In this document: positions 1 to 64,000 of the stretch, piece after piece
Layout of the letters: each line of letters opens with the position of its first letter
How positions within the stretch are numbered: the first letter of the stretch is position 1
From: Byssovorax sp.
GTDB taxonomy: Bacteria > Myxococcota_A > Polyangia > Polyangiales > Polyangiaceae
NCBI GenBank assembly: GCA_025362495.1
Contig: JANYGI010000119.1
Span: 1-64,000 of the forward strand
Length of the DNA stretch: 64,000 nucleotides
Direction of reading: 5' to 3'
Translations under genes and position numbers: made by a program
The notes under the pieces: generated by a model
What the model was told of the DNA's origin: nothing
The model's database searches: none
The model's input: only the letters and a program-made list of their open reading frames with translations

Positions 1-1
1 C

Positions 2-193
2 TACGGCTGGCGGGCCAGCGCGATGCACCTGCTCCAGCCGCTCGGCCACGGCCACAACGCGCAGCATTGGGACTACAGCCAGGTGCTGCGGCTCGTGAAG
101 AGGTGCGCGCGGCTCGACGGCGCCGAGGTCGACCTGCTCGATGCACTCGTGGCGCGCGGGCTCGCGGAGCGGTGGGCGGCGGCCTATCGGTGA
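2..193 (+). CDS. C-terminal end of an unidentified island protein (5' end outside window)
   Basis: An open frame runs from the window edge to a TGA at 191-193, giving 63 residues with no start inside the window. The sequence begins YGWRASAMHLLQPLGHGHN, has a basic, leucine-rich middle (VLRLVKRCARLDGAEVDLL) and ends AERWAAAYR. It is followed within 20 nt by a strong terminator hairpin, which supports a real 3' gene end. I do not recognise the family. It is the only plus-strand gene seen in the island, so it probably belongs to a different transcription unit that converges on the minus-strand operon. Confidence 0.55.
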   Translation, partial: YGWRASAMHLLQPLGHGHNAQHWDYSQVLRLVKRCARLDGAEVDLLDALVARGLAERWAAAYR

Positions 194-211
194 GCGCGAG
201 CGGACGACAAC

Positions 212-253
212 GGCCCGGTCTCTCTTCGGAGGGGCCGGGCCTCGCTGCTTTTG
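212..253 (+). terminator. Rho-independent terminator with UUCG tetraloop
   Basis: A 13-bp stem (GGCCCGGTCTCTC pairing with GAGGGGCCGGGCC, two G-U pairs) closes a TTCG loop and is followed by a T-rich tail (TCGCTGCTTTT). It sits 18 nt after the stop of the partial plus-strand gene and also lies downstream of the converging minus-strand operon, so it may serve both, though the U-tract favours the plus strand. Confidence 0.8.
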
Positions 254-302
254 TGGCTCCCGGTCTGGGGGACGGCGCGGCGGGGGACGGCGCTGGACTA
301 CG

Positions 303-710
303 TCAAGGGAGATAGGACGATGGAACGCAGCGCGGCGGAACATGCCCGGTCGGCGTCGGGCCCGTGCCCTCTCCCGTGAGCAGCCAGTCCGTGCTGACCG
401 CGAGCGCCTTCGCGAGCTTCACCGTCGATGCGCCGCCAATCGAGCCGCGTTCATCGGTGAAGAGCTTGGAGAAGATCGACCGGGGGAGATTGTTCTCTAT
501 CTCGACTTTCCGCCGCGACGGCGGGCGCCCTTTCGCATCGCGCGGGAGCGCGTGGTAGGCGAGCCACACGCGATCGGCGAGGTCGTTGACGGGCGGCGGA
601 GCCGAAGCGCCGCCCGTGGCGGCGACCTCCTCGCGAACGATCGCGCGCACCAGATCAGCGAACCACGCGGCGACGGCTTCGGGCATCGGGGGCATTTGAG
701 CAGGGAGCAT
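303..710 (-). CDS. XRE/Cro-type HTH regulator (third of three)
   Basis: A 135-residue protein from ATG 710, giving a TGATG overlap with the preceding gene; a GTG at 713 is an alternative. The C-terminal half has the look of a CI/Cro-like HTH: ...LPRSIFSKLFTDERGSIG, then TVKLAKALAVSTDWLLTGEG, the last being a common closing motif of XRE repressor domains. The N-terminal 40 residues are hydrophobic/acidic and unassigned. It is the last gene of the island operon and the third consecutive HTH protein, so a role in controlling this module is likely but inferred. Confidence 0.72.
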   Translation of the reverse strand: MLPAQMPPMPEAVAAWFADLVRAIVREEVAATGGASAPPPVNDLADRVWLAYHALPRDAKGRPPSRRKVEIENNLPRSIFSKLFTDERGSIGGASTVKLAKALAVSTDWLLTGEGTGPTPTGHVPPRCVPSSYLP

Positions 711-934
711 CACGAACCTTTCTTCGCGGCGCGCCTCACGAGCACGACGTCGAGCCCGAGGCCGTCGCAGATCGCGCGCAAGGTGGGCTCGCGCGGGCCC
801 ACCTTTTCAGCGCGGGCGACGGTCTCGCGCAGCACTTTGGTGTGCCCGGCGGCGCGGCACCGGGCGGCGAGTTCTTCTTGGGTGATTTCCGCGGCGAGGC
901 GCGCGGCGCGGATGAGGTCGGCGAGGGGGGTCAT
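710..934 (-). CDS. Small XRE-family HTH protein (second of three)
   Basis: A 74-residue protein, almost entirely one XRE helix-turn-helix: LADLIRAARLAAEITQEELA at residues 4-23, then a variant recognition helix and EPTLRAICDGLGLDVVLV near the end. ATG 934 overlaps the previous stop in ATGA. The size matches single-domain DNA-binding repressors such as antitoxins or Aca-type regulators. The basic C-terminus (RRAAKKGS) fits DNA binding. Which operator it binds is unknown; a palindrome in the promoter at 2,206-2,234 is a candidate. Confidence 0.8.
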   Translation of the reverse strand: MTPLADLIRAARLAAEITQEELAARCRAAGHTKVLRETVARAEKVGPREPTLRAICDGLGLDVVLVRRAAKKGS

Positions 935-1320
935 AATACCAGCGCTCGCAGGTTGTTGACCGCGGCGACGGCGTGCGCGTGGCGCTCGGACCAGCGGACC
1001 GGATCGACGCCGGGCGGCGATTCGGCGAGAGCGGCGAGAGCGGCGGCAATGGACTCGAAGCGGCGCGCGTTGGCTCCGGGACCTGCGGGCGGATTGCCAT
1101 TGCCGAACGCCAGCCAATCGAAACTCGCGCCGCCCGCGCTCGCGAGCGCGGCAAGCTGATCGGCCCCAAGTCGTGACGTGGGCGCCTCGCCGCGGCCGCG
1201 CATGCGCGACAACGCGGTCCCGAGGTAGCCGCCGGACAGCCCCGCTTTGAGACTCAGGCCGCGAGCAGAGAGGCCGGAGCTTTGAACGAGGGCGTCGAGC
1301 CGTTGCGCGAGGGAGGTCAC
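931..1320 (-). CDS. XRE-like HTH protein (first of three)
   Basis: A 129-residue protein. Residues 1-75 resemble a phage-repressor HTH (LAQRLDALVQSSGLSARGLS, then GYLGTALSRMRGRGE and LAALASAGGASFDWLAFG). The remaining half is alanine-rich (ESIAAALAALAESPPGVDPV) and might form a helical dimerisation tail. It starts with GTG 1320 in a GTGA overlap with the 288-residue gene upstream, so translation of the two is probably coupled. DNA-binding role is from family resemblance; target unknown. Confidence 0.72.
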   Translation of the reverse strand: MTSLAQRLDALVQSSGLSARGLSLKAGLSGGYLGTALSRMRGRGEAPTSRLGADQLAALASAGGASFDWLAFGNGNPPAGPGANARRFESIAAALAALAESPPGVDPVRWSERHAHAVAAVNNLRALVL

Positions 1321-2183
1321 CGGCGAGATCCAACAGAATTCAGCAGCGCCTTCTCAGTATCGAAATCACTCGGCCGGATTTTGCAGCGGAGACCATTCCA
1401 CTCGAAGTTGCTCGCACCACGAAGATGCTCGCGGACCTTCGTCGCTTCTGCCGGATCGCTCGGCTTTTTCCGCCAGTGCTCTTGAACCCAGTGGAGCAGC
1501 GCCGCGCGACGACTCGCACCGTTGGGAATGTCGCGGAGACGGAAGATCTCTCGGGCGCCGATGGGGTCGGTCTCGAACGCGAGGGTCCCGCCGTCGCCAT
1601 ATCCGAGCGATACCTGCCACTCGAACCGAGCCGTAAACTGACGTTCACAAGCATCTTTCGCGAAGCTGGACGCAAGTCGCAACATGTCGTCGTAGCCGTG
1701 TCCGACGTTCGCAATATGCCAGTTTCGTCCGTCGTTTTCGCCAAGAACAACAGTCTTACTTGTATACACTCCATCTCGGTCGTACTCAAAATGCGCGGCA
1801 GCCAGTTCGTATGTTCGCTCAAAAAACCGCTTAGCACCGAGAGCCCGCGCCTCGCGAAAACTGATACGTCTAATCCTGACGAGCCCAAGTCCTTTCGTCT
1901 TCATATACGGAAGATCGTCCATCTTCATCGGCATATCGTCCCCCGTCGAGAATGAAATTGCCACGTCGAGCGGACGGTCCAGATCCAGCGTGGTGACGTC
2001 GTTCATTTCGGCATCACCGACGCCAAGTATGCGACGAAGCTCGCTAAAACTGCAAAATGCATCCTGAAAATGAGTAAGCGGCGTGCGTCGGCCACTGATC
2101 TGCTTTGACGTCGACATCGTCACTAACGCTTTGTCGATTACCTCGTAGATCTCGTCTGACAATTCGTCTGATGCTTTTCGCAT
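1317..2183 (-). CDS. Unknown 288-aa island protein, low GC, own promoter
   Basis: I do not recognise this protein. ATG 2183 is chosen because AGAGAGG lies 8 nt upstream and a near-consensus promoter lies just before that; a TTG at 2234 would fall inside the -35 box. The N-terminus is charged and helical (RKASDELSDEIYEVIDKALV), the middle has aromatic/Gly segments (NWHIANVGHGYDDM, WQVSLGYGDGG), and the C-terminus is basic (LLHWVQEHWRKKPSDP, EWNGLRCKIRPSDF). No signal peptide or membrane segment is evident. The upstream half is clearly less GC-rich than its neighbours (29 of 60 bases in 2,101-2,160), suggesting recent acquisition. The three HTH genes follow directly. Confidence 0.75.
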   Translation of the reverse strand: MRKASDELSDEIYEVIDKALVTMSTSKQISGRRTPLTHFQDAFCSFSELRRILGVGDAEMNDVTTLDLDRPLDVAISFSTGDDMPMKMDDLPYMKTKGLGLVRIRRISFREARALGAKRFFERTYELAAAHFEYDRDGVYTSKTVVLGENDGRNWHIANVGHGYDDMLRLASSFAKDACERQFTARFEWQVSLGYGDGGTLAFETDPIGAREIFRLRDIPNGASRRAALLHWVQEHWRKKPSDPAEATKVREHLRGASNFEWNGLRCKIRPSDFDTEKALLNSVGSRR

Positions 2184-2205
2184 ATATTCAGCCTCTCTTT
2201 CGATG

Positions 2206-2234
2206 TATGTAACGCCTGCGTTCCAGATTGTCAA
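2206..2234 (-). promoter_or_regulatory. Sigma70-type promoter for the 288-aa gene and HTH genes
   Basis: On the minus strand TTGACA (2,229-2,234) is followed after 17 nt by TACATA (2,206-2,211). Predicted start near 2,199 leaves a very short leader with a good Shine-Dalgarno and ATG at 2,183. This is an internal promoter inside the long island operon. Confidence 0.65.
2211..2222. promoter_or_regulatory. Palindrome in promoter spacer, candidate repressor operator
   Basis: The minus-strand sequence AACGCAGGCGTT is a 5-bp inverted repeat around two central bases. It lies between the -35 and -10 boxes, touching the -10. A bound HTH protein there would block RNA polymerase. The three HTH genes downstream are obvious candidates, but binding is inference. 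Confidence 0.45.
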
Positions 2235-2252
2235 TGGTCTTTCTAGCCCACC

Positions 2253-2963
2253 TCAAAAAAACAACCGCACCTGCTTATCCACCTCTACCAGCTCCCCTCT
2301 ATCCTCGGCGCCCAGTCGCCCGAGATACCCAGCCAGTAGCCTCCTGTGGCACCGCTCCGGGACCGTGCAGTAGCACACGAGCACCACGCGACGTCGCGCG
2401 AGCAGGGCCTCCCACGTGGCCCGGTGCTGGCGCCACGAGGCCAGCATCTCGATGCGGTACGCGGGCACGTACGCGGCCCAGGCCTCGTCCTCGATGCGCT
2501 CGGCGTCGCGCATCGTCGTCTCGGGCAGCGCCTCAAGTCGGATGCCCTCGTCGAGCAGCTTCTTGGCGCGGATGCGCGCGTCGAGGGCCGGCCGCAGGAT
2601 GGCCCACGAGGGCGCGAACGGCGCGCCGGCCGAGCCGCCGGATTTGGCCGTGATGTCGAAGGCGTCGGGGTCGCGCGTGGAGATCCGCGCCGTGTACACG
2701 AGCACGCCGTGCACTTCGCCCGTTTCTTCGGGTGGCGCCGCGCAGCCCGGGCAGAGATCCACGTCCTCGCCGGTGCTCACCGCGCACGCATCGCAGATCG
2801 GCGCTGAGCACGTCGTGCGCTTCACCCCCGCCGGCGGCGGCCCGTCGCAGAGCTTGGTGGACGGCCGCCCGCACGCCTTGCAAGGCGGCACCTTGGTCGC
2901 CGGGCCCGACGTGCAGACGATGCCGGTGGCGCCGTCGGGGAAAACGATCGGCGTGCAGGTCAT
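2253..2963 (-). CDS. Zinc-ribbon plus DUF488-like protein
   Basis: A 236-residue protein from ATG 2963 (ATGA overlap). Residues 1-80 carry several Cys pairs (PPCKACGRP, APICDACAV, DLCPGCAAP), probably a zinc-binding region. From about residue 87 (GVLVYTARISTRDPDAFDIT) the protein resembles phage DUF488-like proteins, ending with the family's typical Cys/His stretch VVLVCYCTVPERCHRRLLAG at residues 193-212. Its biochemical role is not established. No transmembrane segments. It closes the upper part of the operon: the next gene has its own promoter. Confidence 0.7.
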   Translation of the reverse strand: MTCTPIVFPDGATGIVCTSGPATKVPPCKACGRPSTKLCDGPPPAGVKRTTCSAPICDACAVSTGEDVDLCPGCAAPPEETGEVHGVLVYTARISTRDPDAFDITAKSGGSAGAPFAPSWAILRPALDARIRAKKLLDEGIRLEALPETTMRDAERIEDEAWAAYVPAYRIEMLASWRQHRATWEALLARRRVVLVCYCTVPERCHRRLLAGYLGRLGAEDRGELVEVDKQVRLFF

Positions 2964-3274
2964 CGCGGCCCCACGCTCATGAGCCGCCCCACCGCCAGCC
3001 GGAGCCCGCGCCGCGGCAGCGCCAGCCGGTCGGCGTCGATGTCGGCGAGCGCCCACTGTGAGGGCACCGCCTCGCGTGCGTCCTCGCCCTCGCGCCGGGC
3101 GAAGTCGGCCGCGATGCCGAAGTGCAGGGCCTCGATGAGGGCCGCGTCGGTGGCGATCTTGCCGAGCTCGCGCCAGATCCGCGCGCGCATCGAAAAGACC
3201 GCGTCCTCGAGCTCCTGGAGGGGGAGGCTGTTGATGCGCGCCAAGCGGTCGAGCTCGTCCTCGAGCGCGCTCAC
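2960..3274 (-). CDS. Hypothetical 104-aa helical protein
   Basis: GTG 3274 overlaps the previous stop as GTGA, and its own stop overlaps the next start as ATGA. The sequence is charged and looks helical in the first 60 residues (LEDELDRLARINSLPLQELE, RIWRELGKIATDAALIEALH), with a basic end (LALPRRGLRLAVGRL). There are no cysteines and no recognisable motif. It is retained as a gene because of tight translational coupling on both sides. Confidence 0.62.
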   Translation of the reverse strand: MSALEDELDRLARINSLPLQELEDAVFSMRARIWRELGKIATDAALIEALHFGIAADFARREGEDAREAVPSQWALADIDADRLALPRRGLRLAVGRLMSVGPR

Positions 3275-3459
3275 GTGCCCAGCTCCGCGCGGCGCCGCTC
3301 CGCCTGGCGCTCGACATCGAGGTAGAACGCGAGCTCGCGCGCGTGCAGATCGAGGTCGCGCGTCGGCTGGCCAGCGGCGCGGCGCTCCGTGAGGGCGGCG
3401 TCAACGAGAGCCGCGGTGGTGGTGAGTCGTTGAGAGAAGGTGAGCTGCGCGGGGATCAT
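3271..3459 (-). CDS. Hypothetical 62-aa protein
   Basis: A short gene from ATG 3457-3459 (ATGA overlap) to TGA at 3271. The product, beginning MIPAQLTFSQRLTTTAALVD, is rich in Arg/Glu/Ala and probably helical (RELAFYLDVERQAERRRAEL). No family recognised. Evidence for reality is the 4-nt overlaps with both neighbours and the maintained frame, not similarity. Confidence 0.55.
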   Translation of the reverse strand: MIPAQLTFSQRLTTTAALVDAALTERRAAGQPTRDLDLHARELAFYLDVERQAERRRAELGT

Positions 3460-3902
3460 CGTCCACCTCCACTCGGCGGCATCGTCTTCAAGTCCACCGC
3501 GGCCGCGCCAGGCTTGCTCACCCACCGCACCACGAGCCCCGCCTTGAGCATCTTCGACACCATGTCGCCGGTGCCCGTGGTGCGGTCCGCGGTGCGCCAC
3601 AGCGGGCCGAAGGCGAGGCCTCGATCGGGGCTGCTCAGGCGGAGCATCCTCGTGTTGCGTGCCGGCCCAGCGCCGGGCCAGGGCCCGTCCTTCGCGTGGT
3701 CGACGGGGTAGGCCTCGACGTGGAGGCCGAGGCCGCGCGCGGCAAACGCCGCCAGCGTGTCGACGGAGACCTCGACGCCTCGCGCGTCGATGCGCGAGCA
3801 TGCGCCGTGGATGACGGTGACGTCGCCGGACTCGGGCAGGTGCTCGCCGATATCCTCCCACGAGCCGGGCCAGATGCGTGAGCCGCAGACGAGGAGTTTC
3901 AT
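3456..3902 (-). CDS. DUF2493 (YspA/SLOG-type) nucleotide-binding-like protein
   Basis: A 148-residue protein from ATG 3902. It opens with the DUF2493 pattern: a beta strand and Gly motif (KLLVCGSRIWPGSWE, residues 2-16), then VTVIHGACSRIDARG (28-42), a catalytic-looking acidic helix, and GPARNTRML (79-87). Family members belong to the SLOG Rossmannoid superfamily, proposed to bind nucleotides or nucleotide-derived ligands. The C-terminal 25 residues are Gly/Pro-rich. Such proteins are frequent in phages; the ligand here is unknown. Its presence in the same operon as a DUF2829/Tad2-like gene is noted in the findings. Confidence 0.78.
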   Translation of the reverse strand: MKLLVCGSRIWPGSWEDIGEHLPESGDVTVIHGACSRIDARGVEVSVDTLAAFAARGLGLHVEAYPVDHAKDGPWPGAGPARNTRMLRLSSPDRGLAFGPLWRTADRTTGTGDMVSKMLKAGLVVRWVSKPGAAAVDLKTMPPSGGGR

Positions 3903-4234
3903 CGCTTCGCTCCTCCGCTCGCAAACAGCGCGCCTTGCTCCACCTTCACCGGCGCCCGTCTGACTTTCACGGCCACCACGCCGCCCGCGCGCAGCACCTT
4001 GTTCGCACGGGCCGCCTCGGCCTCCTCGCGAGCTTGCAGGCGCTCCCACGCGGCCTCGCTCTTGACGGCCTGCGCGATCTCCTCGGCGGTGCCATCGTGC
4101 TGCGCGCCACACGCGGCGCAGATGAGCGAGGCGGAGATCTCGCCCGCGCGAGGGTGGCTGGCCGCGGTGGTGAGCGGGCCTGTCGTGCACGCCGGGCAGA
4201 GCGGCGCGTCGTGGTGGGCGTGGGGGCGGCTCAA
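3899..4234 (-). CDS. Small zinc-ribbon protein, TTG start
   Basis: A 111-residue product read from TTG 4234, which gives a TTGA overlap with the previous stop; no ATG or GTG is better placed. Two Cys pairs, APLCPACTTG near residue 12 and SLICAACGAQH near 36, look like a four-cysteine zinc ribbon. A charged helix (AWERLQAREEAEAARA) follows and the tail is basic (AVKVRRAPVKVEQG). Function unknown; the size and ribbon fit small phage accessory proteins. Confidence 0.58.
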   Translation of the reverse strand: MSRPHAHHDAPLCPACTTGPLTTAASHPRAGEISASLICAACGAQHDGTAEEIAQAVKSEAAWERLQAREEAEAARANKVLRAGGVVAVKVRRAPVKVEQGALFASGGAKR

Positions 4235-4572
4235 GAGGGAACCTCGGCGCCGAGGATGGCGCGCGCCTCCGCGGCGTTGTCGCCGTCGTCGGTCATCGTG
4301 CGGTGAGCCAGGGCGATGACGGCGCGGAGCTCCGCGATCGTCTCGTCGCGCTCGCGCACCTCGTCGGCGTGGACAGGCGCGGGCTTCACGATCTGGTGGA
4401 TGCCAGTGGACTCCAGTCGCTTGATCGCCTTGCCCTGCTCGCGGACCTTGGCCCTCAGGCGAAAGACCTCTGCCACGACGCGCTGCACCTGTTTGCAGTT
4501 CGTCCACGAAGTTGCCCCCTGCGCGATGTCCAGCAGCTCTTTCGCCGTCATCACGATCGATGTGTCGCCCAT
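4231..4572 (-). CDS. Hypothetical coiled-coil protein
   Basis: About 113 residues if ATG 4572 is used; ATG 4581 and GTG 4590 are alternatives, but GTG 4590 is inside the GGAGG ribosome-binding element. The protein is helical with likely coiled-coil stretches (VQRVVAEVFRLRAKVREQGK, EVRERDETIAELRAVIALA). Only one cysteine, no motif recognised. It is preceded by a 19-nt leader that is repeated exactly upstream of the next gene up. Confidence 0.6.
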   Translation of the reverse strand: MGDTSIVMTAKELLDIAQGATSWTNCKQVQRVVAEVFRLRAKVREQGKAIKRLESTGIHQIVKPAPVHADEVRERDETIAELRAVIALAHRTMTDDGDNAAEARAILGAEVPS

Positions 4573-4583
4573 TGTCGTCATCG

Positions 4584-4602
4584 CCTCCACGGGCCCAAGC
4601 CC
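4584..4602 (-). repeat. Repeated leader containing ribosome-binding site, copy 2
   Basis: Minus-strand GGGCTTGGGCCCGTGGAGG, identical over 19 nt to the element at 4,945-4,963. It contains a small GGGC/GCCC hairpin and a GGAGG Shine-Dalgarno. Each copy sits just upstream of a start codon, so it probably governs translation. Confidence 0.6.
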
Positions 4603-4647
4603 GCCCCGCTCGAAAGCAGGCGCGGGCTCAGCGGCTCAGTGTGGGAG

Positions 4648-4935
4648 TCAGCCCGCAGCGTCCATCGCGCGGTCGGCGATGATGCCCAGCGGATCGTTGC
4701 CGTGATGGCCCATGCCGTACTTGCCGAGCGTGGCGATGAAATCCTGATCGTCTGTCAGGATCTCGAAGTGCTCCAGCGCGAGCGTGACCTCGACGCCCGA
4801 GTGCTTGCCCCACGGTTCCTCGAAGTAGACCGTTTGACCGATCGCCGCCGCGACCTTGGCGTCGTCAGCGACGAACGTGCCGAGCAGGTCCCCGGCGCGC
4901 CCACACTTCACCTCGAATCGAAATACCTTTTGCAT
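4648..4935 (-). CDS. Hypothetical 95-aa acidic protein
   Basis: ATG 4935 has GGAGG nine nt upstream in the repeated leader. The product starts MQKVFRFEVKCGRAGDLLGT and contains EVTLALEHFEILTDDQDFIA, a compact alpha/beta-looking small protein with a His/Gly loop (KYGMGHHGNDPLG). No membrane segment. Not recognised. It lies directly downstream of the DUF2829 gene, and 75 nt separate it from the next gene, so it may have independent translation. Confidence 0.62.
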   Translation of the reverse strand: MQKVFRFEVKCGRAGDLLGTFVADDAKVAAAIGQTVYFEEPWGKHSGVEVTLALEHFEILTDDQDFIATLGKYGMGHHGNDPLGIIADRAMDAAG

Positions 4936-4944
4936 AGTTCGTAT

Positions 4945-4963
4945 CCTCCACGGGCCCAAGCCC
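4945..4963 (-). repeat. Repeated leader containing ribosome-binding site, copy 1
   Basis: Exact 19-nt partner of the element at 4,584-4,602. A degenerate third version can be seen around 5,491-5,510. The repeated block ends in GGAGG nine nt from the ATG at 4,935. Confidence 0.6.
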
Positions 4964-5009
4964 CGGCCGCCGTGGGGTAGTGCGGGGCGAGGGCTCTGAA
5001 GAGTGGAGA

Positions 5010-5456
5010 TCAGGCAGGCAGGTAAATCCACCGGGCCCACGACCAGTCCGCGCTCGCATCATCACTGAACGGATCGCCGTCGTAGTTGTCGACGTCGCTG
5101 GGCGGACCGGACCCGGTGAGAACGGCGCCCTGGGTGATGCCGATCTTGATCGCGACGAGCCCCCACGCACGCACCGGCTCACCGTAGAATCCGGCGCTCA
5201 GCTCGTAGTCATCGCGAAACAGGTCGGTCATGCTGGGCAACCACGGAACGTGGTGCCCCTGCGCATCTCGCAGATAGAGGTAAGGGCGCTGAACACCCAA
5301 CGCAGGGCCGGTGTGCACCGGCAGGAGCGGCGCCGCAGGTAGGCCCGGGACCACGTCGCCAGCCTCCGCCGCAAACCACATGCCCTTACCATTCCACCCT
5401 GGCGCGGTGATGCGGGCGCCATCAACCGCAGCTTTGAACGCTTCACCGAAATTCAT
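5010..5456 (-). CDS. DUF2829 protein, Tad2-like (candidate anti-Thoeris)
   Basis: A 148-residue protein. Residues 1-86 follow the DUF2829 pattern: MNFGEAFKAAVDGARITAPG, GWNGKGMW (20-27), RPYLYLRD (57-64) and VPWLPSMTDLFRDDYEL (70-86). Phage Tad2 proteins of this family sequester the ADP-ribose-derived signal of Thoeris defence. The remaining 62 residues are an extension (ADWSWARWIYLPA at the end) that usual members lack. ATG 5456 has a GGAGA Shine-Dalgarno eight nt upstream. Membership of DUF2829 is well supported by sequence; the anti-defence activity is inference, since not all family members have been tested. Confidence 0.82.
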   Translation of the reverse strand: MNFGEAFKAAVDGARITAPGWNGKGMWFAAEAGDVVPGLPAAPLLPVHTGPALGVQRPYLYLRDAQGHHVPWLPSMTDLFRDDYELSAGFYGEPVRAWGLVAIKIGITQGAVLTGSGPPSDVDNYDGDPFSDDASADWSWARWIYLPA

Positions 5457-5556
5457 TATCTAGGTCTCCAGTTCTCCAGCCCTCCGTGGGCCTCCACGCC
5501 CTCAAGGCCCGGGCCTGCTTACGCGGGACACCGGGCCTGGAGAGCCACTGTCGTCG

Positions 5557-5823
5557 TCAGCCGCGCTCGCGCACCGGCATCCCCTTGATCGCCGGCTGGT
5601 AGCCCAGCAGCGAAGCTACCGCGCCCCACGCCGCACGCGTGCTCACGGCGGCCAGCCCCGTCAGGTCGCGCACGTCGTAGCCACCGCCTTTGCGGTCGCG
5701 CAGGCCCACGACGGACAGCCCAGCTGCGGCGCGCTCGGCAATCCACGCGAGCACGGCGAGGTCGTCATCGTGGAGCACGTCGGCGGCGGCGGTGAGGCGC
5801 GCGAGGAGAGCAGAGCGGATCAC
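5557..5823 (-). CDS. Hypothetical 88-aa protein
   Basis: GTG 5823 overlaps the previous stop as GTGA. The protein is helical and alanine/leucine-rich at the start (IRSALLARLTAAADVLHDDD, AVLAWIAERAAAGLSVVGL) and resembles a small winged-helix or HTH-type fold (DLTGLAAVSTRAAWGAVASL), though I cannot assign a family. The frame can be extended upstream, but that part lies inside the neighbouring gene in another frame, so the overlap start is preferred. Confidence 0.52.
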   Translation of the reverse strand: MIRSALLARLTAAADVLHDDDLAVLAWIAERAAAGLSVVGLRDRKGGGYDVRDLTGLAAVSTRAAWGAVASLLGYQPAIKGMPVRERG

Positions 5824-6542
5824 GACGTGGCTCCCGCGGTGGCGCGTGACTTGCGCCGCGTGGCCGCGCGCCGCGCCGCGGGCGAGGCCGTGGGCGCCTC
5901 GCCGAACTTCGACGTGACCCACTTATCGCCGTCCTTCACGAGCGCGCCGTCGCCACCTCGCGCGACGAGGATCTCCAGGATCGAAGCGATGATCTCGACG
6001 TCGATCCGCTTGAACGAGGCCCGCACCTGCGCCGTCGACTTGGGGCCGCGCGAACAGAGCTGCTCGATCTGGGCAATGACCTTGCCCGAGAGCAGGCGCT
6101 CGCCGATCGCGACGACGTCGCCCGCGGCGATCACGGCGTCGAGCGCGAGCGACCACACCTTCACGGTCGCCGGAATGTCGCTCTGTTGCTCGACCAGCTC
6201 GATGAGATCCGCGCGCGACGCCGCGGCCCCGCGGTCGTCAATCTGCTCCTCGAAGGCCTGCATGCGCGCCGCGCAGCACGTGCAGAGCGTCATGTCGGTG
6301 TTGGCCCACGCGCACGCGTCGCCGGCTGCGTCGGCGCAGGGCGTGGTCTCCGTGCAGCCGCAGACGCGGCAGGCGGGGACGGCGGCGAGCGGCGCGGCGG
6401 CGCTCGCTTCCTCGGCGGGATCGCCCGCGTCATCCTTGTCGCTGTCGTCGCTCGGAGCACCGGTGTCGTCGTTCTCGTTGTCGACCACCGCCACGTCGCT
6501 CGCGGCGGGCTTGATCTTCATCTTCTTCTCGCTCTTCACCAT
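5820..6542 (-). CDS. Zinc-binding phage-type protein with acidic N-terminus
   Basis: A 240-residue protein in three parts: a Lys/Asp/Glu-rich disordered start (residues 1-50), a cysteine cluster ACRVCGCTETTPCADAAGD followed by TDMTLCTCCA (about residues 57-91), typical of small metal-binding modules in phage proteins, and a helical C-terminal half (VIAQIEQLCSRGPKSTAQVR) that looks like a winged-helix domain, ending in a basic Arg/Lys/Ala tail. The basic tail suggests nucleic-acid binding. No specific function can be assigned. ATG 6542 is separated by 20 nt from the upstream gene. Confidence 0.66.
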   Translation of the reverse strand: MVKSEKKMKIKPAASDVAVVDNENDDTGAPSDDSDKDDAGDPAEEASAAAPLAAVPACRVCGCTETTPCADAAGDACAWANTDMTLCTCCAARMQAFEEQIDDRGAAASRADLIELVEQQSDIPATVKVWSLALDAVIAAGDVVAIGERLLSGKVIAQIEQLCSRGPKSTAQVRASFKRIDVEIIASILEILVARGGDGALVKDGDKWVTSKFGEAPTASPAARRAATRRKSRATAGATS

Positions 6543-6562
6543 CGTCGTCCTCGCTCTCGCTC

Positions 6563-7153
6563 TCAGATCAGTCCGTCAAAAAGCCCACGCGCGACCGGCT
6601 CGGCCGCCACGCTCTTCGTCTTCCCGGCGCTCTTCACCGGTGCCGGCGCCACCGCCTCCACCGCGCGCACGCGTGGACCGGGGATGAGCGCCGCCTGCTC
6701 GCCGATCTCCTTCGGCATCCGCTCGAAGGGCCACCCGGCCCACGGCCGCTCTTCGTCATCGGCGGGCACCGTCGGCAGCTCACCGCGCCGCGGCGGCCCG
6801 GGCGGTCCACGCCAGTCGACCTCGCGCCACCGCGGCCACCACTTCATCTCGCGCTCGATGGTGACGCCCTCGGCCTGCGCCATGTCGACCTCGACGTGCC
6901 AGCCGTGGATCGACAGCACGCGCCCGCCGGCGGGCCAGCCGCGATCGTTGGGCGTGAGGTGATCGGTGCGCCGCGGCGTCGTCGGCGCGCGGAAGCGGAG
7001 CCGTGAGAAGGCGACGATGTAGACCATGCCAACGGGCGGACCGTCGTCGTGGCGGCTCGCAGCCCAGAAGGTGACCGGCTTGCCGACGCTGCGGGCGTGG
7101 AGGAGACGCAGCCAGTTCGCAGGCGCGCAGGTGAGGACGATGCCGGCGCTCAT
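6563..7153 (-). CDS. Hypothetical 196-aa protein
   Basis: ATG 7153 overlaps the previous stop (ATGA). The first 110 residues look globular (MSAGIVLTCAPANWLRLLHA, FWAASRHDDGPPVGMVYIVA, RVLSIHGWHVEVDMAQAEG), with several Trp residues (KWWPRWREVDWRG). The C-terminal third is Pro/Ala-rich and ends FDGLI. The opening resembles an ASCH/EVE-like small-molecule or RNA-binding fold in its strand pattern, but I cannot support that assignment firmly. Function unknown. Confidence 0.6.
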   Translation of the reverse strand: MSAGIVLTCAPANWLRLLHARSVGKPVTFWAASRHDDGPPVGMVYIVAFSRLRFRAPTTPRRTDHLTPNDRGWPAGGRVLSIHGWHVEVDMAQAEGVTIEREMKWWPRWREVDWRGPPGPPRRGELPTVPADDEERPWAGWPFERMPKEIGEQAALIPGPRVRAVEAVAPAPVKSAGKTKSVAAEPVARGLFDGLI

Positions 7154-7770
7154 TGGGCACCAGCCGCAGCGCGGGAGAGTCGGCGTCCGCGCTCGATCAG
7201 ATCGCTGCACGAGACCAATCGCTCGGCGCCGTAAGTGTCGCGACACCGTGCGATCTCATCGAGCCGGGCATCGGCGCCGCGTAGCCATTCGACCTTGATT
7301 ATCTGGAGGACATCGGCGCCGATCTGCCACTTCTGACGCGGCTTGATCGATGTCGTCCGAATCTCGGGAACCTCAACGCCGGCCCGTCGCAGATAGGCGG
7401 CCCAACGCAAGCGCGTCCCTTCCTTGAGGCTGCCGAGCTTGGTGGCGAACTCGGCGAGATAAGCCGCTCCGCGTGCCGGATCCCCGTGGCACACGAGGTC
7501 GAATTGCTCGGCGCCGAAAGCGAACGGGCCGTCAGAAATCAGCGCCCAGAGGAAGGCGGGGATCCGCGGCTGGACGACGGGAGGCGGCGATGCCGGAGGC
7601 TTCCAGCAATCGGGGCACGTCCACGCGGCGGCGAGTTCACCGTCGACGCCGGGCGTCCACGTGCGACTCCAGCCTCCCTCGCGGGCGCCCTCCTCGCCGG
7701 CCCATGCGCGCGTTCGTCCGCACGCGCATTGCAGGACGCGGCGGCCAACATCGGGGACGTGACCGCTCAC
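7150..7770 (-). CDS. Hypothetical 206-aa protein with Cys ribbon
   Basis: GTG 7770 overlaps the previous stop as GTGA. Residues 1-55 contain two Cys pairs (VLQCACGRTRAW, WTCPDCWKPP) consistent with a zinc ribbon. The rest is a helical domain (FLWALISDGPFAFGAEQFDL, KWQIGADVLQIIKVEWLRGA, RLVSCSDLIERGRRLSRAA). No enzyme motif was recognised. The arrangement ribbon plus helical domain suggests nucleic-acid binding; that is inference. Confidence 0.6.
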   Translation of the reverse strand: MSGHVPDVGRRVLQCACGRTRAWAGEEGAREGGWSRTWTPGVDGELAAAWTCPDCWKPPASPPPVVQPRIPAFLWALISDGPFAFGAEQFDLVCHGDPARGAAYLAEFATKLGSLKEGTRLRWAAYLRRAGVEVPEIRTTSIKPRQKWQIGADVLQIIKVEWLRGADARLDEIARCRDTYGAERLVSCSDLIERGRRLSRAAAGAQ

Positions 7771-8015
7771 CGTGCCCTCCCCGGCGGACGCGGCATGCTC
7801 GCGCTCACCTGGTTCGCCGCGTGCGTCGCGCACCGGACCTCGGCGCCGATGTGGCGTGCGTGCTCGCCGCAGAGCAGCGCTTCGCAGCTGGCGCACGTCG
7901 TCGAGCTATCGCGGGCGCAACGCGAGCAGGGCGGCACCACGGGGCGCGAACCACGCGTGCAGACAAAGAGCGTGACGGTGCCGTCGTCGCTGTCAAAGCG
8001 TTGCGCGCCGCTCAC
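7767..8015 (-). CDS. Small Cys/His zinc-finger protein
   Basis: An 82-residue product from GTG 8015 (GTGA overlap). Residues 27-64 hold a dense metal-binding pattern: PPCSRCARDS, TTCASCEALLCGEHARHI, VRCATH, which spaces Cys and His much as in B-box-like treble fingers. The first 20 residues form a strand-rich start (RFDSDDGTVTLFVC). Function unknown. Both ends overlap neighbours by 4 nt. Confidence 0.6.
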   Translation of the reverse strand: MSGAQRFDSDDGTVTLFVCTRGSRPVVPPCSRCARDSSTTCASCEALLCGEHARHIGAEVRCATHAANQVSASMPRPPGRAR

Positions 8016-8713
8016 CTTCCACCTCCCTGTCGCGCGCCGATGCTCGTCCCGCTGGCGACGCCGATCGCCGCGGCGCCGCTGCCGATGGTGAGCACGTGGC
8101 CGAGGATGTCGCCGCCGAGCTCGGGGCAGGCAGCGACCTTGCGCTCGAGCACGTCGAGCAGCTCGCGGCGCGGCATCGCGCGCGGGCGCGCCTGCCCTGC
8201 CCGGAGGCGCGCCCGCACAGAGGGATCGCCGCCGTCGCTCGCGAGGTTCCCAGACGCGCCGCAGGCCGGACAGACCAGCGAGCCGCTCGGCGAGGGCCGC
8301 AACGAGCTGGCGCCGCCGACGTGGCCGCACCAGCAGAACCAGAGCACCACGGGGGCCTCGCTCAGCTGCTCAGCGCGCGCGGCGAGTACTCCGAGCAGCT
8401 GCGTCCGCGCCACGTCGAGGCCTTCGCCGAGCCGCCGCAGCCCGGCCCACCAGCCTTGTTTCCACGCGCGCCGCAGCGGGTACTCGTCGTGCGAGTACGG
8501 CGGCACTACGAGCGCCAGGTAGAGCTCGTGCGTGGCCGAGACGTCTTCGCTGCTACCGCCGCGAGCGCCAGCGATCAGCCCCTCCGCCAGGGCGGCGCGC
8601 GCCTCGTCGCTTGAGGGGCAGCTCGAGCAGAGCTCCAGCTCGCGCTCGAGCTGCGTGGCCGAGGGTCCCCACAGGATCTCGATGCCGCAGTCGACGCAGC
8701 GTGAGGCGCTCAC
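8012..8713 (-). CDS. Hypothetical 233-aa zinc-ribbon protein
   Basis: GTG 8713 overlaps the previous stop (GTGA). An N-terminal ribbon (SRCVDCGIEI, ELCSSCPSS) is followed by a helical part and a second Cys cluster (VLWFCWCGHVGG, SLVCPACGASG). The C-terminal segment has Gly/Ala/Ile repeats (ILGHVLTIGSGAAAIGVASG), perhaps a membrane-seeking helix. It is one of at least five Cys-ribbon proteins in this operon. No family assigned. Confidence 0.6.
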   Translation of the reverse strand: MSASRCVDCGIEILWGPSATQLERELELCSSCPSSDEARAALAEGLIAGARGGSSEDVSATHELYLALVVPPYSHDEYPLRRAWKQGWWAGLRRLGEGLDVARTQLLGVLAARAEQLSEAPVVLWFCWCGHVGGASSLRPSPSGSLVCPACGASGNLASDGGDPSVRARLRAGQARPRAMPRRELLDVLERKVAACPELGGDILGHVLTIGSGAAAIGVASGTSIGARQGGGR

Positions 8714-9531
8714 GACGCGCCTCCGGTGCGGAGCTCGACGACGTGCGCGACGAGCGCCGCTGAAAACGTAAACCACTCGCCGTGTAGACGGTCCGCCTTG
8801 AAGCGGTAATGATACGCAGCCTCTTCGGCGAGGCCGCCTTGCGCAACCGCCAGAAGCTCAAGCGCGTGAGGCGCCGAGGTCTGGAGTTCACGCAGCCGCC
8901 GCTCGACGTTATTCGCCTTGCCGATCTTCACTCGGTCGGCGGCGCGCACAAAGTAGACACCCGCCATCGTTGGCCAGTCCCTTATCGGCGTGACCAGCGT
9001 CAGGCATTCATGGTTGCGCACCTCGTCGGCATTGACGCGAATTCCCTTCGTCCGGAGCGCCATTGGGAACCAGTCGTCGATCGCCTCGCGCAGCTCGAAG
9101 GCAATATCAGCCAGCTCTTCGGGATCGCATTCGCCCTCGTCGGGCTCGCGCGCCAAGATTCGCACGCACCGATCGAGCGTGATGCCGCTCGGGTCGACGC
9201 TCCGATCGATCCACTCGAGAAGGTCCTCGAATCGGTGAAGCTGGGCCGGCCGCGTGAGCCACCGTCCGAACGACGGCGAGAACCTGAGATCGCGCACCGC
9301 GCGGTCCTTGTCGCTCTCCCCGTAGATCGGCAGAAAGCGCGGGCGCGCCGGCTCCCAGCCGTCGGGCGAGCACACGTGGGCACCGTCCAGCCCGGGCACC
9401 TCGTCGAAGATCTCCGAGGAGCCGAGCCACGCCCTTGCCGCGTCGCCGTCCGCGAAGCGGAAGAACGCCGCCCCGGCATCGCCGAACGCGACCACGCGCC
9501 ACTTGCTTCGATCTTCGGTCGTTGAGAACAT
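8710..9531 (-). CDS. GIY-YIG (T5orf172/MUG113-type) protein
   Basis: A 273-residue protein whose last 85 residues form a GIY-YIG-type domain of the Mug113/T5orf172 kind: [16 protein letters not shown] (191-206), [12 protein letters not shown] (210-221), a Glu-rich helix ([13 protein letters not shown], 237-249) and HGEWF (250-254). Residues 1-180 are an unassigned acidic domain. GIY-YIG domains cut DNA in many mobile elements, but Mug113-type members are often only predicted nucleases. It is the first gene of the operon, and its ATG lies about 10-25 nt from the broken recA, so the promoter must overlap the recA junction or lie inside the remnant. Confidence 0.74.
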
Positions 9532-9552
9532 AGCGCAACCGTATCAGCCGTT

Positions 9553-10044
<492 letters not shown>

Positions 10045-10050
10045 TCCCAC

Positions 10051-10075
10051 GGCGGGGGCACGCGCCCCCACCGCC
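10051..10075 (+). terminator. GC hairpin after recA remnant
   Basis: GGGGGC-ACGC-GCCCCC with flanking GGC/GCC forms a stable hairpin 7 nt after the recA stop. No T-run follows, so termination is uncertain. The remaining sequence to 10,288 holds GC-rich inverted segments and the ssb promoter region, but no further gene. Confidence 0.35.
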
Positions 10076-10288
10076 CCGCCGGCGAAGCCGTCGGGGCCCC
10101 ACCCCGCGAACCGCAATCACCCGGCAGGGCCGATTACAACCTTGGCAGGGGCGGGCACGAAGCTCTGCCCCGCCGTGGTCCACTCTGCTCCCCGGCGGCG
10201 GGGCGTAACCCGACCTCGCCGCATCTTCTCGCGTCACGTCACCAGTTTACCGTAACCATACCAGATCATCAGAGCACGGAGAATCATC

Positions 10289-10768
10289 ATGAGCGACGGA
10301 ATGAACAAGGTCCTTCTTCTCGGCAACCTCGGCGCGAACCCGGAGCTCCGGTTCACGGCGTCCGGCACCGCGGTGCTGAACTTTCGGGTCGCCACCAGCG
10401 AGTCGTTCGTGGACCGCAACAAGGAGCCCCAGTCGCGCACCGACTGGCACAGCGTGGTGGTCTGGGGCGCCCGCGCCCAGGCCCTGGCGAAGCTGCTCTT
10501 CAAGGGCACGCAGGTGCTCGTCGAGGGCGGGCTCCGCACCTCGAGCTTCGAGAAGGACGGCGTGAAGCGCTACAAGACCGAGATCCACGCCAGGGACATC
10601 CACCTGGTCGGGCGCCGTCTGGCGTCGGACGACTCCGCTCCTGCCGGCGTCGATCTCGCGGACGAGACCCTCGATGGCAGCGAGATCCCGCCCTCCGAGG
10701 TGCGCGCCACGCCGCCCGCGCGACGGGTCACGCCGCCTCGCGAGCAGATGGATGAGATGCCTTATTGA
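10289..10768 (+). CDS. ssb: Single-stranded DNA-binding protein
   Basis: A 159-residue Ssb. The OB fold spans roughly residues 5-108 (MNKVLLLGNLGANPELRFTA, FRVATSESFVD, VEGGLRTSSFEKDGVKRYKT), followed by a Pro/Asp-rich linker and the tip MDEMPY, matching the acidic partner-binding tail (usually ending DDIPF) of bacterial Ssb. Ssb coats single-stranded DNA in replication and repair. It lies just downstream of the recA remnant on the same strand and ends in a strong terminator, so it is probably its own unit. Confidence 0.95.
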   Translation: MSDGMNKVLLLGNLGANPELRFTASGTAVLNFRVATSESFVDRNKEPQSRTDWHSVVVWGARAQALAKLLFKGTQVLVEGGLRTSSFEKDGVKRYKTEIHARDIHLVGRRLASDDSAPAGVDLADETLDGSEIPPSEVRATPPARRVTPPREQMDEMPY

Positions 10769-10784
10769 AGGCAGCGCGGAATGA

Positions 10785-10820
10785 CGCGAAAGGCCGAGCG
10801 GGACTCGGCCTTTCGCGTTT
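10785..10820 (+). terminator. Rho-independent terminator of ssb
   Basis: A perfect 14-bp stem (CGCGAAAGGCCGAG with CTCGGCCTTTCGCG) around CGGGA, followed by TTT, 17 nt after the ssb stop. Confidence 0.88.
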
Positions 10821-10826
10821 CGGCGA

Positions 10827-11198
10827 TCAAGCCCTCTCGGAGGGCCCGGGGTGCGTCGGCCAGAAGCCGGAGTGCCGCTCCAGGAGCTCCTCGGGTGGCT
10901 CGTCGCCGGGCCGGATCCGCGGGAGCACCTGGATCATCGCGCGCGACCGTTCGGCCTCTGCCGGCGGCAGCGCCGCGAGCTTGACGGACGTCCTTCGAGG
11001 GTCGAAAAGCCGAGCCTCGGAGAGCCGGCGCGAGGTCGACGGGCGATGAAGCGATCCCGGCGCCGAGAGGCGAGAGAGCGCCTCGGCCATGGCGCGCGAC
11101 TCGCGGCGCAGGGCGCGCACCTGGGCGAGCTGCGCCAGGTTCAGTGCAGCACTGGCGGACGCGACGAAGAGGGAGAGACCGAGCACGATCGTATCCAT
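10827..11198 (-). CDS. Small single-pass membrane protein
   Basis: A 123-residue product from ATG 11198. The N-terminus is one hydrophobic helix (MDTIVLGLSLFVASASAALN), followed by a coiled-coil-like Arg/Glu helix (ALRRESRAMAEALSRL) and a cytoplasmic tail with SEARLFDPRRTSVKLA and PGDEPPEELLERH. It is not recognised. Its start overlaps the end of the membrane-protein gene upstream, placing it last in a three-gene minus-strand operon. Confidence 0.62.
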   Translation of the reverse strand: MDTIVLGLSLFVASASAALNLAQLAQVRALRRESRAMAEALSRLSAPGSLHRPSTSRRLSEARLFDPRRTSVKLAALPPAEAERSRAMIQVLPRIRPGDEPPEELLERHSGFWPTHPGPSERA

Positions 11199-11803
11199 TG
11201 CCTCACTCCGATGCTGGAGAGGGCGAGATAGAGTGCAACGAACGTCCAGCGAGCGATATCCCAGCGCGCCCCCACGTCGCCGAGATACGGGCCCACCAGC
11301 GTAGCGGCCGTCGAGAGGAGGATCAGCAACGTCGCCGTGTGCTCCGGCCCCGGCGCGAGGCCCTTCCGCAACCACACGAGGAACGTGGCCGCTCCGGCGA
11401 GGCAGGCCACCAGCGTGACGCCTCCATAAGTCCACCGCGCGAGCGCCTCGCCGTGGAGCGCAGGATACGTCCCGGCGAGGCTGCCGATCAGCGCGGCCCA
11501 GACGACGGCCACCGGCCAGGCGCGCCGACGCGTGAAGACCACGATACCCAGCGCCAGCACCGCCGCCGGCCAGGCCAGGAAGAGCGCGTCGCTCACCTGG
11601 AACGCCGCGCGCGCGAGCCCGACTCTGGGCCTGGCCGCGTCGACGAGGATCGGCGAAAGGAGCGCGCGAAGCCAGGTCGCCGCCGTCATCCCCACGAGGA
11701 AGATCGCCACGGGGCGATACCCACGCTCCCGCCGCGACGCGGGGAGCGCGACCGCCGCGGAGACGATCTGGGCCGCGCGGGCGATCTCGACGAGAGGGAT
11801 CAC
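11141..11803 (-). CDS. Multi-pass integral membrane protein
   Basis: A 220-residue product from GTG 11803 (GTGA overlap). About six hydrophobic helices are visible, for example IARAAQIVSAAVALPA, PVAIFLVGMTAATWLRALL, LFLAWPAAVLALGIVVFTRR, VTLVACLAGAATFLVWL and ATLLILLSTAATLVGPYLG. No catalytic or transporter motif was seen. It shares an operon with a 120-residue soluble protein upstream and a single-pass membrane protein downstream; it overlaps the latter by 58 nt in another frame. Function unknown. Confidence 0.65.
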   Translation of the reverse strand: MIPLVEIARAAQIVSAAVALPASRRERGYRPVAIFLVGMTAATWLRALLSPILVDAARPRVGLARAAFQVSDALFLAWPAAVLALGIVVFTRRRAWPVAVVWAALIGSLAGTYPALHGEALARWTYGGVTLVACLAGAATFLVWLRKGLAPGPEHTATLLILLSTAATLVGPYLGDVGARWDIARWTFVALYLALSSIGVRQWIRSCSVSPSSSRPPVLH

Positions 11804-12162
11804 GCCGGGACGAGCTCGGCGACATGATAGGGCGAGTACCACGCCGCCCGCACGCGGTAGAGCCGCCCTTCGTGCTCGATCGCCCCGCCCTCGGCGATCT
11901 GCCCCCGGCGCAGCGCGAGCGCCGTGTTCTCCGGCAGCAGATACGACGCCACGCCGTCAGGAGGTATCGAGTGCACGAGCCGCCACTCCATCGCCCCCGG
12001 GCACGGGCCGCGCACCGCCGCGAGCGTGAACGAGCCGCCCTCGTCGTCGAGCAGCACCCCCACGGGCCGTCCGGCGCGGTCCAGGGTGGAGGCGCGCCAG
12101 CCGAGCCTGTAGGCCACGGCCAGGAGCAAAGCGGGAATCCCACCGTCGGGCGGATCGACCAT
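11800..12162 (-). CDS. Hypothetical soluble protein of membrane-protein operon
   Basis: About 120 residues from ATG 12162; a GTG at 12222 would add 20 less typical residues and neither start has a clear Shine-Dalgarno. The sequence is strand-rich (GVLLDDEGGSFTLAAVRGPC, MEWRLVHSIPPDGVASYLLP, GRLYRVRAAWYSPYHVAELV). No family recognised. The final codons overlap the membrane-protein start by 4 nt. Confidence 0.58.
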   Translation of the reverse strand: MVDPPDGGIPALLLAVAYRLGWRASTLDRAGRPVGVLLDDEGGSFTLAAVRGPCPGAMEWRLVHSIPPDGVASYLLPENTALALRRGQIAEGGAIEHEGRLYRVRAAWYSPYHVAELVPA

Positions 12163-12315
12163 GCGCCGGAAGCTACCGCCGACCCGAGGATCGGAGGAGT
12201 CGGGAAGCACCGGAATCGGCACAACCAGGAGCCTGTCTGTCCGCCCGCCGCGCTCCCGGGAACAGGCCGTGCCCTCGCGCTCGACGAGCCGGATATCGAG
12301 TCTATCCCGGACGAT

Positions 12316-13527
12316 TCACGGAGGCGGCGTGACGTCTCCGCAGCAGCGAAAACCGAGGTGGTAGTTGAGGTGGCTCGCCTCGCTCTGCACCCGCGTCTCG
12401 TGCCAGCCGGGCTCGCGCCAGCGGCAGTCGTCGGGGTGGGCCTCGATCGACTGGAAGGCGAACCAGCTCCCCTTCATCTCGGTGAAGCCGCCGTCTCCGC
12501 TCTTCGCCTGGTCGCCCGGGACGATGGGCAAATTCATGTGCTCCGCGGCGTTCCCGTGCTGATCGAAGACCCCGAACGAGCTCTGGCACGCCGGGAACGC
12601 GCCCGCAGGATAGGTGTTGGATCCACACTTGTTCCACCCGCCGCCCGGGCAGCCGGGGGTGATGAAGCTGCCGGTGGCGCAGACCGCATGATCCTTCTCG
12701 GCCCCGTAGGCCCAGACCTTCTGACGGGTGAAGTTGTGATACCAGCTCGCCTCGGTGCGCTTGCGGGCCCACTCGTACTCTGCGCTGGCGGAGTGGACGG
12801 CGCCGGCACAGGCCCCCTCCCACTCGTGGGCATCGCAGAGGCGCTTGCCGATCGCGCGGCAGAGCTCGGACGCCTCGCGCGCCCGCACCTGCACCACCGG
12901 ATACTCGCAGGGGATGTCCGGGAACTCGAGCTGATCGATGCACACCCGAGCATCGTTTTGCGTCTGGCCCGCGTCGGGATCGAAGAGAGGCACCATCCCC
13001 GGCGCGCCGCACGCGGCCACGTGGCTCGGGGTGATGCCGGCCTCGCGGCGGATCCTCCGGCACTCGGAGCGCGACATCGGGTGCCGCGAGATCGCCGGGT
13101 TCCCTTGCCCGAGCACCGGTGACGCCGCGAAGATCACCTCGACCGCGTGGAGCTGATCGGCCGTGATCCCGAGCTCGCGCCGCATCCGCGCGAAGAGTCT
13201 CTGCCGCTGCTCGTCGAGGGTGGGAGGATCGTCATCCTCGTCGTCCATCGTCAACGCCACCGGCAACGCCGCTCCTGCCGGCGCAGGATCGCGCGCGATC
13301 GCGGCGGCAACGCGCGCGGGCGGCGGCGGCGAGATCCTCCGCGCTGCCAGCATGGCCCCCGCTCCCAGCGCCACGGCGAGCACCCCACCGGAGATCACGC
13401 GCCCGAGCCGCCCGGCGCGCGGCGCTTCGCTCGCAGGCGCCAGGAGCGGCGGCACCGAGTCGTTCGCGTCGTGGAGCGCGGGCTCCGGCTCGGCGGTCTG
13501 CGGGTTCGAGGCCATCGGTGGATTCAC
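12316..13527 (-). CDS. Membrane-anchored SUMF1/FGE-fold protein
   Basis: A 403-residue protein with a Pro/Glu-rich cytoplasmic start, one membrane helix (GVLAVALGAGAMLAARR, about 48-64), a Pro/Ala spacer and an extracytoplasmic domain of the formylglycine-generating-enzyme (SUMF1) fold: CIDQLEFPDIPCEYPVVQV, AREASELCRAIGKRLCDAHE, WEGAC, FDQHGNAAEHM and LGFRCCG. The usual catalytic cysteine segment of true FGE is not apparent, so it is more likely a structural or regulatory member. ATG 13515 is an alternative start. The Cys-rich exported domain is typical of myxobacteria. Confidence 0.82.
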   Translation of the reverse strand: MNPPMASNPQTAEPEPALHDANDSVPPLLAPASEAPRAGRLGRVISGGVLAVALGAGAMLAARRISPPPPARVAAAIARDPAPAGAALPVALTMDDEDDDPPTLDEQRQRLFARMRRELGITADQLHAVEVIFAASPVLGQGNPAISRHPMSRSECRRIRREAGITPSHVAACGAPGMVPLFDPDAGQTQNDARVCIDQLEFPDIPCEYPVVQVRAREASELCRAIGKRLCDAHEWEGACAGAVHSASAEYEWARKRTEASWYHNFTRQKVWAYGAEKDHAVCATGSFITPGCPGGGWNKCGSNTYPAGAFPACQSSFGVFDQHGNAAEHMNLPIVPGDQAKSGDGGFTEMKGSWFAFQSIEAHPDDCRWREPGWHETRVQSEASHLNYHLGFRCCGDVTPPP

Positions 13528-13643
13528 CGATGAATCTCGCAGATCCGCGCCCGCTCGGCCAACTCGCGCGGGACAACTCCCGCGGATCGTCGGCCGCGCG
13601 GCGCTGGCACGCCGACCGTGGTCGAGGCTATGCTCAGGCCCTC

Positions 13644-14456
13644 GTGCCGCACCTCGCCATCTTCGCCCTGGCCTTGCTCCTCCCCGCCGTCGTCGCGATC
13701 GTGGCCTCGCCCGGTCTGCGCGCCTTTCTCCGCGGCACGGGCAGCCTCCGCCAGACGCTCTCCAACGCGGGAGTCGGGATCCTCTTCCTCGGCACGCAGC
13801 TCCTCCTCCGCGGCACGCTGATCGCCATCTTCGCCGGCGTCGCGGCGCTCGTGCCCTACAAGCTCCCTCCGAGCGCGCCCTGGAGCTTCGTCGTCGCGTT
13901 CGTCCTGCTCGACTTCGTGTACTACGTACAGCACCGGATCGAGCACGCCGCGCCGCTGCTGTGGGCCATTCACTCGGTTCATCACCAGTCGCGCGATTAC
14001 AACATCTCGGTGTCGTTCCGCGTCGGGGTGCTGGCGTCGCTCTCGACCCTGGTATTCCACTCCACGCTGGCCCTCGCCGGGGTGAGCGCGACGCAGTACG
14101 CCGCCGTGGTGACGGTCCACGGCCTCCTGCTCTTCATGCTCCACGCGCGCACGCGCTTCACCCTCGGACCGGGGCGCTTCTTCAACGCTCCTGTGTTCCA
14201 CCGCGTCCACCACGGCGCCGACGCGGCGTACATCGACCGGAACTTCGGCGGTGTGCTCCTGGTCTTCGATCGCCTCTTTGGCACCTTCGCTCCGTACACC
14301 CGCGAGCCCACCTTCGGCGTCGAGGGCGAGGTGAACCCGGAGAACCCGTTCGAGGCCAACACCGCTCCTCTCGCGGCGCTCCTGCTCTCGCTCCGGCAGC
14401 AACCGACGCTGGGAAAGAAGCTCCTGGCGCTGTTCGTGCGGCCGAAGAAGCCGTGA
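13644..14456 (+). CDS. Sterol desaturase / fatty acid hydroxylase family protein
   Basis: An integral-membrane di-iron enzyme family. The histidine boxes are present: VQHRIEH, HSVHHQS and FHRVHHGAD, followed by DRNFGGVLLVFDRLFGTF, a hallmark of this family. Four hydrophobic segments surround them. I chose GTG 13644 (270 residues); the frame stays open to ATG 13518, but that start overlaps the start of the divergent gene and the extra 42 residues do not look like the family. Substrate is unknown: sterols, carotenoids and fatty acids are all used by relatives. Confidence 0.85.
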   Translation: MPHLAIFALALLLPAVVAIVASPGLRAFLRGTGSLRQTLSNAGVGILFLGTQLLLRGTLIAIFAGVAALVPYKLPPSAPWSFVVAFVLLDFVYYVQHRIEHAAPLLWAIHSVHHQSRDYNISVSFRVGVLASLSTLVFHSTLALAGVSATQYAAVVTVHGLLLFMLHARTRFTLGPGRFFNAPVFHRVHHGADAAYIDRNFGGVLLVFDRLFGTFAPYTREPTFGVEGEVNPENPFEANTAPLAALLLSLRQQPTLGKKLLALFVRPKKP

Positions 14457-14542
14457 CGCTCCACGCGGGGGACGGCGCCGCGGTAATGTCAGCCCACAAA
14501 TGCTCGCGCGCGAGGAACCCCGGCGTATCGTGCGTGTCGCCC

Positions 14543-16348
14543 ATGCGCATGCAGCTCGATCGAACGCTCGTCTTCGCCGCGCTCCTGACCGGAGCCTGTT
14601 CCGCCGCTCCCCGCGAGATCGCGCCCGTCCCGGCGAAGACCGCGCCCGCCGCCGCCGCCCGGCCCGCGCTCGAATCGTCAGCGGCGCCGCGCGCGTACCG
14701 GGAGTGTCCGCGCGTCGATTTCGCCGCTCTGGAACCACTTCCGGCGGCGCCCGATCCGAGCACCATTGATATCGCAGAGGTCTTTCCGCGCGACGAGATG
14801 AGAGCGGCCGGCGCAAAGCCGGCCACGATCGATCTCGGCCGCGCGACGTACGAGCGCTACCCGCCCAGCGGCGACCGCGGCTCGAGCATCGGTATCGGCC
14901 TGGGGTTTCCCGGCGTCGATCCGGCCCTGGTGCGCGGCAATCTCGCGCCCCCGGTGGCCGCTGCGCTCGAGGTGTGGGTGGCCGCGAACAGCGCCAGAAA
15001 CGCCGAGCTCGACGATGCCTATCGGCTGCACCAGCGCGAGAATGTCCTGCGCGCGATCCCCGCGGAGAACGATGGCTTCACCCTCGGCTGCGCGACCGCG
15101 GCGCGAGCCCGGGCGGAGGAGACGGCCGGCGCGCGCGAGGCCACGGCGCGCGACGCCGCGACGAAGATCATGGCTTTGAGCGAGGCGCAGCCGACGCGGA
15201 CCGCGGCGGAGACTCTGCTGCTCGGCGGCCTCCTCGCGAGTCGCGCGATCCATGGGCGCGAAGACGAGGCTTCGCCGACGTTCACGCGAGCGCGCGAGCT
15301 GCTCTCCGGCCTCGCGCGCGATCCGAGCGCGCCGCGCGAGCTCCGGGCGCGCGCCGCCGAACAGCTCGCGAGCTGCTCGCGAGGCGCAAAAGGCAGCGAC
15401 GAGCTGATCGCGGCGCTACGGCAGGTGATCGCGGTGACCCGTGATCCCGAGCTGCGCGTCGATACCTTGATCAAGCTCGCGGACGTGGCCCCGGGGACGC
15501 CGGCCGAGCTGGAAAAGCAGCTCGAGCAGATCCTCGCCGAGCTCGGCCACACCCCCGTGGATTACCGGGTCGCCGACGCGCTGGCGAAGCTCGCGCGGGT
15601 CCGCCTCGAGCGCGGGGAGCTCGCGCCCGCGCGCGACGCGGCCGTGGCGTGCGCGCGGGCGACTGGCAACGAGAACCTCGACGCCAGCGATGCGTGGGGA
15701 TGCGCTCCCGCGCTCGCCGACGCGCTGGCCGAGCTCGGCGGCGCCGCTCGAGGCGCGGAGATCCCGCTCTGGTTCCTGGCGCGGGTGGGCCCCGAGATCA
15801 TGAGTCGGGCGATCGCGCGGCTCGATCGCGACGAGGCGCGCCGCGTGGGCGAGCTCGTCCTCGCGCGCCTGCCGATGGCCGACGAGGCGCCGCACGTCGT
15901 GGATTTACTGGCCTCGATCACCGCCGATCCCGGGGTCGCGAGCGCTCTCCGCGAGCGGCGCGCGCGTGACTACGGCCCTGGCTCGGCGTGGCTCGCGGCG
16001 CAGCGGGCGCAGCTCGCGCCGAGGAACGATCTGGTGCAGCTCGAAAAGGCCATGAAATGGCTGCTCGATCCCGCCGACGGGCCGGGGACACCGCCGCCGA
16101 AGACGACAGGCGAGCTCCGGGAAGAGCTGCGGATGCGCGTGGACCAGGTCACCGGAGGATGTCAGAGCGAGCTCGCGGCGAGCGGCCGGGAGATCGCTTT
16201 GCATATCGACACCACGGGATCGATCCCGAAGGCCACGACGAGCGGCGCGAAGGGGGCGCTCACGGCGTGCCTGGAGCGACTGGTCGCCACCCGCTTCCGG
16301 AGCGTGGGCCCCGCAAAAATCAGCGTCATCCTCGCGGGAGCGACCTAG
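14543..16348 (+). CDS. Large predicted lipoprotein
   Basis: A 601-residue protein starting MRMQLDRTLVFAALLTGACS, an N-terminal signal with lipobox LTGAC, then an Ala/Pro-rich linker. The middle is a long helical array (ARARAEETAGAREATARDA, RARELLSGLARDPSAPRELR, LRQVIAVTRDPELRVDTLIK), consistent with TPR/Sel1-like alpha repeats. The C-terminal region (GCQSELAASGREIALHIDTT, ALTACLERLVATRFRSVGPA) resembles the TonB-C-like ends common in myxobacterial lipoproteins. ATG 14549 is an alternative start. Probably outer-membrane anchored; role unknown. Confidence 0.75.
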   Translation: MRMQLDRTLVFAALLTGACSAAPREIAPVPAKTAPAAAARPALESSAAPRAYRECPRVDFAALEPLPAAPDPSTIDIAEVFPRDEMRAAGAKPATIDLGRATYERYPPSGDRGSSIGIGLGFPGVDPALVRGNLAPPVAAALEVWVAANSARNAELDDAYRLHQRENVLRAIPAENDGFTLGCATAARARAEETAGAREATARDAATKIMALSEAQPTRTAAETLLLGGLLASRAIHGREDEASPTFTRARELLSGLARDPSAPRELRARAAEQLASCSRGAKGSDELIAALRQVIAVTRDPELRVDTLIKLADVAPGTPAELEKQLEQILAELGHTPVDYRVADALAKLARVRLERGELAPARDAAVACARATGNENLDASDAWGCAPALADALAELGGAARGAEIPLWFLARVGPEIMSRAIARLDRDEARRVGELVLARLPMADEAPHVVDLLASITADPGVASALRERRARDYGPGSAWLAAQRAQLAPRNDLVQLEKAMKWLLDPADGPGTPPPKTTGELREELRMRVDQVTGGCQSELAASGREIALHIDTTGSIPKATTSGAKGALTACLERLVATRFRSVGPAKISVILAGAT

Positions 16349-17277
16349 ACTGCGCGCGCCGCGGAGAGCCCCCCGCGGCGCGCGGCGCGGAGCACGAACC
16401 AGCCGTTGAAGGCGATCACGCCGCCGATCCAGACCACGCCGAAGGTCGCGAAGAATACCTGACCTTCCCAGAGCTTCCCGAGCGCCGCGCTCAGGCAAAC
16501 GAGGGTCACGAACGCGTCGCCGTTCGAGAGGCTCCAGAGCCCGAGGACGAAGCGCGTCAGCGGGGAGCGCGCGTCGCGGCGGAGCTCGCGCACCTGCGCT
16601 TCCCTGGTCGAGGCTCCGCCGCGATCGGCGTCGCGCCAGGCACGCTCGAACACGCGATCTCCGATCCGGAGGATCAGCACCTCGGCGCGCGCAAACAGCC
16701 CTGCCTCGGCGCCCCGAGGCGACGCTGCGTGGCCGCTCGTCTCCCCGCCGGCGGCGCCGTCGCCCCCGAAGATCGCAGCGTATTGCTGCTTGTAATGGTC
16801 CGACGCGAACGAGCGAACCGCGCCTTGCAGGAGGGCTGCGCCGAGGACGCACCGCGTGACCGCGGGCGAGCTCCACGGCGCCGGTGGCGGATGAGCCTGG
16901 AAATGCAGCCCGATCCCGGCGTAGAGCAAGAGCACGCTCAGCCAGTCGGCGAGCCCGTCGATGGCGTGGCCCCACGGGCTGGTCAGCTTCTTTGCCCGCG
17001 CCAGCGTGCCATCCACGCAATCCAGGATCGACCGCACCTCGAAGATCACCGCGGCGAGCACCAGCCGCCACCGCGCGTCGGAGACGATGAGCCACGCGGC
17101 CACCGCGGCGAGGAAGGGCTGAATCAGGGTGATCTGATCGGGTGTGATCGACGTGCGCACGAGCCCGCGAACGAGCAGCCTCGCGAGCGGATAACGGAAG
17201 AAGCGGCTCACCGGATCTTCGAGGCAGAGCTTCACGCTGTCCCGTGACGAACCGCGTCGTGTGGAGCGCACCGCCAT
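16345..17277 (-). CDS. CDP-alcohol phosphatidyltransferase family protein
   Basis: A 310-residue integral-membrane enzyme. The family signature is complete: DCVDGTLARAKKLTSPWG followed by HAIDGLADW, matching D-x2-D-G-x2-A-R-x8-G-x3-D-x3-D. Such enzymes transfer a phospho-alcohol from a CDP carrier in phospholipid synthesis. The preceding segment (ITPDQITLIQPFLAAVAAWL) is also typical. Which alcohol is used cannot be told from the sequence. ATG 17277 is preferred over upstream starts because the extra residues are low-complexity. Its stop overlaps the lipoprotein gene stop tail-to-tail. Confidence 0.85.
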   Translation of the reverse strand: MAVRSTRRGSSRDSVKLCLEDPVSRFFRYPLARLLVRGLVRTSITPDQITLIQPFLAAVAAWLIVSDARWRLVLAAVIFEVRSILDCVDGTLARAKKLTSPWGHAIDGLADWLSVLLLYAGIGLHFQAHPPPAPWSSPAVTRCVLGAALLQGAVRSFASDHYKQQYAAIFGGDGAAGGETSGHAASPRGAEAGLFARAEVLILRIGDRVFERAWRDADRGGASTREAQVRELRRDARSPLTRFVLGLWSLSNGDAFVTLVCLSAALGKLWEGQVFFATFGVVWIGGVIAFNGWFVLRAARRGGLSAARAV

Positions 17278-17443
17278 CGGAGGGGGCCTTGCAAGAAGCG
17301 CGAGCCGGGTCGAGGGCCGCCTCCACGGCGAGGATGTGCTCGGTTCGCACAAGGCCCCACGCGGGCCGGAGCGACGGTGCGCGCTCGGCCGCCGGGAAGC
17401 TGCCCTCCGTGCCCCCTCTCCGTCGCCGTGCTAACCCGGCGCC

Positions 17444-17866
17444 ATGATCGACAAGCTCCTCCTCACCGACGCCGAGTGGCGCGCCCGACTCACGCCCGAG
17501 CAGTTCGACGTCCTCCGTCAGCACGGCACCGAGCGCGCCGGCACGGGGTGCTTCCTCGGAACCAAGGATCCGGGCACGTACGTCTGCGCGGGCTGCGGCA
17601 ACCCGCTCTTCCCGTCCGGCGAGAAGTTCGAATCAGGCACCGGCTGGCCCTCGTTCACCAAGCCGGTGTCGCCCGACGCGCTCACGAACATCGTCGATCG
17701 GGCGTATGGCATGGTCCGCACCGAGGTGCGCTGCGCCCGCTGCGACGGGCACCTCGGCCATGTCTTCCCCGACGGGCCGCCCCCCACCGGACTTCGCTAT
17801 TGCATGAACTCGGCGGCGATGGATCACGTGCCCGAAGGGCAGCCGTTCAAGCTCGTCCAGAAGTGA
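17444..17866 (+). CDS. msrB: Peptide-methionine (R)-S-oxide reductase
   Basis: A 140-residue MsrB, the cytoplasmic enzyme that reduces the R epimer of methionine sulfoxide in proteins. Both zinc Cys pairs are present (CAGCGNPLF and [12 protein letters not shown]), as are GTGWPSF and the catalytic motif [11 protein letters not shown], whose Cys attacks the sulfoxide. Length is normal for a single-domain MsrB. It stands alone, divergent from the phosphatidyltransferase gene. Confidence 0.96.
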
Positions 17867-17908
17867 TGGCGCGGTGATCGCGGGGCGGCGGTTGGCGTCG
17901 CGCCGCGA

Positions 17909-18088
17909 TCAGAACGTGCCCTGAGCCGTCAACGCTCCTCCGCCCGGGAGCTGGTGAACATCGAATCGCGCCGCGGCGCCGGCGGGCGCTACGGGCGGCG
18001 GCGCTCGACGCTTGAGCACGAAGAGGGTAGTCGCCGCGCCCGGCGCCACGAGGCCCGTAACGAGCGAGACGTCGCCGATGACCAGCTT
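17909..18088 (-). pseudogene. C-terminal fragment of a myxobacterial TPR/PEGA-like protein
   Basis: In the 438-nt gap between msrB and the kinase, a minus-strand frame ends KLVIGDVSLVTGLVAPGA, TTLFVLKRRAPPPV, then PGGGALTAQGTF and a stop. This matches the usual end of a large myxobacterial family: one membrane helix, a short Ala/Pro spacer and a terminal Gly-rich GTF-like segment. Nothing upstream in the frame resembles the rest of that family, so it is probably a broken remnant. Compare the opposite end at 59,719. The rest of the gap (to 18,304) shows no gene. Confidence 0.42.
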
Positions 18089-18304
18089 GCATGAATATCC
18101 CGTGGAGTGACACGGCGAGGCAAGGGCCCGCACGAGCACGATAGCGAACCGAGCGGACGAGAAGTAACAGCGCGGGGCACTCGACCGTCCGGGGCGCCGG
18201 GTCACCCTCCACACCGGCCGCCGCGGCGCCGCGAGAGCGCCCATCAACCTTGCCCCGCATCCGCCGTTGCAACTCCGGGGACGAGTCGTCCCGGGAGCGC
18301 CGAA

Positions 18305-20506
18305 ATGCCTTTTCAACGAACCCGAAGGTTCGTTTCTCTCGGGACGAAGCTGGTCGTCCTGACGGTAGCGACGCTGTCGGTCATCTCGTCGCTCGTGTAC
18401 GTCGAGCTCACGGGCCGGGAGCGCGAGAGCTTGCTCCGATCCAAGCAGATCGCCGCGGGGATGGTGGCCGATCTGTTCGCGACCTCGCTCACGGCCCCGC
18501 TCGATTTCAACGACCGAGACGCCATCGAGAGCGCGCTGGCGCACCTGCGCCCGAACGCGGACGTCCTCTACGCCGCGGTGTGGCTGCCGGACACGGACGC
18601 GCCGACGGCCACGCTCGCGAGGGCCGGCTCCTCCGAGGGGCACGGCCACGGCTATCCGGCGGGGCACTCCGAGGTCACGGACGGGCAGGTCGTCGAGACG
18701 CGCGACATCGTCACGCCCACGGGCAAGCGCCTCGGCGCCGTGACGCTTCGCTTCTCGCTCGCGCGAGAAAACGCCGCGTTCGACGCCAGCCGTCGCAGCA
18801 TCCTCGGGCTCTCGGTCGGCGTGACGCTGTTCGCTGCGGCGCTGATCACCGGGCTCGCGCGGCGGATCATCGTCGCGCCGATGGAGCGGCTGGTGGCGGC
18901 CGCCCAGCAGCTGGAGGCCGGCGAGACGGTCGAGGTCACCGCCTCGGCCAACGACGAGATCGGCCGGATGGCGCAGGCCTTCAACCAGATGGCGGGCGCG
19001 ATCGTCGACCGCGAGGCGCGGCTCGCCCGCGCGCGGCAGAGCCTGCAAGAGCTCGTCGATCACCTGCGCCAGGGTATCCTGGTGTTCGGCGCCGGCGGGG
19101 CCGTGGAGGAGCTTTCGTCGCGTCAGGCGGCGGTGATTCTCACGGCCGACGACGACGCCGCGGCGAGCTTCGCGGGCCGGGACATCCGGAGGCTGCTTTA
19201 CCCTGCCGCGCTCGCCTTCGACGCCGAGGCCCTCGCCTTCGACGAGTGGATCGACGCGGTCTTCGATCTCCCCGTCGACGCGTGGGACGAGATCGCGGCG
19301 CTCGCCCCGAAGGAGGTCGTGGTGACCCGGCTCGACGGCGTGACGCTCGACCTGGCCCTCGAGTTCCGGCCCATCGCGGAGGCTGGCCGCGTCGCGCGCG
19401 TCATGCTCCTCGTCACCGACGAGACCGAGCGCCGAAAGCTCCAGCGCGCGGTGGAGGCCCACGAGCAGCAGCACGCTCGCCAGCTCGGGGCGATGCGTCG
19501 CCTGATGGCCGGGGGCGCGGCGATGTTCGCGACCTTCGTCGAGAGCACGAACGAGCGGATCCAGCGCTGCCACGCGCTGACCGAGGAGCTCGAGCGCACG
19601 CGACAGGTCGCCGACGTCGACGAGCTCTTCCAGCAGGTGCACACCCTCAAAGGCGAGGCGCGGAGCTTCGATCTCGGCGAGCTGGAGGGCGAGATCGTCA
19701 GCGCGGAGGACGCCATCGACGAGCTGCGCCGGGACACGCGCCGGGGCGACGCCGCCTCGCTCTCGCGCTGCCTCGGCGCGATCCGCGTCCGCCTCGACGC
19801 GATGACGACCAAGGTCGCGAGGGCCCGGGAGCTCTTCATCGCCGCCTCCCCGATCGGCGGCAGCGTGCTCGATCAGATCACGGTCCAGCGCGCCGTCCTG
19901 CAGCGGCTCGAGGCGCTGGCGAGCGATCGGCAGGACGAGATCGGAGAGGTCGTGCGGCGTCTGGCTTCGCGTCCCTTCGGCGAGCTGACGGCGAGCCTCG
20001 TCGACGCGGTCGCGTCGCTGGCGGTGCGCGAGCACAAGGCCCTCGAGGTGGAGGTGCTCGGAAAGGAGCTCCCCATCTACGGGCCGCACGCCAGCGTCCT
20101 TCGCGGCGTGCTCACCCACCTCCTCCGCAACACGGTAGCGCACGGGATCGAGACCTCCGCCGCGCGCGAGGCCGCCGGGAAACCGCCGATCGGGAGGGTC
20201 CTCGTCGAGTGTCGCCAGGAGGACGATCGAACGGTGATCCTGGTCCAGGATGACGGCGCCGGGCTCGACGTCGCCGCGCTGCAGGCCCGCGGCGCCGCGC
20301 TCGGTTTACCGGCCGAGCTCACGGCGACCGAGCTGGCCCTGACGCCAGCGCTCTCGACGGCCGCGGTGCTCAACGATCTCGCCGGGCGCGGCGTGGGCCT
20401 CTCGGCGGTCCGCAGCGATCTCGCCCGCCTCGGCTGGGATCTCGAGATCGCCTCGAAATCTGCTCAAGGAATGAGCGTGACCCTCCGTTCACCACAGGGA
20501 GCATGA
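18305..20506 (+). CDS. HAMP/HPt/CheA-like hybrid histidine kinase
   Basis: A 733-residue membrane sensor. Helix 1 is at about 14-36, an extracytoplasmic loop to 164, helix 2 at 166-184, then HAMP (185-240), a linker with a PAS-like segment (250-375), an HPt domain with H446 in VHTLKGEARSFD, and a CheA-type ATPase domain with N-box HLLRNTVAHGIE (605-616), DDGAGLD (649-655) and GRGVGLSAVRSDL (694-706). The phosphohistidine is in the HPt, as in CheA, not in a HisKA helix. ATG 18305 follows no strong Shine-Dalgarno. It forms an ATGA overlap with the receiver gene and probably phosphorylates it. Confidence 0.88.
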   Translation: MPFQRTRRFVSLGTKLVVLTVATLSVISSLVYVELTGRERESLLRSKQIAAGMVADLFATSLTAPLDFNDRDAIESALAHLRPNADVLYAAVWLPDTDAPTATLARAGSSEGHGHGYPAGHSEVTDGQVVETRDIVTPTGKRLGAVTLRFSLARENAAFDASRRSILGLSVGVTLFAAALITGLARRIIVAPMERLVAAAQQLEAGETVEVTASANDEIGRMAQAFNQMAGAIVDREARLARARQSLQELVDHLRQGILVFGAGGAVEELSSRQAAVILTADDDAAASFAGRDIRRLLYPAALAFDAEALAFDEWIDAVFDLPVDAWDEIAALAPKEVVVTRLDGVTLDLALEFRPIAEAGRVARVMLLVTDETERRKLQRAVEAHEQQHARQLGAMRRLMAGGAAMFATFVESTNERIQRCHALTEELERTRQVADVDELFQQVHTLKGEARSFDLGELEGEIVSAEDAIDELRRDTRRGDAASLSRCLGAIRVRLDAMTTKVARARELFIAASPIGGSVLDQITVQRAVLQRLEALASDRQDEIGEVVRRLASRPFGELTASLVDAVASLAVREHKALEVEVLGKELPIYGPHASVLRGVLTHLLRNTVAHGIETSAAREAAGKPPIGRVLVECRQEDDRTVILVQDDGAGLDVAALQARGAALGLPAELTATELALTPALSTAAVLNDLAGRGVGLSAVRSDLARLGWDLEIASKSAQGMSVTLRSPQGA

Positions 20507-20940
20507 TGAACACTCCGCCAGCGTCGCGGGGCGCGCCTCCGGGTGCCGCCTCCGGTCGGATCCTCGTCATCGACGACAGCGACCTCATGCTGCAGCGGAT
20601 CGACGCGGCGCTCACCGCGGCGGGCTTCGAGGTGATCACCACCAACCAGACGGTCGGCGCGGCCCGCCATCTCCGGAGCTGTGACCTGGCGATCGTCGAC
20701 TTTCACATGCCGGGGCTCGACGGCGCGACGGTGCTGAAATCGCTGAAGAACGCCGCCGCCAGCAGCGGAGCACAGTGCATGTTCCTGCTCTACACGTCGG
20801 ATGAGACCATGGCGGCGCGCTTCGCGGAGCACGGCTTCGATGGCGCGCTCTCCCAGAAGGGCAATATCGCCGTCCTCGTACCCCAGGTCCACGCGCTGCT
20901 CCGGGTCATGCGCATGCGCGCCCTGAAGCTCCGCAGATAG
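20503..20940 (+). CDS. Single-domain response regulator
   Basis: A 145-residue receiver. Key residues are present: the acid pair DD (24-25), the phosphoacceptor D66 in LAIVDFHMPGLDG, T98 in LLYTSDE and K119 in SQKG. There is no DNA-binding or enzyme output domain. The start overlaps the kinase stop by 4 nt, so the pair is surely coupled. It may act on another protein or as a phosphate sink. Confidence 0.92.
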   Translation: MMNTPPASRGAPPGAASGRILVIDDSDLMLQRIDAALTAAGFEVITTNQTVGAARHLRSCDLAIVDFHMPGLDGATVLKSLKNAAASSGAQCMFLLYTSDETMAARFAEHGFDGALSQKGNIAVLVPQVHALLRVMRMRALKLRR

Positions 20941-21064
20941 CGCGAGGGCGCGCAGGGTCGATGAAGGCAGACGTTCGCCTCCACGAAAGCGTGCGCATCG
21001 ATACGAGAGCAGCGCGCCGAGCCTCTCTCGGCGCGAAACGGCTGCGATCCACCCCGGAACGGCA

Positions 21065-21691
21065 ATGGCACTCTCCCGCCCGAATCCTGGTTTCACCAAG
21101 CCCCGCCGGGCCCCGTGCGTCGGGCGGCGCGCGCTGCTGCTGGCTGTCGGCCTCGGCCTCGGGCTCCTCGCCGCGCCGGCGGTCGCGGAGGACATCACCG
21201 TTCCAGTCAGCCTGCAGGCCGAGCTCTTCGTCAAGGTGGCCGGGTACGACCGCAACCTCGCGGCCCGCGCCGGAGACCGGGTGCGCTGGCTCGTCGTCAG
21301 CAAGGCGAATGACGCCGACTCGCGCCGCGTCGCCGCCCAGATGCTGAGCGCCCTCGCGCCGGTGAGCGAAATAGGCGGTCTGCCCAAGGAGGTCTCGACG
21401 CTCGGCTACACCAGCGCCGCGGAGCTGGCGACGGTCTGTCGCACCCAGCGGATCGCCATCGTCTACTTCGCTCCGGGGCTCGGCGACGAAATCCCGACCA
21501 TCGCCGCGGCCCTCCAGGAGCTGAGCTTGCTCACCGTCGCCGCGGTGCCGGGCAACGTGCCCCTGGGCCTCGTGCTCGGGGTCGACGTCATCGAGGGTCG
21601 CCCGAAGCTGCTCTTGAACCTCGGCCAGGCGCGCAAACAGCAAGTCAAGCTCCGCCCCGACGTGATGCAGATGATGAAGGTGTTCCCGTGA
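21065..21691 (+). CDS. YfiR-like periplasmic protein (DUF4154)
   Basis: A 208-residue exported protein: signal peptide RRALLLAVGLGLGLLAAPAV ending about residue 41 (AVAED), then a domain with the YfiR/DUF4154 layout (LFVKVAGYDRNLAARAGDRV, GYTSAAELATVCRTQRIAIV, VPLGLVLGVDVIEGRPKLLL) and the typical end QVKLRPDVMQMMKVF. In Pseudomonas, YfiR is a periplasmic repressor of a diguanylate cyclase; here it lies between a two-component pair and a TonB-type receptor, so it may be a periplasmic relay. Its stop overlaps the receptor start (GTGA). Confidence 0.78.
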   Translation: MALSRPNPGFTKPRRAPCVGRRALLLAVGLGLGLLAAPAVAEDITVPVSLQAELFVKVAGYDRNLAARAGDRVRWLVVSKANDADSRRVAAQMLSALAPVSEIGGLPKEVSTLGYTSAAELATVCRTQRIAIVYFAPGLGDEIPTIAAALQELSLLTVAAVPGNVPLGLVLGVDVIEGRPKLLLNLGQARKQQVKLRPDVMQMMKVFP

Positions 21692-23889
21692 GGCTCACTC
21701 CCCGGACTCTCGCCCTGGCCGCGGCGCTCGCGGCGACGGCCTCGCCCGCGCGGGCGGACGACACCGCCGAGCTGCAAGAGCTGCTCGGCCAGACGGTGGT
21801 CTCGACCGCGTCCAAGACCGCCGAGATCGGCAGCGTCGCGCCGGCGACCTCCTCCACGATCAGCGCCGACGATCTGCGTCGTTACGGGATCCGTACGCTG
21901 GCCGAGGCCATCAACTTTCTCTCGCTCGGAGTGACCGTCACCGACAGGCTCCATCAGCCGGAGAACGGGGCGCGCGGCGTGCTGCTCAACGGCGACTATG
22001 GCAATCACGTGCTCCTGCTCGTCAACGGGCACGCCGTCAACGAGCAGTGGTCCGGCAGCACCAGCCTCGACGGCGGCGCCGGTATCCCGATGGAGCTCGT
22101 CGATCACATCGAGATCATCGTCGGCCCCGGCTCTGTGATGTACGGGTCGTCGGCGATGCTCGGGGTCATCAATGTCGTGACCAGGCGGGCGCGCGACTAC
22201 GGCGGCGTCCACTTCATCGCCGAAGGCGAGCTGTTGACCTCGCTCCGCGTCGCCGCGGGCGCCGGCGTCGAGTTCAAGCTCTTCGGCCTGCCGAGCGAGC
22301 TGTCGTTTCAGCTCGAGTACACCGCACAGCGTGGACCGACGTTTCACTTCGGGCCTCGGACCTACGGGCTCGACGCCGTCACCGGGCAGCCAAAGAGCTT
22401 TGCCCCGGGGAGCGCCACCGGCGTATGGGGAGGGGATGCCACGCAGTCCTACTGGAGCGCCACGCCCGCCGCGCTCGCGCACCTCGTCGTCGGCAACCTC
22501 GATGTAACGGCCCATTTCGTCCGCTACAAGCGGTCCTTGCCGGGGCTCGACACGCTGAGCTTCCCCTTCGGCGACTTCAATGCTCCCGACAACTACGAGA
22601 CGGATCAGTACCTCTCCCTCGACGTCGCCCACCGGGCCACGCTGAGCGAGGCTGTCCAGCTTCACACGCGACTCTATGGCGATCTCTACACCTACCACTG
22701 GTGGGACACGACGAGCGCCCCCGAGGACTGCACGAGGTTCGATCCCCGCGGATGCCGCCAGCACCTGGCCGGCGCCGCGCAGTGGGCAGGCCTCGAGATC
22801 CAGCCCACCATCGACTGGCTCCATGATGGATCGGTGGTGACCATGATCGGCGTCGACGGGCGCGTCCGCCGGATCACCTCGACGAGCGACGAGTTCGACA
22901 GCGCCGGTCGCTCACGCCTCGAGTTCGACGCTCAGGAGCACGTCGAGCCGGCGCTGGGCGTCCACGGGCAACAGACCTTCCAGGCCTCGAAATGGCTCGG
23001 CCTCAGCGCCGGCGCCCGCGGTGACATCGATCCTCGCTTTCACGCCATCCACGTCTCCCCCCGCGCCGCGGTGACGGTGTCGCCCTGGCGCGGGGGGACG
23101 CTCCGGGCCATCTACTCCGAGGCCTTCCGCGCGCCCTCGTCGTACGAAGCCTATTATCAGAGCGTGCAGAACGCCTGGGCCCGGAACCCGGCGCTCGCGC
23201 CGGAGGTCGTCCGCAGCGTCGAGGCCTCTCTCGAGCATCGCTTCGGCGCGCAACGCATCTTCGTCGGCGCCTTTCGCTCGTGGTGGTCAGACATGATCCT
23301 GCTCCAGACCATCACCGGGCGCGAGCTCGACAAGGCGATCGCCGCCGGTGACATCGCCCCGGGGACGGCGTCCGCGTCGCAGTACCAGAACGTCGGCGTC
23401 ATCGACAACTACGGGTTCAACGCCTCCTACGACGGGTCCCTCGCGGCCGGCAGCCTCCGCTACGCGGTCACGTTGACCGGCGCCTACTCGCGCCGCACGC
23501 TCGCCGATGGCTCGACAGGCATGCTCACCGTCGCGCCGTCGATCTTCGGCAACGCGCGCGTCTCCTACGATCTCGGCGGCGCCCTCCCCGTCGTGGGCCT
23601 GGCGGGGCAGCTCCTCGGCCCGCGCGCGGCCGATCGCGCGCTCGACGGCGGCTTCACGCCCGCACCCTACGTGGGGCCGAGCGCGGTGCTGCGCGCCACC
23701 CTCTCGGGCCAGGTGCCCGGGGTGACCGGGCTCTCCTATCGAGTGACGGCGACCTACGCCACCAGCGCGTTTTCACCCTACGTCGTCGGCCCCAATCAGC
23801 ACGCCACCGCCGCGCAGCCGACCGCCGAGCTCTCGCCCATCGATCGCTTTCGCGTCGCCGTCGGCCTCCGCTACGATCTCCTGCCCTGA
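21688..23889 (+). CDS. TonB-dependent outer-membrane receptor
   Basis: A 733-residue receptor from GTG 21688: signal peptide to about residue 23, plug domain (TVVSTASKTAEIGSVAPATS, LLVNGHAVNEQWSG, VDHIEIIVGPGSVMYGSSAM, LGVINVVTRR) and a C-terminal beta barrel with regularly spaced aromatic strands, closing VAVGLRYDLLP. The conserved plug end GPGSVMYGSSAMLGVINVV is diagnostic. The ligand is unknown. No histidine cluster pointing to heme is visible. Operon context (sensor kinase, receiver, YfiR-like protein) suggests that uptake or sensing feeds a signalling pathway. Confidence 0.92.
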   Translation: MRLTPRTLALAAALAATASPARADDTAELQELLGQTVVSTASKTAEIGSVAPATSSTISADDLRRYGIRTLAEAINFLSLGVTVTDRLHQPENGARGVLLNGDYGNHVLLLVNGHAVNEQWSGSTSLDGGAGIPMELVDHIEIIVGPGSVMYGSSAMLGVINVVTRRARDYGGVHFIAEGELLTSLRVAAGAGVEFKLFGLPSELSFQLEYTAQRGPTFHFGPRTYGLDAVTGQPKSFAPGSATGVWGGDATQSYWSATPAALAHLVVGNLDVTAHFVRYKRSLPGLDTLSFPFGDFNAPDNYETDQYLSLDVAHRATLSEAVQLHTRLYGDLYTYHWWDTTSAPEDCTRFDPRGCRQHLAGAAQWAGLEIQPTIDWLHDGSVVTMIGVDGRVRRITSTSDEFDSAGRSRLEFDAQEHVEPALGVHGQQTFQASKWLGLSAGARGDIDPRFHAIHVSPRAAVTVSPWRGGTLRAIYSEAFRAPSSYEAYYQSVQNAWARNPALAPEVVRSVEASLEHRFGAQRIFVGAFRSWWSDMILLQTITGRELDKAIAAGDIAPGTASASQYQNVGVIDNYGFNASYDGSLAAGSLRYAVTLTGAYSRRTLADGSTGMLTVAPSIFGNARVSYDLGGALPVVGLAGQLLGPRAADRALDGGFTPAPYVGPSAVLRATLSGQVPGVTGLSYRVTATYATSAFSPYVVGPNQHATAAQPTAELSPIDRFRVAVGLRYDLLP

Positions 23890-23908
23890 CGGGGCTCGGC
23901 AGAGAGCA

Positions 23909-24796
23909 TCAGAGCAGCCGGCGCACCACCGCCTCGAGGGCGTCGACGAACCGCGGGCGCGCGTTCATCGCTGCGGCCCGTTCGATCCGGTGGACGCCGG
24001 CCTTCTCGGCCAGGCCGGGCGCCTCGACGTCGAGATCGTAGAGGGTCTCCACGTGCTCGGCGACGAAGCCAATCGGGGCGATGACGACCTCGGTCTTGCC
24101 CTCGGCCGCGAGGGTCGCGAAGGTGGTCGGGAGATCCGGTCCGAGCCAGACGCCGCCGTCCATTCCCTGGCTTTGAAAGGCGATCCGCGCGGGATTGCCC
24201 CGCTCCTGCACCCGCGCCGCCACCGCGCTGGCCATGGCGCGGAACTCGCGCTCGTAGGCGTCGCCCATGTCGATGATCCGCTGAGGGAGGCTGTGCGCCG
24301 TCAGGAGCACAGGAATGCTGGCGCGGGTGGCCTCGGGGTAGCGCGCGAGGGCCTCGTCGATCGATTCGACGAAGGCGTCAATCAACGCCGGCTCGAGCCC
24401 CCAGGCCGGCGCACACCGCACCTCGACCCCGGGGTGCGCCGCCGCGGCCTCGCGCACGCCGGCGTGGTAAATCTCCACCGATTGCGGGGCGAGCGGGAGC
24501 GAGACGAGGGTGGTCACGCCGGCCGCGACCAGCTCGGCAACCACGTCTTTCGGGTAAGGACCCCAGAGGCGACCGGCGATGCGGACCGGGATCCCGAGGC
24601 GCGCTTCGAGGGCGGCGGCTTGTTCGGCCGTGATCCGCATCAGCGGCGAGCCGCCGATGCGCTGGAACCGACGTTGCACTTCGTCAACGATGTGGCCCGG
24701 CGTGGGACGGCCGCGGCGGATGTTGTTCAGGAAGGCGGGGATATCCTCGACTCGGTCGATGGTCCCGTGGCACGTGAGGAGTACGGCGGTGGTCAC
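23909..24796 (-). CDS. hemH: Ferrochelatase
   Basis: A 295-residue HemH, inserting iron into a porphyrin as the last or near-last step of heme synthesis. The conserved His lies in PVLLTAHSLPQRIIDMGDAY and the acidic metal-site residue in GFVAEHVETLYDLDVE; FQSQGMDGGVWLGPDL is also family-typical. The start is GTG 24796 (VTTAVLLTCHGT). The protein is a little shorter than the E. coli enzyme. A class choice (protoporphyrin or coproporphyrin) cannot be made by eye. Confidence 0.9.
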   Translation of the reverse strand: MTTAVLLTCHGTIDRVEDIPAFLNNIRRGRPTPGHIVDEVQRRFQRIGGSPLMRITAEQAAALEARLGIPVRIAGRLWGPYPKDVVAELVAAGVTTLVSLPLAPQSVEIYHAGVREAAAAHPGVEVRCAPAWGLEPALIDAFVESIDEALARYPEATRASIPVLLTAHSLPQRIIDMGDAYEREFRAMASAVAARVQERGNPARIAFQSQGMDGGVWLGPDLPTTFATLAAEGKTEVVIAPIGFVAEHVETLYDLDVEAPGLAEKAGVHRIERAAAMNARPRFVDALEAVVRRLL

Positions 24797-24818
24797 CCGC
24801 GCATCATAGGGGAGGTTT

Positions 24819-25988
24819 TCACGCCCAGTAGTGCCGGACCGCGCGAGGCGCCTCGGGTGAGCCCTCGATGGTGAGATAGGGCCGCCCGGGCGCTTTACCG
24901 GGGAAGGCGAAGCTGCCGGTGTTGGCGTAGCCCTCGTCGAGCGCCTCGCGGTGGGTGTGACCGAAGACGACGAGCTTCGCGCCGGTGGCCGCGGCGACAG
25001 CCCTGGCGCTGGCGGCGAGCATCTCGGGGACGGTGCCGCCATAGCGGTTGTGGCCGTTGGCCCAGCTCGCCCCCATCATCGCGGCGCCGAGGCCGAAGAT
25101 CACCGCGCCCGGCTTGCGCGCCCCGAGCCCCGCGGCGCCGAGGCCGGAGAGCATCGTCAACGAGGCGACGACGCGATCGAAGTACACGCGCGTGAAGGTG
25201 CGCGAGAAGCTCTCGAGCGTGGGCGTGGCGCCGAGGGCGTAGAGCTCGTCGATCATCGCCGTGGGAATGCCGATCTCTTCCGCGAAGCCCGGGCCGCGAT
25301 CCCGCCCGAGCGTGGCCTCGTCGCCGGCGCGGTAGAGCGGACCGCTCTTGAGCATCGCCCCGATGGCGGTGTGAAAGTACCGGTAAATCACGTACGGCGC
25401 GCGCTTTCCGTACTTCGTGAACGAGGCGACGAAGAGCTTGAGCGGCGTGTCGTCGTTGGTCTGGAGGTAGTGATGCGCGCCCGTCGGAGCGATGAACTGC
25501 TCGACGAAGTGCACGCCGAGGCTCGGCCGGCCGAGGACGAGCGGGTGTCCCGGGGCGTTGTCGGGATCGTAGTGGTGGCCGTGCTCGAAGTGGACGGCGC
25601 CGTCGCGGAAGAACCAGGGGGAGATGCGGACGCGCGCGCGCCCGGCCGGCGTGGGCCCGAGCGCGTCGAGGAAGCCTCCGCGGAGCTCGCCCGCGCCGAC
25701 CTCGGCGTCGTGGTTTCCGCCGAGCAGCCAGAGCTCGCCGCCCTGATCGACATGGATCGCCAGGGCGCGACAGAGCTCGACGTGAACGCCGAGGACCTCG
25801 CGAACGGCGCGCGCCCCGGTGAGCCGCGGGTGCGACGCGGGCAGATCGAAGAGGTCGCCGGCGAAGATGATCCGCGCGCCCGGGTTCGCGCGGACGAGCG
25901 CGGCGACCTCCCCGGAGACGGCGCCGAGGTGGTCCCTGACGAGGTGAAGGTCGGCGAGGACAACCGTTCGGGGTGAGCACGACGCCAC
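24819..25988 (-). CDS. Calcineurin-like metallophosphoesterase
   Basis: A 389-residue phosphoesterase. All metal-binding blocks are seen: DLHLVRDH (about 12-19), FAGDLFD (42-48), LLGGNHDAE, FEHGHHYD and VFGHTHREALDEGYANTGSF near the C-terminus. A hydrophobic stretch (VVASLTMLSGLGAAGLGA) between the blocks suggests membrane association. It resembles UDP-2,3-diacylglucosamine-pyrophosphatase-like enzymes only in the general fold; substrate unknown. GTG 25988 is the start used; it lies head-to-head with the next gene. Confidence 0.86.
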   Translation of the reverse strand: MASCSPRTVVLADLHLVRDHLGAVSGEVAALVRANPGARIIFAGDLFDLPASHPRLTGARAVREVLGVHVELCRALAIHVDQGGELWLLGGNHDAEVGAGELRGGFLDALGPTPAGRARVRISPWFFRDGAVHFEHGHHYDPDNAPGHPLVLGRPSLGVHFVEQFIAPTGAHHYLQTNDDTPLKLFVASFTKYGKRAPYVIYRYFHTAIGAMLKSGPLYRAGDEATLGRDRGPGFAEEIGIPTAMIDELYALGATPTLESFSRTFTRVYFDRVVASLTMLSGLGAAGLGARKPGAVIFGLGAAMMGASWANGHNRYGGTVPEMLAASARAVAAATGAKLVVFGHTHREALDEGYANTGSFAFPGKAPGRPYLTIEGSPEAPRAVRHYWA

Positions 25989-26089
25989 GCCACGGTTTCA
26001 GCACGGACGCTGACCCGACGCAACCGAGGCCGGGAAAACAAGGCCGCGGGGGCTCGACGGCGAGAGCCGCCGGTCCCAGGCAAGCCTTC

Positions 26090-26494
26090 ATGGAAATCAG
26101 AGGAGGCGCGCCCACTTCGGATCCGATCATGGATCAGCTGCGGCGCGCGCTGGCGACCCAGGACTTCGACGCGCTCGCCCGCCTGTACGCCGAGGACGCG
26201 ACGCTCGAAGAGGTGAGCAGCATCAGCCCGCCGGCGCACCCGCTCGTCGTCCAGGGGCGCGAGGCGATCCGGCAGCACCTGCGCGATCAGATCCTCCGCG
26301 ATCCGATCTCGGGATGGCGGCGGCAGATCCAGGAGAGCTCGGTGGTGGACGGCCTCGAGACGGACGACGCGATCGCCTTCACCGAGGAGCGCGTCTACGC
26401 GGCCGGCGACAAGGCGATAGCGCATCACCTGGCGCGCAAGCAGGGCGGCCGCATCGTCCACGACCGGCTGGTGGTGGCCTGGGATCCGGATTGA
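26090..26494 (+). CDS. SnoaL-like (NTF2-fold) protein
   Basis: A 134-residue protein with the SnoaL/NTF2 pattern: MDQLRRALATQDFDALARLY, AEDATLEEVSS, VQGREAIRQHLRDQI and a strand-rich end (DDAIAFTEERVYAAGDKAIA). Family members are small cone-shaped proteins that act as isomerases, hydrolases or binding proteins; no catalytic set can be identified here. The frame opens upstream to 25973, but that segment overlaps the divergent phosphoesterase start; ATG 26129 is another option. Confidence 0.7.
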   Translation: MEIRGGAPTSDPIMDQLRRALATQDFDALARLYAEDATLEEVSSISPPAHPLVVQGREAIRQHLRDQILRDPISGWRRQIQESSVVDGLETDDAIAFTEERVYAAGDKAIAHHLARKQGGRIVHDRLVVAWDPD

Positions 26495-26502
26495 GAGCGC
26501 GG

Positions 26503-27231
26503 CTACTCGGTGTGGGCGGCGAGCGTGGCCTCGATGAGCTCGAGCGCCGCGGTCGCGTCGTCGCCACGAAGGGCGCCATCGTCACCCATCGTTGACGCGA
26601 GGAACCGCGCGCGGCGGCCCTCGCGCAGCAGGAGGCGGGCGCCGCCGCAGGCGCGGCAGACCAGGCCGCCCGCGGCGGGATCGACGAAGGCGCTCGACGA
26701 TTCGCCGCAGTCCCGGCCGCAGTGGACGCAGCGCTCGAGATCAAGGCCCCAGCCGATCGCGGCGAGCAGGCGAAAGCCGAGGCCGGCGAGGCGCGCGGTC
26801 GGAGCCGGGCCGTCCCCCGCGCCGTCGGCGTCGAGATCGTCGAGGAAGCCGTTGATCACCGCCCAGAGCGCGGGCTCGGGCGTGAGCGGCGGCGCGGCGC
26901 GGCGAACCCAGCGCAGCGCGTGCCCGGCCGCTTCGAGGCGATCGAGGCTGGCCGTGAGGACGAGGCGCGTCCGCGCGATGGCGGACTCGACCAGGACGCC
27001 GAGCTCGGCGCCGACGCGCTCTTCGAGGCCCACGTGGAGCAGGTGCATCGGCTCGAGCGACGGGAAGCGCTTCGAGGACTTCATGGCCGAGCGCGCGAGC
27101 GCCGAGACGATGCCGCGCTCTTCGGTGAAGAACGTCACGATCGCGTCGGCGTCGCCGAACGGCGTCTTGCGCACGAGCAGCGCGTCGGTCCGGATCCGGC
27201 TTCGGAGAACACGCCCGCTACGGAGAGCCAT
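26503..27231 (-). CDS. recO: DNA repair protein RecO
   Basis: A 242-residue RecO: an N-terminal OB fold (RTDALLVRKTPFGDADAIVT, GIVSALARSAMKSSKRF), an alpha-helical middle, and a C4 zinc motif (LERCVHCGRDCGES, LVCRACGG). RecO anneals single strands and helps RecF/RecR load RecA onto gaps; the RecA fragment elsewhere in this window is not functional, so an intact recA must exist for this pathway. It is the third gene of a minus-strand unit with the RodZ-like and Tgl-like genes. Confidence 0.9.
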   Translation of the reverse strand: MALRSGRVLRSRIRTDALLVRKTPFGDADAIVTFFTEERGIVSALARSAMKSSKRFPSLEPMHLLHVGLEERVGAELGVLVESAIARTRLVLTASLDRLEAAGHALRWVRRAAPPLTPEPALWAVINGFLDDLDADGAGDGPAPTARLAGLGFRLLAAIGWGLDLERCVHCGRDCGESSSAFVDPAAGGLVCRACGGARLLLREGRRARFLASTMGDDGALRGDDATAALELIEATLAAHTE

Positions 27232-27310
27232 CGAGGGCCAGTGTGTCCGAGGTGGTGAGCTACTGCGAGCCACCCGAGCGTCTCTTCCGGGAAGAGACGT
27301 TCATGGTCGT

Positions 27311-27745
27311 TCATGCCCTCGAGTTGCTGGAAACTTGGCCGAGCGAGAGCTCGGGTGGCATGTCGTGTCCGCGCGGGCGCAAGACGATGCTGAGAGCGAG
27401 CGTGAACAGGATCAGCAGGAGCACGAACGCGATGGCCACGCCGAAGCGTTTGCTCTGCGATCGGCGCGCCGGGGCGGAAATCGGGAGCGGCGTCACCCAG
27501 GCCACGCGGCGGCTCGCGGTGTACCGCGCGAGCACCTCGTCGACCGAGAGCGAGACGGCGCGAGCGTATGCTTTGAGGAAACCGCGGACGAACACCTCGC
27601 CTGGCAAATCATCGAAATGGTCGGCCTCGATCCGTTCGATCGAGACGACGGGGATGCGGGTGGCGCGCGCGAGCTCTTCGACGCTCATCGCCTTTCCCTC
27701 TCGCGTACGCTTCAAGTAGCGGCCGATCGAGTCCATCTCATTCAC
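27311..27745 (-). CDS. RodZ-like HTH membrane protein
   Basis: A 144-residue protein with an N-terminal HTH of the RodZ type (IGRYLKRTREGKAMSVEELA, ATRIPVVSIERIEADHFDDL, GEVFVRGFLKAYARAV) and one membrane helix (FGVAIAFVLLLILFTLALSI, about 100-119), then a short exported tail. The cytoplasmic part is the usual RodZ domain, but the protein lacks the long periplasmic domain of E. coli RodZ. It may link cell-shape components or regulate a neighbouring pilus gene; that is inference. Confidence 0.82.
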   Translation of the reverse strand: MNEMDSIGRYLKRTREGKAMSVEELARATRIPVVSIERIEADHFDDLPGEVFVRGFLKAYARAVSLSVDEVLARYTASRRVAWVTPLPISAPARRSQSKRFGVAIAFVLLLILFTLALSIVLRPRGHDMPPELSLGQVSSNSRA

Positions 27746-27832
27746 CCATTCATCCAGACCACGTTTCCAGGACCAGCCCTTTCGGTTGCTTGCCGCCCCG
27801 CGCTCCCTTTGAAGGGGCCGGGCGGCGCCAAG

Positions 27833-28681
27833 TTACTGGTACGTCTGTAAATCTGCCTTGCAGCGCAGGCCGACCGGGGTCGAGGCCGAGAGCTCGCTGC
27901 ATTTCTGGAGATCGGCGCGGGCGTCGTCTTTTGCGCCCTGCTTGGCCAGCACCCGAGCGCGAGCGCTCCAGGCGTCCTGGAGCCTTTTGCACTCCGGCCG
28001 GTCGGTGTCTACAGCCTTCGACAGGGCCTCGCGCGCGAGGGGAAGGTCGCCCTTCTTCTCGAAGGCCAGGCCGAGGCGGAAGTTGCCCACGCAAAACAGC
28101 GGCTGCGCGGCGATCGACCGGCGGAGCGCGTCGATCGCCTCGTCGGTGCTGCCGCGCTCGAGGTAGGCCCAGCCGAGGTTACCCCAGGCTTTCTCGGGCG
28201 AGTTGTAAAGGATGTCGTCGGCGAGGGGCTTGAGGACGCCGATGGCGTCTTCGTAGCGCTTCTCGTGGATCAGGATGACGCCGAGGGCGTTCTTGGCGTC
28301 GCGGTGATCCGGCGCGGCGCGGAGCGCTTCGCGGGCGAAGTGCTCGGCCTCGTTGAAGCGGCAGTCGGGCGAGTGCTCGTCGATGGCGCAGAACTGGAAG
28401 AGGATCATCGAGCCGAGGTAGGCGGCGTCGGCGTTGTCTTCGTTCAGCTTCAGCGATTTCTGGACGTGGTCGAGGGCCTCGCGGAAGCGGCTATTCTGGA
28501 AGGCGTCGCGGGCGAGATCGTACTCGCCGAGGGAGCGCGTCTCGGCGCCGGCGACCGGAGCCCCGGTGCCCGTCCCGCTGCAGCCGGCGGCGAACGCGAC
28601 AATCAGCGTACAGCCGAGGACCACGAGCGCGCTCGCTCGCGTCAAACCTCGCCCTGCTGCGCCGTGTCGTCGGTCGGTCAC
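27833..28681 (-). CDS. TPR lipoprotein, Tgl/PilW-like
   Basis: About 282 residues from GTG 28681, supported by a promoter just upstream that excludes longer starts. The signal ends at a lipobox (LIVAFAAGC) and is followed by at least four TPRs (DLARDAFQNSRFREALDHVQ, AEHFAREALRAAPDHRDAKN, PEKAWGNLGWAYLERGSTDE, FRLGLAFEKKGDLPLAREAL). This matches Tgl/PilW pilotins, which help assemble the outer-membrane secretin of type IV pili. Genus-level orthology cannot be proven here. It heads a unit with the RodZ-like and recO genes. Confidence 0.78.
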   Translation of the reverse strand: MTDRRHGAAGRGLTRASALVVLGCTLIVAFAAGCSGTGTGAPVAGAETRSLGEYDLARDAFQNSRFREALDHVQKSLKLNEDNADAAYLGSMILFQFCAIDEHSPDCRFNEAEHFAREALRAAPDHRDAKNALGVILIHEKRYEDAIGVLKPLADDILYNSPEKAWGNLGWAYLERGSTDEAIDALRRSIAAQPLFCVGNFRLGLAFEKKGDLPLAREALSKAVDTDRPECKRLQDAWSARARVLAKQGAKDDARADLQKCSELSASTPVGLRCKADLQTYQ

Positions 28682-28732
28682 CGGGTGTTCAGCCTCTCCC
28701 CTCCCGGAACCTCGCGTTTCGGGGGACGCCCC

Positions 28733-28761
28733 TGGGTATCCGAGATGGTCGACAACGTCAA
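28733..28761 (-). promoter_or_regulatory. Candidate promoter of the Tgl-like/RodZ-like/recO unit
   Basis: TTGACG (28,756-28,761) and TACCCA (28,733-28,738) are 17 nt apart on the minus strand, about 50 nt before GTG 28,681. The -10 is weak. Confidence 0.4.
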
Positions 28762-28881
28762 CCCGTCCAGCGCATCCCGGCCCGTGGACCTCGCACAATT
28801 CGTGAATCAGGGCTTCCAGAGGGACGAAATTTCAGATACCATGCGCGCCTTTTTTGTGCGCCGTCGTCCGCCGGGGTCGGT

Positions 28882-29583
28882 TCAACCCTCGCCGCGGATC
28901 TCGTCCTTGATGCCGAGGAGGCCGTACAGGCGGCGCATCGCCTCGAGATCGGGGACCTCGAGCCGCTCGTCGCTGACCTTTATGTACTGGCCCTCGCGGA
29001 GCTGCTGCACGGCGCGCTTCACGGTGTCGACGTCGAGCCCGATGCGCGTCGAGAGCTCCATCGGCGAGATGGCGAAGGTGGCGCCCGGGCCCGACGTGGC
29101 CGAGTCGCGGGCCTGCTGCGCGAGCTTGAGCAGCGCGCTGACGACCTTCGACTGGGTGTCGGCGAGCATCATGATCTCGATCTGATCCTCGGCGTCGCGG
29201 AGGCGGCGCACGAGCTGCTGGACCAAGCGCGCCGCCACGCTCGGGTTGTGCTCGAGCAGGTTCGCGAGCGTGTCTTGATCGAGGACGAGCGCCGTGCCGG
29301 CCGAGAGCGCGATCGCCGTCGACGAGCGCGCCGCGCCGACGATCAGCGCGGACTCGCCCAGGAGATCGCCGGCCTTGAGGACCATGATGCTGCGCTCGGC
29401 GCCGCGGACGCGCTTGATCAGGCGCACGCGCCCCTCTTCGAGGAGGTAGGCCTCGGTGCTGGCCTCGCCCTCGCGGTAGAGCACCTCGCCGGCGTGAAAC
29501 GAGCGGCCCTCACGCGCGGGAGCGGGCGCGCGATCGGCGGGCGTTTCCTCGGCGAGCGGAGCGGGATCGTCGGGGGTCGTCAT
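28882..29583 (-). CDS. Crp/Fnr-family transcription regulator
   Basis: A 233-residue regulator: an acidic lead, a cyclic-nucleotide-binding barrel (SFHAGEVLYREGEASTEAYL, LLEEGRVRLIKRV, AGDLLGESALIVGAARSSTA), a long dimer helix (LVQQLVRRLRDAEDQIEIMM) and a winged-helix DNA-binding domain (SPMELSTRIGLDVDTVKRAV, LREGQYIKVSDERLEV). The Crp-type segment GESAL is present, but cAMP binding cannot be confirmed. ATG 29583 overlaps the tsaB stop by 4 nt. Confidence 0.9.
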   Translation of the reverse strand: MTTPDDPAPLAEETPADRAPAPAREGRSFHAGEVLYREGEASTEAYLLEEGRVRLIKRVRGAERSIMVLKAGDLLGESALIVGAARSSTAIALSAGTALVLDQDTLANLLEHNPSVAARLVQQLVRRLRDAEDQIEIMMLADTQSKVVSALLKLAQQARDSATSGPGATFAISPMELSTRIGLDVDTVKRAVQQLREGQYIKVSDERLEVPDLEAMRRLYGLLGIKDEIRGEG

Positions 29584-30317
29584 CGCGGCGCGGAGTCTAC
29601 CCGAGCTCCGGCCGCGGGATCTTCTCTCGTTGGCGCGGCGAGCGGCCTGGCGTCCGGCGGGCGCACGTAGAGCGGCTCGAGCAGCGCGGGATCGGCCGGC
29701 TCGCCGGCGGCGAGGCGGATCGCAGCGAGGCGGCCGACCCACGCGGCGTCGGGCAGATCGATCGACGGACCGCGCACCAGCCCCGGCGGCAGCGGATCGA
29801 GGGTCGCGACGACCTCGCCGATGAGCACGATTCGCCTCGTTTCACCGGGGATCGTCAGCGCGGCTGCGGCGCGCGGCTCGCAGCGCGGCGGGGCGAGCGC
29901 GCGTACCACACCGTCAACGATCGTGTACGCTGCGAGGAAGACCTCGTCTTTCTTGGCGTCGATGGCCGCGAGGACCACGTCGTTCGCGGTGGCGTGGCCC
30001 TCGCCAAAGGCCGCGGCGGCCATCGCTTCGAGCGAGATGACGCCCGCGAGCGGGACGGCGAGGCCGATGGCGATCCCCTTGGCCGAGGCGACGCCGACCC
30101 GTACGCCCGTGAACGAGCCTGGACCCTGGTCGACGGCGACCGCGGCGACCGCGCTGCGATCGAGGCCCGCTGCGGCGAGCGCGGCGTCGATGGCCTCGAA
30201 AAGGCGCTCGGCGTGGCCCTGGAGATCGACGTAGCCGCCGGTGCCGAGGACGTGATCGCCTTCGACGACGACGGCGCTGCCGCGCGGCGTGGAGGTGGAG
30301 AGGGCGAGGATCTTCAT
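29580..30317 (-). CDS. tsaB: tRNA threonylcarbamoyladenosine synthesis protein TsaB
   Basis: A 245-residue TsaB, partner of TsaD and TsaE in making the t6A37 modification of tRNA. The N-terminus MKILALSTSTPRGSAVVVEG and the block AVDQGPGSFTGVRVGVASAK are characteristic, followed by a conserved Ala-rich helix. It lacks the metal-site histidines of TsaD, as expected. It shares a unit with the downstream Crp regulator, an uncommon pairing. Confidence 0.9.
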   Translation of the reverse strand: MKILALSTSTPRGSAVVVEGDHVLGTGGYVDLQGHAERLFEAIDAALAAAGLDRSAVAAVAVDQGPGSFTGVRVGVASAKGIAIGLAVPLAGVISLEAMAAAAFGEGHATANDVVLAAIDAKKDEVFLAAYTIVDGVVRALAPPRCEPRAAAALTIPGETRRIVLIGEVVATLDPLPPGLVRGPSIDLPDAAWVGRLAAIRLAAGEPADPALLEPLYVRPPDARPLAAPTREDPAAGARVDSAPR

Positions 30318-30377
30318 CGGGGAACGTTGCAGCGCGCGGGCTGTCGGGCACAAGCTGTGACCAGCGATTCCGGGATC

Positions 30378-31391
30378 ATGCGGCGGACACTATGGCCAAC
30401 GTGGGGCGCGATGCGAAGGGTCCTCGTGGCCAGCGCGGGCTCCATCGTGTTTCACGGGGGCATCGTGGCGGTCGCGCTGGTGATCGCGGCCCTGCGGCGC
30501 GAGCCGCCGGCCCCGACGATCGAGGCGCCGGTGAACGCCGTCGATGTGTGGTCGGGCGTGACGGCCGCGATCGGCGGTGAGCACCTCGTCGATGTGAACG
30601 TCGACGCCCTCGGCGGGCAGGCGGGCCCCGCCGGAGCGGCCGGGAAAGCGGCGGACGCGACGCCGCCGGCCGCGCCTCCGCCACCGGCGAAGGCGGCGAT
30701 CGCGCCGAAGCCCGCGGCAGAAAAGGCTGCATTACCCGACGATCCCGGCGCGATCGAGCCGGCTCCGAGGCCGCGCGTCAAGAAGGCGAAGCCCGCGGCG
30801 ATCGATCCGGCGGCGAGCTCGGCCGCGGCGGATCCCGGCGACGGCGACGCGAAGTCCGCCCCGCCCGCGGCGCCGCGGACGACGAAGCACAAAGCCGGCG
30901 GCGGCGCCGAGGGCGATGACGGCGACGGCGCGCGATCCGGTCCGTTCGGCGCGGAGGGCCCGAGCGCGGTGCGAAGCCTGGGGCGCGCGTTCACCCGGGC
31001 GATCCCCGCGGCGTGTCAGTCGGATGCGAGCTGGGGGAAGCTACCCGCGGGCGACGCGGGCTCGATCGAGGTGGCGATCACCGTCGACGAGAGCGGCCAC
31101 ATCACCGGGTACAAGCCGCGCGATCACGATCCGCCGAAGCAGCTCGTCGCGCTCGTGAAGCGGACGCTGTCGCTGCTCGACGCGGGGACGTTCGCGCTCA
31201 AAGGATCGACGAGCGCGGGCGTGGAGGTGCTGCGGATCCAGGCCGGCGTGAGCGACGTCGCCGCCGACGAGGCGGGCGGCGCGACGGCGCTGTCGTTCGG
31301 CGAAGGCAAGGCCGCCTTCACGCAGGACAGCGGGCGCCACGTCGAGGTGACGCTGCGGGTGGTGAAGGTCGAGGCCGCCGTCGCGCCCTGA
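30378..31391 (+). CDS. TonB-like energy-transducer protein
   Basis: A 337-residue product: one N-terminal membrane helix (VASAGSIVFHGGIVAVALVI), a long Ala/Pro/Lys periplasmic linker typical of TonB, and a C-terminal domain (GSIEVAITVDESGHITGYKP, VKRTLSLLDAGTFALKG) that resembles TonB-C. The TonB start motif is weak, so the role in driving receptors is inferred. ATG 30411 is an alternative start nearer to the helix. Divergent from tsaB. Confidence 0.68.
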   Translation: MRRTLWPTWGAMRRVLVASAGSIVFHGGIVAVALVIAALRREPPAPTIEAPVNAVDVWSGVTAAIGGEHLVDVNVDALGGQAGPAGAAGKAADATPPAAPPPPAKAAIAPKPAAEKAALPDDPGAIEPAPRPRVKKAKPAAIDPAASSAAADPGDGDAKSAPPAAPRTTKHKAGGGAEGDDGDGARSGPFGAEGPSAVRSLGRAFTRAIPAACQSDASWGKLPAGDAGSIEVAITVDESGHITGYKPRDHDPPKQLVALVKRTLSLLDAGTFALKGSTSAGVEVLRIQAGVSDVAADEAGGATALSFGEGKAAFTQDSGRHVEVTLRVVKVEAAVAP

Positions 31392-31397
31392 AGATCG

Positions 31398-33206
31398 CTA
31401 CGGGATGCGCTGGCGAAGCGCGCGCAGCGTGGCGTCGACCGTGGCTTTGTAGCCGAACGTAGGCTCCTGCGTGCCCACGGTGATCGGCGCGCAGACCGAC
31501 CCCGCGACGGCGCGATCGCCGAGGCCCCGGATGACCTGCAGCTCGCGGATGCCGGGCAGCGCGCGCGCGTACTGCTGCACCGGGCCGTAGCTCCCGTCGC
31601 TGGTCTGGCAGATCGGGTTGGTGGCGATCGACGTCCCGTCGCACTCGCAGGCCGCGTTGGCGCACGCCTTCGGGGCTTGCCGCGGGTAGATGCACGCGTA
31701 CTGGAGATCGTCCTGCCCGGGGATGACGCGCTCGTGGCCGTTGATCGCGCTGGCGTTGTACGCGGCATCGGGCGGGGCCAGCGCGATGCCGGCGCGCGGG
31801 TTCGTCCCGGCGCGCGGCGCGATCGACTCGATCATGAAGGGATCGGTCGGCGCGACGCCGTTCGCCGGATCACCGAGCACGAGGTCCCAGTCAATCTCGC
31901 TCGGCGGCGCGAACCCGCTCGCGAGCGACTTCGGATCCTTCGCCAGGTCTTGCCAGGGGACGCCGACGATGGCGCTGAACATCACGAGCGCGGGCGATCG
32001 GTTGCCGCGGAAGAGCGGGTTCGCCACGAGGTTGCCCGCGCGATCGGGCACGAGCGTCTTCGTCAGGCCATCGACGTAACGATCGACCGGGTAGAGGAAG
32101 TCGATGCCGAAGCGACGCTTCTGATCGAAGCAGCGGAGGTTGATCGGATCGTCAGCACCGTCCGAGGGCGGGAGCTGGCAAACCGGATCGACCTGCGTCG
32201 GCGAACAGCCGGCGGGCGTGACCTGCGCGCACGAGGCGCAGCACGGATCGTTCGGGTTCGACGCGCACTCGACGCGGGCTCGCGGCAGGTGGAACGCGCC
32301 CATGCTGCCGTCGAGCGACGACGCCTGGCCCGCGAGGAAAAACTGGCCGCTCTCGCGCGTCGAGCAGTCGTTCTCGTCGGTCAGGAGGAGGATCACCAGC
32401 GCCGAGTCGGGGCGGAGAAAGTCGGCGCGGTTCTGCAGCACCGTCGCGTCCGTCCCCTGCGCGACGACCTTGCCGCCGAGCACCGCGACCGCCGCGTAAG
32501 GATCGGGATCGACGAGGAAGCGGTACACGCTCTCGAGCTGCGATTCGAAGCCGCAGCCCTGCTCGCCCGCGCCCTTGACCATCTCGACGAAGTTGCCGGT
32601 GAGCGACGCCGCGCTGCTGTCGCCGGGCGGGACGTTCACGCCGGCGGGATCCCACGCGAGGAAGCCCTTGCCCTGGTACGTCGGCACCGAGCCCGCGCCG
32701 ACCGCGGTGCGCGTGACGAGGTGCGCGGCGTCGTTCTGCGTGGGCTGAAACGCAGGGTTCGCGGGGCTGCACAGATCGGCGCCGTGACCGCCGAGGCTGG
32801 TGGTGATCATCCCGAGGTGGAGGTCGGTCACGGGCGCGAAGTCGCGCACGCCCACGGCGCAGGCGCCGGTCGGTGACGAGGGCTGACCGAGGACGCTGCC
32901 GAGCCCGTTCACGCAGGCGGGATTGAGCAGGCGATCGATCAGGTACGGCACCGTCTCGGCGAGCGTCTGGTGAGCGACGTCGGTGTTGCGCGAGTTGTCG
33001 ACGACGAGGAGCACGTCGACCTTCGTGGCCTGCTCGATCGGCGGCGGCGCGGCGTCCGCGTCGACCTCGACGACGTCGGTACCCGCGTCGACGACGAGGC
33101 TCGAGGGGATGAACGAGCGCCCATCGCAAGCGCCGAGGAGCGCGACGAGCGAGCCCGCGAGCGCGGCTGCGGCGACACTCCCGGAGACAAGAAAGCCTCT
33201 TCGCAT
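31398..33206 (-). CDS. Large VWA-like cysteine-rich lipoprotein
   Basis: A 602-residue exported lipoprotein: signal with lipobox SLVALLGAC, an acidic spacer, then a VWA-like start KVDVLLVVDNSRNTDVAHQT with the DNS metal-site variant common in myxobacterial surface proteins. Later blocks include ALVILLLTDENDCSTRESGQ (second VWA-type strand) and many cysteines (CCASCAQVTPAGC, CANAACECDG), probably disulphide-bonded outside the cell. Function unknown; proteins of this architecture are numerous in myxobacterial genomes. Confidence 0.8.
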   Translation of the reverse strand: MRRGFLVSGSVAAAALAGSLVALLGACDGRSFIPSSLVVDAGTDVVEVDADAAPPPIEQATKVDVLLVVDNSRNTDVAHQTLAETVPYLIDRLLNPACVNGLGSVLGQPSSPTGACAVGVRDFAPVTDLHLGMITTSLGGHGADLCSPANPAFQPTQNDAAHLVTRTAVGAGSVPTYQGKGFLAWDPAGVNVPPGDSSAASLTGNFVEMVKGAGEQGCGFESQLESVYRFLVDPDPYAAVAVLGGKVVAQGTDATVLQNRADFLRPDSALVILLLTDENDCSTRESGQFFLAGQASSLDGSMGAFHLPRARVECASNPNDPCCASCAQVTPAGCSPTQVDPVCQLPPSDGADDPINLRCFDQKRRFGIDFLYPVDRYVDGLTKTLVPDRAGNLVANPLFRGNRSPALVMFSAIVGVPWQDLAKDPKSLASGFAPPSEIDWDLVLGDPANGVAPTDPFMIESIAPRAGTNPRAGIALAPPDAAYNASAINGHERVIPGQDDLQYACIYPRQAPKACANAACECDGTSIATNPICQTSDGSYGPVQQYARALPGIRELQVIRGLGDRAVAGSVCAPITVGTQEPTFGYKATVDATLRALRQRIP

Positions 33207-33252
33207 GCGCGCAGGCTACATCGTGGCCACGGAGGCTGCTACGGTACGCCCC

Positions 33253-33480
33253 ATGTCAGCTCGCGCGCGGCACGTGTGCCCGATCTGCGCCCGCGAAACC
33301 GCACCGCGGGACGGTACCCCGAAGAACCCTTCGTTCCCCTTCTGCTCGCCGGCATGCAAGCTGGTCGATCTGGGCAAGTGGCTCGACGGCACGTACCGGA
33401 TCCCCGACACGTCGGGATCCGAGGCAGGTTCGGACGACGACGAAGGAAGGATCTCTCCACGCGGCGAGGACGAGGGATGA
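33253..33480 (+). CDS. yacG: DNA gyrase inhibitor-type zinc protein YacG
   Basis: A 75-residue YacG: HVCPICARE and FCSPACKLVDLGKWLDGTYR supply the Cys4 zinc site and the typical following helix. E. coli YacG binds and inhibits GyrB. The Asp/Glu-rich tail is normal for this family. Its stop overlaps the next start (ATGA). Confidence 0.88.
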   Translation: MSARARHVCPICARETAPRDGTPKNPSFPFCSPACKLVDLGKWLDGTYRIPDTSGSEAGSDDDEGRISPRGEDEG

Positions 33481-34337
33481 TCCGCTCCCTCGTCAGCAGC
33501 GGGGTCGCGGCGGCGATCGTTGCAGCTGAAACGATCGCCTCGGCGCAGTGGCCCGCTCCCGCCGCGCAGCCCGCTCCGCTCGGCGCTGCGGCGATGGCCC
33601 AGGCGCAGCCTCCGCCGAGCCCTTGGGGCGCGATGCAGGCGGGCGGCCTCGCGCCTCCGCCGCCGATGCCCGCGGGCCCTCCGGCCACCGCCGGCAAGAC
33701 GGAAGAGCAGCTCGACAAGTCCAAGAAGCAGAGCTCGGGGCGCGGGCTCGAGTGGCTCTGGGTCAACGTCGGCGGCGGGTACGAGCACCTCGGCCTGCGC
33801 ACGTTCAACCCGAAGAACGAAGCCTTCGCCGCGGGCTTCGTCAGCACCACCGGCAACGGCGGGATGCTCAGCGGCGGCCTCGGCGCGCGGCTGCTCTTCC
33901 TCACGATCGGCGCGCGCGGGCGCATCGCGTTCTTCGACTCGTACAACCGCATCAGCCTCGGCCCCGAGCTCGGCTTTCGCTTCCCGCTCGGCAACCTCGA
34001 GCCTCACGCCGACCTCGGCTTCGGCTGGACGGGGCTCGGCAGCTTCAACGGCACCGTCGCCGGCGACGCGGGCGCGATCACCATGCGCGGCGTCTACGCG
34101 CGCGTGGGCGGCGGCCTCGACTACTACCTCACGCCGGTGTTCTCGGTCGGCTTCGACGCCAGCGTCGAGCTCGTCCACCTCTCGCGTCCTGGCATCTCGT
34201 CCGCGCAGATCGAGTCGATCAAGGCGCTGCCGACCCTCACCGCGGCGGAGCGCGCGAACGTCGATCTCCTCGGTACCGGGGTCACGAGCAACGGCGGCGC
34301 GTTCTCGGCGACGGGCCAGCTCGGGCTTCATTTCTAG
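33477..34337 (+). CDS. Predicted outer-membrane beta-barrel protein
   Basis: A 286-residue exported protein: signal peptide to about residue 23 (AAETIASAQ), a long Pro/Ala linker (AQPPPSPWGAMQAGGLAPPP), a short coiled segment and a C-terminal barrel with alternating strands (GLEWLWVNVGGGYEHLGLRT, GLGARLLFLTIGARGRIAFF, LGFGWTGLGSFNGTVAGD), ending in the aromatic LGLHF expected for BAM recognition. No specific family assigned. Confidence 0.75.
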   Translation: MIRSLVSSGVAAAIVAAETIASAQWPAPAAQPAPLGAAAMAQAQPPPSPWGAMQAGGLAPPPPMPAGPPATAGKTEEQLDKSKKQSSGRGLEWLWVNVGGGYEHLGLRTFNPKNEAFAAGFVSTTGNGGMLSGGLGARLLFLTIGARGRIAFFDSYNRISLGPELGFRFPLGNLEPHADLGFGWTGLGSFNGTVAGDAGAITMRGVYARVGGGLDYYLTPVFSVGFDASVELVHLSRPGISSAQIESIKALPTLTAAERANVDLLGTGVTSNGGAFSATGQLGLHF

Positions 34338-34343
34338 GCCTTC

Positions 34344-35555
34344 TTGAACGCGACCCGACTCGGACTCGCGCTCCTCACGCTGGCCGGCCCCGTCGCCGTC
34401 TTCTTCGCGCTGCTCCGTCGACTCGGCGGGCAGGCCGCGCCGCGGGATCGCCGGCCTCGACGCGTGTGGCTCGCGCTGGCGACGTTCGCGTTCGGCGCGA
34501 TCCTCTTCCTGCCCGCGTGGCGCGTCGAGGCGTGGCTCTCGGTGTGGGCCGGCCTCGACGAGCACGCGCGCGCGACGACGGACCTGCAGGCCCTCGTGTA
34601 CGCGTTCTTCGTCGCGGCGCCGCTCGAGCAGGGCCTGAAGGTCGCGGCCGTGGGGCCGGTGTGGAGGACGCGCCATTTCGAGGCCAAGATCGACGGCGTG
34701 GTGTTCGCTGCGGCCGCGGCGCTCGGCTTCATCACGGCGCACAACCTCGAGCTCCTCGCGACCCAGGGGACCGACGGGCTGGTGCTCTGCCGCGCGCTCC
34801 TCGCGGTGCCCGCGCACCTGTTCTTCGCGGCGTCGTGGGGCTACGCGCTCGGCCGCGAGGCCCTGGCGACGTCGCAGCGAGGCGGCGAAAAGCGCGTGCT
34901 CGGCGGGCGCACGTTCATGTTCACCTGGTTCGTCGCGATGCTCTTCAACAGCATCTACGATCACCTCGTCTTCGGCCGCGGCGCGACGGCGCTCCTCGGC
35001 ACGCTGCCGATCCTGCTCTGCATGATCGTGATGAGCCTCGTGGCCGCGCGCGAGCTGATCAAGCCGCCCGAGGGCGCGAAGGCCGCGCGCCGCCGCTTCC
35101 TCCCCGCGATCGCGCCGCCCTCGATGCGCGCCGTGCGCGAGGCGCTCTCGCGATCGGAGCGCCCCGTGATGCTGACGTGGATCGTCGTCGGCGCGCTGGT
35201 GACGACGGGCGTGATGACCGTCGCGCTCGCCGTCGCGGTGGCCCTCGGTCGTCGCTTCGGCGTCGACTTCACCGCGGTCGATCGCGGCGAGAGCGCCGGC
35301 ATGGCGAGCCTGCTCCCGCTGGTGCTGCTCGCCGGCGCCGCGCTGACGGCGTTCCCGATCGCGGGCTTCCTGATCGCGCGCGCCTCGTCGACGCGCAGCG
35401 TGCTCGAGCCGGCGATCGCGGCGGGCCTCGCCATCGCCGGATCGCTGGTGCTGCTCGGGCTCGCCGCGCCGGTCGCGGTGGTGTTCGCGACGGCGTTCGC
35501 GCCGGTCGCCTTCGGCCTCGCGTGCATCGGCGCGTGGGCCGGCATCGTGCGCTGA
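34344..35555 (+). CDS. PrsW-type intramembrane protease-like protein
   Basis: A 403-residue polytopic membrane protein from TTG 34344. The PrsW pattern is visible: FVAAPLEQGLKVAAV (an acidic/Lys motif), a second motif FITAHNLELLATQ and a conserved His in VPAHLFFAASWGYALGRE, then FNSIYDHLVFGRG, arranged on membrane helices. PrsW is a site-1 protease that releases anti-sigma factors. A TTG start is uncommon, but no better start was found and the stop of the preceding gene is only 6 nt away. Confidence 0.74.
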   Translation: MNATRLGLALLTLAGPVAVFFALLRRLGGQAAPRDRRPRRVWLALATFAFGAILFLPAWRVEAWLSVWAGLDEHARATTDLQALVYAFFVAAPLEQGLKVAAVGPVWRTRHFEAKIDGVVFAAAAALGFITAHNLELLATQGTDGLVLCRALLAVPAHLFFAASWGYALGREALATSQRGGEKRVLGGRTFMFTWFVAMLFNSIYDHLVFGRGATALLGTLPILLCMIVMSLVAARELIKPPEGAKAARRRFLPAIAPPSMRAVREALSRSERPVMLTWIVVGALVTTGVMTVALAVAVALGRRFGVDFTAVDRGESAGMASLLPLVLLAGAALTAFPIAGFLIARASSTRSVLEPAIAAGLAIAGSLVLLGLAAPVAVVFATAFAPVAFGLACIGAWAGIVR

Positions 35556-35600
35556 AGCCCTGCTTTACAAGCCTCGTTCGTCGCGCGCGAGCCGCGAGAT

Positions 35601-36713
35601 TCAGGCCGTCTTCTCGGCCTTGTTTCGCTCTTGCTTCGGCGAGTGCTTCTGCAGATCGGCGTCGAGCTCGCGCAGCAGCTCCTTCGCGCGGGGCGAGAGC
35701 GTCTTCGGGATCTCGACCTGCATCACGACCTGGAGCGAGCCCTTGCCGCGGCCGTCGAGGCGCGGCGCGCCGCGGCTCTTCACGGTGATGACGTCGCCCG
35801 GCTGCGTGCCCGAAGGGATGTCGACGTCGACCGCGGTGTCGTCCGGCAGATCGAGGTGAACCGAGCCGCCGAGCGCCGCCTCGACGAGCGAGACGTGCGC
35901 GCGCGTGACGAGATCGAGGCCGTCGCGCTCGAAGCGCGGATCCTGCGCGACCTCGATGTCGACGTAGAGATCACCGGCCGGGCCGCCCTGCGATCCGGCC
36001 ATGCCTTGACCGGGGACGCGGAGCCGCTGCCCGTTGTCGACGCCGGCAGGAAACGAGACGACGACCTTGCGCGACTTCTCGACGGCGCCCTGGCCGTTGC
36101 ACGTCGTGCACGGGGACTTCACCACCGAGCCCTCGCCGTGGCACTCGGGGCACGTCTGCGTGAACATCACGAAGCCGCGCGACGTGGACACCTGACCGAC
36201 GCCGCCGCACGCGACGCATTGCCTTCGCTTCGTGCCGGCCTTCGCGCCGGTACCCGAGCAGTCGTCGCACGCAGCGGGCGTGCGCAGCGGCACCTCGCGC
36301 TTGCAGCCGAGCAGCGCGTCCTTCAGCGTCAGCCGCTGCTGGAGGCGGAGATCCTGTCCGCGGCTCGGACCGCCGCGACGACGCTGGCCGGCGAAGCCGC
36401 CCCCGCCGCCGCCGCCGAAGAACTCCGAGAAGATGTCCTGGAAGTGCGAGAAGATATCGCCGTTGCCGGGATCGGCCGCCATGCCCTCGAGGCCGGCGTG
36501 TCCGAATCGATCGTAGCGAGCGCGCTTGTCGTCGTCGGAGAGGACCTGGAACGCCTCGGTCGCCTCCTTGAAGCGCGCTTCGGCGGCGCTGTCTCCGGGG
36601 TTCCGATCAGGGTGACTCTTCAGAGCCTCCTTCCGGTACGCCTTTCGGATGTCGTCCGCCGCGGCATCCTTCGCAACACCAAGGACCTCGTAAAAATCGC
36701 GTTTTTGGCTCAT
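35601..36713 (-). CDS. dnaJ: Chaperone protein DnaJ
   Basis: A 370-residue type I DnaJ: J domain with the HPD motif (KSHPDRNPGD), a Gly-rich stretch with RRRGGPSRGQ, four zinc repeats CDDCSGTG, CVACGGVG, CPECHGEG and CTTCNGQG, and C-terminal client-binding barrels. It stimulates DnaK ATPase and binds unfolded protein. ATG 36713 follows a strong promoter. No dnaK or grpE lies next to it. Confidence 0.96.
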   Translation of the reverse strand: MSQKRDFYEVLGVAKDAAADDIRKAYRKEALKSHPDRNPGDSAAEARFKEATEAFQVLSDDDKRARYDRFGHAGLEGMAADPGNGDIFSHFQDIFSEFFGGGGGGGFAGQRRRGGPSRGQDLRLQQRLTLKDALLGCKREVPLRTPAACDDCSGTGAKAGTKRRQCVACGGVGQVSTSRGFVMFTQTCPECHGEGSVVKSPCTTCNGQGAVEKSRKVVVSFPAGVDNGQRLRVPGQGMAGSQGGPAGDLYVDIEVAQDPRFERDGLDLVTRAHVSLVEAALGGSVHLDLPDDTAVDVDIPSGTQPGDVITVKSRGAPRLDGRGKGSLQVVMQVEIPKTLSPRAKELLRELDADLQKHSPKQERNKAEKTA

Positions 36714-36763
36714 GTGCAGACGGCGGTGCTGGGAGGGCCTGCTCCAGAGACAGGGCGGAAGGC

Positions 36764-36791
36764 ACCATAAGTCGCCTCCACCGCGTGTCAA
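36764..36791 (-). promoter_or_regulatory. Promoter of dnaJ
   Basis: Minus-strand TTGACA (36,786-36,791), 16 nt, then TATGGT (36,764-36,769). Predicted start near 36,757, about 45 nt before ATG 36,713. This is near-consensus for housekeeping sigma; no CIRCE-type element was noticed. Confidence 0.62.
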
Positions 36792-36918
36792 CGATTACGT
36801 CCCCCGCCCGCTTACCGACCCTTCGACGCGCGCGTGCTCTGCGCGCGGTCAGCGCGTCGTGATCCGCGCGCCCGCGGCGCGCTCGATGGCGACAAAGGCG
36901 CGCCATGCGCGCCGCGGT

Positions 36919-36941
36919 ATGGGGCCGCTTCGCGGCCCCAT
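36919..36941 (-). terminator. Hairpin after ftsZ
   Basis: ATGGGGCCGC-GAA-GCGGCCCCAT, a perfect 10-bp stem, begins 3 nt beyond the ftsZ stop. On the minus strand no T-run follows, so it may end the dcw transcript with help from Rho; on the plus strand it is followed by CTTT. Confidence 0.55.
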
Positions 36942-36943
36942 CT

Positions 36944-38221
36944 TTACTGACTGCGGCGCTGGAACGCCGGGGTGTCCCACTCGGAGTCGAGCGGCGGCAC
37001 GAACGACGCGCGATCGCGGCCCGTACCGTTGTTCGCGCCGGCCGCGGCCTGGGCGGGAGCGGCGGGGCGGCGGCTCGGGAACGACGACTCGTCCGTGCGC
37101 ATCGGCTGACGCTGCGACGACGCCGCGCGGGCAGCCAACGGAGGGCTCGACGTCGCGGCGCGCGCGCTGAGCTGCGACGCCGACGAGGCGATCGAGCCGA
37201 GCGAAGCAGGGCGCGACGACGCGCTCGCGAGGTGCTGCGGGACCTCGGCGACGACGTGATCGAAGCCCGTCGCGATGACGGTGACCTTGATCGCGTCGCC
37301 CATCGTCTCGTCGACGGTAGCGCCGAAGATGATGTTCGCGTCCTCGTGCGCCATCTCCTGAACGAGCGTGGCTGCTTCCTCGATCTCGCGCATCCGCATG
37401 TCGGGGCCGCCGACGATGTTGATGAGCACGCCCGTGGCGCCCTCGACCGAGATGTCGTCGAGGAGCGGCGAGCTGACGGCCATCTCGGCGGCGAGGCGCG
37501 CGCGGCCCTGGCCCTTGGCGCAGCCGGTACCCATGAGCGCGCGGCCCATGTTGCTCATCACGGTCTTCACGTCGGCGAAGTCGACGTTGACGATGCCGTT
37601 CTGGGTGATGAGATCGCTGATGCCCTTGATCGCCTGGTAGAGGACCTCGTCCGCCTTGCGGAACGCGTCGATGAACGAGAGGTCCTCGTCGCCGAGCGAG
37701 AGGAGCTTCTGGTTCGGGATCGTGATCAGCGTGTCGACGTGCTCGCTGAGCATGGCGAGGCCGAGCTCGGCGCGGCGCGCGCGCTGCTTGCCTTCGAAGA
37801 AGAACGGCTTCGTCACCACGCCGACCGTGAGGCAACCCTCTTCGCGCGCGAGCTGCGCGATCACGGGGGCCGCGCCGGTGCCGGTGCCGCCGCCCATGCC
37901 GGCCGTCACGAAGACCATGTCCGCGCCCTGGATCACTTCCTTGATCCGCTGCACGTCCTCGAGCGCGGCCTTGCGGCCCTTCTCGGGATCGGCGCCGGCG
38001 CCGAGGCCGCGCGTCACGTTGGCCCCGATGTGGAGCTTGAGCGGCGCGGCGCTCGCAGCGAGCGCCTGAGCGTCGGTGTTGACGACCATGAACTCGACCC
38101 CTTCCAGGCCGAAGCTCATCATCGTGTTGACCGCGTTGCCGCCGGAGCCGCCGCAGCCGATGACCTTGATCCGCGCGTCGTAACCGGCGCTCTCGTCGGC
38201 AAACTCGATGGAGAAACTCAT
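36944..38221 (-). CDS. ftsZ: Cell division protein FtsZ
   Basis: A 425-residue tubulin homologue: GTP-binding residues IGCGGSGGNAVN (21-32), tubulin signature MGGGTGTGAAPV (109-120), and the synergy-loop region. A disordered Ser/Ala/Pro linker joins it to the conserved tail WDTPAFQRRSQ that binds FtsA and other partners. ATG 38221 is the start; the 294-nt gap to ftsA is the largest in the cluster and suggests its own promoter, but I found no clear one. Last gene of the dcw cluster. Confidence 0.98.
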   Translation of the reverse strand: MSFSIEFADESAGYDARIKVIGCGGSGGNAVNTMMSFGLEGVEFMVVNTDAQALAASAAPLKLHIGANVTRGLGAGADPEKGRKAALEDVQRIKEVIQGADMVFVTAGMGGGTGTGAAPVIAQLAREEGCLTVGVVTKPFFFEGKQRARRAELGLAMLSEHVDTLITIPNQKLLSLGDEDLSFIDAFRKADEVLYQAIKGISDLITQNGIVNVDFADVKTVMSNMGRALMGTGCAKGQGRARLAAEMAVSSPLLDDISVEGATGVLINIVGGPDMRMREIEEAATLVQEMAHEDANIIFGATVDETMGDAIKVTVIATGFDHVVAEVPQHLASASSRPASLGSIASSASQLSARAATSSPPLAARAASSQRQPMRTDESSFPSRRPAAPAQAAAGANNGTGRDRASFVPPLDSEWDTPAFQRRSQ

Positions 38222-38515
38222 GAAACGCCTCCCGGGGTGCTTGGCCGCGTGAACCCTCGGGTTCCGCCAGCCGGCGGGCATGACAGCCCGCCCTCGTGAC
38301 GCGGAAGGGTGAGCCTCCGCCTCTGAAAAACCTTGAAGGAGCCGCGCTGGCGGCCCCATTTTTACCATCCCCTGTGGGCGCCTCTTCCCAGGCGGGGACG
38401 GGTACTGCATGTCGCCTGCAGGTACGGAGTGACGCGCTCTACACGCTCATCCCGCTGCCCGCGGTCCTACATCTCGAACCGGATTCTGTAACAACTTTCC
38501 TTGGTGCCGTCACTC

Positions 38516-39838
38516 CTAGAATGCCGCTCTCAACCAGTTCCAAAAGCGGCCGCTCTTCTGTCGCTCAATCGAAATATCTTCCGCCTCGACCGCGCTCTGC
38601 GCGCGCTCGCGCACGGCGGTCTTGCGGAGCTCGGGGCGGGTGTGCGCGGGGGCCTGCGCCGCCGATCGCTCGCGCGCCTGGATCAGCGCCGCGGCCCCGT
38701 ACTGGACCAGGCCGACGCCGGTCGCGTACTGCGGTCCAGCGACGAGCTGGGTGATGCCGCGCACGCCGACAGGGAGCCCGAGCCGGACCGGCATCCCCAG
38801 GATTTCCTCGGCGAACTCCGTCATTCCATCGAGCAGGACCGCGCCGCCCGTGAGGACCACGCCGGCCGAGAGCTGCTCGAGCATGCCGGTGTCCTCGATG
38901 CGCTTGCGCAGCACCGCGAAGATCTCCTCGACCCGCGGCTCGATGATGTCGGAGAGCACGCGACGGGCGACCTTGCGCGGCGAGTGACCGCCCACGCCGG
39001 GGACCTCGATCTCTTCTTCGTCGCCGACCATTCGCCCGAGCGCGCAGCCGAAATTGCGTTTGATCCGCTCGGCTTCTGCCATTGGAGTGCGGAGGCCGGC
39101 CGAGATATCGGCGGTGATGTTGTTGCCGCCGACCGGGATCACGCTGGCGTGGGCGATGCCCCCGTCGACGTAGATCAGCAGGTCGGTGGTGCCGCCGCCG
39201 ATGTCGATCACCGCGACGCCGATCTCCTTCTCGTCCTCGGAGAGCACGGCCTCGGCGCTCGCGAGCGGCTCGAGCACGACGTCGGCCACGATGAGGCTGC
39301 AGCGCTCGGCGCAGCGGACCACGTTCTGCACGCAGGACGTCGCCGCCGTGACGAGGTTGACCTTCACGCCGAGGCGCACGCCGCTCATGCCGACCGGATC
39401 GCGGATGCCATCCTGGTTGTCGACGACGAACTCCCGCGGGAGCGCGTGGAGGATCTGGCGATCGGCATCGACGGGGATCGCGCGCGCGCCCTCGAGCACG
39501 CGGTCGACGTCGTTGCGCGTGACCTCGCCGCCGGCGATCGCCGCGACGCCGTCCGAGCTCTGGCAGCGGATGTGGCTGCCGGCGACGCCGGCGTACACGG
39601 TGCGGATCTCGACGCCGGCCATGGTCTGCGCGGCCTCGATCGCTTCCGAGATCGCGCGCACCGTCCAGTCGATGTTGGAGACGACGCCCTTGCGGAGTCC
39701 GCGGCACGGCACGTTGCCGACGCCGAGGATGGTGATCCCGTCGGAGTCGACCTCGCCCACGACCGCGGTGACCTTGGTGGTCCCGATGTCCAGGCCGACG
39801 ACAATCTCGGAGGTCTCGATACGGGTCTTCATTCGCAT
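38516..39838 (-). CDS. ftsA: Cell division protein FtsA
   Basis: A 440-residue actin-like protein: phosphate-1 VVGLDIGTTKVTAVVGEV, phosphate-2 VAVIDIGGGTTDLLIYVDGG, adenosine motif GAGVVLTGGAVLLDG-type, with the SHS2-containing 1C domain between. The C-terminus SGRFWNWLRAAF is the amphipathic membrane-targeting helix. FtsA tethers FtsZ to the membrane and recruits the divisome. ATG 39832 is an equally possible start. Confidence 0.97.
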   Translation of the reverse strand: MRMKTRIETSEIVVGLDIGTTKVTAVVGEVDSDGITILGVGNVPCRGLRKGVVSNIDWTVRAISEAIEAAQTMAGVEIRTVYAGVAGSHIRCQSSDGVAAIAGGEVTRNDVDRVLEGARAIPVDADRQILHALPREFVVDNQDGIRDPVGMSGVRLGVKVNLVTAATSCVQNVVRCAERCSLIVADVVLEPLASAEAVLSEDEKEIGVAVIDIGGGTTDLLIYVDGGIAHASVIPVGGNNITADISAGLRTPMAEAERIKRNFGCALGRMVGDEEEIEVPGVGGHSPRKVARRVLSDIIEPRVEEIFAVLRKRIEDTGMLEQLSAGVVLTGGAVLLDGMTEFAEEILGMPVRLGLPVGVRGITQLVAGPQYATGVGLVQYGAAALIQARERSAAQAPAHTRPELRKTAVRERAQSAVEAEDISIERQKSGRFWNWLRAAF

Positions 39839-39944
39839 CCCAGCTCGTGCGGAGGGCTTCCTCGCTCAATCACGACCCGAAGCTGCCATGGGCCCGGGAT
39901 CAGGGCCAAATTTCGCTCGGTGATTTGCCGACGCGCGCGGTGGT

Positions 39945-40865
39945 TCATCGCATTCTCACGACGACGCGCTCGGGGTGCGCGTCGTTGTCGAGGAAGATCA
40001 CCTGGGCGCTGGCCTTGCGGCGCGCGACCTCGTTGAGCACGCGCGAGGCCTGCTCGATCTTGTCGCGGTAGGGCGGCATCCCGAGGTGGAGCGCGATCGC
40101 CTCCTTGCCGATGGTGACCGTGAGCACGCCGTCCTTCTCGAGGTGGAGCTCTTCCACCGGGTAGCGCTTGACGATCCCGGTGCGCTCGAAGTCCTCGACC
40201 ACGTCGAGGGCGCGCTTCACCGCGAGGACGACGCCGGGGCGATCGCGCGCGACCTGCTCGGCCGTGATCCCGGTGACGATGGGCAGATCGCTGGGATCTT
40301 CCTCGCCGAGCTTCTTGAAGAGATCGCCGTCGCGCGTCGCGAGGTAGAGCTCGCCGCCGATCACGGCCGCGGCGTAGGCCTCGCGCTCGACGACGGTGAT
40401 CGCCACCGTCGAGGGGAGCTTGCGCGTGACGGTGGCGCGCTCGATCCAGGGATCTTGCGCGAGCATCTGCCCGGCGCCGTGGAGGTCGAGCGCGAAGATG
40501 TTCTTGCCCACCGCGACGCCGGCCGCGTCGGCGACGGCCGCGGCGCTGCGGCGGCGCTCGCCTTCGATCAGGATGGTGCGGACCGCGAAGCGCGGGCTCG
40601 TCGTCACGTAGCGACGCGCGCCCCAGGCCACGCCGATCGACGCCGCGAGGACGACGATCGCGCCGGCGACGAGCTGCAACCCCCTGGAAAAGCGGCTCTC
40701 GAGGCGCTTCGGCGCGCTGCCGGGCGGCGGGCGCACCGTCGTCGTCGCCGGCCCGGGGAGCGGCGAGTCGTCGCCTCCCATGATCGGATCCACCGGCGCG
40801 TCGATCACCGTAGATCGCGCCTTCGCCGGCTTGTTGCGCCGATTTCCCGAGGTGCGCTCGCTCAT
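39945..40865 (-). CDS. ftsQ: Cell division protein FtsQ
   Basis: A 306-residue single-pass protein: a cytoplasmic Pro/Arg-rich start, membrane helix [19 protein letters not shown] (65-83), then a POTRA domain ([20 protein letters not shown]) and the FtsQ/DivIB beta domain ([20 protein letters not shown]). ATG 40865 overlaps the murC stop (ATGA). FtsQ links division proteins to peptidoglycan synthesis in the periplasm. Confidence 0.9.
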
Positions 40866-42298
40866 GCCGGCGGGACCTCGTGGGCCGACGGAGGCACGGG
40901 CGTGCCGCCGCCGTTCCTGGCGTCGAGGCGCGCCTTCAGCGTGCGCACGGCGGCGTTGATGTCGCCGGCGCCGAGGGCGATCACCACGTCGCCGGGGCGC
41001 ACGATCCGCTCGAGGGCCTCGGGGAGATCGAGCTTGTCGCCGACGTAGCTCGCGTCGTGGTGGCCGTGCTCGCGGATCGCTTGCACCAACTTTTCGGCCG
41101 ACGTCCCGGGGATCGGCGCCTCGCCGGCCGCGTAGATGTCGGTGACGAGGAGCACGTCGGCCTGGTTGAAGGCGCGGGTGAAGTCGTCGAAGAGATCGCG
41201 CGTGCGCGTGTGCCGGTGCGGCTGGAACGCGACGACGATCCGGTGGTTTTCGCCGGGGAAAGCGCGCTGCGCGGCCTCGATCGTCGCCTTGACCTCGGCC
41301 GGGTGGTGGCCGTAGTCGTCGACGAGCGTGACGCCGCCGGACTGGCCGATCACGGTGAAGCGGCGGGCCACGCCGCCGAAGGTGGAGAGGGCCTGCTTGG
41401 TCACGTCGAGCGGGACCTCGAGCTCGTCGGCCACGGCGATCGTCGCGAGGCAGTTGAGCACGTTGTGCGCGCCGGGCATGCGCACCGTGAAGCCGCCGAG
41501 GGGCTCGCCGCGGCGGTAGGCGTTGAAGCTCGTCTCGAGGCCGCGGAACTGGATCCCGCGCGCGGCGTAGTCGGACTGGGGCGAGACGCCGTAGGTGACG
41601 TGGCGGCGCTGCACGCGCGGTAAAATGTCCTGCACGTGGGGGTGATCGAGGCACAGCACCGCGAGGCCGTAGAAGGGCACGCGCGCCGCGAACTCGACGA
41701 AGGCGTCCTTGATCTTCTCGTGCGATCCGTAGTGATCGAGGTGCTCGGCGTCGATGTTGGTGACGACGGCGATCGTCGGCGTCAGGCGCAGGAACGAGCC
41801 GTCGCTCTCGTCGGCCTCGGCCACGAGGAGATCGCCGGCGCCGAGGCGCGCGTTGGAGCCGAGCGCCGCCATCTTGCCGCCGACGACGACGGTGGGATCG
41901 AGGCCGGCGGCGCGGAGCACCGTCGCGACCAGCGAGGTCGTCGTCGTCTTGCCGTGCGAGCCGGCGATGGCCACGCCGTACTTCACGCGCATCAGCTCGG
42001 CGAGCATCTCGGCGCGGGTGATCACCGGGATGCCGAGCGCGCGCGCCTCGGTGAGCTCAGGGTTCTCGGCGCGGACCGCGCTCGAGTAGACGACGACGTC
42101 GACGCCCGAAATGTTCTCGTGGCGGTGCCCGAGATCGACGCGCACGCCGAGGGTCTGGAGGCGGCGCGTGGTGCTGCTCTCCTTCATGTCCGAGCCCGAC
42201 ACGTCGAACTCGAGCGAGCGGAGGATCTCGGCCAGGCCGCTCATCCCCACGCCCCCGATGCCAACGAAATGTACGTGTCGGACGCGTCCGCGAAACAT
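40862..42298 (-). CDS. murC: UDP-N-acetylmuramate-L-alanine ligase
   Basis: A 478-residue Mur ligase adding L-Ala to UDP-MurNAc. Seen: [20 protein letters not shown] (N-terminal nucleotide-sugar fold), [20 protein letters not shown] (P-loop), EADESDGSF, and the C-terminal [15 protein letters not shown] typical of MurC. ATG 42298 touches the murG stop by one base. In many bacteria murB and ddl follow murC; here ftsQ follows directly. Confidence 0.96.
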
Positions 42299-43401
42299 CA
42301 GCTGGCCTCCTTCGCCCACGCGCCAGCGCGGGCGAGGTTCAAGAGATCCCGGGCGACGAAGAAGGCAGCGTCGGGCTTGCCGAGCGCGCCGGCGGCCTTC
42401 GCCATGCGCACGCGGAGATCGGGATCGCGCGCGAGGCGCTCGAGCTCGTTGGCGACGCGCGCCGGCGTCGCGTAGGACTGTTCGAGCGCGACGGCGGCGC
42501 CCTTTCGCGCGAGCGAGAGCGCGTTCCTGTGCTGGTGATCGTCGGCCGCGAACGGGTACGGGATCAGGATCGAGGCGCGCCCCACCGCGCAGAGCTCGGC
42601 CAGCGACGAGGCGCCCGCGCGCTCGATCACCACGTCGGCGGCGCCGATCGCCTCGGCGACGTCGTCGATGAAGGGGACGACCTGCGCGCTCGCGACGCCG
42701 AGCTCGGCGTAGAGCCCGCGGACCTCGGCCTCGCGATCACGGCCGGTCTGGTGGACGACCGCGACCTCGACGCCGCGGCGCGCGGCGGCGGCGACGGCCT
42801 TCGGGACCGTGGCGTTGAGCGCCACGGATCCCTGGCTGCCGCCGAGCACGAGCACCGTGATCGGGCCGGGCTTCGGTGCGTACGGCGCGGGCGAGAACGC
42901 GCGTCGAAGCGGCACGCCGCTGCGACGAACCACGCTCGGACGAAAGGAGCGCTCCGCCTCCGGGAAGGCCAGGTACGCGCGCGCGGCGAAGGGCGTGAGC
43001 AAGCGGTTGGCGAGGCCGAGCACGCTGTTGGGCTCGAGCATCGTCACCGGGACCCCGGAGAAGCGCGCCGCGAGCGACACCGGCCCGGCCGCGTAGCCGC
43101 CGACCGAGAGCACGACGTCAGGGCGGATGCGCCGCACGAGCTGCCGCGCCTCGGGGATCGATCCCGCCGCGCGGGTGACGCCCTTGAGGAACGCGCGCAC
43201 GCCGCCGCCGCGGAGCGGGAGCACGCGCAGGAGCTCGAGCTCGCCGCCGTGCTCGGGGATCACGCGCGCCTCGATGCCGCGCGACGTTCCGCAGTAGACG
43301 ACGCGCGCCGACGCATCGAGCGAGCGCACGGCGTCGCCGACCGCGATCATCGGGAAAACGTGGCCTCCGGTGCCTCCGCCGGCGATCAGTATCGTCACCA
43401 T
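42298..43401 (-). CDS. murG: UDP-GlcNAc:lipid I GlcNAc transferase
   Basis: A 367-residue GT-B glycosyltransferase that turns lipid I into lipid II at the inner membrane face. Motifs: [51 protein letters not shown] and [20 protein letters not shown] followed by [13 protein letters not shown] 43401 overlaps the ftsW stop by 7 nt. Confidence 0.96.
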
Positions 43402-44747
43402 CCGGCGCCCCCGGCCGCGCCTTCGTCGGCGGACGTGGCGACCAGCGCCGACGCGCTCGGCGCCGCGCGCTTGGGGCGCTCGTTCGAGCCCAGATCGGCC
43501 GTCGCGGTGCGCGGGCGGCTGATGCTGAGCAGGATGCCCGCGGCCATCGCGTTCACGAGCAGCGACGATCCGCCGTAGCTCAGGAACGGGAGCGTGAGGC
43601 CCTTGGTCGGGAAGATGGCCATCGCCACCGCGAGGTTGGTCAGCGACTGCACGCCGAACAGCGTCGAGATCCCGAAGGCGAGGTAGCTGCCGTAGTCGTC
43701 CTGCGCTTCGAGCGCGATCTTCACGCCGCGCGAGACGATGAGCATGTACGCCGCGGAGAGCCCGAGGATGCCGAGGAAGCCGAGCTCTTCGCCGATGATC
43801 GCCGAGATGAAATCGGTGTGCGCCTCCGGCAGGTAGAGCACCTGGAGCCCGCGCCCGAGGCCGAGCCCGGAGAAGCCGCCAGACCCGAAGCTCATCACCG
43901 ACTGAAACGGCTGGTAAGCGATGTCGTTGCGGTTGTTCTCCATGTCCATGAAGGCGAGGTAACGCTTGAAGCGGTACTCGCTGAAGCGGACGAGGAAGAC
44001 CGCGCCGAGGGCCGCGAGCGTGGTGAACGCGCCGATGTAGTGCACGCGCGCGCCGGCCACGAAGAGTAGCGTGAACGTGAGGATCAGGAGCACGACGGCG
44101 CTCCCGAAGTCCGGTTGCTTCAGCAACAGAACTGCGAAAAAGCCCACCACGAGGAGGTGGGGGACGAAGCCGATGTAGAAGCTCTTGATCTTGTCGGCCT
44201 TCTTCGAGAGCGAGTACGCGAGCCAGAGCACGATGCCGAGCTTGGCGACCTCGGCCGGCTGGATGTGCACCGGGCCGACGGCGATCCAGCGGAAGGCGTT
44301 GCCGGCGCGGTGGCCGAAGCCGACGACGACGAACACCAGCATCGCCGTGACGACGGCCATGATCGGGTAGGTGAGCTTGCGGTACTTCGCGTAGTCGATG
44401 CGGCTCACGAGCCACATGCCGATCACCGAGACGATGGCGTAGATCGCCTGGCGCTTGAGGAAGAACTGCGCGTCGTGGTGCCGCACCGTCGCTTCGACCG
44501 CGCTGGCGCTGTAGACCATGATCACGCCGAAGCCGATCAGGGCGATGACCGTGGCCGCGAGGACCGAGTCGACCGGGCCCGAGGGGCTCGACGCCAGCAG
44601 CGCCGAGACGACCGGCGTCGCTCGCGGGAGCGCGGCGCCCTCGCCGTCCGCGGGCGGAGGCACGCTCGACGCCTTCGGGACGACGCGGTTGTTCGTCGAC
44701 GCCGCAGGGGCGCGCGGAGGCGTGGGGCTACGTCGCGGCCAGCTCAT
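43395..44747 (-). CDS. ftsW: Septal SEDS glycosyltransferase FtsW
   Basis: A 450-residue polytopic protein with ten predicted helices. SEDS hallmarks: YRKLTYPIMAV, GNAFRWIAVGPVHIQPAEVA, KLGIVLWLAY, LLKQPDFGSAVVLL, HTDFISAIIGEELGFLGILG, and the late FPTKGLTLPFLSYGGSSLLV. It polymerises septal glycan with FtsI. An extra Pro/Ser-rich start of about 50 residues precedes helix 1. Confidence 0.95.
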   Translation of the reverse strand: MSWPRRSPTPPRAPAASTNNRVVPKASSVPPPADGEGAALPRATPVVSALLASSPSGPVDSVLAATVIALIGFGVIMVYSASAVEATVRHHDAQFFLKRQAIYAIVSVIGMWLVSRIDYAKYRKLTYPIMAVVTAMLVFVVVGFGHRAGNAFRWIAVGPVHIQPAEVAKLGIVLWLAYSLSKKADKIKSFYIGFVPHLLVVGFFAVLLLKQPDFGSAVVLLILTFTLLFVAGARVHYIGAFTTLAALGAVFLVRFSEYRFKRYLAFMDMENNRNDIAYQPFQSVMSFGSGGFSGLGLGRGLQVLYLPEAHTDFISAIIGEELGFLGILGLSAAYMLIVSRGVKIALEAQDDYGSYLAFGISTLFGVQSLTNLAVAMAIFPTKGLTLPFLSYGGSSLLVNAMAAGILLSISRPRTATADLGSNERPKRAAPSASALVATSADEGAAGGAGW

Positions 44748-46102
44748 GACGCTCCTCGCGCGGGGGCGACAGGCGCGAGATCGCGTACGGCCTGCGTGAA
44801 GACGTCGCCCCGGTCCTTGTAGTCACGAAACATGTCGAAGCTCGAGCACGCTGGACTGAGAAGCACGGCGTCGCCGGAACGGGCAAGTTCCCGGGCGGTC
44901 GCGACGGCGTCGCGCATCGTGGCGGCGCGCGAGATCGGCAGGATCCCGCGAGCGGCGGACTCGATCCGATCGGCGGCCTCGCCGATGAGCACGAGGGCGC
45001 GGCCGCGGTCGCGCAGCGCGTCGACGAGGGGCTCGTACGCGCCGAGCTTGTCGCGGCCGCCGGCGATGAGCACGACGCGCGGCTCGGTGAGCCCGCGGAG
45101 CGCGGCCACCGAGGCGCCGACGTTGGTCCCCTTCGAGTCGTCGTAGTAGCGGACGCCGTCGACCTCGCCCGCGACGACCATGCGGTGATCGAGGCCGGTG
45201 AACGACGCCAGCGCCGCGGTGATCGCCGCCTCCCCTGCCCCGAGCTCGGCGGCGAGGCCGATGGCGGTGCAGGCGTTGGCGACGTTGTGCGCGCCGGAGA
45301 TCTTGAGCCCCGCGAGCGGGAACGACCAGCCCTTCGCGGGGTAGCGGATCCGGTCGCCGTGGAGCGCGATGTCCGCGGCGTCGTCGCTCGCGCTGAAGGT
45401 GATCACCCGCGCGCTGCCGCGGGCGGCCTGCCTCGCGACGAGGGCGTCGCCGAGGGGCACGATCGCCGCGTCTTCGGACGTCATCGTCACGAACGGGTTG
45501 CCCTTGGCGTCGGCGTAAGCGGCGAAGCCCGCGTAGCGATCGAGGTGATCGTCGGTGATGTTCAGGAGCGCGTGGGCGCGCGCGTGGAGCGTGGGCACGC
45601 GCTCGGCCTGGAAGCTCGAGATCTCCAGGACGTTCACGTCCCAGGCCTCGTCCACGGCCTCGGCCAGCGGCGTCCCGAAGTTACCCCCGATGAACGCCTT
45701 CTGGCCGGCCGCCACGAGCATCGCGTGCGTGAGCGCGGTGGTGGTGCTCTTGCCGTTGGTGCCGCCGATGAGGACGATCGGCGCCGTGACGAAGCGCGAC
45801 GCGAGCTCCAGCTCGCCGATCACCTCGCAGCCGCGCTGCTCGAAGGCTTCGAGCGCCGCGAACGACGGCACGCCGGGCGAGATCACCACGAGGTCGGCCG
45901 CGGCGAACAGCCCCGGATCGTAGCCGCCGAACGAGAGCTGCGCGCCCCGCGCCTCGAGGGCGATCGTCGCAGCGGAAGCTTGCTCGCGAGGCGCCGCGTC
46001 GACGCCGAGCACGCGAGCGCCGCGCGCGAGCAGGAGGCTCGCCGCGGCCACGCCGCTGCGACCGAGCCCCACCACCACGACGGTCTTCGCGCGCACGTCC
46101 AT
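44744..46102 (-). CDS. murD: UDP-MurNAc-L-alanine:D-glutamate ligase
   Basis: A 452-residue Mur ligase adding D-Glu. Motifs: VVVVGLGRSGVAAASLLLA, IVLIGGTNGKSTTTALTHAM (P-loop), ISSFQAERVPTL, GLDHRMVVAGEVDGVRYYDD and SKGTN. ATG 46102 has AGGTGA six nt upstream; GTG 46111 would give a 4-nt overlap with mraY. Cytoplasmic peptidoglycan precursor pathway. Confidence 0.95.
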   Translation of the reverse strand: MDVRAKTVVVVGLGRSGVAAASLLLARGARVLGVDAAPREQASAATIALEARGAQLSFGGYDPGLFAAADLVVISPGVPSFAALEAFEQRGCEVIGELELASRFVTAPIVLIGGTNGKSTTTALTHAMLVAAGQKAFIGGNFGTPLAEAVDEAWDVNVLEISSFQAERVPTLHARAHALLNITDDHLDRYAGFAAYADAKGNPFVTMTSEDAAIVPLGDALVARQAARGSARVITFSASDDAADIALHGDRIRYPAKGWSFPLAGLKISGAHNVANACTAIGLAAELGAGEAAITAALASFTGLDHRMVVAGEVDGVRYYDDSKGTNVGASVAALRGLTEPRVVLIAGGRDKLGAYEPLVDALRDRGRALVLIGEAADRIESAARGILPISRAATMRDAVATARELARSGDAVLLSPACSSFDMFRDYKDRGDVFTQAVRDLAPVAPARGAS

Positions 46103-46107
46103 GCCCG

Positions 46108-47238
46108 TCACCTGAGCTTCAGTGACGCCAGCGCGAACAGCGCCAGCAGGATGGAGATGATCCAGAAGCGGACGATGATCTTCGGCTCGGCCCACCCCTT
46201 CTTCTCGTAGTGGTGGTGGATCGGCGCCATCAGGAAGATGCGCTTGCCGGTGAGCTTGAACGAGATGACCTGCGTGATCACGCTGACCGTCTCGATGAAG
46301 AAGATCCCGCCGAGGATGATCGAGAGCAGCTCGTTCTTGGTGCAGACGGCGAGCATCCCGAGGCCGCCGCCGAGCGCCAGCGATCCGACGTCGCCCATGA
46401 ACACCTGCGCGGGGTAGGTGTTGTACCAGAGGAAGCCAATCCCGGCCCCGATGATGGATCCGCAGTAGACCGAGAGCTCACCGCACGAGGCGATCTTCGG
46501 GATGTCGAGGTAGGTCGCGAGCGAGAAGCCGAAGAGCGTCGCGCCGGCCACGTAGGCCCAGATCAGGTACGTGCCGGCGTTGATCATCACCGGGCCGATG
46601 GCGAGCCCGTCGAGGCCGTCGGTGAGGTTCACGGCGTTCGAGGTCGCGACGACGACGAAGACCGCGAAGGGCACGTAGACCCCCATCGGGAGATCGATCG
46701 AGTGCTTGGAGAACGCCAGGAACGGGATCGCGAGGTGGGTCTTGATCTCGTTCCAGTCGGCCGGGAGCTTGCTGGTCGCGAGGAACGTGTACGCGATGGC
46801 CGAGCCGCCGATCAGCACCTGGCCGAGGAGCTTGTAGCGACCGGCGAGGCCGCCCGAGCTCTTGCGCTTGAGCTTGAGGTAATCGTCGAGGTAGCCGATC
46901 ACGCCGTAGCCCGCGGTCACGGCCGTCGTCGCGAGGACGAAGGGGTTCCGGAGATCGGCCCAGAGCACCGTCGGGAGCAGGAGCGAGAGCAGGATCAGCG
47001 CTCCGCCCATCGTCGGCGTGCCGGCCTTGATCTTGTGCGTCTCGGGGCCCGTCGAGCGTACGACCTGCCCGATCTGCTTCTTTTGAAGCTCGCGGATGAA
47101 CCACGGCGCCAGCACGAACGTGAGCAGCATGGCGGTGATCGTCGCCATGATGGTGCGGAACGGGATGTACCGGAGGACGTTGAGCCAGCTCAGCCAGCTG
47201 TAGTGCGACTTCAGCGGATAGAAGAGCTCGTAGATCAC
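46108..47238 (-). CDS. mraY: Phospho-MurNAc-pentapeptide transferase
   Basis: A 376-residue ten-helix enzyme making lipid I. Motifs: HKIKAGTPTMGGALIL, GYLDDYLKLKRKSSGGL, SNAVNLTDGLDGLAIGPVM, VFMGDVGSLALGGGLGML and APIHHHYEKKGW. GTG 47238 overlaps the murF stop (GTGA), and all longer starts lie inside murF. Inner membrane. Confidence 0.97.
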   Translation of the reverse strand: MIYELFYPLKSHYSWLSWLNVLRYIPFRTIMATITAMLLTFVLAPWFIRELQKKQIGQVVRSTGPETHKIKAGTPTMGGALILLSLLLPTVLWADLRNPFVLATTAVTAGYGVIGYLDDYLKLKRKSSGGLAGRYKLLGQVLIGGSAIAYTFLATSKLPADWNEIKTHLAIPFLAFSKHSIDLPMGVYVPFAVFVVVATSNAVNLTDGLDGLAIGPVMINAGTYLIWAYVAGATLFGFSLATYLDIPKIASCGELSVYCGSIIGAGIGFLWYNTYPAQVFMGDVGSLALGGGLGMLAVCTKNELLSIILGGIFFIETVSVITQVISFKLTGKRIFLMAPIHHHYEKKGWAEPKIIVRFWIISILLALFALASLKLR

Positions 47239-48713
47239 GAGGCGCCTCCCGGGATGCCGCGGTGGGCGCCTGCGAGCGCGCCGACGAGCCGCTCCGTACC
47301 GATGCTGCGCGAGCCTTTTACGAGCACGAGATCCCGGGGGCGCGCGGCGAGGAGCACGAGCGCGGCGGCGTCGTCGACGCGGTCGGTGAACGAGGCAGCG
47401 ACGCCTCCTTCGGCGGCGCGCGCGGCGATCCGCGCCGCGTCTCCGGCGATGGCAAACACGTGCGCCGCTCCGCTCGCGGCGGCGGCGCGGCCGACCTCGT
47501 CGTGCCCGGGCGCGCTCTCTGACCCGAGCTCGCGCATCTCGCCGAGCACCAGCACGAGGCGGCGCCCCGTGGCCGCGGCGATCTCCGCGGCGGCGCGGAT
47601 CGACGAGACCATCGAGGCGGGGTTGGCGTTGTAGCTGTCGTCGATCACCGCGAGGCCGCTCGCGAAGACGTGCGGGACGAGGCGACCCGCGCCGGCGCCG
47701 ACGTCGGCGCGCGCGAAGGCCTCGTCGCAGATCGCGCCGGTGAGGGCCTCGCCGAGCGCGAGATCGACGACGGCGAACGCTGCGGCGGTGGCCAGCGCGC
47801 CGGCCTCGCCGAGCAGCGGCGTGGTGATCGTGACCTCGCCGCGGTCGCCGGTTTCGAGCCGGATCCGCGAGCGATCGAGCCCCTCCAGATCGCGCCCGAT
47901 GATCTTCACCAGGGCATCTGGCGCGCGGCCGTAGAGCATGCGTCGGCGCGCCGGCGACGCGAGGATCCCCTGGCGCACCCGCGGATCGTCGCCGTTGCCG
48001 ATGGCCACGCCGCCCTCCGGCAGGGCGCGGAAGAGCGCGTTCTTCTCGCGGGCGACGCCGTCGACGGAGCCGACGAGCTCGGTGTGCGCCGCGGCGATCA
48101 GCGTGACGACGCCGATCTCGGGCTCGGCGATCCGGCAGAGCTCGGCGATCTCGCCGGGCTGGTTCATGCCCATCTCGATCACGCCGACAGCGTGCTCGGG
48201 GCCGAGGCCGAAGAGCACCATCGGGACGCCGATGCGGTTGTTGAGGTTGCCCTGCCCGCCGTGAACGCGGCCGGGGCGCAGGCGCTCCAGCAGCGCGGCG
48301 ATGGCCACGCGCGTCGTGGTCTTGCCGGCCGATCCGGTGATGGCGACGAGCTTGCGACCGCCTTCGAGGGCCCGCCATCGCCGGGCATGGGCGCGCGCAA
48401 GATCGCCGAGGGCCCTCAGTGTAGATTTGACACGAACCACCGTGAGGCCCGCGGGCGCGGCGATTTCGCGCTCGACGAGGGCCACGATCGCGCCGGCGCG
48501 CGCCGCGGCGTCGAGGTGCGCGTGGCCATCGTGGATCTCGCCGTGCAGCGCGACGAAGACCGCGCCCGGCGTGAGCGCGCGCGTGTCGGTGGAGACGGCG
48601 ACCATCTCGGTCGCGAGTGACAGCGACGACGACGACGCGATCACGCCCTCCGTGGCCGCGAGGATCTCGGCGAGCGTGAAGCGCGCGGCGTTGCGGGGGA
48701 TCGGCGTCGCCAT
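47235..48713 (-). CDS. murF: UDP-MurNAc-tripeptide-D-Ala-D-Ala ligase
   Basis: A 492-residue Mur ligase adding D-Ala-D-Ala. Motifs: LVAITGSAGKTTTRVAIAAL (P-loop), GVIEMGMNQPGEIAELCRI, RRLVLVLGEMRELGSES and VIDDSYNANPASMVSSI. The N-terminal RVKSTLRALGDLARAHARRW is MurF-like. ATG 48713 touches the murE stop by one base. Confidence 0.96.
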   Translation of the reverse strand: MATPIPRNAARFTLAEILAATEGVIASSSSLSLATEMVAVSTDTRALTPGAVFVALHGEIHDGHAHLDAAARAGAIVALVEREIAAPAGLTVVRVKSTLRALGDLARAHARRWRALEGGRKLVAITGSAGKTTTRVAIAALLERLRPGRVHGGQGNLNNRIGVPMVLFGLGPEHAVGVIEMGMNQPGEIAELCRIAEPEIGVVTLIAAAHTELVGSVDGVAREKNALFRALPEGGVAIGNGDDPRVRQGILASPARRRMLYGRAPDALVKIIGRDLEGLDRSRIRLETGDRGEVTITTPLLGEAGALATAAAFAVVDLALGEALTGAICDEAFARADVGAGAGRLVPHVFASGLAVIDDSYNANPASMVSSIRAAAEIAAATGRRLVLVLGEMRELGSESAPGHDEVGRAAAASGAAHVFAIAGDAARIAARAAEGGVAASFTDRVDDAAALVLLAARPRDLVLVKGSRSIGTERLVGALAGAHRGIPGGAS

Positions 48714-50326
48714 CAGCGCGCGCCCCGGCCGGCGCGGCGGATCGCGAGGGCGCGCCGCGCCTCGTCGCGATCGTCGAACGCATGGGTGACGTCGCCGACG
48801 ATCTGGTAGGGCTCGTGCCCCTTGCCGGCGAGGACGATCACGTCGCCCGGCTCGGCGTCGACGATCGCGCGCTCGATCGCGACGCGGCGGTCGAGCTCGA
48901 CGATGACCTGCGCGGGCGCGCCCTCGAGGCCCGGCAGGATGGCGTCGGCGATGGCGCGAGGATCCTCGCTGCGCGGGTTGTCGCTGGTGACGATCGCCAC
49001 GGCGGCGCCGCGGCCGACGGCCTCGCCCATCAGCGGGCGCTTCTTCGGATCGCGATCGCCGCCGCAGCCGAAGACGCAGACGATCCGGCTGTTTTCGCCG
49101 AGGATCTTCACGCTCTCCAGCACCCGGGCGAGGGCGTCGGGCGTGTGCGCGTAGTCGACGAGAACGATGACGTCGTCGACGTCGGGCGTGTCGACGCGCT
49201 CGAGGCGACCGGGGACGCCGATGGCCGTGGAGAGCACCTGCGCGGCGCGGTGCACGTCGAGGTCGAGCAGCCAGGCGATCGCCAGCGCGGCGAGGAGGTT
49301 CTGCGCGTTGTGAGCGCCGAAGAGCGGCGAGGCGATCTCGACCACGCCGGCCGGGGTGCGCGCCGTGATGGCGATCCCGGCGCGGGAGAATGTCAGCGCG
49401 AGCGGCGCTACCTCGGCCTCGTCGACGGTCGCAGAGGCGCGCGAGGAGAAGCGCGCGAGCACCGCGCTGCGCGGGCCGCCCGGGGGTTGCACGCGGAGCG
49501 CGAGCTCGCGGCCGAAGGCGTCGTCGACGTTGATCGCCGCGCTGCCCGGCGCGAGATCGACGAAGAGGCGGGCCTTCGCCTCGCCGTAGGCCGCCATCGA
49601 TCCGTGGTAGTCGAGGTGGTCCTGCGTGAGGTTGGTGAAGGCCGCGACGCGGAAGCGCACCGCGTCGGATCGCCTTGCGATCAAGGCGATCGACGACACT
49701 TCCATCACCAGGTGCTCGGCGCCGCGCGCGCGCATGGCCCTCGCTATCCGCGCCAGCTCGTCGGCCTCGGGGCTGGTCAGCGTCGGCGGGAGATCGAGAT
49801 CGGCGAAGCGCGCGCCGAGCGTCCCGACGATCCCGGCGCGGCCGCCGCAGCCGTCGATCACGGCCTGGACGAGGTGCGCCGTCGTCGTCTTGCCGTTGGT
49901 GCCGGTGATGCCGACGACCTCGAGCGCGAACGTGGGGTGGCCGTAGACCGCGGCCGACGCATACGCGAGCGCGACCGGCACGTCGTCGACCTCGATCTTC
50001 GCGGCGCCGACGACGGGCACGTCGCGCGCGGCGAGGACGGCCGCGGCCCCTCCGGCGATGGCCTCGGCGACGAAGCGCGCGCCGTCGGCGTGCGCCCCGC
50101 TGCGCGCGACGAAGAGATCGCCCGGCTCGATCCGGCGCGAGTCGTGGTGCACGCCGGTGATCCGCGCGCCGTCGTCGCCCGTCGCGATCAGGCGCGCGCC
50201 CGGAATCTCGCGCGCCAGCTCGTCGACGCGGAGCGGGAACGGCGCGGACGAGTGGCGCACGAACGCGCGCTCGGTCCGGACCGGCGCGCGCGGCGCGGTC
50301 GGGGTGGTCGATCCAGCGAGGGTCAT
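48713..50326 (-). CDS. murE: UDP-MurNAc-dipeptide:diaminopimelate ligase
   Basis: A 537-residue Mur ligase. P-loop: VVGITGTNGKTTTAHLVQAV. The specificity motif TSDNPRSEDPRAIADAIL contains DNPR, the marker of meso-diaminopimelate-adding enzymes, so the third peptide residue is DAP. An extra Pro/Ala-rich start of about 25 residues precedes the normal fold. It overlaps ftsI by 4 nt. Confidence 0.96.
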   Translation of the reverse strand: MTLAGSTTPTAPRAPVRTERAFVRHSSAPFPLRVDELAREIPGARLIATGDDGARITGVHHDSRRIEPGDLFVARSGAHADGARFVAEAIAGGAAAVLAARDVPVVGAAKIEVDDVPVALAYASAAVYGHPTFALEVVGITGTNGKTTTAHLVQAVIDGCGGRAGIVGTLGARFADLDLPPTLTSPEADELARIARAMRARGAEHLVMEVSSIALIARRSDAVRFRVAAFTNLTQDHLDYHGSMAAYGEAKARLFVDLAPGSAAINVDDAFGRELALRVQPPGGPRSAVLARFSSRASATVDEAEVAPLALTFSRAGIAITARTPAGVVEIASPLFGAHNAQNLLAALAIAWLLDLDVHRAAQVLSTAIGVPGRLERVDTPDVDDVIVLVDYAHTPDALARVLESVKILGENSRIVCVFGCGGDRDPKKRPLMGEAVGRGAAVAIVTSDNPRSEDPRAIADAILPGLEGAPAQVIVELDRRVAIERAIVDAEPGDVIVLAGKGHEPYQIVGDVTHAFDDRDEARRALAIRRAGRGAR

Positions 50327-52410
50327 GTCGACGGCTCGAAGACGAGCTTCACCGCGGCGCCCTTCGGCAGCACGGCGCCCGCGGGCGGCTCCTGGTGCGT
50401 CAGGCGCCCCGTGCCCTCGACCGTCGGCGTGAGGCCGAGGCCCATCGCGGCCTTGACGGCCTCGCGCGCCGGCCAGCCTGCAAAATCCGGCACGCGCGCC
50501 TCGCCCGCGCGCATCGGCGCCGACGGCGTGACCACGCCCGCGGCCGGCGCCGCAGCGACCTTGGCCTCGCCCATCACCTGGTAGGTGTTCGCCGCGGTGT
50601 CGCCGGCTTCGGCCTTCTTAGAGAGGTCCGCGAGCTTCATCGGCACGCTGCCGCGAGGCATGACGCCGAGGTAACGGAGGGCCATCTCCCCGACGCGACG
50701 GAACACCGGCGCCGACACCGATCCGCCGGCGTGCGTGCCGCCGACGGGCTCGTCGAGGACGACGGCGATGGTGATGCGCGGCTTCTCCACGGGGACGAAG
50801 CCGACGAACGACGCGATGTAGTGCGCGTCGGTGTACTTGCCCGTGGTCGGATCGATCTTCTGCGCGGTGCCCGTCTTCCCTGCGACGCGAAAGCCTGGAA
50901 TTGCAGCCTCGACGCCGGTGCCTTCGCCCTCGGTGACGGAGACGAGCATCTCGGAGACGAGCTGCGCGGTCGCGGCCGGGACGACGTCGCGACGGATGTG
51001 CGGCGAGGCCTCGGAGAGCGTCACGCCGGTGCCGTCGTTGACGCGCTTGACGAGGAGCGGCTCGAGCAGGCGGCCGTTGTTGGCGACCGCGGACATGGCC
51101 ATCGCGAGCTGCAGCGTGGTGACGCTGATGCCCTGCCCGTAGGCAGCGTTCGCGGTCTCGACCTGCACCCAGGGGCGACCGCGCGGGCGGAGCACGCCGG
51201 CCGACTCGCCCGGGAACGGGATGCCCGACTGATCGCCGAAGCCGAAGCGACGCAGCCCCTCGTAGAGCCTCGATTCGCCGAGCCCGAGCGCGATCTTCGC
51301 CGCGCAGATGTTCGACGAGATCGACAGGCACTGCGTCGGCGTCAGCCACTTCGAAACGTGGGTGTCGTGGATGACGACGTTGTCGATCGCCATCGTCCCG
51401 TTCTCTGCGTAGATCGTCGCGTTGGGATCGACGCTCTTCGCGGCGAGCGCCGAGGCCATCATGAAGACCTTCATCGACGAGCCCGGCTCGAAGCGATCGG
51501 CGACGGCGCGGTTTCGGCGCGCGTCGGGATCGGCCGCGCCATAATCGTTGGGGTTGTACCCGGGCGAGCTCGCCATCGCGAGGATCTCGCCGGTCGCCGG
51601 ATCCACCGCGACGATCGATCCGCCGATGGCCTCGTAGGTCTTCATCGCGGCCTCGAGCTCGCGCTCCGCGGTGAACTGGATGCCCTTGTCGATCGTGAGA
51701 TAAACGTTGTGGCCGGCGAGGGCCTGCTCGTCCTCGACGCCCTCGGAGAAGAGCAGGCGGCCGGCGCGATCGCGGAGCCCGTGCACCTCGGAGGCGTGGC
51801 CCTTGAGCTCGTGCTCGAGCGAGAGCTCGAGCCCCTCGCGCCCGTCGCCGTCGGGCGAGACGAAGCCGAGCAGCGGCCCGGCGAGCTCGCGGTTCGGATA
51901 GAAGCGGTGCCCTTCGCCCTCGATCGTCAGCCCCGCGAGCGGGTAGCGCTGCGTGCGATCCGACAGCTCGCGGACCTTCTGGACCTCGTCCTCGGACACG
52001 CGGCGCTTGAGCCACGCGAAGCGACGGCGGCGCGTGAGCTTGTCGGCCACGTCCTCGACGGGCATGTTCAGCGCCTCGGCGACGCGCGCCGAGTACTGCT
52101 GGATCTTCATCGGCAGGTACTTCGGATCGATGCCGCGCAGCATCTCCACCGCGTCGAGCGAGACGCTGGGTACCTCGACGCTCTCGGCCAGCGGCGCGCC
52201 GTTGCGATCGTAGATCGTCCCGCGCTTCGGCTGGATGTGGAGGCGCCGCTGCCGCTGCCGCTCGGCGAGCTCGAACCACTCGTCGCCGTCGTCGACCTGC
52301 ACGTGGTACGCGCCGGAGACGATGCCGCCGAGGCCGAGGCCCATCAGCCCGCAGAGCATCCCCATGCGGATCTTGATCCACCGCGCGCGCTCGGGATCGA
52401 GGTTCTTCAC
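50323..52410 (-). CDS. ftsI: Septal transpeptidase FtsI (PBP3) with PASTA domain
   Basis: A 695-residue class B penicillin-binding protein: membrane helix 15-36, PBP dimer domain, and transpeptidase domain with S311 in PGSSMK, SSN at 365-367 and KTGTA from 512. After about residue 625 comes a PASTA-type domain (ARVPDFAGWPAREAVKAAMG, LTHQEPPAGAVLPKGAAVKL). PASTA on the division PBP is usual in Gram-positives and seen in deltaproteobacteria, but not in E. coli FtsI. Beta-lactams would target S311. Confidence 0.96.
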   Translation of the reverse strand: MKNLDPERARWIKIRMGMLCGLMGLGLGGIVSGAYHVQVDDGDEWFELAERQRQRRLHIQPKRGTIYDRNGAPLAESVEVPSVSLDAVEMLRGIDPKYLPMKIQQYSARVAEALNMPVEDVADKLTRRRRFAWLKRRVSEDEVQKVRELSDRTQRYPLAGLTIEGEGHRFYPNRELAGPLLGFVSPDGDGREGLELSLEHELKGHASEVHGLRDRAGRLLFSEGVEDEQALAGHNVYLTIDKGIQFTAERELEAAMKTYEAIGGSIVAVDPATGEILAMASSPGYNPNDYGAADPDARRNRAVADRFEPGSSMKVFMMASALAAKSVDPNATIYAENGTMAIDNVVIHDTHVSKWLTPTQCLSISSNICAAKIALGLGESRLYEGLRRFGFGDQSGIPFPGESAGVLRPRGRPWVQVETANAAYGQGISVTTLQLAMAMSAVANNGRLLEPLLVKRVNDGTGVTLSEASPHIRRDVVPAATAQLVSEMLVSVTEGEGTGVEAAIPGFRVAGKTGTAQKIDPTTGKYTDAHYIASFVGFVPVEKPRITIAVVLDEPVGGTHAGGSVSAPVFRRVGEMALRYLGVMPRGSVPMKLADLSKKAEAGDTAANTYQVMGEAKVAAAPAAGVVTPSAPMRAGEARVPDFAGWPAREAVKAAMGLGLTPTVEGTGRLTHQEPPAGAVLPKGAAVKLVFEPST

Positions 52411-52802
52411 GGAGCACCTCCATCGACCACGGCGGGCGCGGCCGGCGCTCCGGCGGCGGCGCTGCCCGCGGGCACCGCGTCGCCCATGTCATCGGCCTTC
52501 TCGTCACCGTTCGGCGCGCTCGGCGAGAAGCCGCGGAGAGCGATCACCCGCTCGGGCGGCGGCGGCGTCATCCCGAGGAGCGTGCGCGCCACCATCTCCA
52601 CGCGCTGCGGCGTCTCGTAGCTCGCGGCCTCGAGCGAGAGCACGCGCTTCACCTCGCGGAGGCGCGCCTGCTCGGCGCGAGCGCGCCCGAGCTTGTAACC
52701 AAGGTCGATCGTGCTCCCACGGAGCGCGAGGTGAACGATGAACGCGGCCACCGTGGCGACGACCGCGACCGTCCACAGGGCGAGGAAAGGGCGCTGCTTC
52801 AC
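52407..52802 (-). CDS. ftsL: FtsL-like division protein
   Basis: A 131-residue bitopic protein from GTG 52802 (GTGA overlap with rsmH). It has a short start, a membrane helix (LALWTVAVVATVAAFIVHLA, 7-26), a heptad-like coiled segment (LGRARAEQARLREVKRVLSL) and an Ala/Pro tail. Sequence identity in this family is always low; the call rests on size, topology and position between rsmH and ftsI. Confidence 0.8.
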   Translation of the reverse strand: MKQRPFLALWTVAVVATVAAFIVHLALRGSTIDLGYKLGRARAEQARLREVKRVLSLEAASYETPQRVEMVARTLLGMTPPPPERVIALRGFSPSAPNGDEKADDMGDAVPAGSAAAGAPAAPAVVDGGAP

Positions 52803-53821
52803 GCGTCCTCCTCGGGCTCGACCTCGGGCTCTCCGGGGAGGACCCACTCCTCGTCGGACTCGCGCTCGCGCGACGCGCGCATCGGGGCGCCGGCGACGAC
52901 GCGCTCGGCGGCGCGGAGCTTGGCGCTGCGCGAGCGGGGGTTCTCGGCCATCTCCTCGTCGCTCGGGATCACGGGCTTCTTCGTCAGAGGTCGCCAGAGA
53001 TCACGCTCGCGGAGGGACCGCTTCACCAGGCGATCCTCGAGCGAGTGGAACGAGATGATCCCGACGACGCCGCCGATCTTCACGACCTTCGGCGCGAGCT
53101 CGAGCAGCTGCTCCAGCTCTTCGAGCTCGCGGTTGACCGCGATCCGCAGCCCCTGGAACGTGCGCGTCGCGGGATCGACGCCGCCGATGCGCGCCGGCCC
53201 GACCGCCCGCACCACGGCGCGGCGGAGATCGAGGGTCGTGTGCAGATCGCCCTGATCGCGCGCCTGCTTGATGCAGCGGGCCACCCGCCGCGAGCGCCGC
53301 TCCTCGCCGTACTTGAAGATCACGTTGGCGAGCTCGTCGTCGTCGAGGCGATCGATGAGGTCGAGCGCCGTCTCGCCGGAGCTCGTGTCCATGCGCATGT
53401 CGAGCGGCCCCTCGGAGCGGAAGCTCATGCCGCGATCGGCCTGATCGAGCTGCATCGACGAGAGGCCGAGATCGGCGATCATCCCGTCGACGCCGGCGAT
53501 CCCGAGCGCCGCGAGGTGAGCCTCGATCGCGCCGAAGCGCCCGTGCACCAGCGTCGCGCGATCGCCGAAGGCCGCGAGCCGCGCGCGCGCCAGAGCCAGC
53601 GCCGACTCGTCGCGATCGACGCCGATCACACGCGTCCCGGGGATCTCCAGGATGGCCTCGGTGTGGCCGCCGGCGCCGAGCGTCGCGTCGAGGTAAACGC
53701 CGCCGGCCACGGGTGAAATCGACGCGACCGTCTCGTCGCGGAGGACCGTGACGTGCGGCTCGGCACGGGGACGCGGCGTCGGAGGAGGCAGGCGCATGGG
53801 GACGATATTCTCGACGTTCAT
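52799..53821 (-). CDS. rsmH: 16S rRNA m4C1402 methyltransferase RsmH
   Basis: A 340-residue methyltransferase (MraW) that N4-methylates 16S rRNA C1402. Motifs: PHVTVLRDETVASI, GVYLDATLGAGGHTEAIL (SAM site), GMIADLGLSSMQLDQADRG and GIISFHSLEDRLVKR. The C-terminus has an extra acidic tail (EVEPEEDA). ATG 53821 overlaps the mraZ stop by 4 nt. Confidence 0.97.
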   Translation of the reverse strand: MNVENIVPMRLPPPTPRPRAEPHVTVLRDETVASISPVAGGVYLDATLGAGGHTEAILEIPGTRVIGVDRDESALALARARLAAFGDRATLVHGRFGAIEAHLAALGIAGVDGMIADLGLSSMQLDQADRGMSFRSEGPLDMRMDTSSGETALDLIDRLDDDELANVIFKYGEERRSRRVARCIKQARDQGDLHTTLDLRRAVVRAVGPARIGGVDPATRTFQGLRIAVNRELEELEQLLELAPKVVKIGGVVGIISFHSLEDRLVKRSLRERDLWRPLTKKPVIPSDEEMAENPRSRSAKLRAAERVVAGAPMRASRERESDEEWVLPGEPEVEPEEDA

Positions 53822-54276
53822 AGGCGGAACTGCTCCGCGATCGCGGCCTTGAAGCTTTGCAGCTCCACCTCGGTCATCGCCTGCGCCGACTGCCAGCGCT
53901 CCTTCGACCAGAGCTCGGCCGTCCGACCCATGCCGGCCCAGAGCACGTCTTTCTCGAGCTCGGCGTGATCACGCAGCGACGGCGGGATCAGGATCCGGCC
54001 CTGCTTGTCGAGCTCGCACTCGACCGCGGCCGAGAGGTAGAGCCGGCGAAACGCCACGACGTTCTGATCGAACTGCGGCATGTCGGCGATCTTCGCCTCG
54101 AGCTCTTCCCAGGCCTTCATCGGGTAGAGGTGCAGGCAGCGATCGAAGAGCGCGCGCGTGATCACGAGGCGCAGATCGTTCCCGGCAGTGAGCACGTCGC
54201 GATACCGCGCGGGGAGGCTGGTGCGCCCCTTCGCGTCGATCGCGTGCTCGAACTGTCCGCGGAACATCGCGCTCAT
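53818..54276 (-). CDS. mraZ: Transcriptional regulator MraZ
   Basis: A 152-residue protein with two SpoVT/AbrB-type halves: FRGQFEHAIDAKGRTSLPAR and SAAVECELDKQGRILIPPSL. It binds TGGG-type direct repeats ahead of the dcw operon and represses or tunes it in other bacteria. ATG 54276 follows a predicted leader of about 90 nt; the ORF can be read further up, but that would run through the operator. Confidence 0.95.
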   Translation of the reverse strand: MSAMFRGQFEHAIDAKGRTSLPARYRDVLTAGNDLRLVITRALFDRCLHLYPMKAWEELEAKIADMPQFDQNVVAFRRLYLSAAVECELDKQGRILIPPSLRDHAELEKDVLWAGMGRTAELWSKERWQSAQAMTEVELQSFKAAIAEQFRL

Positions 54277-54333
54277 TGCCAGCCAGGACCTCGCCCCCTC
54301 GCCATGGGGGATTCGCCGTAAGGGACCATCCGT

Positions 54334-54363
54334 GGGGTGGCACCCTTTGCCACTTCTTCCCAC
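54334..54363 (-). promoter_or_regulatory. MraZ-box direct repeats (operator of dcw cluster)
   Basis: Minus strand GTGGGAAGAA, GTGGCAAAGG and GTGCCACCCC follow one another with an exact 10-bp period, the first two fitting the TGGG-type MraZ box. They lie just downstream of the predicted transcription start, where MraZ binding would block transcription. Confidence 0.7.
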
Positions 54364-54374
54364 GAAGCCTGGCC

Positions 54375-54403
54375 ACGCTACGAAGAGGGGTCCGGGGAGT
54401 CAA
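54375..54403 (-). promoter_or_regulatory. Promoter of the dcw cluster (Pmra)
   Basis: TTGACT (54,398-54,403), 17 nt, then TAGCGT (54,375-54,380) on the minus strand. Start predicted near 54,368, five nt before the MraZ boxes. Confidence 0.68.
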
Positions 54404-54479
54404 CAGTTTGGCCTTTGTCGATGGCTCCTATATGGGCAAAGGTAAGATACTCACCACCACGAAACGGCAAATTAGGCGA

Positions 54480-54501
54480 GTTTTCCGCAGGTTTTCCACA
54501 G
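54480..54501 (+). repeat. Tandem 11-bp repeat, DnaA-box-like
   Basis: GTTTTCCGCAG followed by GTTTTCCACAG. The second contains TTTTCCACA, one mismatch from a DnaA box. Two sites alone are not an origin. Confidence 0.4.
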
Positions 54502-54502
54502 C

Positions 54503-54522
54503 GTGGGGACAAGTGGGGAACT
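54503..54522 (+). promoter_or_regulatory. Second pair of MraZ-like boxes, opposite strand
   Basis: GTGGGGACAA and GTGGGGAACT are adjacent 10-bp repeats on the plus strand, about 140 bp upstream of the first group. They may form a second MraZ site permitting looping; this is inference. Confidence 0.45.
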
Positions 54523-55019
54523 TCGGAGCGAAGTGAGCGTTGACGGCGGCCAAGCGCCCTGAGCGGCCGTGATCGCGCGCACCGCGCAATTTTTTACGCG
54601 GCAAATCGTGGGTCCTGGATCACACCGATCACGCCTCACTTGTTCCGTCCCGGACCGGTGGTCGGGAGTGGGAAGAGATCGTGCTCAGGGGGCGCGACGG
54701 GGGCGCGACGGGGGCGAGCTACGCCGATCGGCGGCGTCGGAGCAGGACGAGACCGACGACGCGCGCGGCGCGATGGAGCCATCCGCTCTCGCGGTAGCCG
54801 TGGTCCTGCGCGCGCCTCACGTACGGCTCGCGATCGAGCAGCGCGACAAGCTCGAGATCGCGCCGCGCGTGAACACCAGCGTGCGCGCGAGGCCGAGCAC
54901 GGTGATCACATCGTGGTCCGACGAGTCGATCGCCGCGAGCGGGTGCTCGTCGTCAGCGCTTGCGAGCGCGTCGTGGGTGATGAACTGGCGCCGCAGCAGG
55001 CGCGCCTCGTCGGATCAGA
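54523..55019. other. Intergenic stretch with no convincing gene
   Basis: About 500 nt. Plus-strand frames can be opened but have no ribosome site, odd codon choice and no family resemblance. A 60-codon minus-strand frame between about 55,010 and 54,820 lacks a start codon. It probably carries the leader of the dcw cluster and decayed sequence. Confidence 0.5.
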
Positions 55020-55511
55020 TCACAGTGCGGAGAGCCTGGGGAACTTGATCCGCATCGACGACCGCAGCCACTCGGGCAAGGTCGACCAGCGCGCGGCGAG
55101 CTTCACGAGGTCTTCGCCCTCGTCGACGACGGCTTCTTCGTCCGCGTCCCAGCGCAGATCGAGATCGACGCGCTCCGTCTCGCCGCGGCGCCCGACGATG
55201 AGGGCGCCGTCGAGCTTCGGCGCGCCCAGGGTCGGCGTGATCACGATCTCGCGGCCGATGATGTACTGGCTGAGGTACACGGAGAGGATCTCGATGTCCT
55301 TGTCGAAGGTGGCAAAGCGATCTTCCGTCGTCACCGCGACCACCAGCTCTTGCGCGCGGATCTGCCGCTCGAGCTCCTTCGCTCCGATCACATTGCGCAG
55401 CGTGAACGCCTCGTCTTCGAGCGCGTCGACGAGGACGCCGACGTCGGTGGCGGGGATCTCGACCCGCAGGTCGTAGCGGTACTGGATCGGGCCGGGGCTG
55501 GAGCTGGACAC
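55020..55511 (-). CDS. Conserved-looking hypothetical protein
   Basis: About 163 residues from GTG 55511. Alternating strands and helices (RYDLRVEIPATDVGVLVDAL, LERQIRAQELVVAVTTEDRF, REIVITPTLGAPKLDGALIV, TERVDLDLRWDADEEAVVDE) indicate a globular soluble protein without signal peptide. Upstream in-frame codons run into the ctaA region in reverse and do not look coding. I do not recognise the family. It is divergent from ctaA. Confidence 0.62.
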   Translation of the reverse strand: MSSSSPGPIQYRYDLRVEIPATDVGVLVDALEDEAFTLRNVIGAKELERQIRAQELVVAVTTEDRFATFDKDIEILSVYLSQYIIGREIVITPTLGAPKLDGALIVGRRGETERVDLDLRWDADEEAVVDEGEDLVKLAARWSTLPEWLRSSMRIKFPRLSAL

Positions 55512-55611
55512 GGCCGGGACTATTGGGCCGCGTCGGGCGCTCGTCGAGGCCGGACCGGCCTTGCGCAGGCTGCAACGGTGCTCCGACTGCGGTAGAGGGG
55601 AGACACCCGGC

Positions 55612-56580
55612 ATGGTCAACACGCGCTTTCGTGGGTTCGCTTGGGCCACCCTCGCCTTCACCCTCGCGGTGATCCTCTGGGGCGCGTACGTGCGCGCCAG
55701 CGGATCCGGCGCGGGCTGCGGCAGCCACTGGCCGACGTGCAACGGCGAGATCCTCCCTCGCCCGAAGACGATGGCCACCATCGTCGAATTCGCGCACCGC
55801 GTGACGTCGGGCGCGATCACCCTCGTCGTCGTCGTCGAGGTCGTCTGGGCGTTCCTGGCCTATCCCAAGGGCCATCCGGTGCGACGCGGGGCCACGGCCT
55901 CGATGATCCTCATGCTGACCGAGGGGCTCGTCGGCGCGGCCATCGTCCTCTTCGAGTACGTCGCGCACGACAAGTCCGTGGCCCGCGCCGCGTGGATGTC
56001 GATCCACCTCATCAACACCTTCTTCCTGATCGCGGCGCTGACGTGCACCGCGTGGTGGGCCTCGGGCGGCGCCGCGATCCGCCTCCGGCGCGGCGTCACG
56101 CTCGGCCTGGTGGTGCTCGGCGCGATCGGTCTCCTCGCCGTCGGCGTCAGCGGCGCGATCACCGCGCTCGGCGACACGCTCTTCACCGCGCCTTCCCTCG
56201 CCCGCGGCATCGCCGACGATCTCTCCCCGGCCGCGCACTTCCTGCAGAAGCTCCGGGTGATCCATCCGATCGAGGCCGTCCTCGTGGCGATATTTCTCTT
56301 CTACGCCCGCGTCCCCGTCGCGGCGCACCGCGCGACCCCCGCCGCGCGCCGCCTCTCGCTCGCGCTCGCGGGGCTGCTCGTGACGCAGGTGCTGCTCGGC
56401 CTCGTCAACCTCGTGCTGCTCGCGCCCGTCGCGATGCAGCTCATCCACCTGCTCGTCGCCGATCTGGTGTGGATCACGTTCGTGCTGCTCTCGGCCGAGG
56501 CCCTCGGCGAGGGCCAGCCGAGCGTGGCGACGGCGGCGATCGCCGACGCCGTCGGGCCGGCCGCGCGCGTCGAGGCGTAG
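55612..56580 (+). CDS. ctaA: Heme A synthase
   Basis: A 322-residue CtaA/COX15 protein with eight membrane helices. Conserved features: RASGSGAGCGSHWPTCNGEI, VEFAHRVTSGAITLVVVVE (heme His), MSIHLINTFFLIAAL, LRVIHPIEAVLVAIF, and the late MQLIHLLVADLVWI. It oxidises the heme O methyl group to give heme A for aa3-type cytochrome oxidase. ATG 55612 has a G-rich site upstream. The paired Cys of the first loop are present. Confidence 0.94.
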   Translation: MVNTRFRGFAWATLAFTLAVILWGAYVRASGSGAGCGSHWPTCNGEILPRPKTMATIVEFAHRVTSGAITLVVVVEVVWAFLAYPKGHPVRRGATASMILMLTEGLVGAAIVLFEYVAHDKSVARAAWMSIHLINTFFLIAALTCTAWWASGGAAIRLRRGVTLGLVVLGAIGLLAVGVSGAITALGDTLFTAPSLARGIADDLSPAAHFLQKLRVIHPIEAVLVAIFLFYARVPVAAHRATPAARRLSLALAGLLVTQVLLGLVNLVLLAPVAMQLIHLLVADLVWITFVLLSAEALGEGQPSVATAAIADAVGPAARVEA

Positions 56581-56674
56581 CCCGATCCCGGGGCGACGCC
56601 GGGCGAAATCTCCTCAACAACGCGCCTGATCCGGCGATGAGCTGGGGCGAGGCAATGCCTCGGTGCGAGGCCCC

Positions 56675-57100
56675 ATGAAAACCCTGACTTTTGGCCGAAC
56701 GGCCGGCGTCCTGGTCCTCGTGCACACGAAGGCGCCACCGGATCAGGCCGAGTGGGAGGCGTATCTCGCCGAGGTTGTCGCCATCCGGCAAGCGAGCAAG
56801 GTGACGACGCTCCTCGTCGTCACCGACGGCGGCGCGCCCGACGCTTCGCAACGAGCCCAGCTCGCCCGGGCGTACGGCGACGATCTGACCGTCACCGCGG
56901 TGTGCAACGGGAGCCCCGTCGTGCAGCGCGTGATCACCGCGGTCGGCTGGATCACCCGCGCCCGGCTCCGCGGCTTCGCCTACGACGATCTCGCTGGGAC
57001 CCTGGCGTACCTCGGCGTCTCACCCACGGCGCTCGGCGCGATCACGGCGCTGGTCGTCAAGCTCCAGCGTCAGATCAACGCGCGCGTCGTGAAAACATGA
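56675..57100 (+). CDS. Hypothetical STAS-like protein
   Basis: A 141-residue soluble alpha/beta protein (GRTAGVLVLVHTKAPPDQAE, VTTLLVVTDGGAPDASQRAQ, VTAVCNGSPVVQRVITAVGW, GFAYDDLAGTLAYLGVSPTA). The strand/helix order resembles SpoIIAA/STAS-type folds, but no diagnostic motif is visible. Similar short proteins are numerous in myxobacteria. Function unknown. Confidence 0.6.
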   Translation: MKTLTFGRTAGVLVLVHTKAPPDQAEWEAYLAEVVAIRQASKVTTLLVVTDGGAPDASQRAQLARAYGDDLTVTAVCNGSPVVQRVITAVGWITRARLRGFAYDDLAGTLAYLGVSPTALGAITALVVKLQRQINARVVKT

Positions 57101-57152
57101 GCGAGCGGGTGACCCCGCGAGCCTCGCCGGGGGCCGCCCGCTCGCGCGGCGA

Positions 57153-57917
57153 TCACATGCCGAGGCCGCCGTCGACGTCGATGCAGCGTCCCGAGAAGTA
57201 CTCGCACTCGATCACGAACTTCACCGCGAGCCAGATGTCCTCGGGCTCGCCGGTGCGGCCGACGGGGATCATCCCCACGAGGGCGTCGCGGGCCTTCTGG
57301 TTCATCCCGGCCGTCATCGGCGTCTCGACCATGCCGGGGGCGACGGCGCCGACGCGGATGCCGAAGGGCGCGAACTCGAGCGACCACGTCTTGGTGTTGA
57401 CGGCCATGGCCGCCTTGGCCGCCGAGTAGTTCGACTGGCCGCGGTTACCGTGGCGGGCGATCGAGCTGATGTTGACGATCACGCCGCGCGTGCTGGTCTC
57501 GACCATCTTCGCGACGACGTCGCGCACCATCAGCGTCGCGCCGGTGAGGTTCACGTCGATGACGAGCTGCCACTGCTCGCGGCTGAGCTTGGTGATGGCG
57601 CCCGTGGTGCGATCCTTCTTCACGAGCAGGCCGTCGCGGAGGATGCCGGCGTTGTTGATCAGGCCGTTGAGCCCGCCCATCGACTCGTGGGCCCACGTCA
57701 CGAAGGAGCCGACCTCGCCCTCGTCGGCGACGTTGAGCTTGCGGGCGTGGATCTTCCCCTTGAAGCCCTTCGACTCCTCGGCCAGCGCCGCGAGCTCGGC
57801 CTCCTTGACGTCGCCGGCGGCGACCTGGGCGCCCGCTTCGGCGAGCCGGAGCGCGTAGTGCCGCCCGAGGCCCTGCGCCGCGCCCGTCACGATGAACTTT
57901 CCGTCTTCCAGTCGCAT
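57153..57917 (-). CDS. Short-chain dehydrogenase/reductase
   Basis: A 254-residue SDR: cofactor motif IVTGAAQGLGRHYALRLAEA, INNAGILRDGLLV (NNAG), Ser in VNISSIARHG and catalytic YSAAK. The loop KDRTTGAITKLSREQWQLVI is like that of FabG/PhbB-type 3-oxoacyl reductases. The end FSGRCIDVDGGLGM is standard. Substrate unknown. ATG 57917 is preferred, as the upstream in-frame residues are low-complexity. Confidence 0.92.
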   Translation of the reverse strand: MRLEDGKFIVTGAAQGLGRHYALRLAEAGAQVAAGDVKEAELAALAEESKGFKGKIHARKLNVADEGEVGSFVTWAHESMGGLNGLINNAGILRDGLLVKKDRTTGAITKLSREQWQLVIDVNLTGATLMVRDVVAKMVETSTRGVIVNISSIARHGNRGQSNYSAAKAAMAVNTKTWSLEFAPFGIRVGAVAPGMVETPMTAGMNQKARDALVGMIPVGRTGEPEDIWLAVKFVIECEYFSGRCIDVDGGLGM

Positions 57918-58041
57918 GAATCTTCCTCCGAGGCTGCGGCCCGTCGTGGGCCCTGGCCGGCGGCGGCGAGGCCCCTGGCAGGGCGCCGCTCCGGCGCCTC
58001 CGCTTACCACAGCTTGCGCTCACCCTCCTCGATGATATCCA

Positions 58042-58512
58042 ATGCACGCCATGAGCACGCCCCACCGACTCGCCGTACTCGCGCTCGCCGTCGTCACCGC
58101 CGCGGCGATCCCCGCCTGCAGCAAGGGCGGCTCGAGCGCCGGAGAGGCCGCCCCGCACATCGCCGCGTCATCGGATCCGGCCGGCAAAGACATCGTCGAG
58201 GGCGCCGTCATCGCGGCCCGCGAGAAGATCGGCGGCATCCGCCTCTACAAGGTCACCCACGTGGACGACTACCCCGATCCGATCGGGTACGAGTACCACA
58301 TGATCGCCTACGATCCGAAGTGCGACACCTACGAGGCGTGCGCGAAGCTCTGGCAAAGCCACCAGGCGAAATCGATGTACGACCACCTGGTCGTGCGCGA
58401 GGTCAACTTCCTCCCGCGCGATCACCGCGTGCTCTTCGTCGAGCCGCTGACCGAGGCCGAGCGCGCCACGTACGACAAGGCGCGCGACAGCCGGGCAGCG
58501 CCCACGCCCTGA
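58042..58512 (+). CDS. Small predicted lipoprotein
   Basis: A 156-residue exported protein: signal with lipobox AAAIPAC, a Ser/Ala/Gly linker, and a compact domain (GIRLYKVTHVDDYPDPIGYE, YHMIAYDPKCDTYEACAKLW) with two cysteines that may bond. The domain is unassigned. It lies divergent from the SDR gene. ATG 58051 is an alternative start. Confidence 0.7.
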   Translation: MHAMSTPHRLAVLALAVVTAAAIPACSKGGSSAGEAAPHIAASSDPAGKDIVEGAVIAAREKIGGIRLYKVTHVDDYPDPIGYEYHMIAYDPKCDTYEACAKLWQSHQAKSMYDHLVVREVNFLPRDHRVLFVEPLTEAERATYDKARDSRAAPTP

Positions 58513-58528
58513 TCGGCGGCTCTCCCGC

Positions 58529-59197
58529 TCAGGCGTGGTCGCGCAGCGCCTTGCCGAGAGTGGCAATCGCGCGCTCGTGGAGGCGGCTCGCCCAGCTCTT
58601 GCTGATGCCGAGATCCTCGGCGATCACGTCGAACGCTTCGCCTCCGTAATAGTGCCGTTCGACGAGCGCGCGCTCGCGCTCGGGCAGATCCGAGAGCGCG
58701 CCTCGAACGCTCGCGGCGACCTGGGCTCGCGACGTCACCTCCTCCGGAGAGGTGGAGTCGTCGTGAACGCTCATCGCGTCGCCGCGCGAGGTCGCCAGGC
58801 CCAGGGCCAGCGCCGCCGCCTGATCTTCGAGGAGGCCAGTCAGGCGCGACTGGAACCCTTCGGCCGAGCCGTCGCCGCCCTCGTCGGGATCGGCTACCTG
58901 CTCCAGGTGCCGTTCCGAGGCCATCACCGCGTTGAGGCGCGCCGCGGCCGAGCGCGCGTGCGTCGTCCGCCTCACCTCGTCGAAGATGGCCCATTTGAGC
59001 TTCCGCGCCGCGTAGGCGGCGAACGTCGACCGGGCTGGATCGTAGGTTTGATTGACGCCGAGGAGGGCGAGCCGCCCGATGCCGCGCAGCTCGTCCACCT
59101 CGACGTGCGGGCCCAGGCGCCGCGCCAGGCGATAGGCCACCGCGTCCACGACCTTCATTCCCTCGCTGATTCGATCGACCTCGGCGAGCACGCTCAA
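58529..59197 (-). CDS. Sigma-70 family RNA polymerase sigma factor
   Basis: A 222-residue sigma factor: region 2 (PHVEVDELRGIGRLALLGVN, FAAYAARKLKWAIFDEVRR) is the class of FliA/SigB-type factors, and region 4 (LPERERALVERHYYGGEAFD, DLGISKSWASRLHERAI) is intact. Between them lies a long variable spacer without a clear region 3. TTG 59197 gives a TTGA overlap with the upstream gene. It may direct a stress or developmental regulon; no anti-sigma gene is recognisable next door. Confidence 0.86.
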   Translation of the reverse strand: MSVLAEVDRISEGMKVVDAVAYRLARRLGPHVEVDELRGIGRLALLGVNQTYDPARSTFAAYAARKLKWAIFDEVRRTTHARSAAARLNAVMASERHLEQVADPDEGGDGSAEGFQSRLTGLLEDQAAALALGLATSRGDAMSVHDDSTSPEEVTSRAQVAASVRGALSDLPERERALVERHYYGGEAFDVIAEDLGISKSWASRLHERAIATLGKALRDHA

Positions 59198-59475
59198 CCC
59201 ACCTTCTTGCCGCCGCGGCGGAGAGAGACCACGTTGCCGGAGGCCTCGGCTGGCAGCACTTTCCCGGTGGGATCGCGGCGGACTTCGCCGCTGCTGTCGA
59301 CCGAGATCGGGCGCGCGCGGCGAGCGAGCTTGGCGGCCTTCGCGTCGCCCGCGAGCACCTCGGCGAGCTGCTCGCGCATCCAGGCGATCTCGCCCTCGGA
59401 CAGGCGGTCTCGATACGGGGCCACGGCGGCGTCGATCTGCGCGGTCAACCAGGGATCGTCGGAGGAGTCGGTCAT
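59194..59475 (-). CDS. Small protein coupled to sigma factor
   Basis: A 93-residue acidic-then-basic protein (DSSDDPWLTAQIDAAVAPYR, MREQLAEVLAGDAKAAKLAR, VVSLRRGGKKVG at the end). ATG 59475. The stop overlaps the sigma start by 4 nt, so the two are translationally coupled. It has no recognised anti-sigma fold. Could be a partner or regulator of the sigma factor; that is inference from coupling only. Confidence 0.6.
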   Translation of the reverse strand: MTDSSDDPWLTAQIDAAVAPYRDRLSEGEIAWMREQLAEVLAGDAKAAKLARRARPISVDSSGEVRRDPTGKVLPAEASGNVVSLRRGGKKVG

Positions 59476-59492
59476 GACGAGGGTGACGTCAA

Positions 59493-59520
59493 CGTATCGA
59501 GACGTGAAAACAGTTTACAA
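59493..59520 (-). promoter_or_regulatory. Candidate promoter of sigma-factor unit
   Basis: TTGTAA (59,515-59,520), 16 nt, then GATACG (59,493-59,498) on the minus strand, which would give a leader of only about ten nt before ATG 59,475. Confidence 0.33.
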
Positions 59521-59718
59521 CTAAGGAACGAAAGAAACTGCGCGACGCCACGTTTCCCGGGAGCCGCGGAGCAAGACCGGGAGATCGCCAATTCATTGAC
59601 GACTTGCGCGGCGACGAAGCAATGGCCTGTCTTCACTCCGAGGACGCGTGCGCGCTGGATCCGCTGGATCCGCCGGATCGCGCGGAAGCCGCGCCCTTGT
59701 GATATCGTCCGCGCCACC

Positions 59719-59929
59719 TTGCGTTCCCGACGCTCGTCCCTCGCCGCTCGCCTCGTCGCCGTCACGCTGGCCGTTGCGTCACTCGCGGGATCCGGCTCGT
59801 CGTTCGCGCAGGCGCCGCCCAGCGCGGCCGACAAGGAGACGGCGCGCACCCTCATGAACGCGGGCGACGATCGCTTCGAAGCCGGAGAATTCGGGGGCGC
59901 GCTCAAGGGCTATCAGGGCGCCGGCTTCG
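59719..59929 (+). pseudogene. N-terminal fragment of a myxobacterial TPR protein
   Basis: From a TTG, the frame reads a signal peptide (LVAVTLAVASLAGSGSSFAQ) followed by PPSAADKETARTLMNAGDDR and FEAGEFGGALKGYQGA, which is the standard opening of a large myxobacterial TPR family. After that similarity stops abruptly and the next gene begins on the other strand. The gene therefore appears cut off after about 70 codons. The remainder of the 59,476-59,974 gap shows only the promoter noted above. Confidence 0.62.
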
Positions 59930-59974
59930 AGCGTCATGGGGGAACGCTATCATGCCGGCCGGCCCGGGGCGGGA

Positions 59975-61072
59975 TCACTCCTCTTCGCCCCAGCGCGCCG
60001 CCTCGGCCACGACGTCGTCGAGGTGCCCGAGCAGGCTCTGCTCCACGGCGGCCATGCCATCTCTGGCTTCCTTCGTGAAGCCCGACGCCACGCTCGCGCG
60101 CGCGGCCACGGCGATCTCGGCGCGCACCCACGCCGCGCAGCCCGCGACGATGTCGTGGCGCTCGATCAGATCCGCGAGCCGCGCCCGCTCCCCGAGCTCC
60201 ATGGCCTTCTTGCCGGCGATGGACTCGACGAGATCGCGATCATCGCCCGTGGTGCGCTCGTGCAGGAAGAGCAGCGGCAACGAAGGGCGCCCTTCGAGCA
60301 GGTTGCGGAGGCCGTCCTTCCCCGTCGACGCGGGCGGCGCCACGAGATCGGTGAGATCGTCGAGGGCCTGGAACGCGAGCCCGAGGCTGCGGCCCCAGGC
60401 GATGGCCTCGGCGGGATCGGCGTCTTCACGCGCGAGGACCAGGCCGGCGGCGAACGGCGCGGCGAACGCCTGATAGGCAGTCTTGTCGAGGATCTCGCGG
60501 CGGAGAGCGGCCTCGTCGTCGCCCAGCCGGCGAAAGCCGAGCAGATCGTGGAACTGGCCTGTACCGGCGCGGCAACACGCGTCGAGCAAGAGCTCGTAGG
60601 CGGCCACGTCGCCCGCGGTCGCCCCGCGGCCGGGCGCGAGGTGCCGCATCGCGAGCACGTTGAGCATGTTGCCCATGATCACCGCGAGATCACGGGCCTC
60701 CAGCCAGCCGATCGTGCGATCCGAAGCCTGGATCGCCAGGCCGAGCGCGGGCTTGCCGCGGCGCAACGTCGCGCTGTCCATCACGTCGTCGTGGACGAGC
60801 ATGAAGAGGTGGAGCAGCTCCACGCCCGTGGCGAAGCGCTCGATCCGATCACCCGAGGGCGCCCCGCCCCCGGCGACGCTCCCCAGCAGCACGAGCTGGG
60901 CGCGCACGAGGTGCTTGGGGCCGCGGCTGATCGCCAGCACCGCCGCCACCGCGTCGCGCCACGCGGGCGAGGCGCCGTACGAGCCCATCTGGGCGATGGC
61001 GTCGTCGAGGCGGCGCTCGATCCGGGCGACCGGCGCGGCGAGATCTTCACGGATGGCGCTGGGTTTCGTCAT
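59975..61072 (-). CDS. Polyprenyl (geranylgeranyl/farnesyl-type) diphosphate synthase
   Basis: A 365-residue trans-isoprenyl synthase. First Asp-rich motif: LFMLVHDDVMDSATLRRGKP (DDxxD); second: LGLAFQALDDLTDLV (DDLTD). Helical fold throughout. It condenses isopentenyl diphosphate with allylic diphosphates. Chain length cannot be read off with confidence. The next gene is a sterol reductase homologue, so both may serve isoprenoid lipid synthesis. Confidence 0.93.
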   Translation of the reverse strand: MTKPSAIREDLAAPVARIERRLDDAIAQMGSYGASPAWRDAVAAVLAISRGPKHLVRAQLVLLGSVAGGGAPSGDRIERFATGVELLHLFMLVHDDVMDSATLRRGKPALGLAIQASDRTIGWLEARDLAVIMGNMLNVLAMRHLAPGRGATAGDVAAYELLLDACCRAGTGQFHDLLGFRRLGDDEAALRREILDKTAYQAFAAPFAAGLVLAREDADPAEAIAWGRSLGLAFQALDDLTDLVAPPASTGKDGLRNLLEGRPSLPLLFLHERTTGDDRDLVESIAGKKAMELGERARLADLIERHDIVAGCAAWVRAEIAVAARASVASGFTKEARDGMAAVEQSLLGHLDDVVAEAARWGEEE

Positions 61073-61207
61073 GGTTCCCTCGTCCTCGGGTGGGGTGCGG
61101 AGCGCCGCCCGCGGCGGCTCCCGGCGATCATAGGCGCTGCCGGCGCGCGAATCGACCTCGCCGCGGACTGGACGCCTGCACGGGCTCGCTCGTCATCCCG
61201 CGCGACC

Positions 61208-62287
61208 TCAGTAAACCCAGGGGATGATCCGGTAAGGCACCTTCTTGCAGTACCGGGCCCACAGGTCGCCATACTTCGCCGCGCAGCGCTGATCGTCGAA
61301 GTGCTGCCGGGGAAACAGGAGAGCAACGTAGTAGAGCGGGTACAGCCACGGATACACGCTCAGCGGGCGCCCGAGCGAGAGGCAGAGCCCGAGGGCCATG
61401 AAGATCTCGCCAAGATAGTTGATGTGGCGCGAGAGCCGCCAGAAGCCGCTCGCGAGGAGGTGCTTGCCGCCGCCGCTCACCGTCTCCGGAGCGAGGATCC
61501 CGAAGAGCTTCGCCCCGGGCCTCGTCTTGAAGAGAAACTTCTGCAGATTGGCGCCGCGCGAGAGGCCCCAGCCGGCGAAGAACAGGAGCCCACAGGCCAC
61601 GAGGAGCGGAGTCGGGGTGTGCGGATTGGGCTCCTCGGCGAGGGCCCAGAGGCCGACACAGTAGAAGAACGGATAGAACACGAGGCACCCCCAGCCGAGC
61701 TTGAAGCCCACCCGTTCGGCGAAGAAGTCGTACGTGTAGAGGTGGACCTCCTCGAAATTCAGATACTCTGTCAGGAAGAAGCTGAAGAGGCCTGCGTGGA
61801 GGAGCACGCCGGGCGAAGGGTCCGCCGGGTGCAAGAGCAGGTGACGCGCCGTGAACGAGAGCACGTTGAGCTCGAGCATGATCGCGCCGACGAGGTAGAG
61901 GTACATCTTGGCGTCGACGCGCCCGCGGAGCCACTGGGGGTTCTCGAGCCGGCCCAGGTAGAGCGCGGCGCCAATGCTCTGGCCGGGGACCGGCGGCGCG
62001 CCGAGCACGACCGAGAGCGTGAAGACGAGCCCGAGGGCGCACGCGCCCGCCGCGGCCTCCCAGCGGTGCACGAAGAAGAAGTCCCAGGGCAAGAGGCCTT
62101 GCCAGCACGCGAGCCCGTAGAGCGCGAGGACGACGAGATGAACGCGCAAGCCGTTGAGTCGATAGCGGAGCGGCTTACCCGTGGAGGGATCGAGCACGTA
62201 GCCGTCGGTCCAGCGGCCGGGGACGAGCAGATGCAGCGCGAGGACGAGCGCGTAAACCAGCGCGGGTGAGAGGAGGCCGATCAGCAT
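61208..62287 (-). CDS. ERG4/ERG24-type sterol reductase family protein
   Basis: A 359-residue polytopic membrane protein, from ATG 62287 (a GTG at 62341 would add 18 residues). The C-terminal signature of the family is clear: LLASGFWRLSRHINYLGEIF followed by RCAAKYGDLWARYCKKVPYR and IIPWVY. Relatives reduce sterol C14 or C24 double bonds with NADPH. Some myxobacteria make sterols, so a sterol substrate is plausible, but other polycyclic or isoprenoid substrates cannot be excluded. Confidence 0.88.
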   Translation of the reverse strand: MLIGLLSPALVYALVLALHLLVPGRWTDGYVLDPSTGKPLRYRLNGLRVHLVVLALYGLACWQGLLPWDFFFVHRWEAAAGACALGLVFTLSVVLGAPPVPGQSIGAALYLGRLENPQWLRGRVDAKMYLYLVGAIMLELNVLSFTARHLLLHPADPSPGVLLHAGLFSFFLTEYLNFEEVHLYTYDFFAERVGFKLGWGCLVFYPFFYCVGLWALAEEPNPHTPTPLLVACGLLFFAGWGLSRGANLQKFLFKTRPGAKLFGILAPETVSGGGKHLLASGFWRLSRHINYLGEIFMALGLCLSLGRPLSVYPWLYPLYYVALLFPRQHFDDQRCAAKYGDLWARYCKKVPYRIIPWVY

Positions 62288-62398
62288 GAGGTCCTGTTCG
62301 TGGGGGTGCGCACGGTAGAGCACCCCACGGATCGAGACCACGACAAAGCGCTGAAGGCCGGGCGCCGACGCGGCGCGCGGGCCGGGGACGCGAGAGCG

Positions 62399-63523
62399 CT
62401 AGAGGCCGCGCGCGCAGCGGAATCCGGCGTTTTCGCTGCGCTCCGAGGGAGCTGCGCCGAGGCGCGCGGCGGCGCGGAGGCGGGACGCGTCGCCGAGCCA
62501 CGAGCCCCCGCGGAGCACGCGAGACTCCGACCCGTTGATGTCAGCGCAGTTGACGCACGCCACGCCTCCGCCCCCGTACCAGGCGGCGTCATACCAGTCC
62601 AGGTTCCACTCGAGCTCGCCTCCGGCCAGATCGCGGTGCCCCCACCGCCCGTTCCCCGCCGGGTGGCTGCCGACCGCGAGGAGCGCCGTCGCGCCGCTGG
62701 CCGCGGAGGCGGCGCGCGCCGGGTTCAACGTCGGATCGTCGCCTCCCCAGGGGTAGAGTCGGTTCTCTTTTCCTCCGCTGGCCGCGTACTCCCACTCCGC
62801 TTCCGTCGGCAAGCGGCCGCCATCCCAGGCGCAGAACGCCGCGGCCTCGAACCAGCTCACGCAGTTGATCGCCGCGTCCTCGTGGGCGCCCGCCGCGTCG
62901 CTCCAGCTCTGCTGCTCCGGGGAGCACTTCAGTTGACTCACCAGGGTTGCTCTCGAATCGGCGAGGCTCGCATTCCAGCTCTCCCGCCAACCGCTGCTGG
63001 CGATGAGCGGGTGAGCGCCCGCGCCGACCGCGGGCGGCGTGCCGTCGAACGCGTCGACGAACTTGCGGAACCGGCTCACCGTCACCTCGAAGGCGTCGAG
63101 CGCGAAGCCCGACACCGTCACCATGTGCTCCGAGAGCTCGTCGCCGGGCCCCGCGTACGCGTCCGATCCGCCGAGGCTCCTGCCCATCGGGAAGGTGCCC
63201 CCCGCGACGGCGAGACGCTGGCAACACGAGGTCCCACCGCAGTCGAGCCCGCCTGCGCACGACGGCCCCTCCGCCAGATCATCACCGCCGCTTCCACCGC
63301 CGCCGCCGCTTCCACCGCTGCCGCCGTCACCGCTCGGATCGGCGCCTCCGCCCCCGCCGGCCCCGCCGTCGCCCGTCATGCTCGCGCCGCTCGACGAGGT
63401 CACCTGTGCTCCGCTCGTCGACGCGTGCGGAGGGGCGATTGGCACGGCCTTGCTCGTACAGGCGACGAAGATCGCGCCACAGGCGAGCATACCCAGCACG
63501 GCATTCTGCGTTCGAGGAATCAT
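62399..63523 (-). CDS. SUMF1/FGE-fold lipoprotein
   Basis: A 374-residue lipoprotein: lipobox ACGAIFVAC, a long Gly/Ser/Asp-rich linker, a Cys-rich segment (CGGTSCCQRLAVAGGTFPMG), then the SUMF1 domain (FALDAFEVTVSRFRKFVDAF, CVSWFEAAAFCAWDGGRLPT, EAEWEYAASGG, RVLRGGSWLGDASRLRAAAR, GFRCARG). The catalytic cysteine of true formylglycine-generating enzymes is missing, as in many myxobacterial relatives. Surface-exposed; role unknown. It is preceded by a secreted-protein gene 36 nt away. Confidence 0.85.
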   Translation of the reverse strand: MIPRTQNAVLGMLACGAIFVACTSKAVPIAPPHASTSGAQVTSSSGASMTGDGGAGGGGGADPSGDGGSGGSGGGGGSGGDDLAEGPSCAGGLDCGGTSCCQRLAVAGGTFPMGRSLGGSDAYAGPGDELSEHMVTVSGFALDAFEVTVSRFRKFVDAFDGTPPAVGAGAHPLIASSGWRESWNASLADSRATLVSQLKCSPEQQSWSDAAGAHEDAAINCVSWFEAAAFCAWDGGRLPTEAEWEYAASGGKENRLYPWGGDDPTLNPARAASAASGATALLAVGSHPAGNGRWGHRDLAGGELEWNLDWYDAAWYGGGGVACVNCADINGSESRVLRGGSWLGDASRLRAAARLGAAPSERSENAGFRCARGL

Positions 63524-63559
63524 CAGGACCCTTTCAGGTCATCGGAGCCCGGCCGGGCC

Positions 63560-64000
63560 TCACTCCGAAGGTGCGCAGTCGAAGCGAGCCCGCCAGTTGA
63601 GGAGCACGGGCGTCGCGGAGTGGTTCGGCGTCGGGTTGAGCGTGAACGTGAGGCGCAGAAAGGTGCGAGACTGAGCGCCGTTGTTCAGCGTCGCGAGCGG
63701 CGTGAAGAGATCGTAGTTGGTCCACGTGGCGCTCTGATCGACGGGCGGGCCGGTCATGGTCCCGATCGCGAGCGGCGCTGCTGGCGACAGGGTCGCCTGC
63801 GTGTTCCCGGTCTGGGCCTGGATCTGGATCGATGGATATTTGCCACCGCTGCTCGCGAAGGTCGCCTCGAGGCCGACGTCGATCCAGATGACGTGCGTCC
63901 CCGCGGGGCAGCTCGCGCCGGTGTAATCGCTGCTGAAGCTGCCGGCGTAGACGTACTGCTGCGTGCAGCTCGTGGTGCAGGCTCCGCCGTTCTGCGGGCC
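63560..64000 (-). CDS. Secreted or surface protein, 3' part (5' end beyond window)
   Basis: An open frame enters from the right edge and gives 146 residues to the stop at 63,560. It contains Cys-containing strands (GGACTTSCTQQYVYAGSFSS, ASCPAGTHVIWIDVGLEATF) and beta-rich segments (YPSIQIQAQTGNTQATLSPA, FLRLTFTLNPTPNHSATPVL), consistent with an extracellular beta-sandwich protein. No family recognised. It likely shares a transcript with the SUMF1 lipoprotein. Confidence 0.72.
   Translation of the reverse strand, partial: GPQNGGACTTSCTQQYVYAGSFSSDYTGASCPAGTHVIWIDVGLEATFASSGGKYPSIQIQAQTGNTQATLSPAAPLAIGTMTGPPVDQSATWTNYDLFTPLATLNNGAQSRTFLRLTFTLNPTPNHSATPVLLNWRARFDCAPSE

Follow-up and report, generated by a model that had tools for sequence, protein, structure and literature searches.

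The start of contig C231, in a Byssovorax genome of 10.8 Mb, raises the question of why a low-GC gene for an unrecognised protein stands directly in front of three helix-turn-helix (HTH) genes. The first-pass annotation had read this group as an anti-CRISPR/Aca module, with the protein as an anti-defence or other moron-type effector and the HTH proteins as its repressors. We give about an even chance to a reading that keeps only the moron: a foreign accessory gene that entered a serine-integrase element at its regulatory end, is transcribed together with phage repressors and is probably expressed during lysogeny. The window is the whole stretch of DNA analysed, 64,000 nucleotides from the contig start (GC ~70%); gene starts were picked with a simple codon score. 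The genes at issue are:

1317..2183, minus strand: P0001, a 288-aa orphan, candidate moron or effector (translation and low GC)
1326..2302, no strand: low-GC block, a probable inserted cassette, the top-scoring low-GC segment in the whole 64 kb
931..1320, minus strand: P0002, a 129-aa HTH protein of the CI/Cro-type phage regulator family (PHROG 2328 repressor, 6e-8)
710..934, minus strand: P0003, a 74-aa Xre-type HTH protein (HTH_31, 2e-5)
303..713, minus strand: P0004, 136 aa, with a CI-like C-terminal HTH half, of the family of P0002 (PHROG 4 repressor, 5e-4)

P0001 is foreign in composition, as first described. Its GC is 0.554 and its GC3 0.606, against a GC3 of 0.910 +/- 0.031 (minimum 0.81) in the reference set of predicted window genes longer than 450 nt. 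The low-GC block comprises P0001, the gap upstream of it and ~50 nt of the 3' end of a DUF488 gene, and because this is the top low-GC segment of the window, P0001 and its upstream region appear to form a single cassette. With a GC3 of 0.79-0.87 (0.76-0.95 in other genes of the element), the HTH genes are near native in composition; thus, they are unlikely to have arrived together with P0001. Confinement of the block to P0001 and its upstream region, beside HTH genes of near-native composition, favours a moron. The difference in composition between effector and HTH genes also counts against an anti-CRISPR module.

P0001 is an orphan within the collections searched. Family scans with Pfam, PHROGs, PADLOC and NCBIfam yielded no meaningful match; the PDB, phage and plasmid records (tblastn) and IMG/VR and GTDB contigs held no relative, and among genomes of the same family (108), order (184) and phylum (379) only chance matches came up. 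Matches in G071 and G130 (E 0.003-0.009 per genome) run across or antisense to other genes and were dismissed as chance, and a degenerate search with its C-terminal motif, HLRG..F.W.G, brought up seven stretches, all unrelated. Single-sequence AlphaFold gave a mean pLDDT of 37.5 for the whole protein and 48.2 for residues 155-288, and Foldseek with the model of residues 155-288 found no match at E<=0.001. With models this unreliable and no structural match, we claim no fold. Of the checks proposed at first pass, the profile search yielded no family and structure prediction gave models too poor to use. The molecular activity of P0001 is not deducible from its sequence.

The three consecutive HTH genes are present as first described, and are HTH-like by PHROG and Pfam. 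The assignment is good for P0002 and fair for P0003 (repressor PHROG match, 0.0015) and P0004. Each junction from P0001 through P0004 is a 4-nt overlap (GTGA, ATGA and GTGA, in that order); the last shrinks to 1 nt if P0004 starts at the ATG at 710, so the 4-nt and 1-nt overlaps of the earlier description were roughly right. We identified no Peptidase_S24 domain in the regulators with Pfam.

Relatives of P0002 occur in three related genomes and on one IMG/VR contig, the latter having entered the set through its DUF488 gene (loci L016-L018 and L019, respectively). Both P0002 and P0004 have matches in this HTH set; P0002 is 27-40% identical to its members, and the HTH domain ends in the same xxDWLxxGxG. 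The HTH proteins of these loci match phage repressor and regulator PHROGs, and their neighbours include a tyrosine integrase (L016) and DUF2303 and YqaJ recombinase genes (L018). In 4/4 loci two HTH genes form a divergent pair, which is the layout of a CI/Cro-type switch. Judged from these matches, P0002 and P0004 appear closer to phage lysis/lysogeny switch proteins than to anti-CRISPR regulators. In contrast to the divergent pairs of the relatives, the window has a tandem trio, with P0003 in the middle and the accessory gene in front; our claim is thus one of protein-family membership and not of switch layout. Three HTH genes in a row had been called unusual, a view that we do not share, as it is not uncommon for a phage switch to have several regulators close by, and L017 has a third DNA-binding-type gene beside its pair. 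P0001 is absent from all of these loci.

These relationships bear on the anti-CRISPR reading, in which P0001 would act early in infection as an inhibitor of CRISPR or another defence and the promoter would be shut off by at least one of the HTH proteins. The order of effector and small HTH gene(s), with an inverted repeat in the core promoter, does resemble published acr-aca loci, in which aca follows acr (PMC9410906), and another gene of the same direction 3 kb upstream is Tad2-like:

5010..5456, minus strand: Tad2-like (PF11195) gene (Pfam, 3.6e-15)

However, the window has three HTH genes and they are akin to phage switch proteins. They have no Aca2-family (DUF1870) match in Pfam, and a PDB search gave no match to any solved Aca protein. 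Cas1 was not found in the host genome, an absence that, in a draft of 240 contigs that is 96.6% complete, could reflect missing sequence. Most Acr proteins are smaller than the 288 aa of P0001. Together with the differing compositions and a palindrome that is not clearly above chance for window DNA (below), this leads us to set the anti-CRISPR/Aca proposal aside as highly improbable. The Tad2-like protein, possibly a Thoeris or cyclic-nucleotide counter-defence protein by its domain match, is a better anti-defence candidate than P0001.

P0001 could instead be the toxin of an addiction module, with the HTH protein that follows as antitoxin and autorepressor. This order has precedent in HigBA, where the toxin gene comes first and is coupled to its HTH partner, and P0003 has a very weak HipB-type match (0.008). 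Nevertheless, P0001 has no toxin-family match in Pfam, NCBIfam or PADLOC, P0002 belongs to a phage-switch family, and a conserved P0001-HTH pair was not found in any other genome searched. We consider a toxin-antitoxin function quite doubtful.

P0001 may have a promoter of its own. The gap between P0001 and the end of the next gene upstream is 69 nt long and contains a promoter-like pair and a palindrome:

2253..2963, minus strand: DUF488-domain gene (Pfam DUF488-N3a, 6e-12 on 2253-2957), upstream of the module and in the same direction
2206..2234, minus strand: promoter-like TTGACA-17-TACATA, 9/12 matches by sequence
2211..2222, no strand: palindrome AACGCAGGCGTT, a candidate operator (sequence and chance comparison)

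The hexamers and spacer first reported are present (TTGACA at 2234-2229, a 17-nt spacer and TACATA at 2211-2206), although the promoter is weak by sequence, which counts against the moron reading. TACATA agrees with TATAAT at 3/6 positions, a match of 9/12 or better arises in 4.7% of gap shuffles, and a promoter scan whose second hexamer has to end in T did not report the pair. The palindrome between the boxes is likewise present, but is not exceptional for window DNA. It is the sole exact AACGCNNGCGTT in the window (0.09 expected); a perfect 5+5 palindrome with a spacer of <=4 occurs in 48% of random 70-nt stretches of the window. The extended form, TGGAACGC-AG-GCGTTACA, pairs at 7/8 positions and is equalled in 25% of random 69-nt windows and 4.5% of shuffled gaps. 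No second copy with <=1 mismatch was found in the parts of the element read (the C231 and C194 ends). As palindromes of similar size are common in this GC-rich window, AACGCAGGCGTT is a candidate operator only.

The regulators belong to a larger element, which interrupts recA. The pieces are:

Contig C194 (L010), 6341-6892, minus strand: N-terminal piece of recA (PF00154 positions 2-185)
Window (C231), 9538..10044, plus strand: C-terminal piece of recA (PF00154, 9.5e-38 on 9538-9810, positions 172-262)
Contig C194 (L010), 4848-6350: large serine recombinase of 500 aa with Resolvase, Recombinase and zinc ribbon domains, adjoining the recA break

The element ends at an AAG core near 9561-9563 of the window. 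On one flank the recA frame breaks off at ...GCCCACAAG, and on the opposite flank it starts again at AAGACCGAGACC...; joined across the shared AAG, the halves give an intact frame with the length and pattern of intact relatives. The junction flank on C194 spans 6341-6922. RecA was found in 58/59 searched genomes, the host included, and almost every relative has one or more copies of full length. Relatives of the serine recombinase, at 33-42% identity, occur in other genomes of the family, and the same genome has three more members. From the matching break, the adjoining recombinase and the intact recA of relatives, we infer that the window to ~9.54 kb is one end of an integrated element. The matching break suggests that the C231 and C194 ends belong to one element, and the regulators and several phage-type genes that this element is probably a phage. 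A contig-end search found no contig overlapping its middle, which lies outside the two contigs read, and this explains why no phage structural genes turned up. The exact splitting of recA by a serine-integrase element and the divergent HTH pairs of the four relative loci both favour the moron reading.

The first 110 nt of L010, at the contig end, contain near-consensus promoter hexamers that overlap on both strands, with TTGACA-17-TAATAT on the plus strand. As the window regulators are in tandem and not divergent, the real switch of the element may lie elsewhere, and these hexamers possibly mark its true early control region.

A PF00154 profile search of the host genome returned only the two recA pieces, although a single recA could also reflect sequence missing from the draft. 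With recA split and no other found in the genome, the lysogen would be expected to have no RecA for as long as the element stays integrated. RecA is the gene that normally triggers prophage induction, and the regulators have no S24 domain, so induction would need some RecA-independent route. This is one of two points that favour a fairly unlikely alternative, in which P0001 is part of lysis/lysogeny control (an anti-repressor or induction sensor, for example) or an ordinary phage gene; the other is its direct coupling to the regulators. Its foreign composition, and the lack of P0001 at the loci that hold relatives of the regulators, speak for an accessory gene instead. 

The recA setting is more striking than P0001, and may be the more interesting fact. 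In open-access literature searched by literal phrase matching, no paper describing integration into recA turned up. Mobile elements in mutS act as an on/off switch for mutation rate (PMC5296598). By a more ambitious proposal, which we regard as unlikely as a whole, the element inactivates the sole recA of its host and combines SOS-free induction, tandem peptidase-less HTH regulators and a new family of lysogen-expressed effector (P0001), with integration and excision switching host recombination and SOS off and on. Should the insertion prove real and able to excise, it would allow a direct test of whether a prophage can turn recombination and SOS on and off.

The favoured reading, a lysogen-expressed moron, joins these observations as follows. 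The locus would form the regulatory end of an integrated element of phage type, in which P0002 and P0004, and probably P0003, act as CI/Cro-type phage regulators in tandem. P0001 and its own upstream region may have been inserted directly before them, with P0001 and P0002 probably coupled in translation through the GTGA overlap. One promoter (2234-2206) would serve P0001 and the three regulators, at least one of which would probably autoregulate it. Since repressors are made in the lysogen, P0001 would be made there too, most plausibly to shield the lysogen from other phages in the manner of BstA and RexAB. The foreign block, the overlaps, the HTH protein family and the junction with recA are demonstrated; a role in superinfection defence is suggested by position. 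As to the moron-type accessory gene in a phage-like operon that was proposed at first pass, the foreign-composition extra gene between phage genes, a defining feature of a moron, is present in an element with a serine integrase; the possible promoter of its own is a sequence match.

Defence genes are known in repressor transcription units, with bstA downstream of cI and rexAB in lambda (PMC8585504). BstA of prophage BTP1, which is expressed in the lysogen, is like P0001 in layout only, as a ~300-aa accessory gene in a phage repressor unit. It differs in that bstA follows cI and its product has a KilA-N-like domain, whereas P0001 lies ahead of the regulators and the searches revealed no recognisable domain in it. 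RexAB resembles P0001 in that accessory exclusion genes are co-transcribed with a repressor gene; however, there are two Rex proteins, encoded downstream of cI, and family searches gave no similarity to P0001. That P0001 precedes the repressors while bstA and rexAB follow cI counts against the moron reading. An orphan gene seemingly co-transcribed with phage repressors is nonetheless a good place to look for new phage-defence or lysogenic-conversion proteins.

Other genes and features near the ends of this part of the element are:

8710-9531: protein with a C-terminal T5orf172/MUG113 (GIY-YIG-like) domain, like p19 of Myxococcus phage Mx8 (49% over 75 aa)
231..243, plus strand: weak hairpin with a T-rich tail, a possible terminator between P0004 and the convergent plus-strand gene at 2-193
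2-193, plus strand: partial gene at the contig start, with no Pfam family

The hairpin is one of 6 found by a terminator scan in which 5.3 were expected, which is not significant. The contig-end search showed that the product of the partial gene shares 59% identity with the end of a 212-aa protein; the gene for that protein lies on contig C164 of the same genome, beside a UvrD-like helicase gene.
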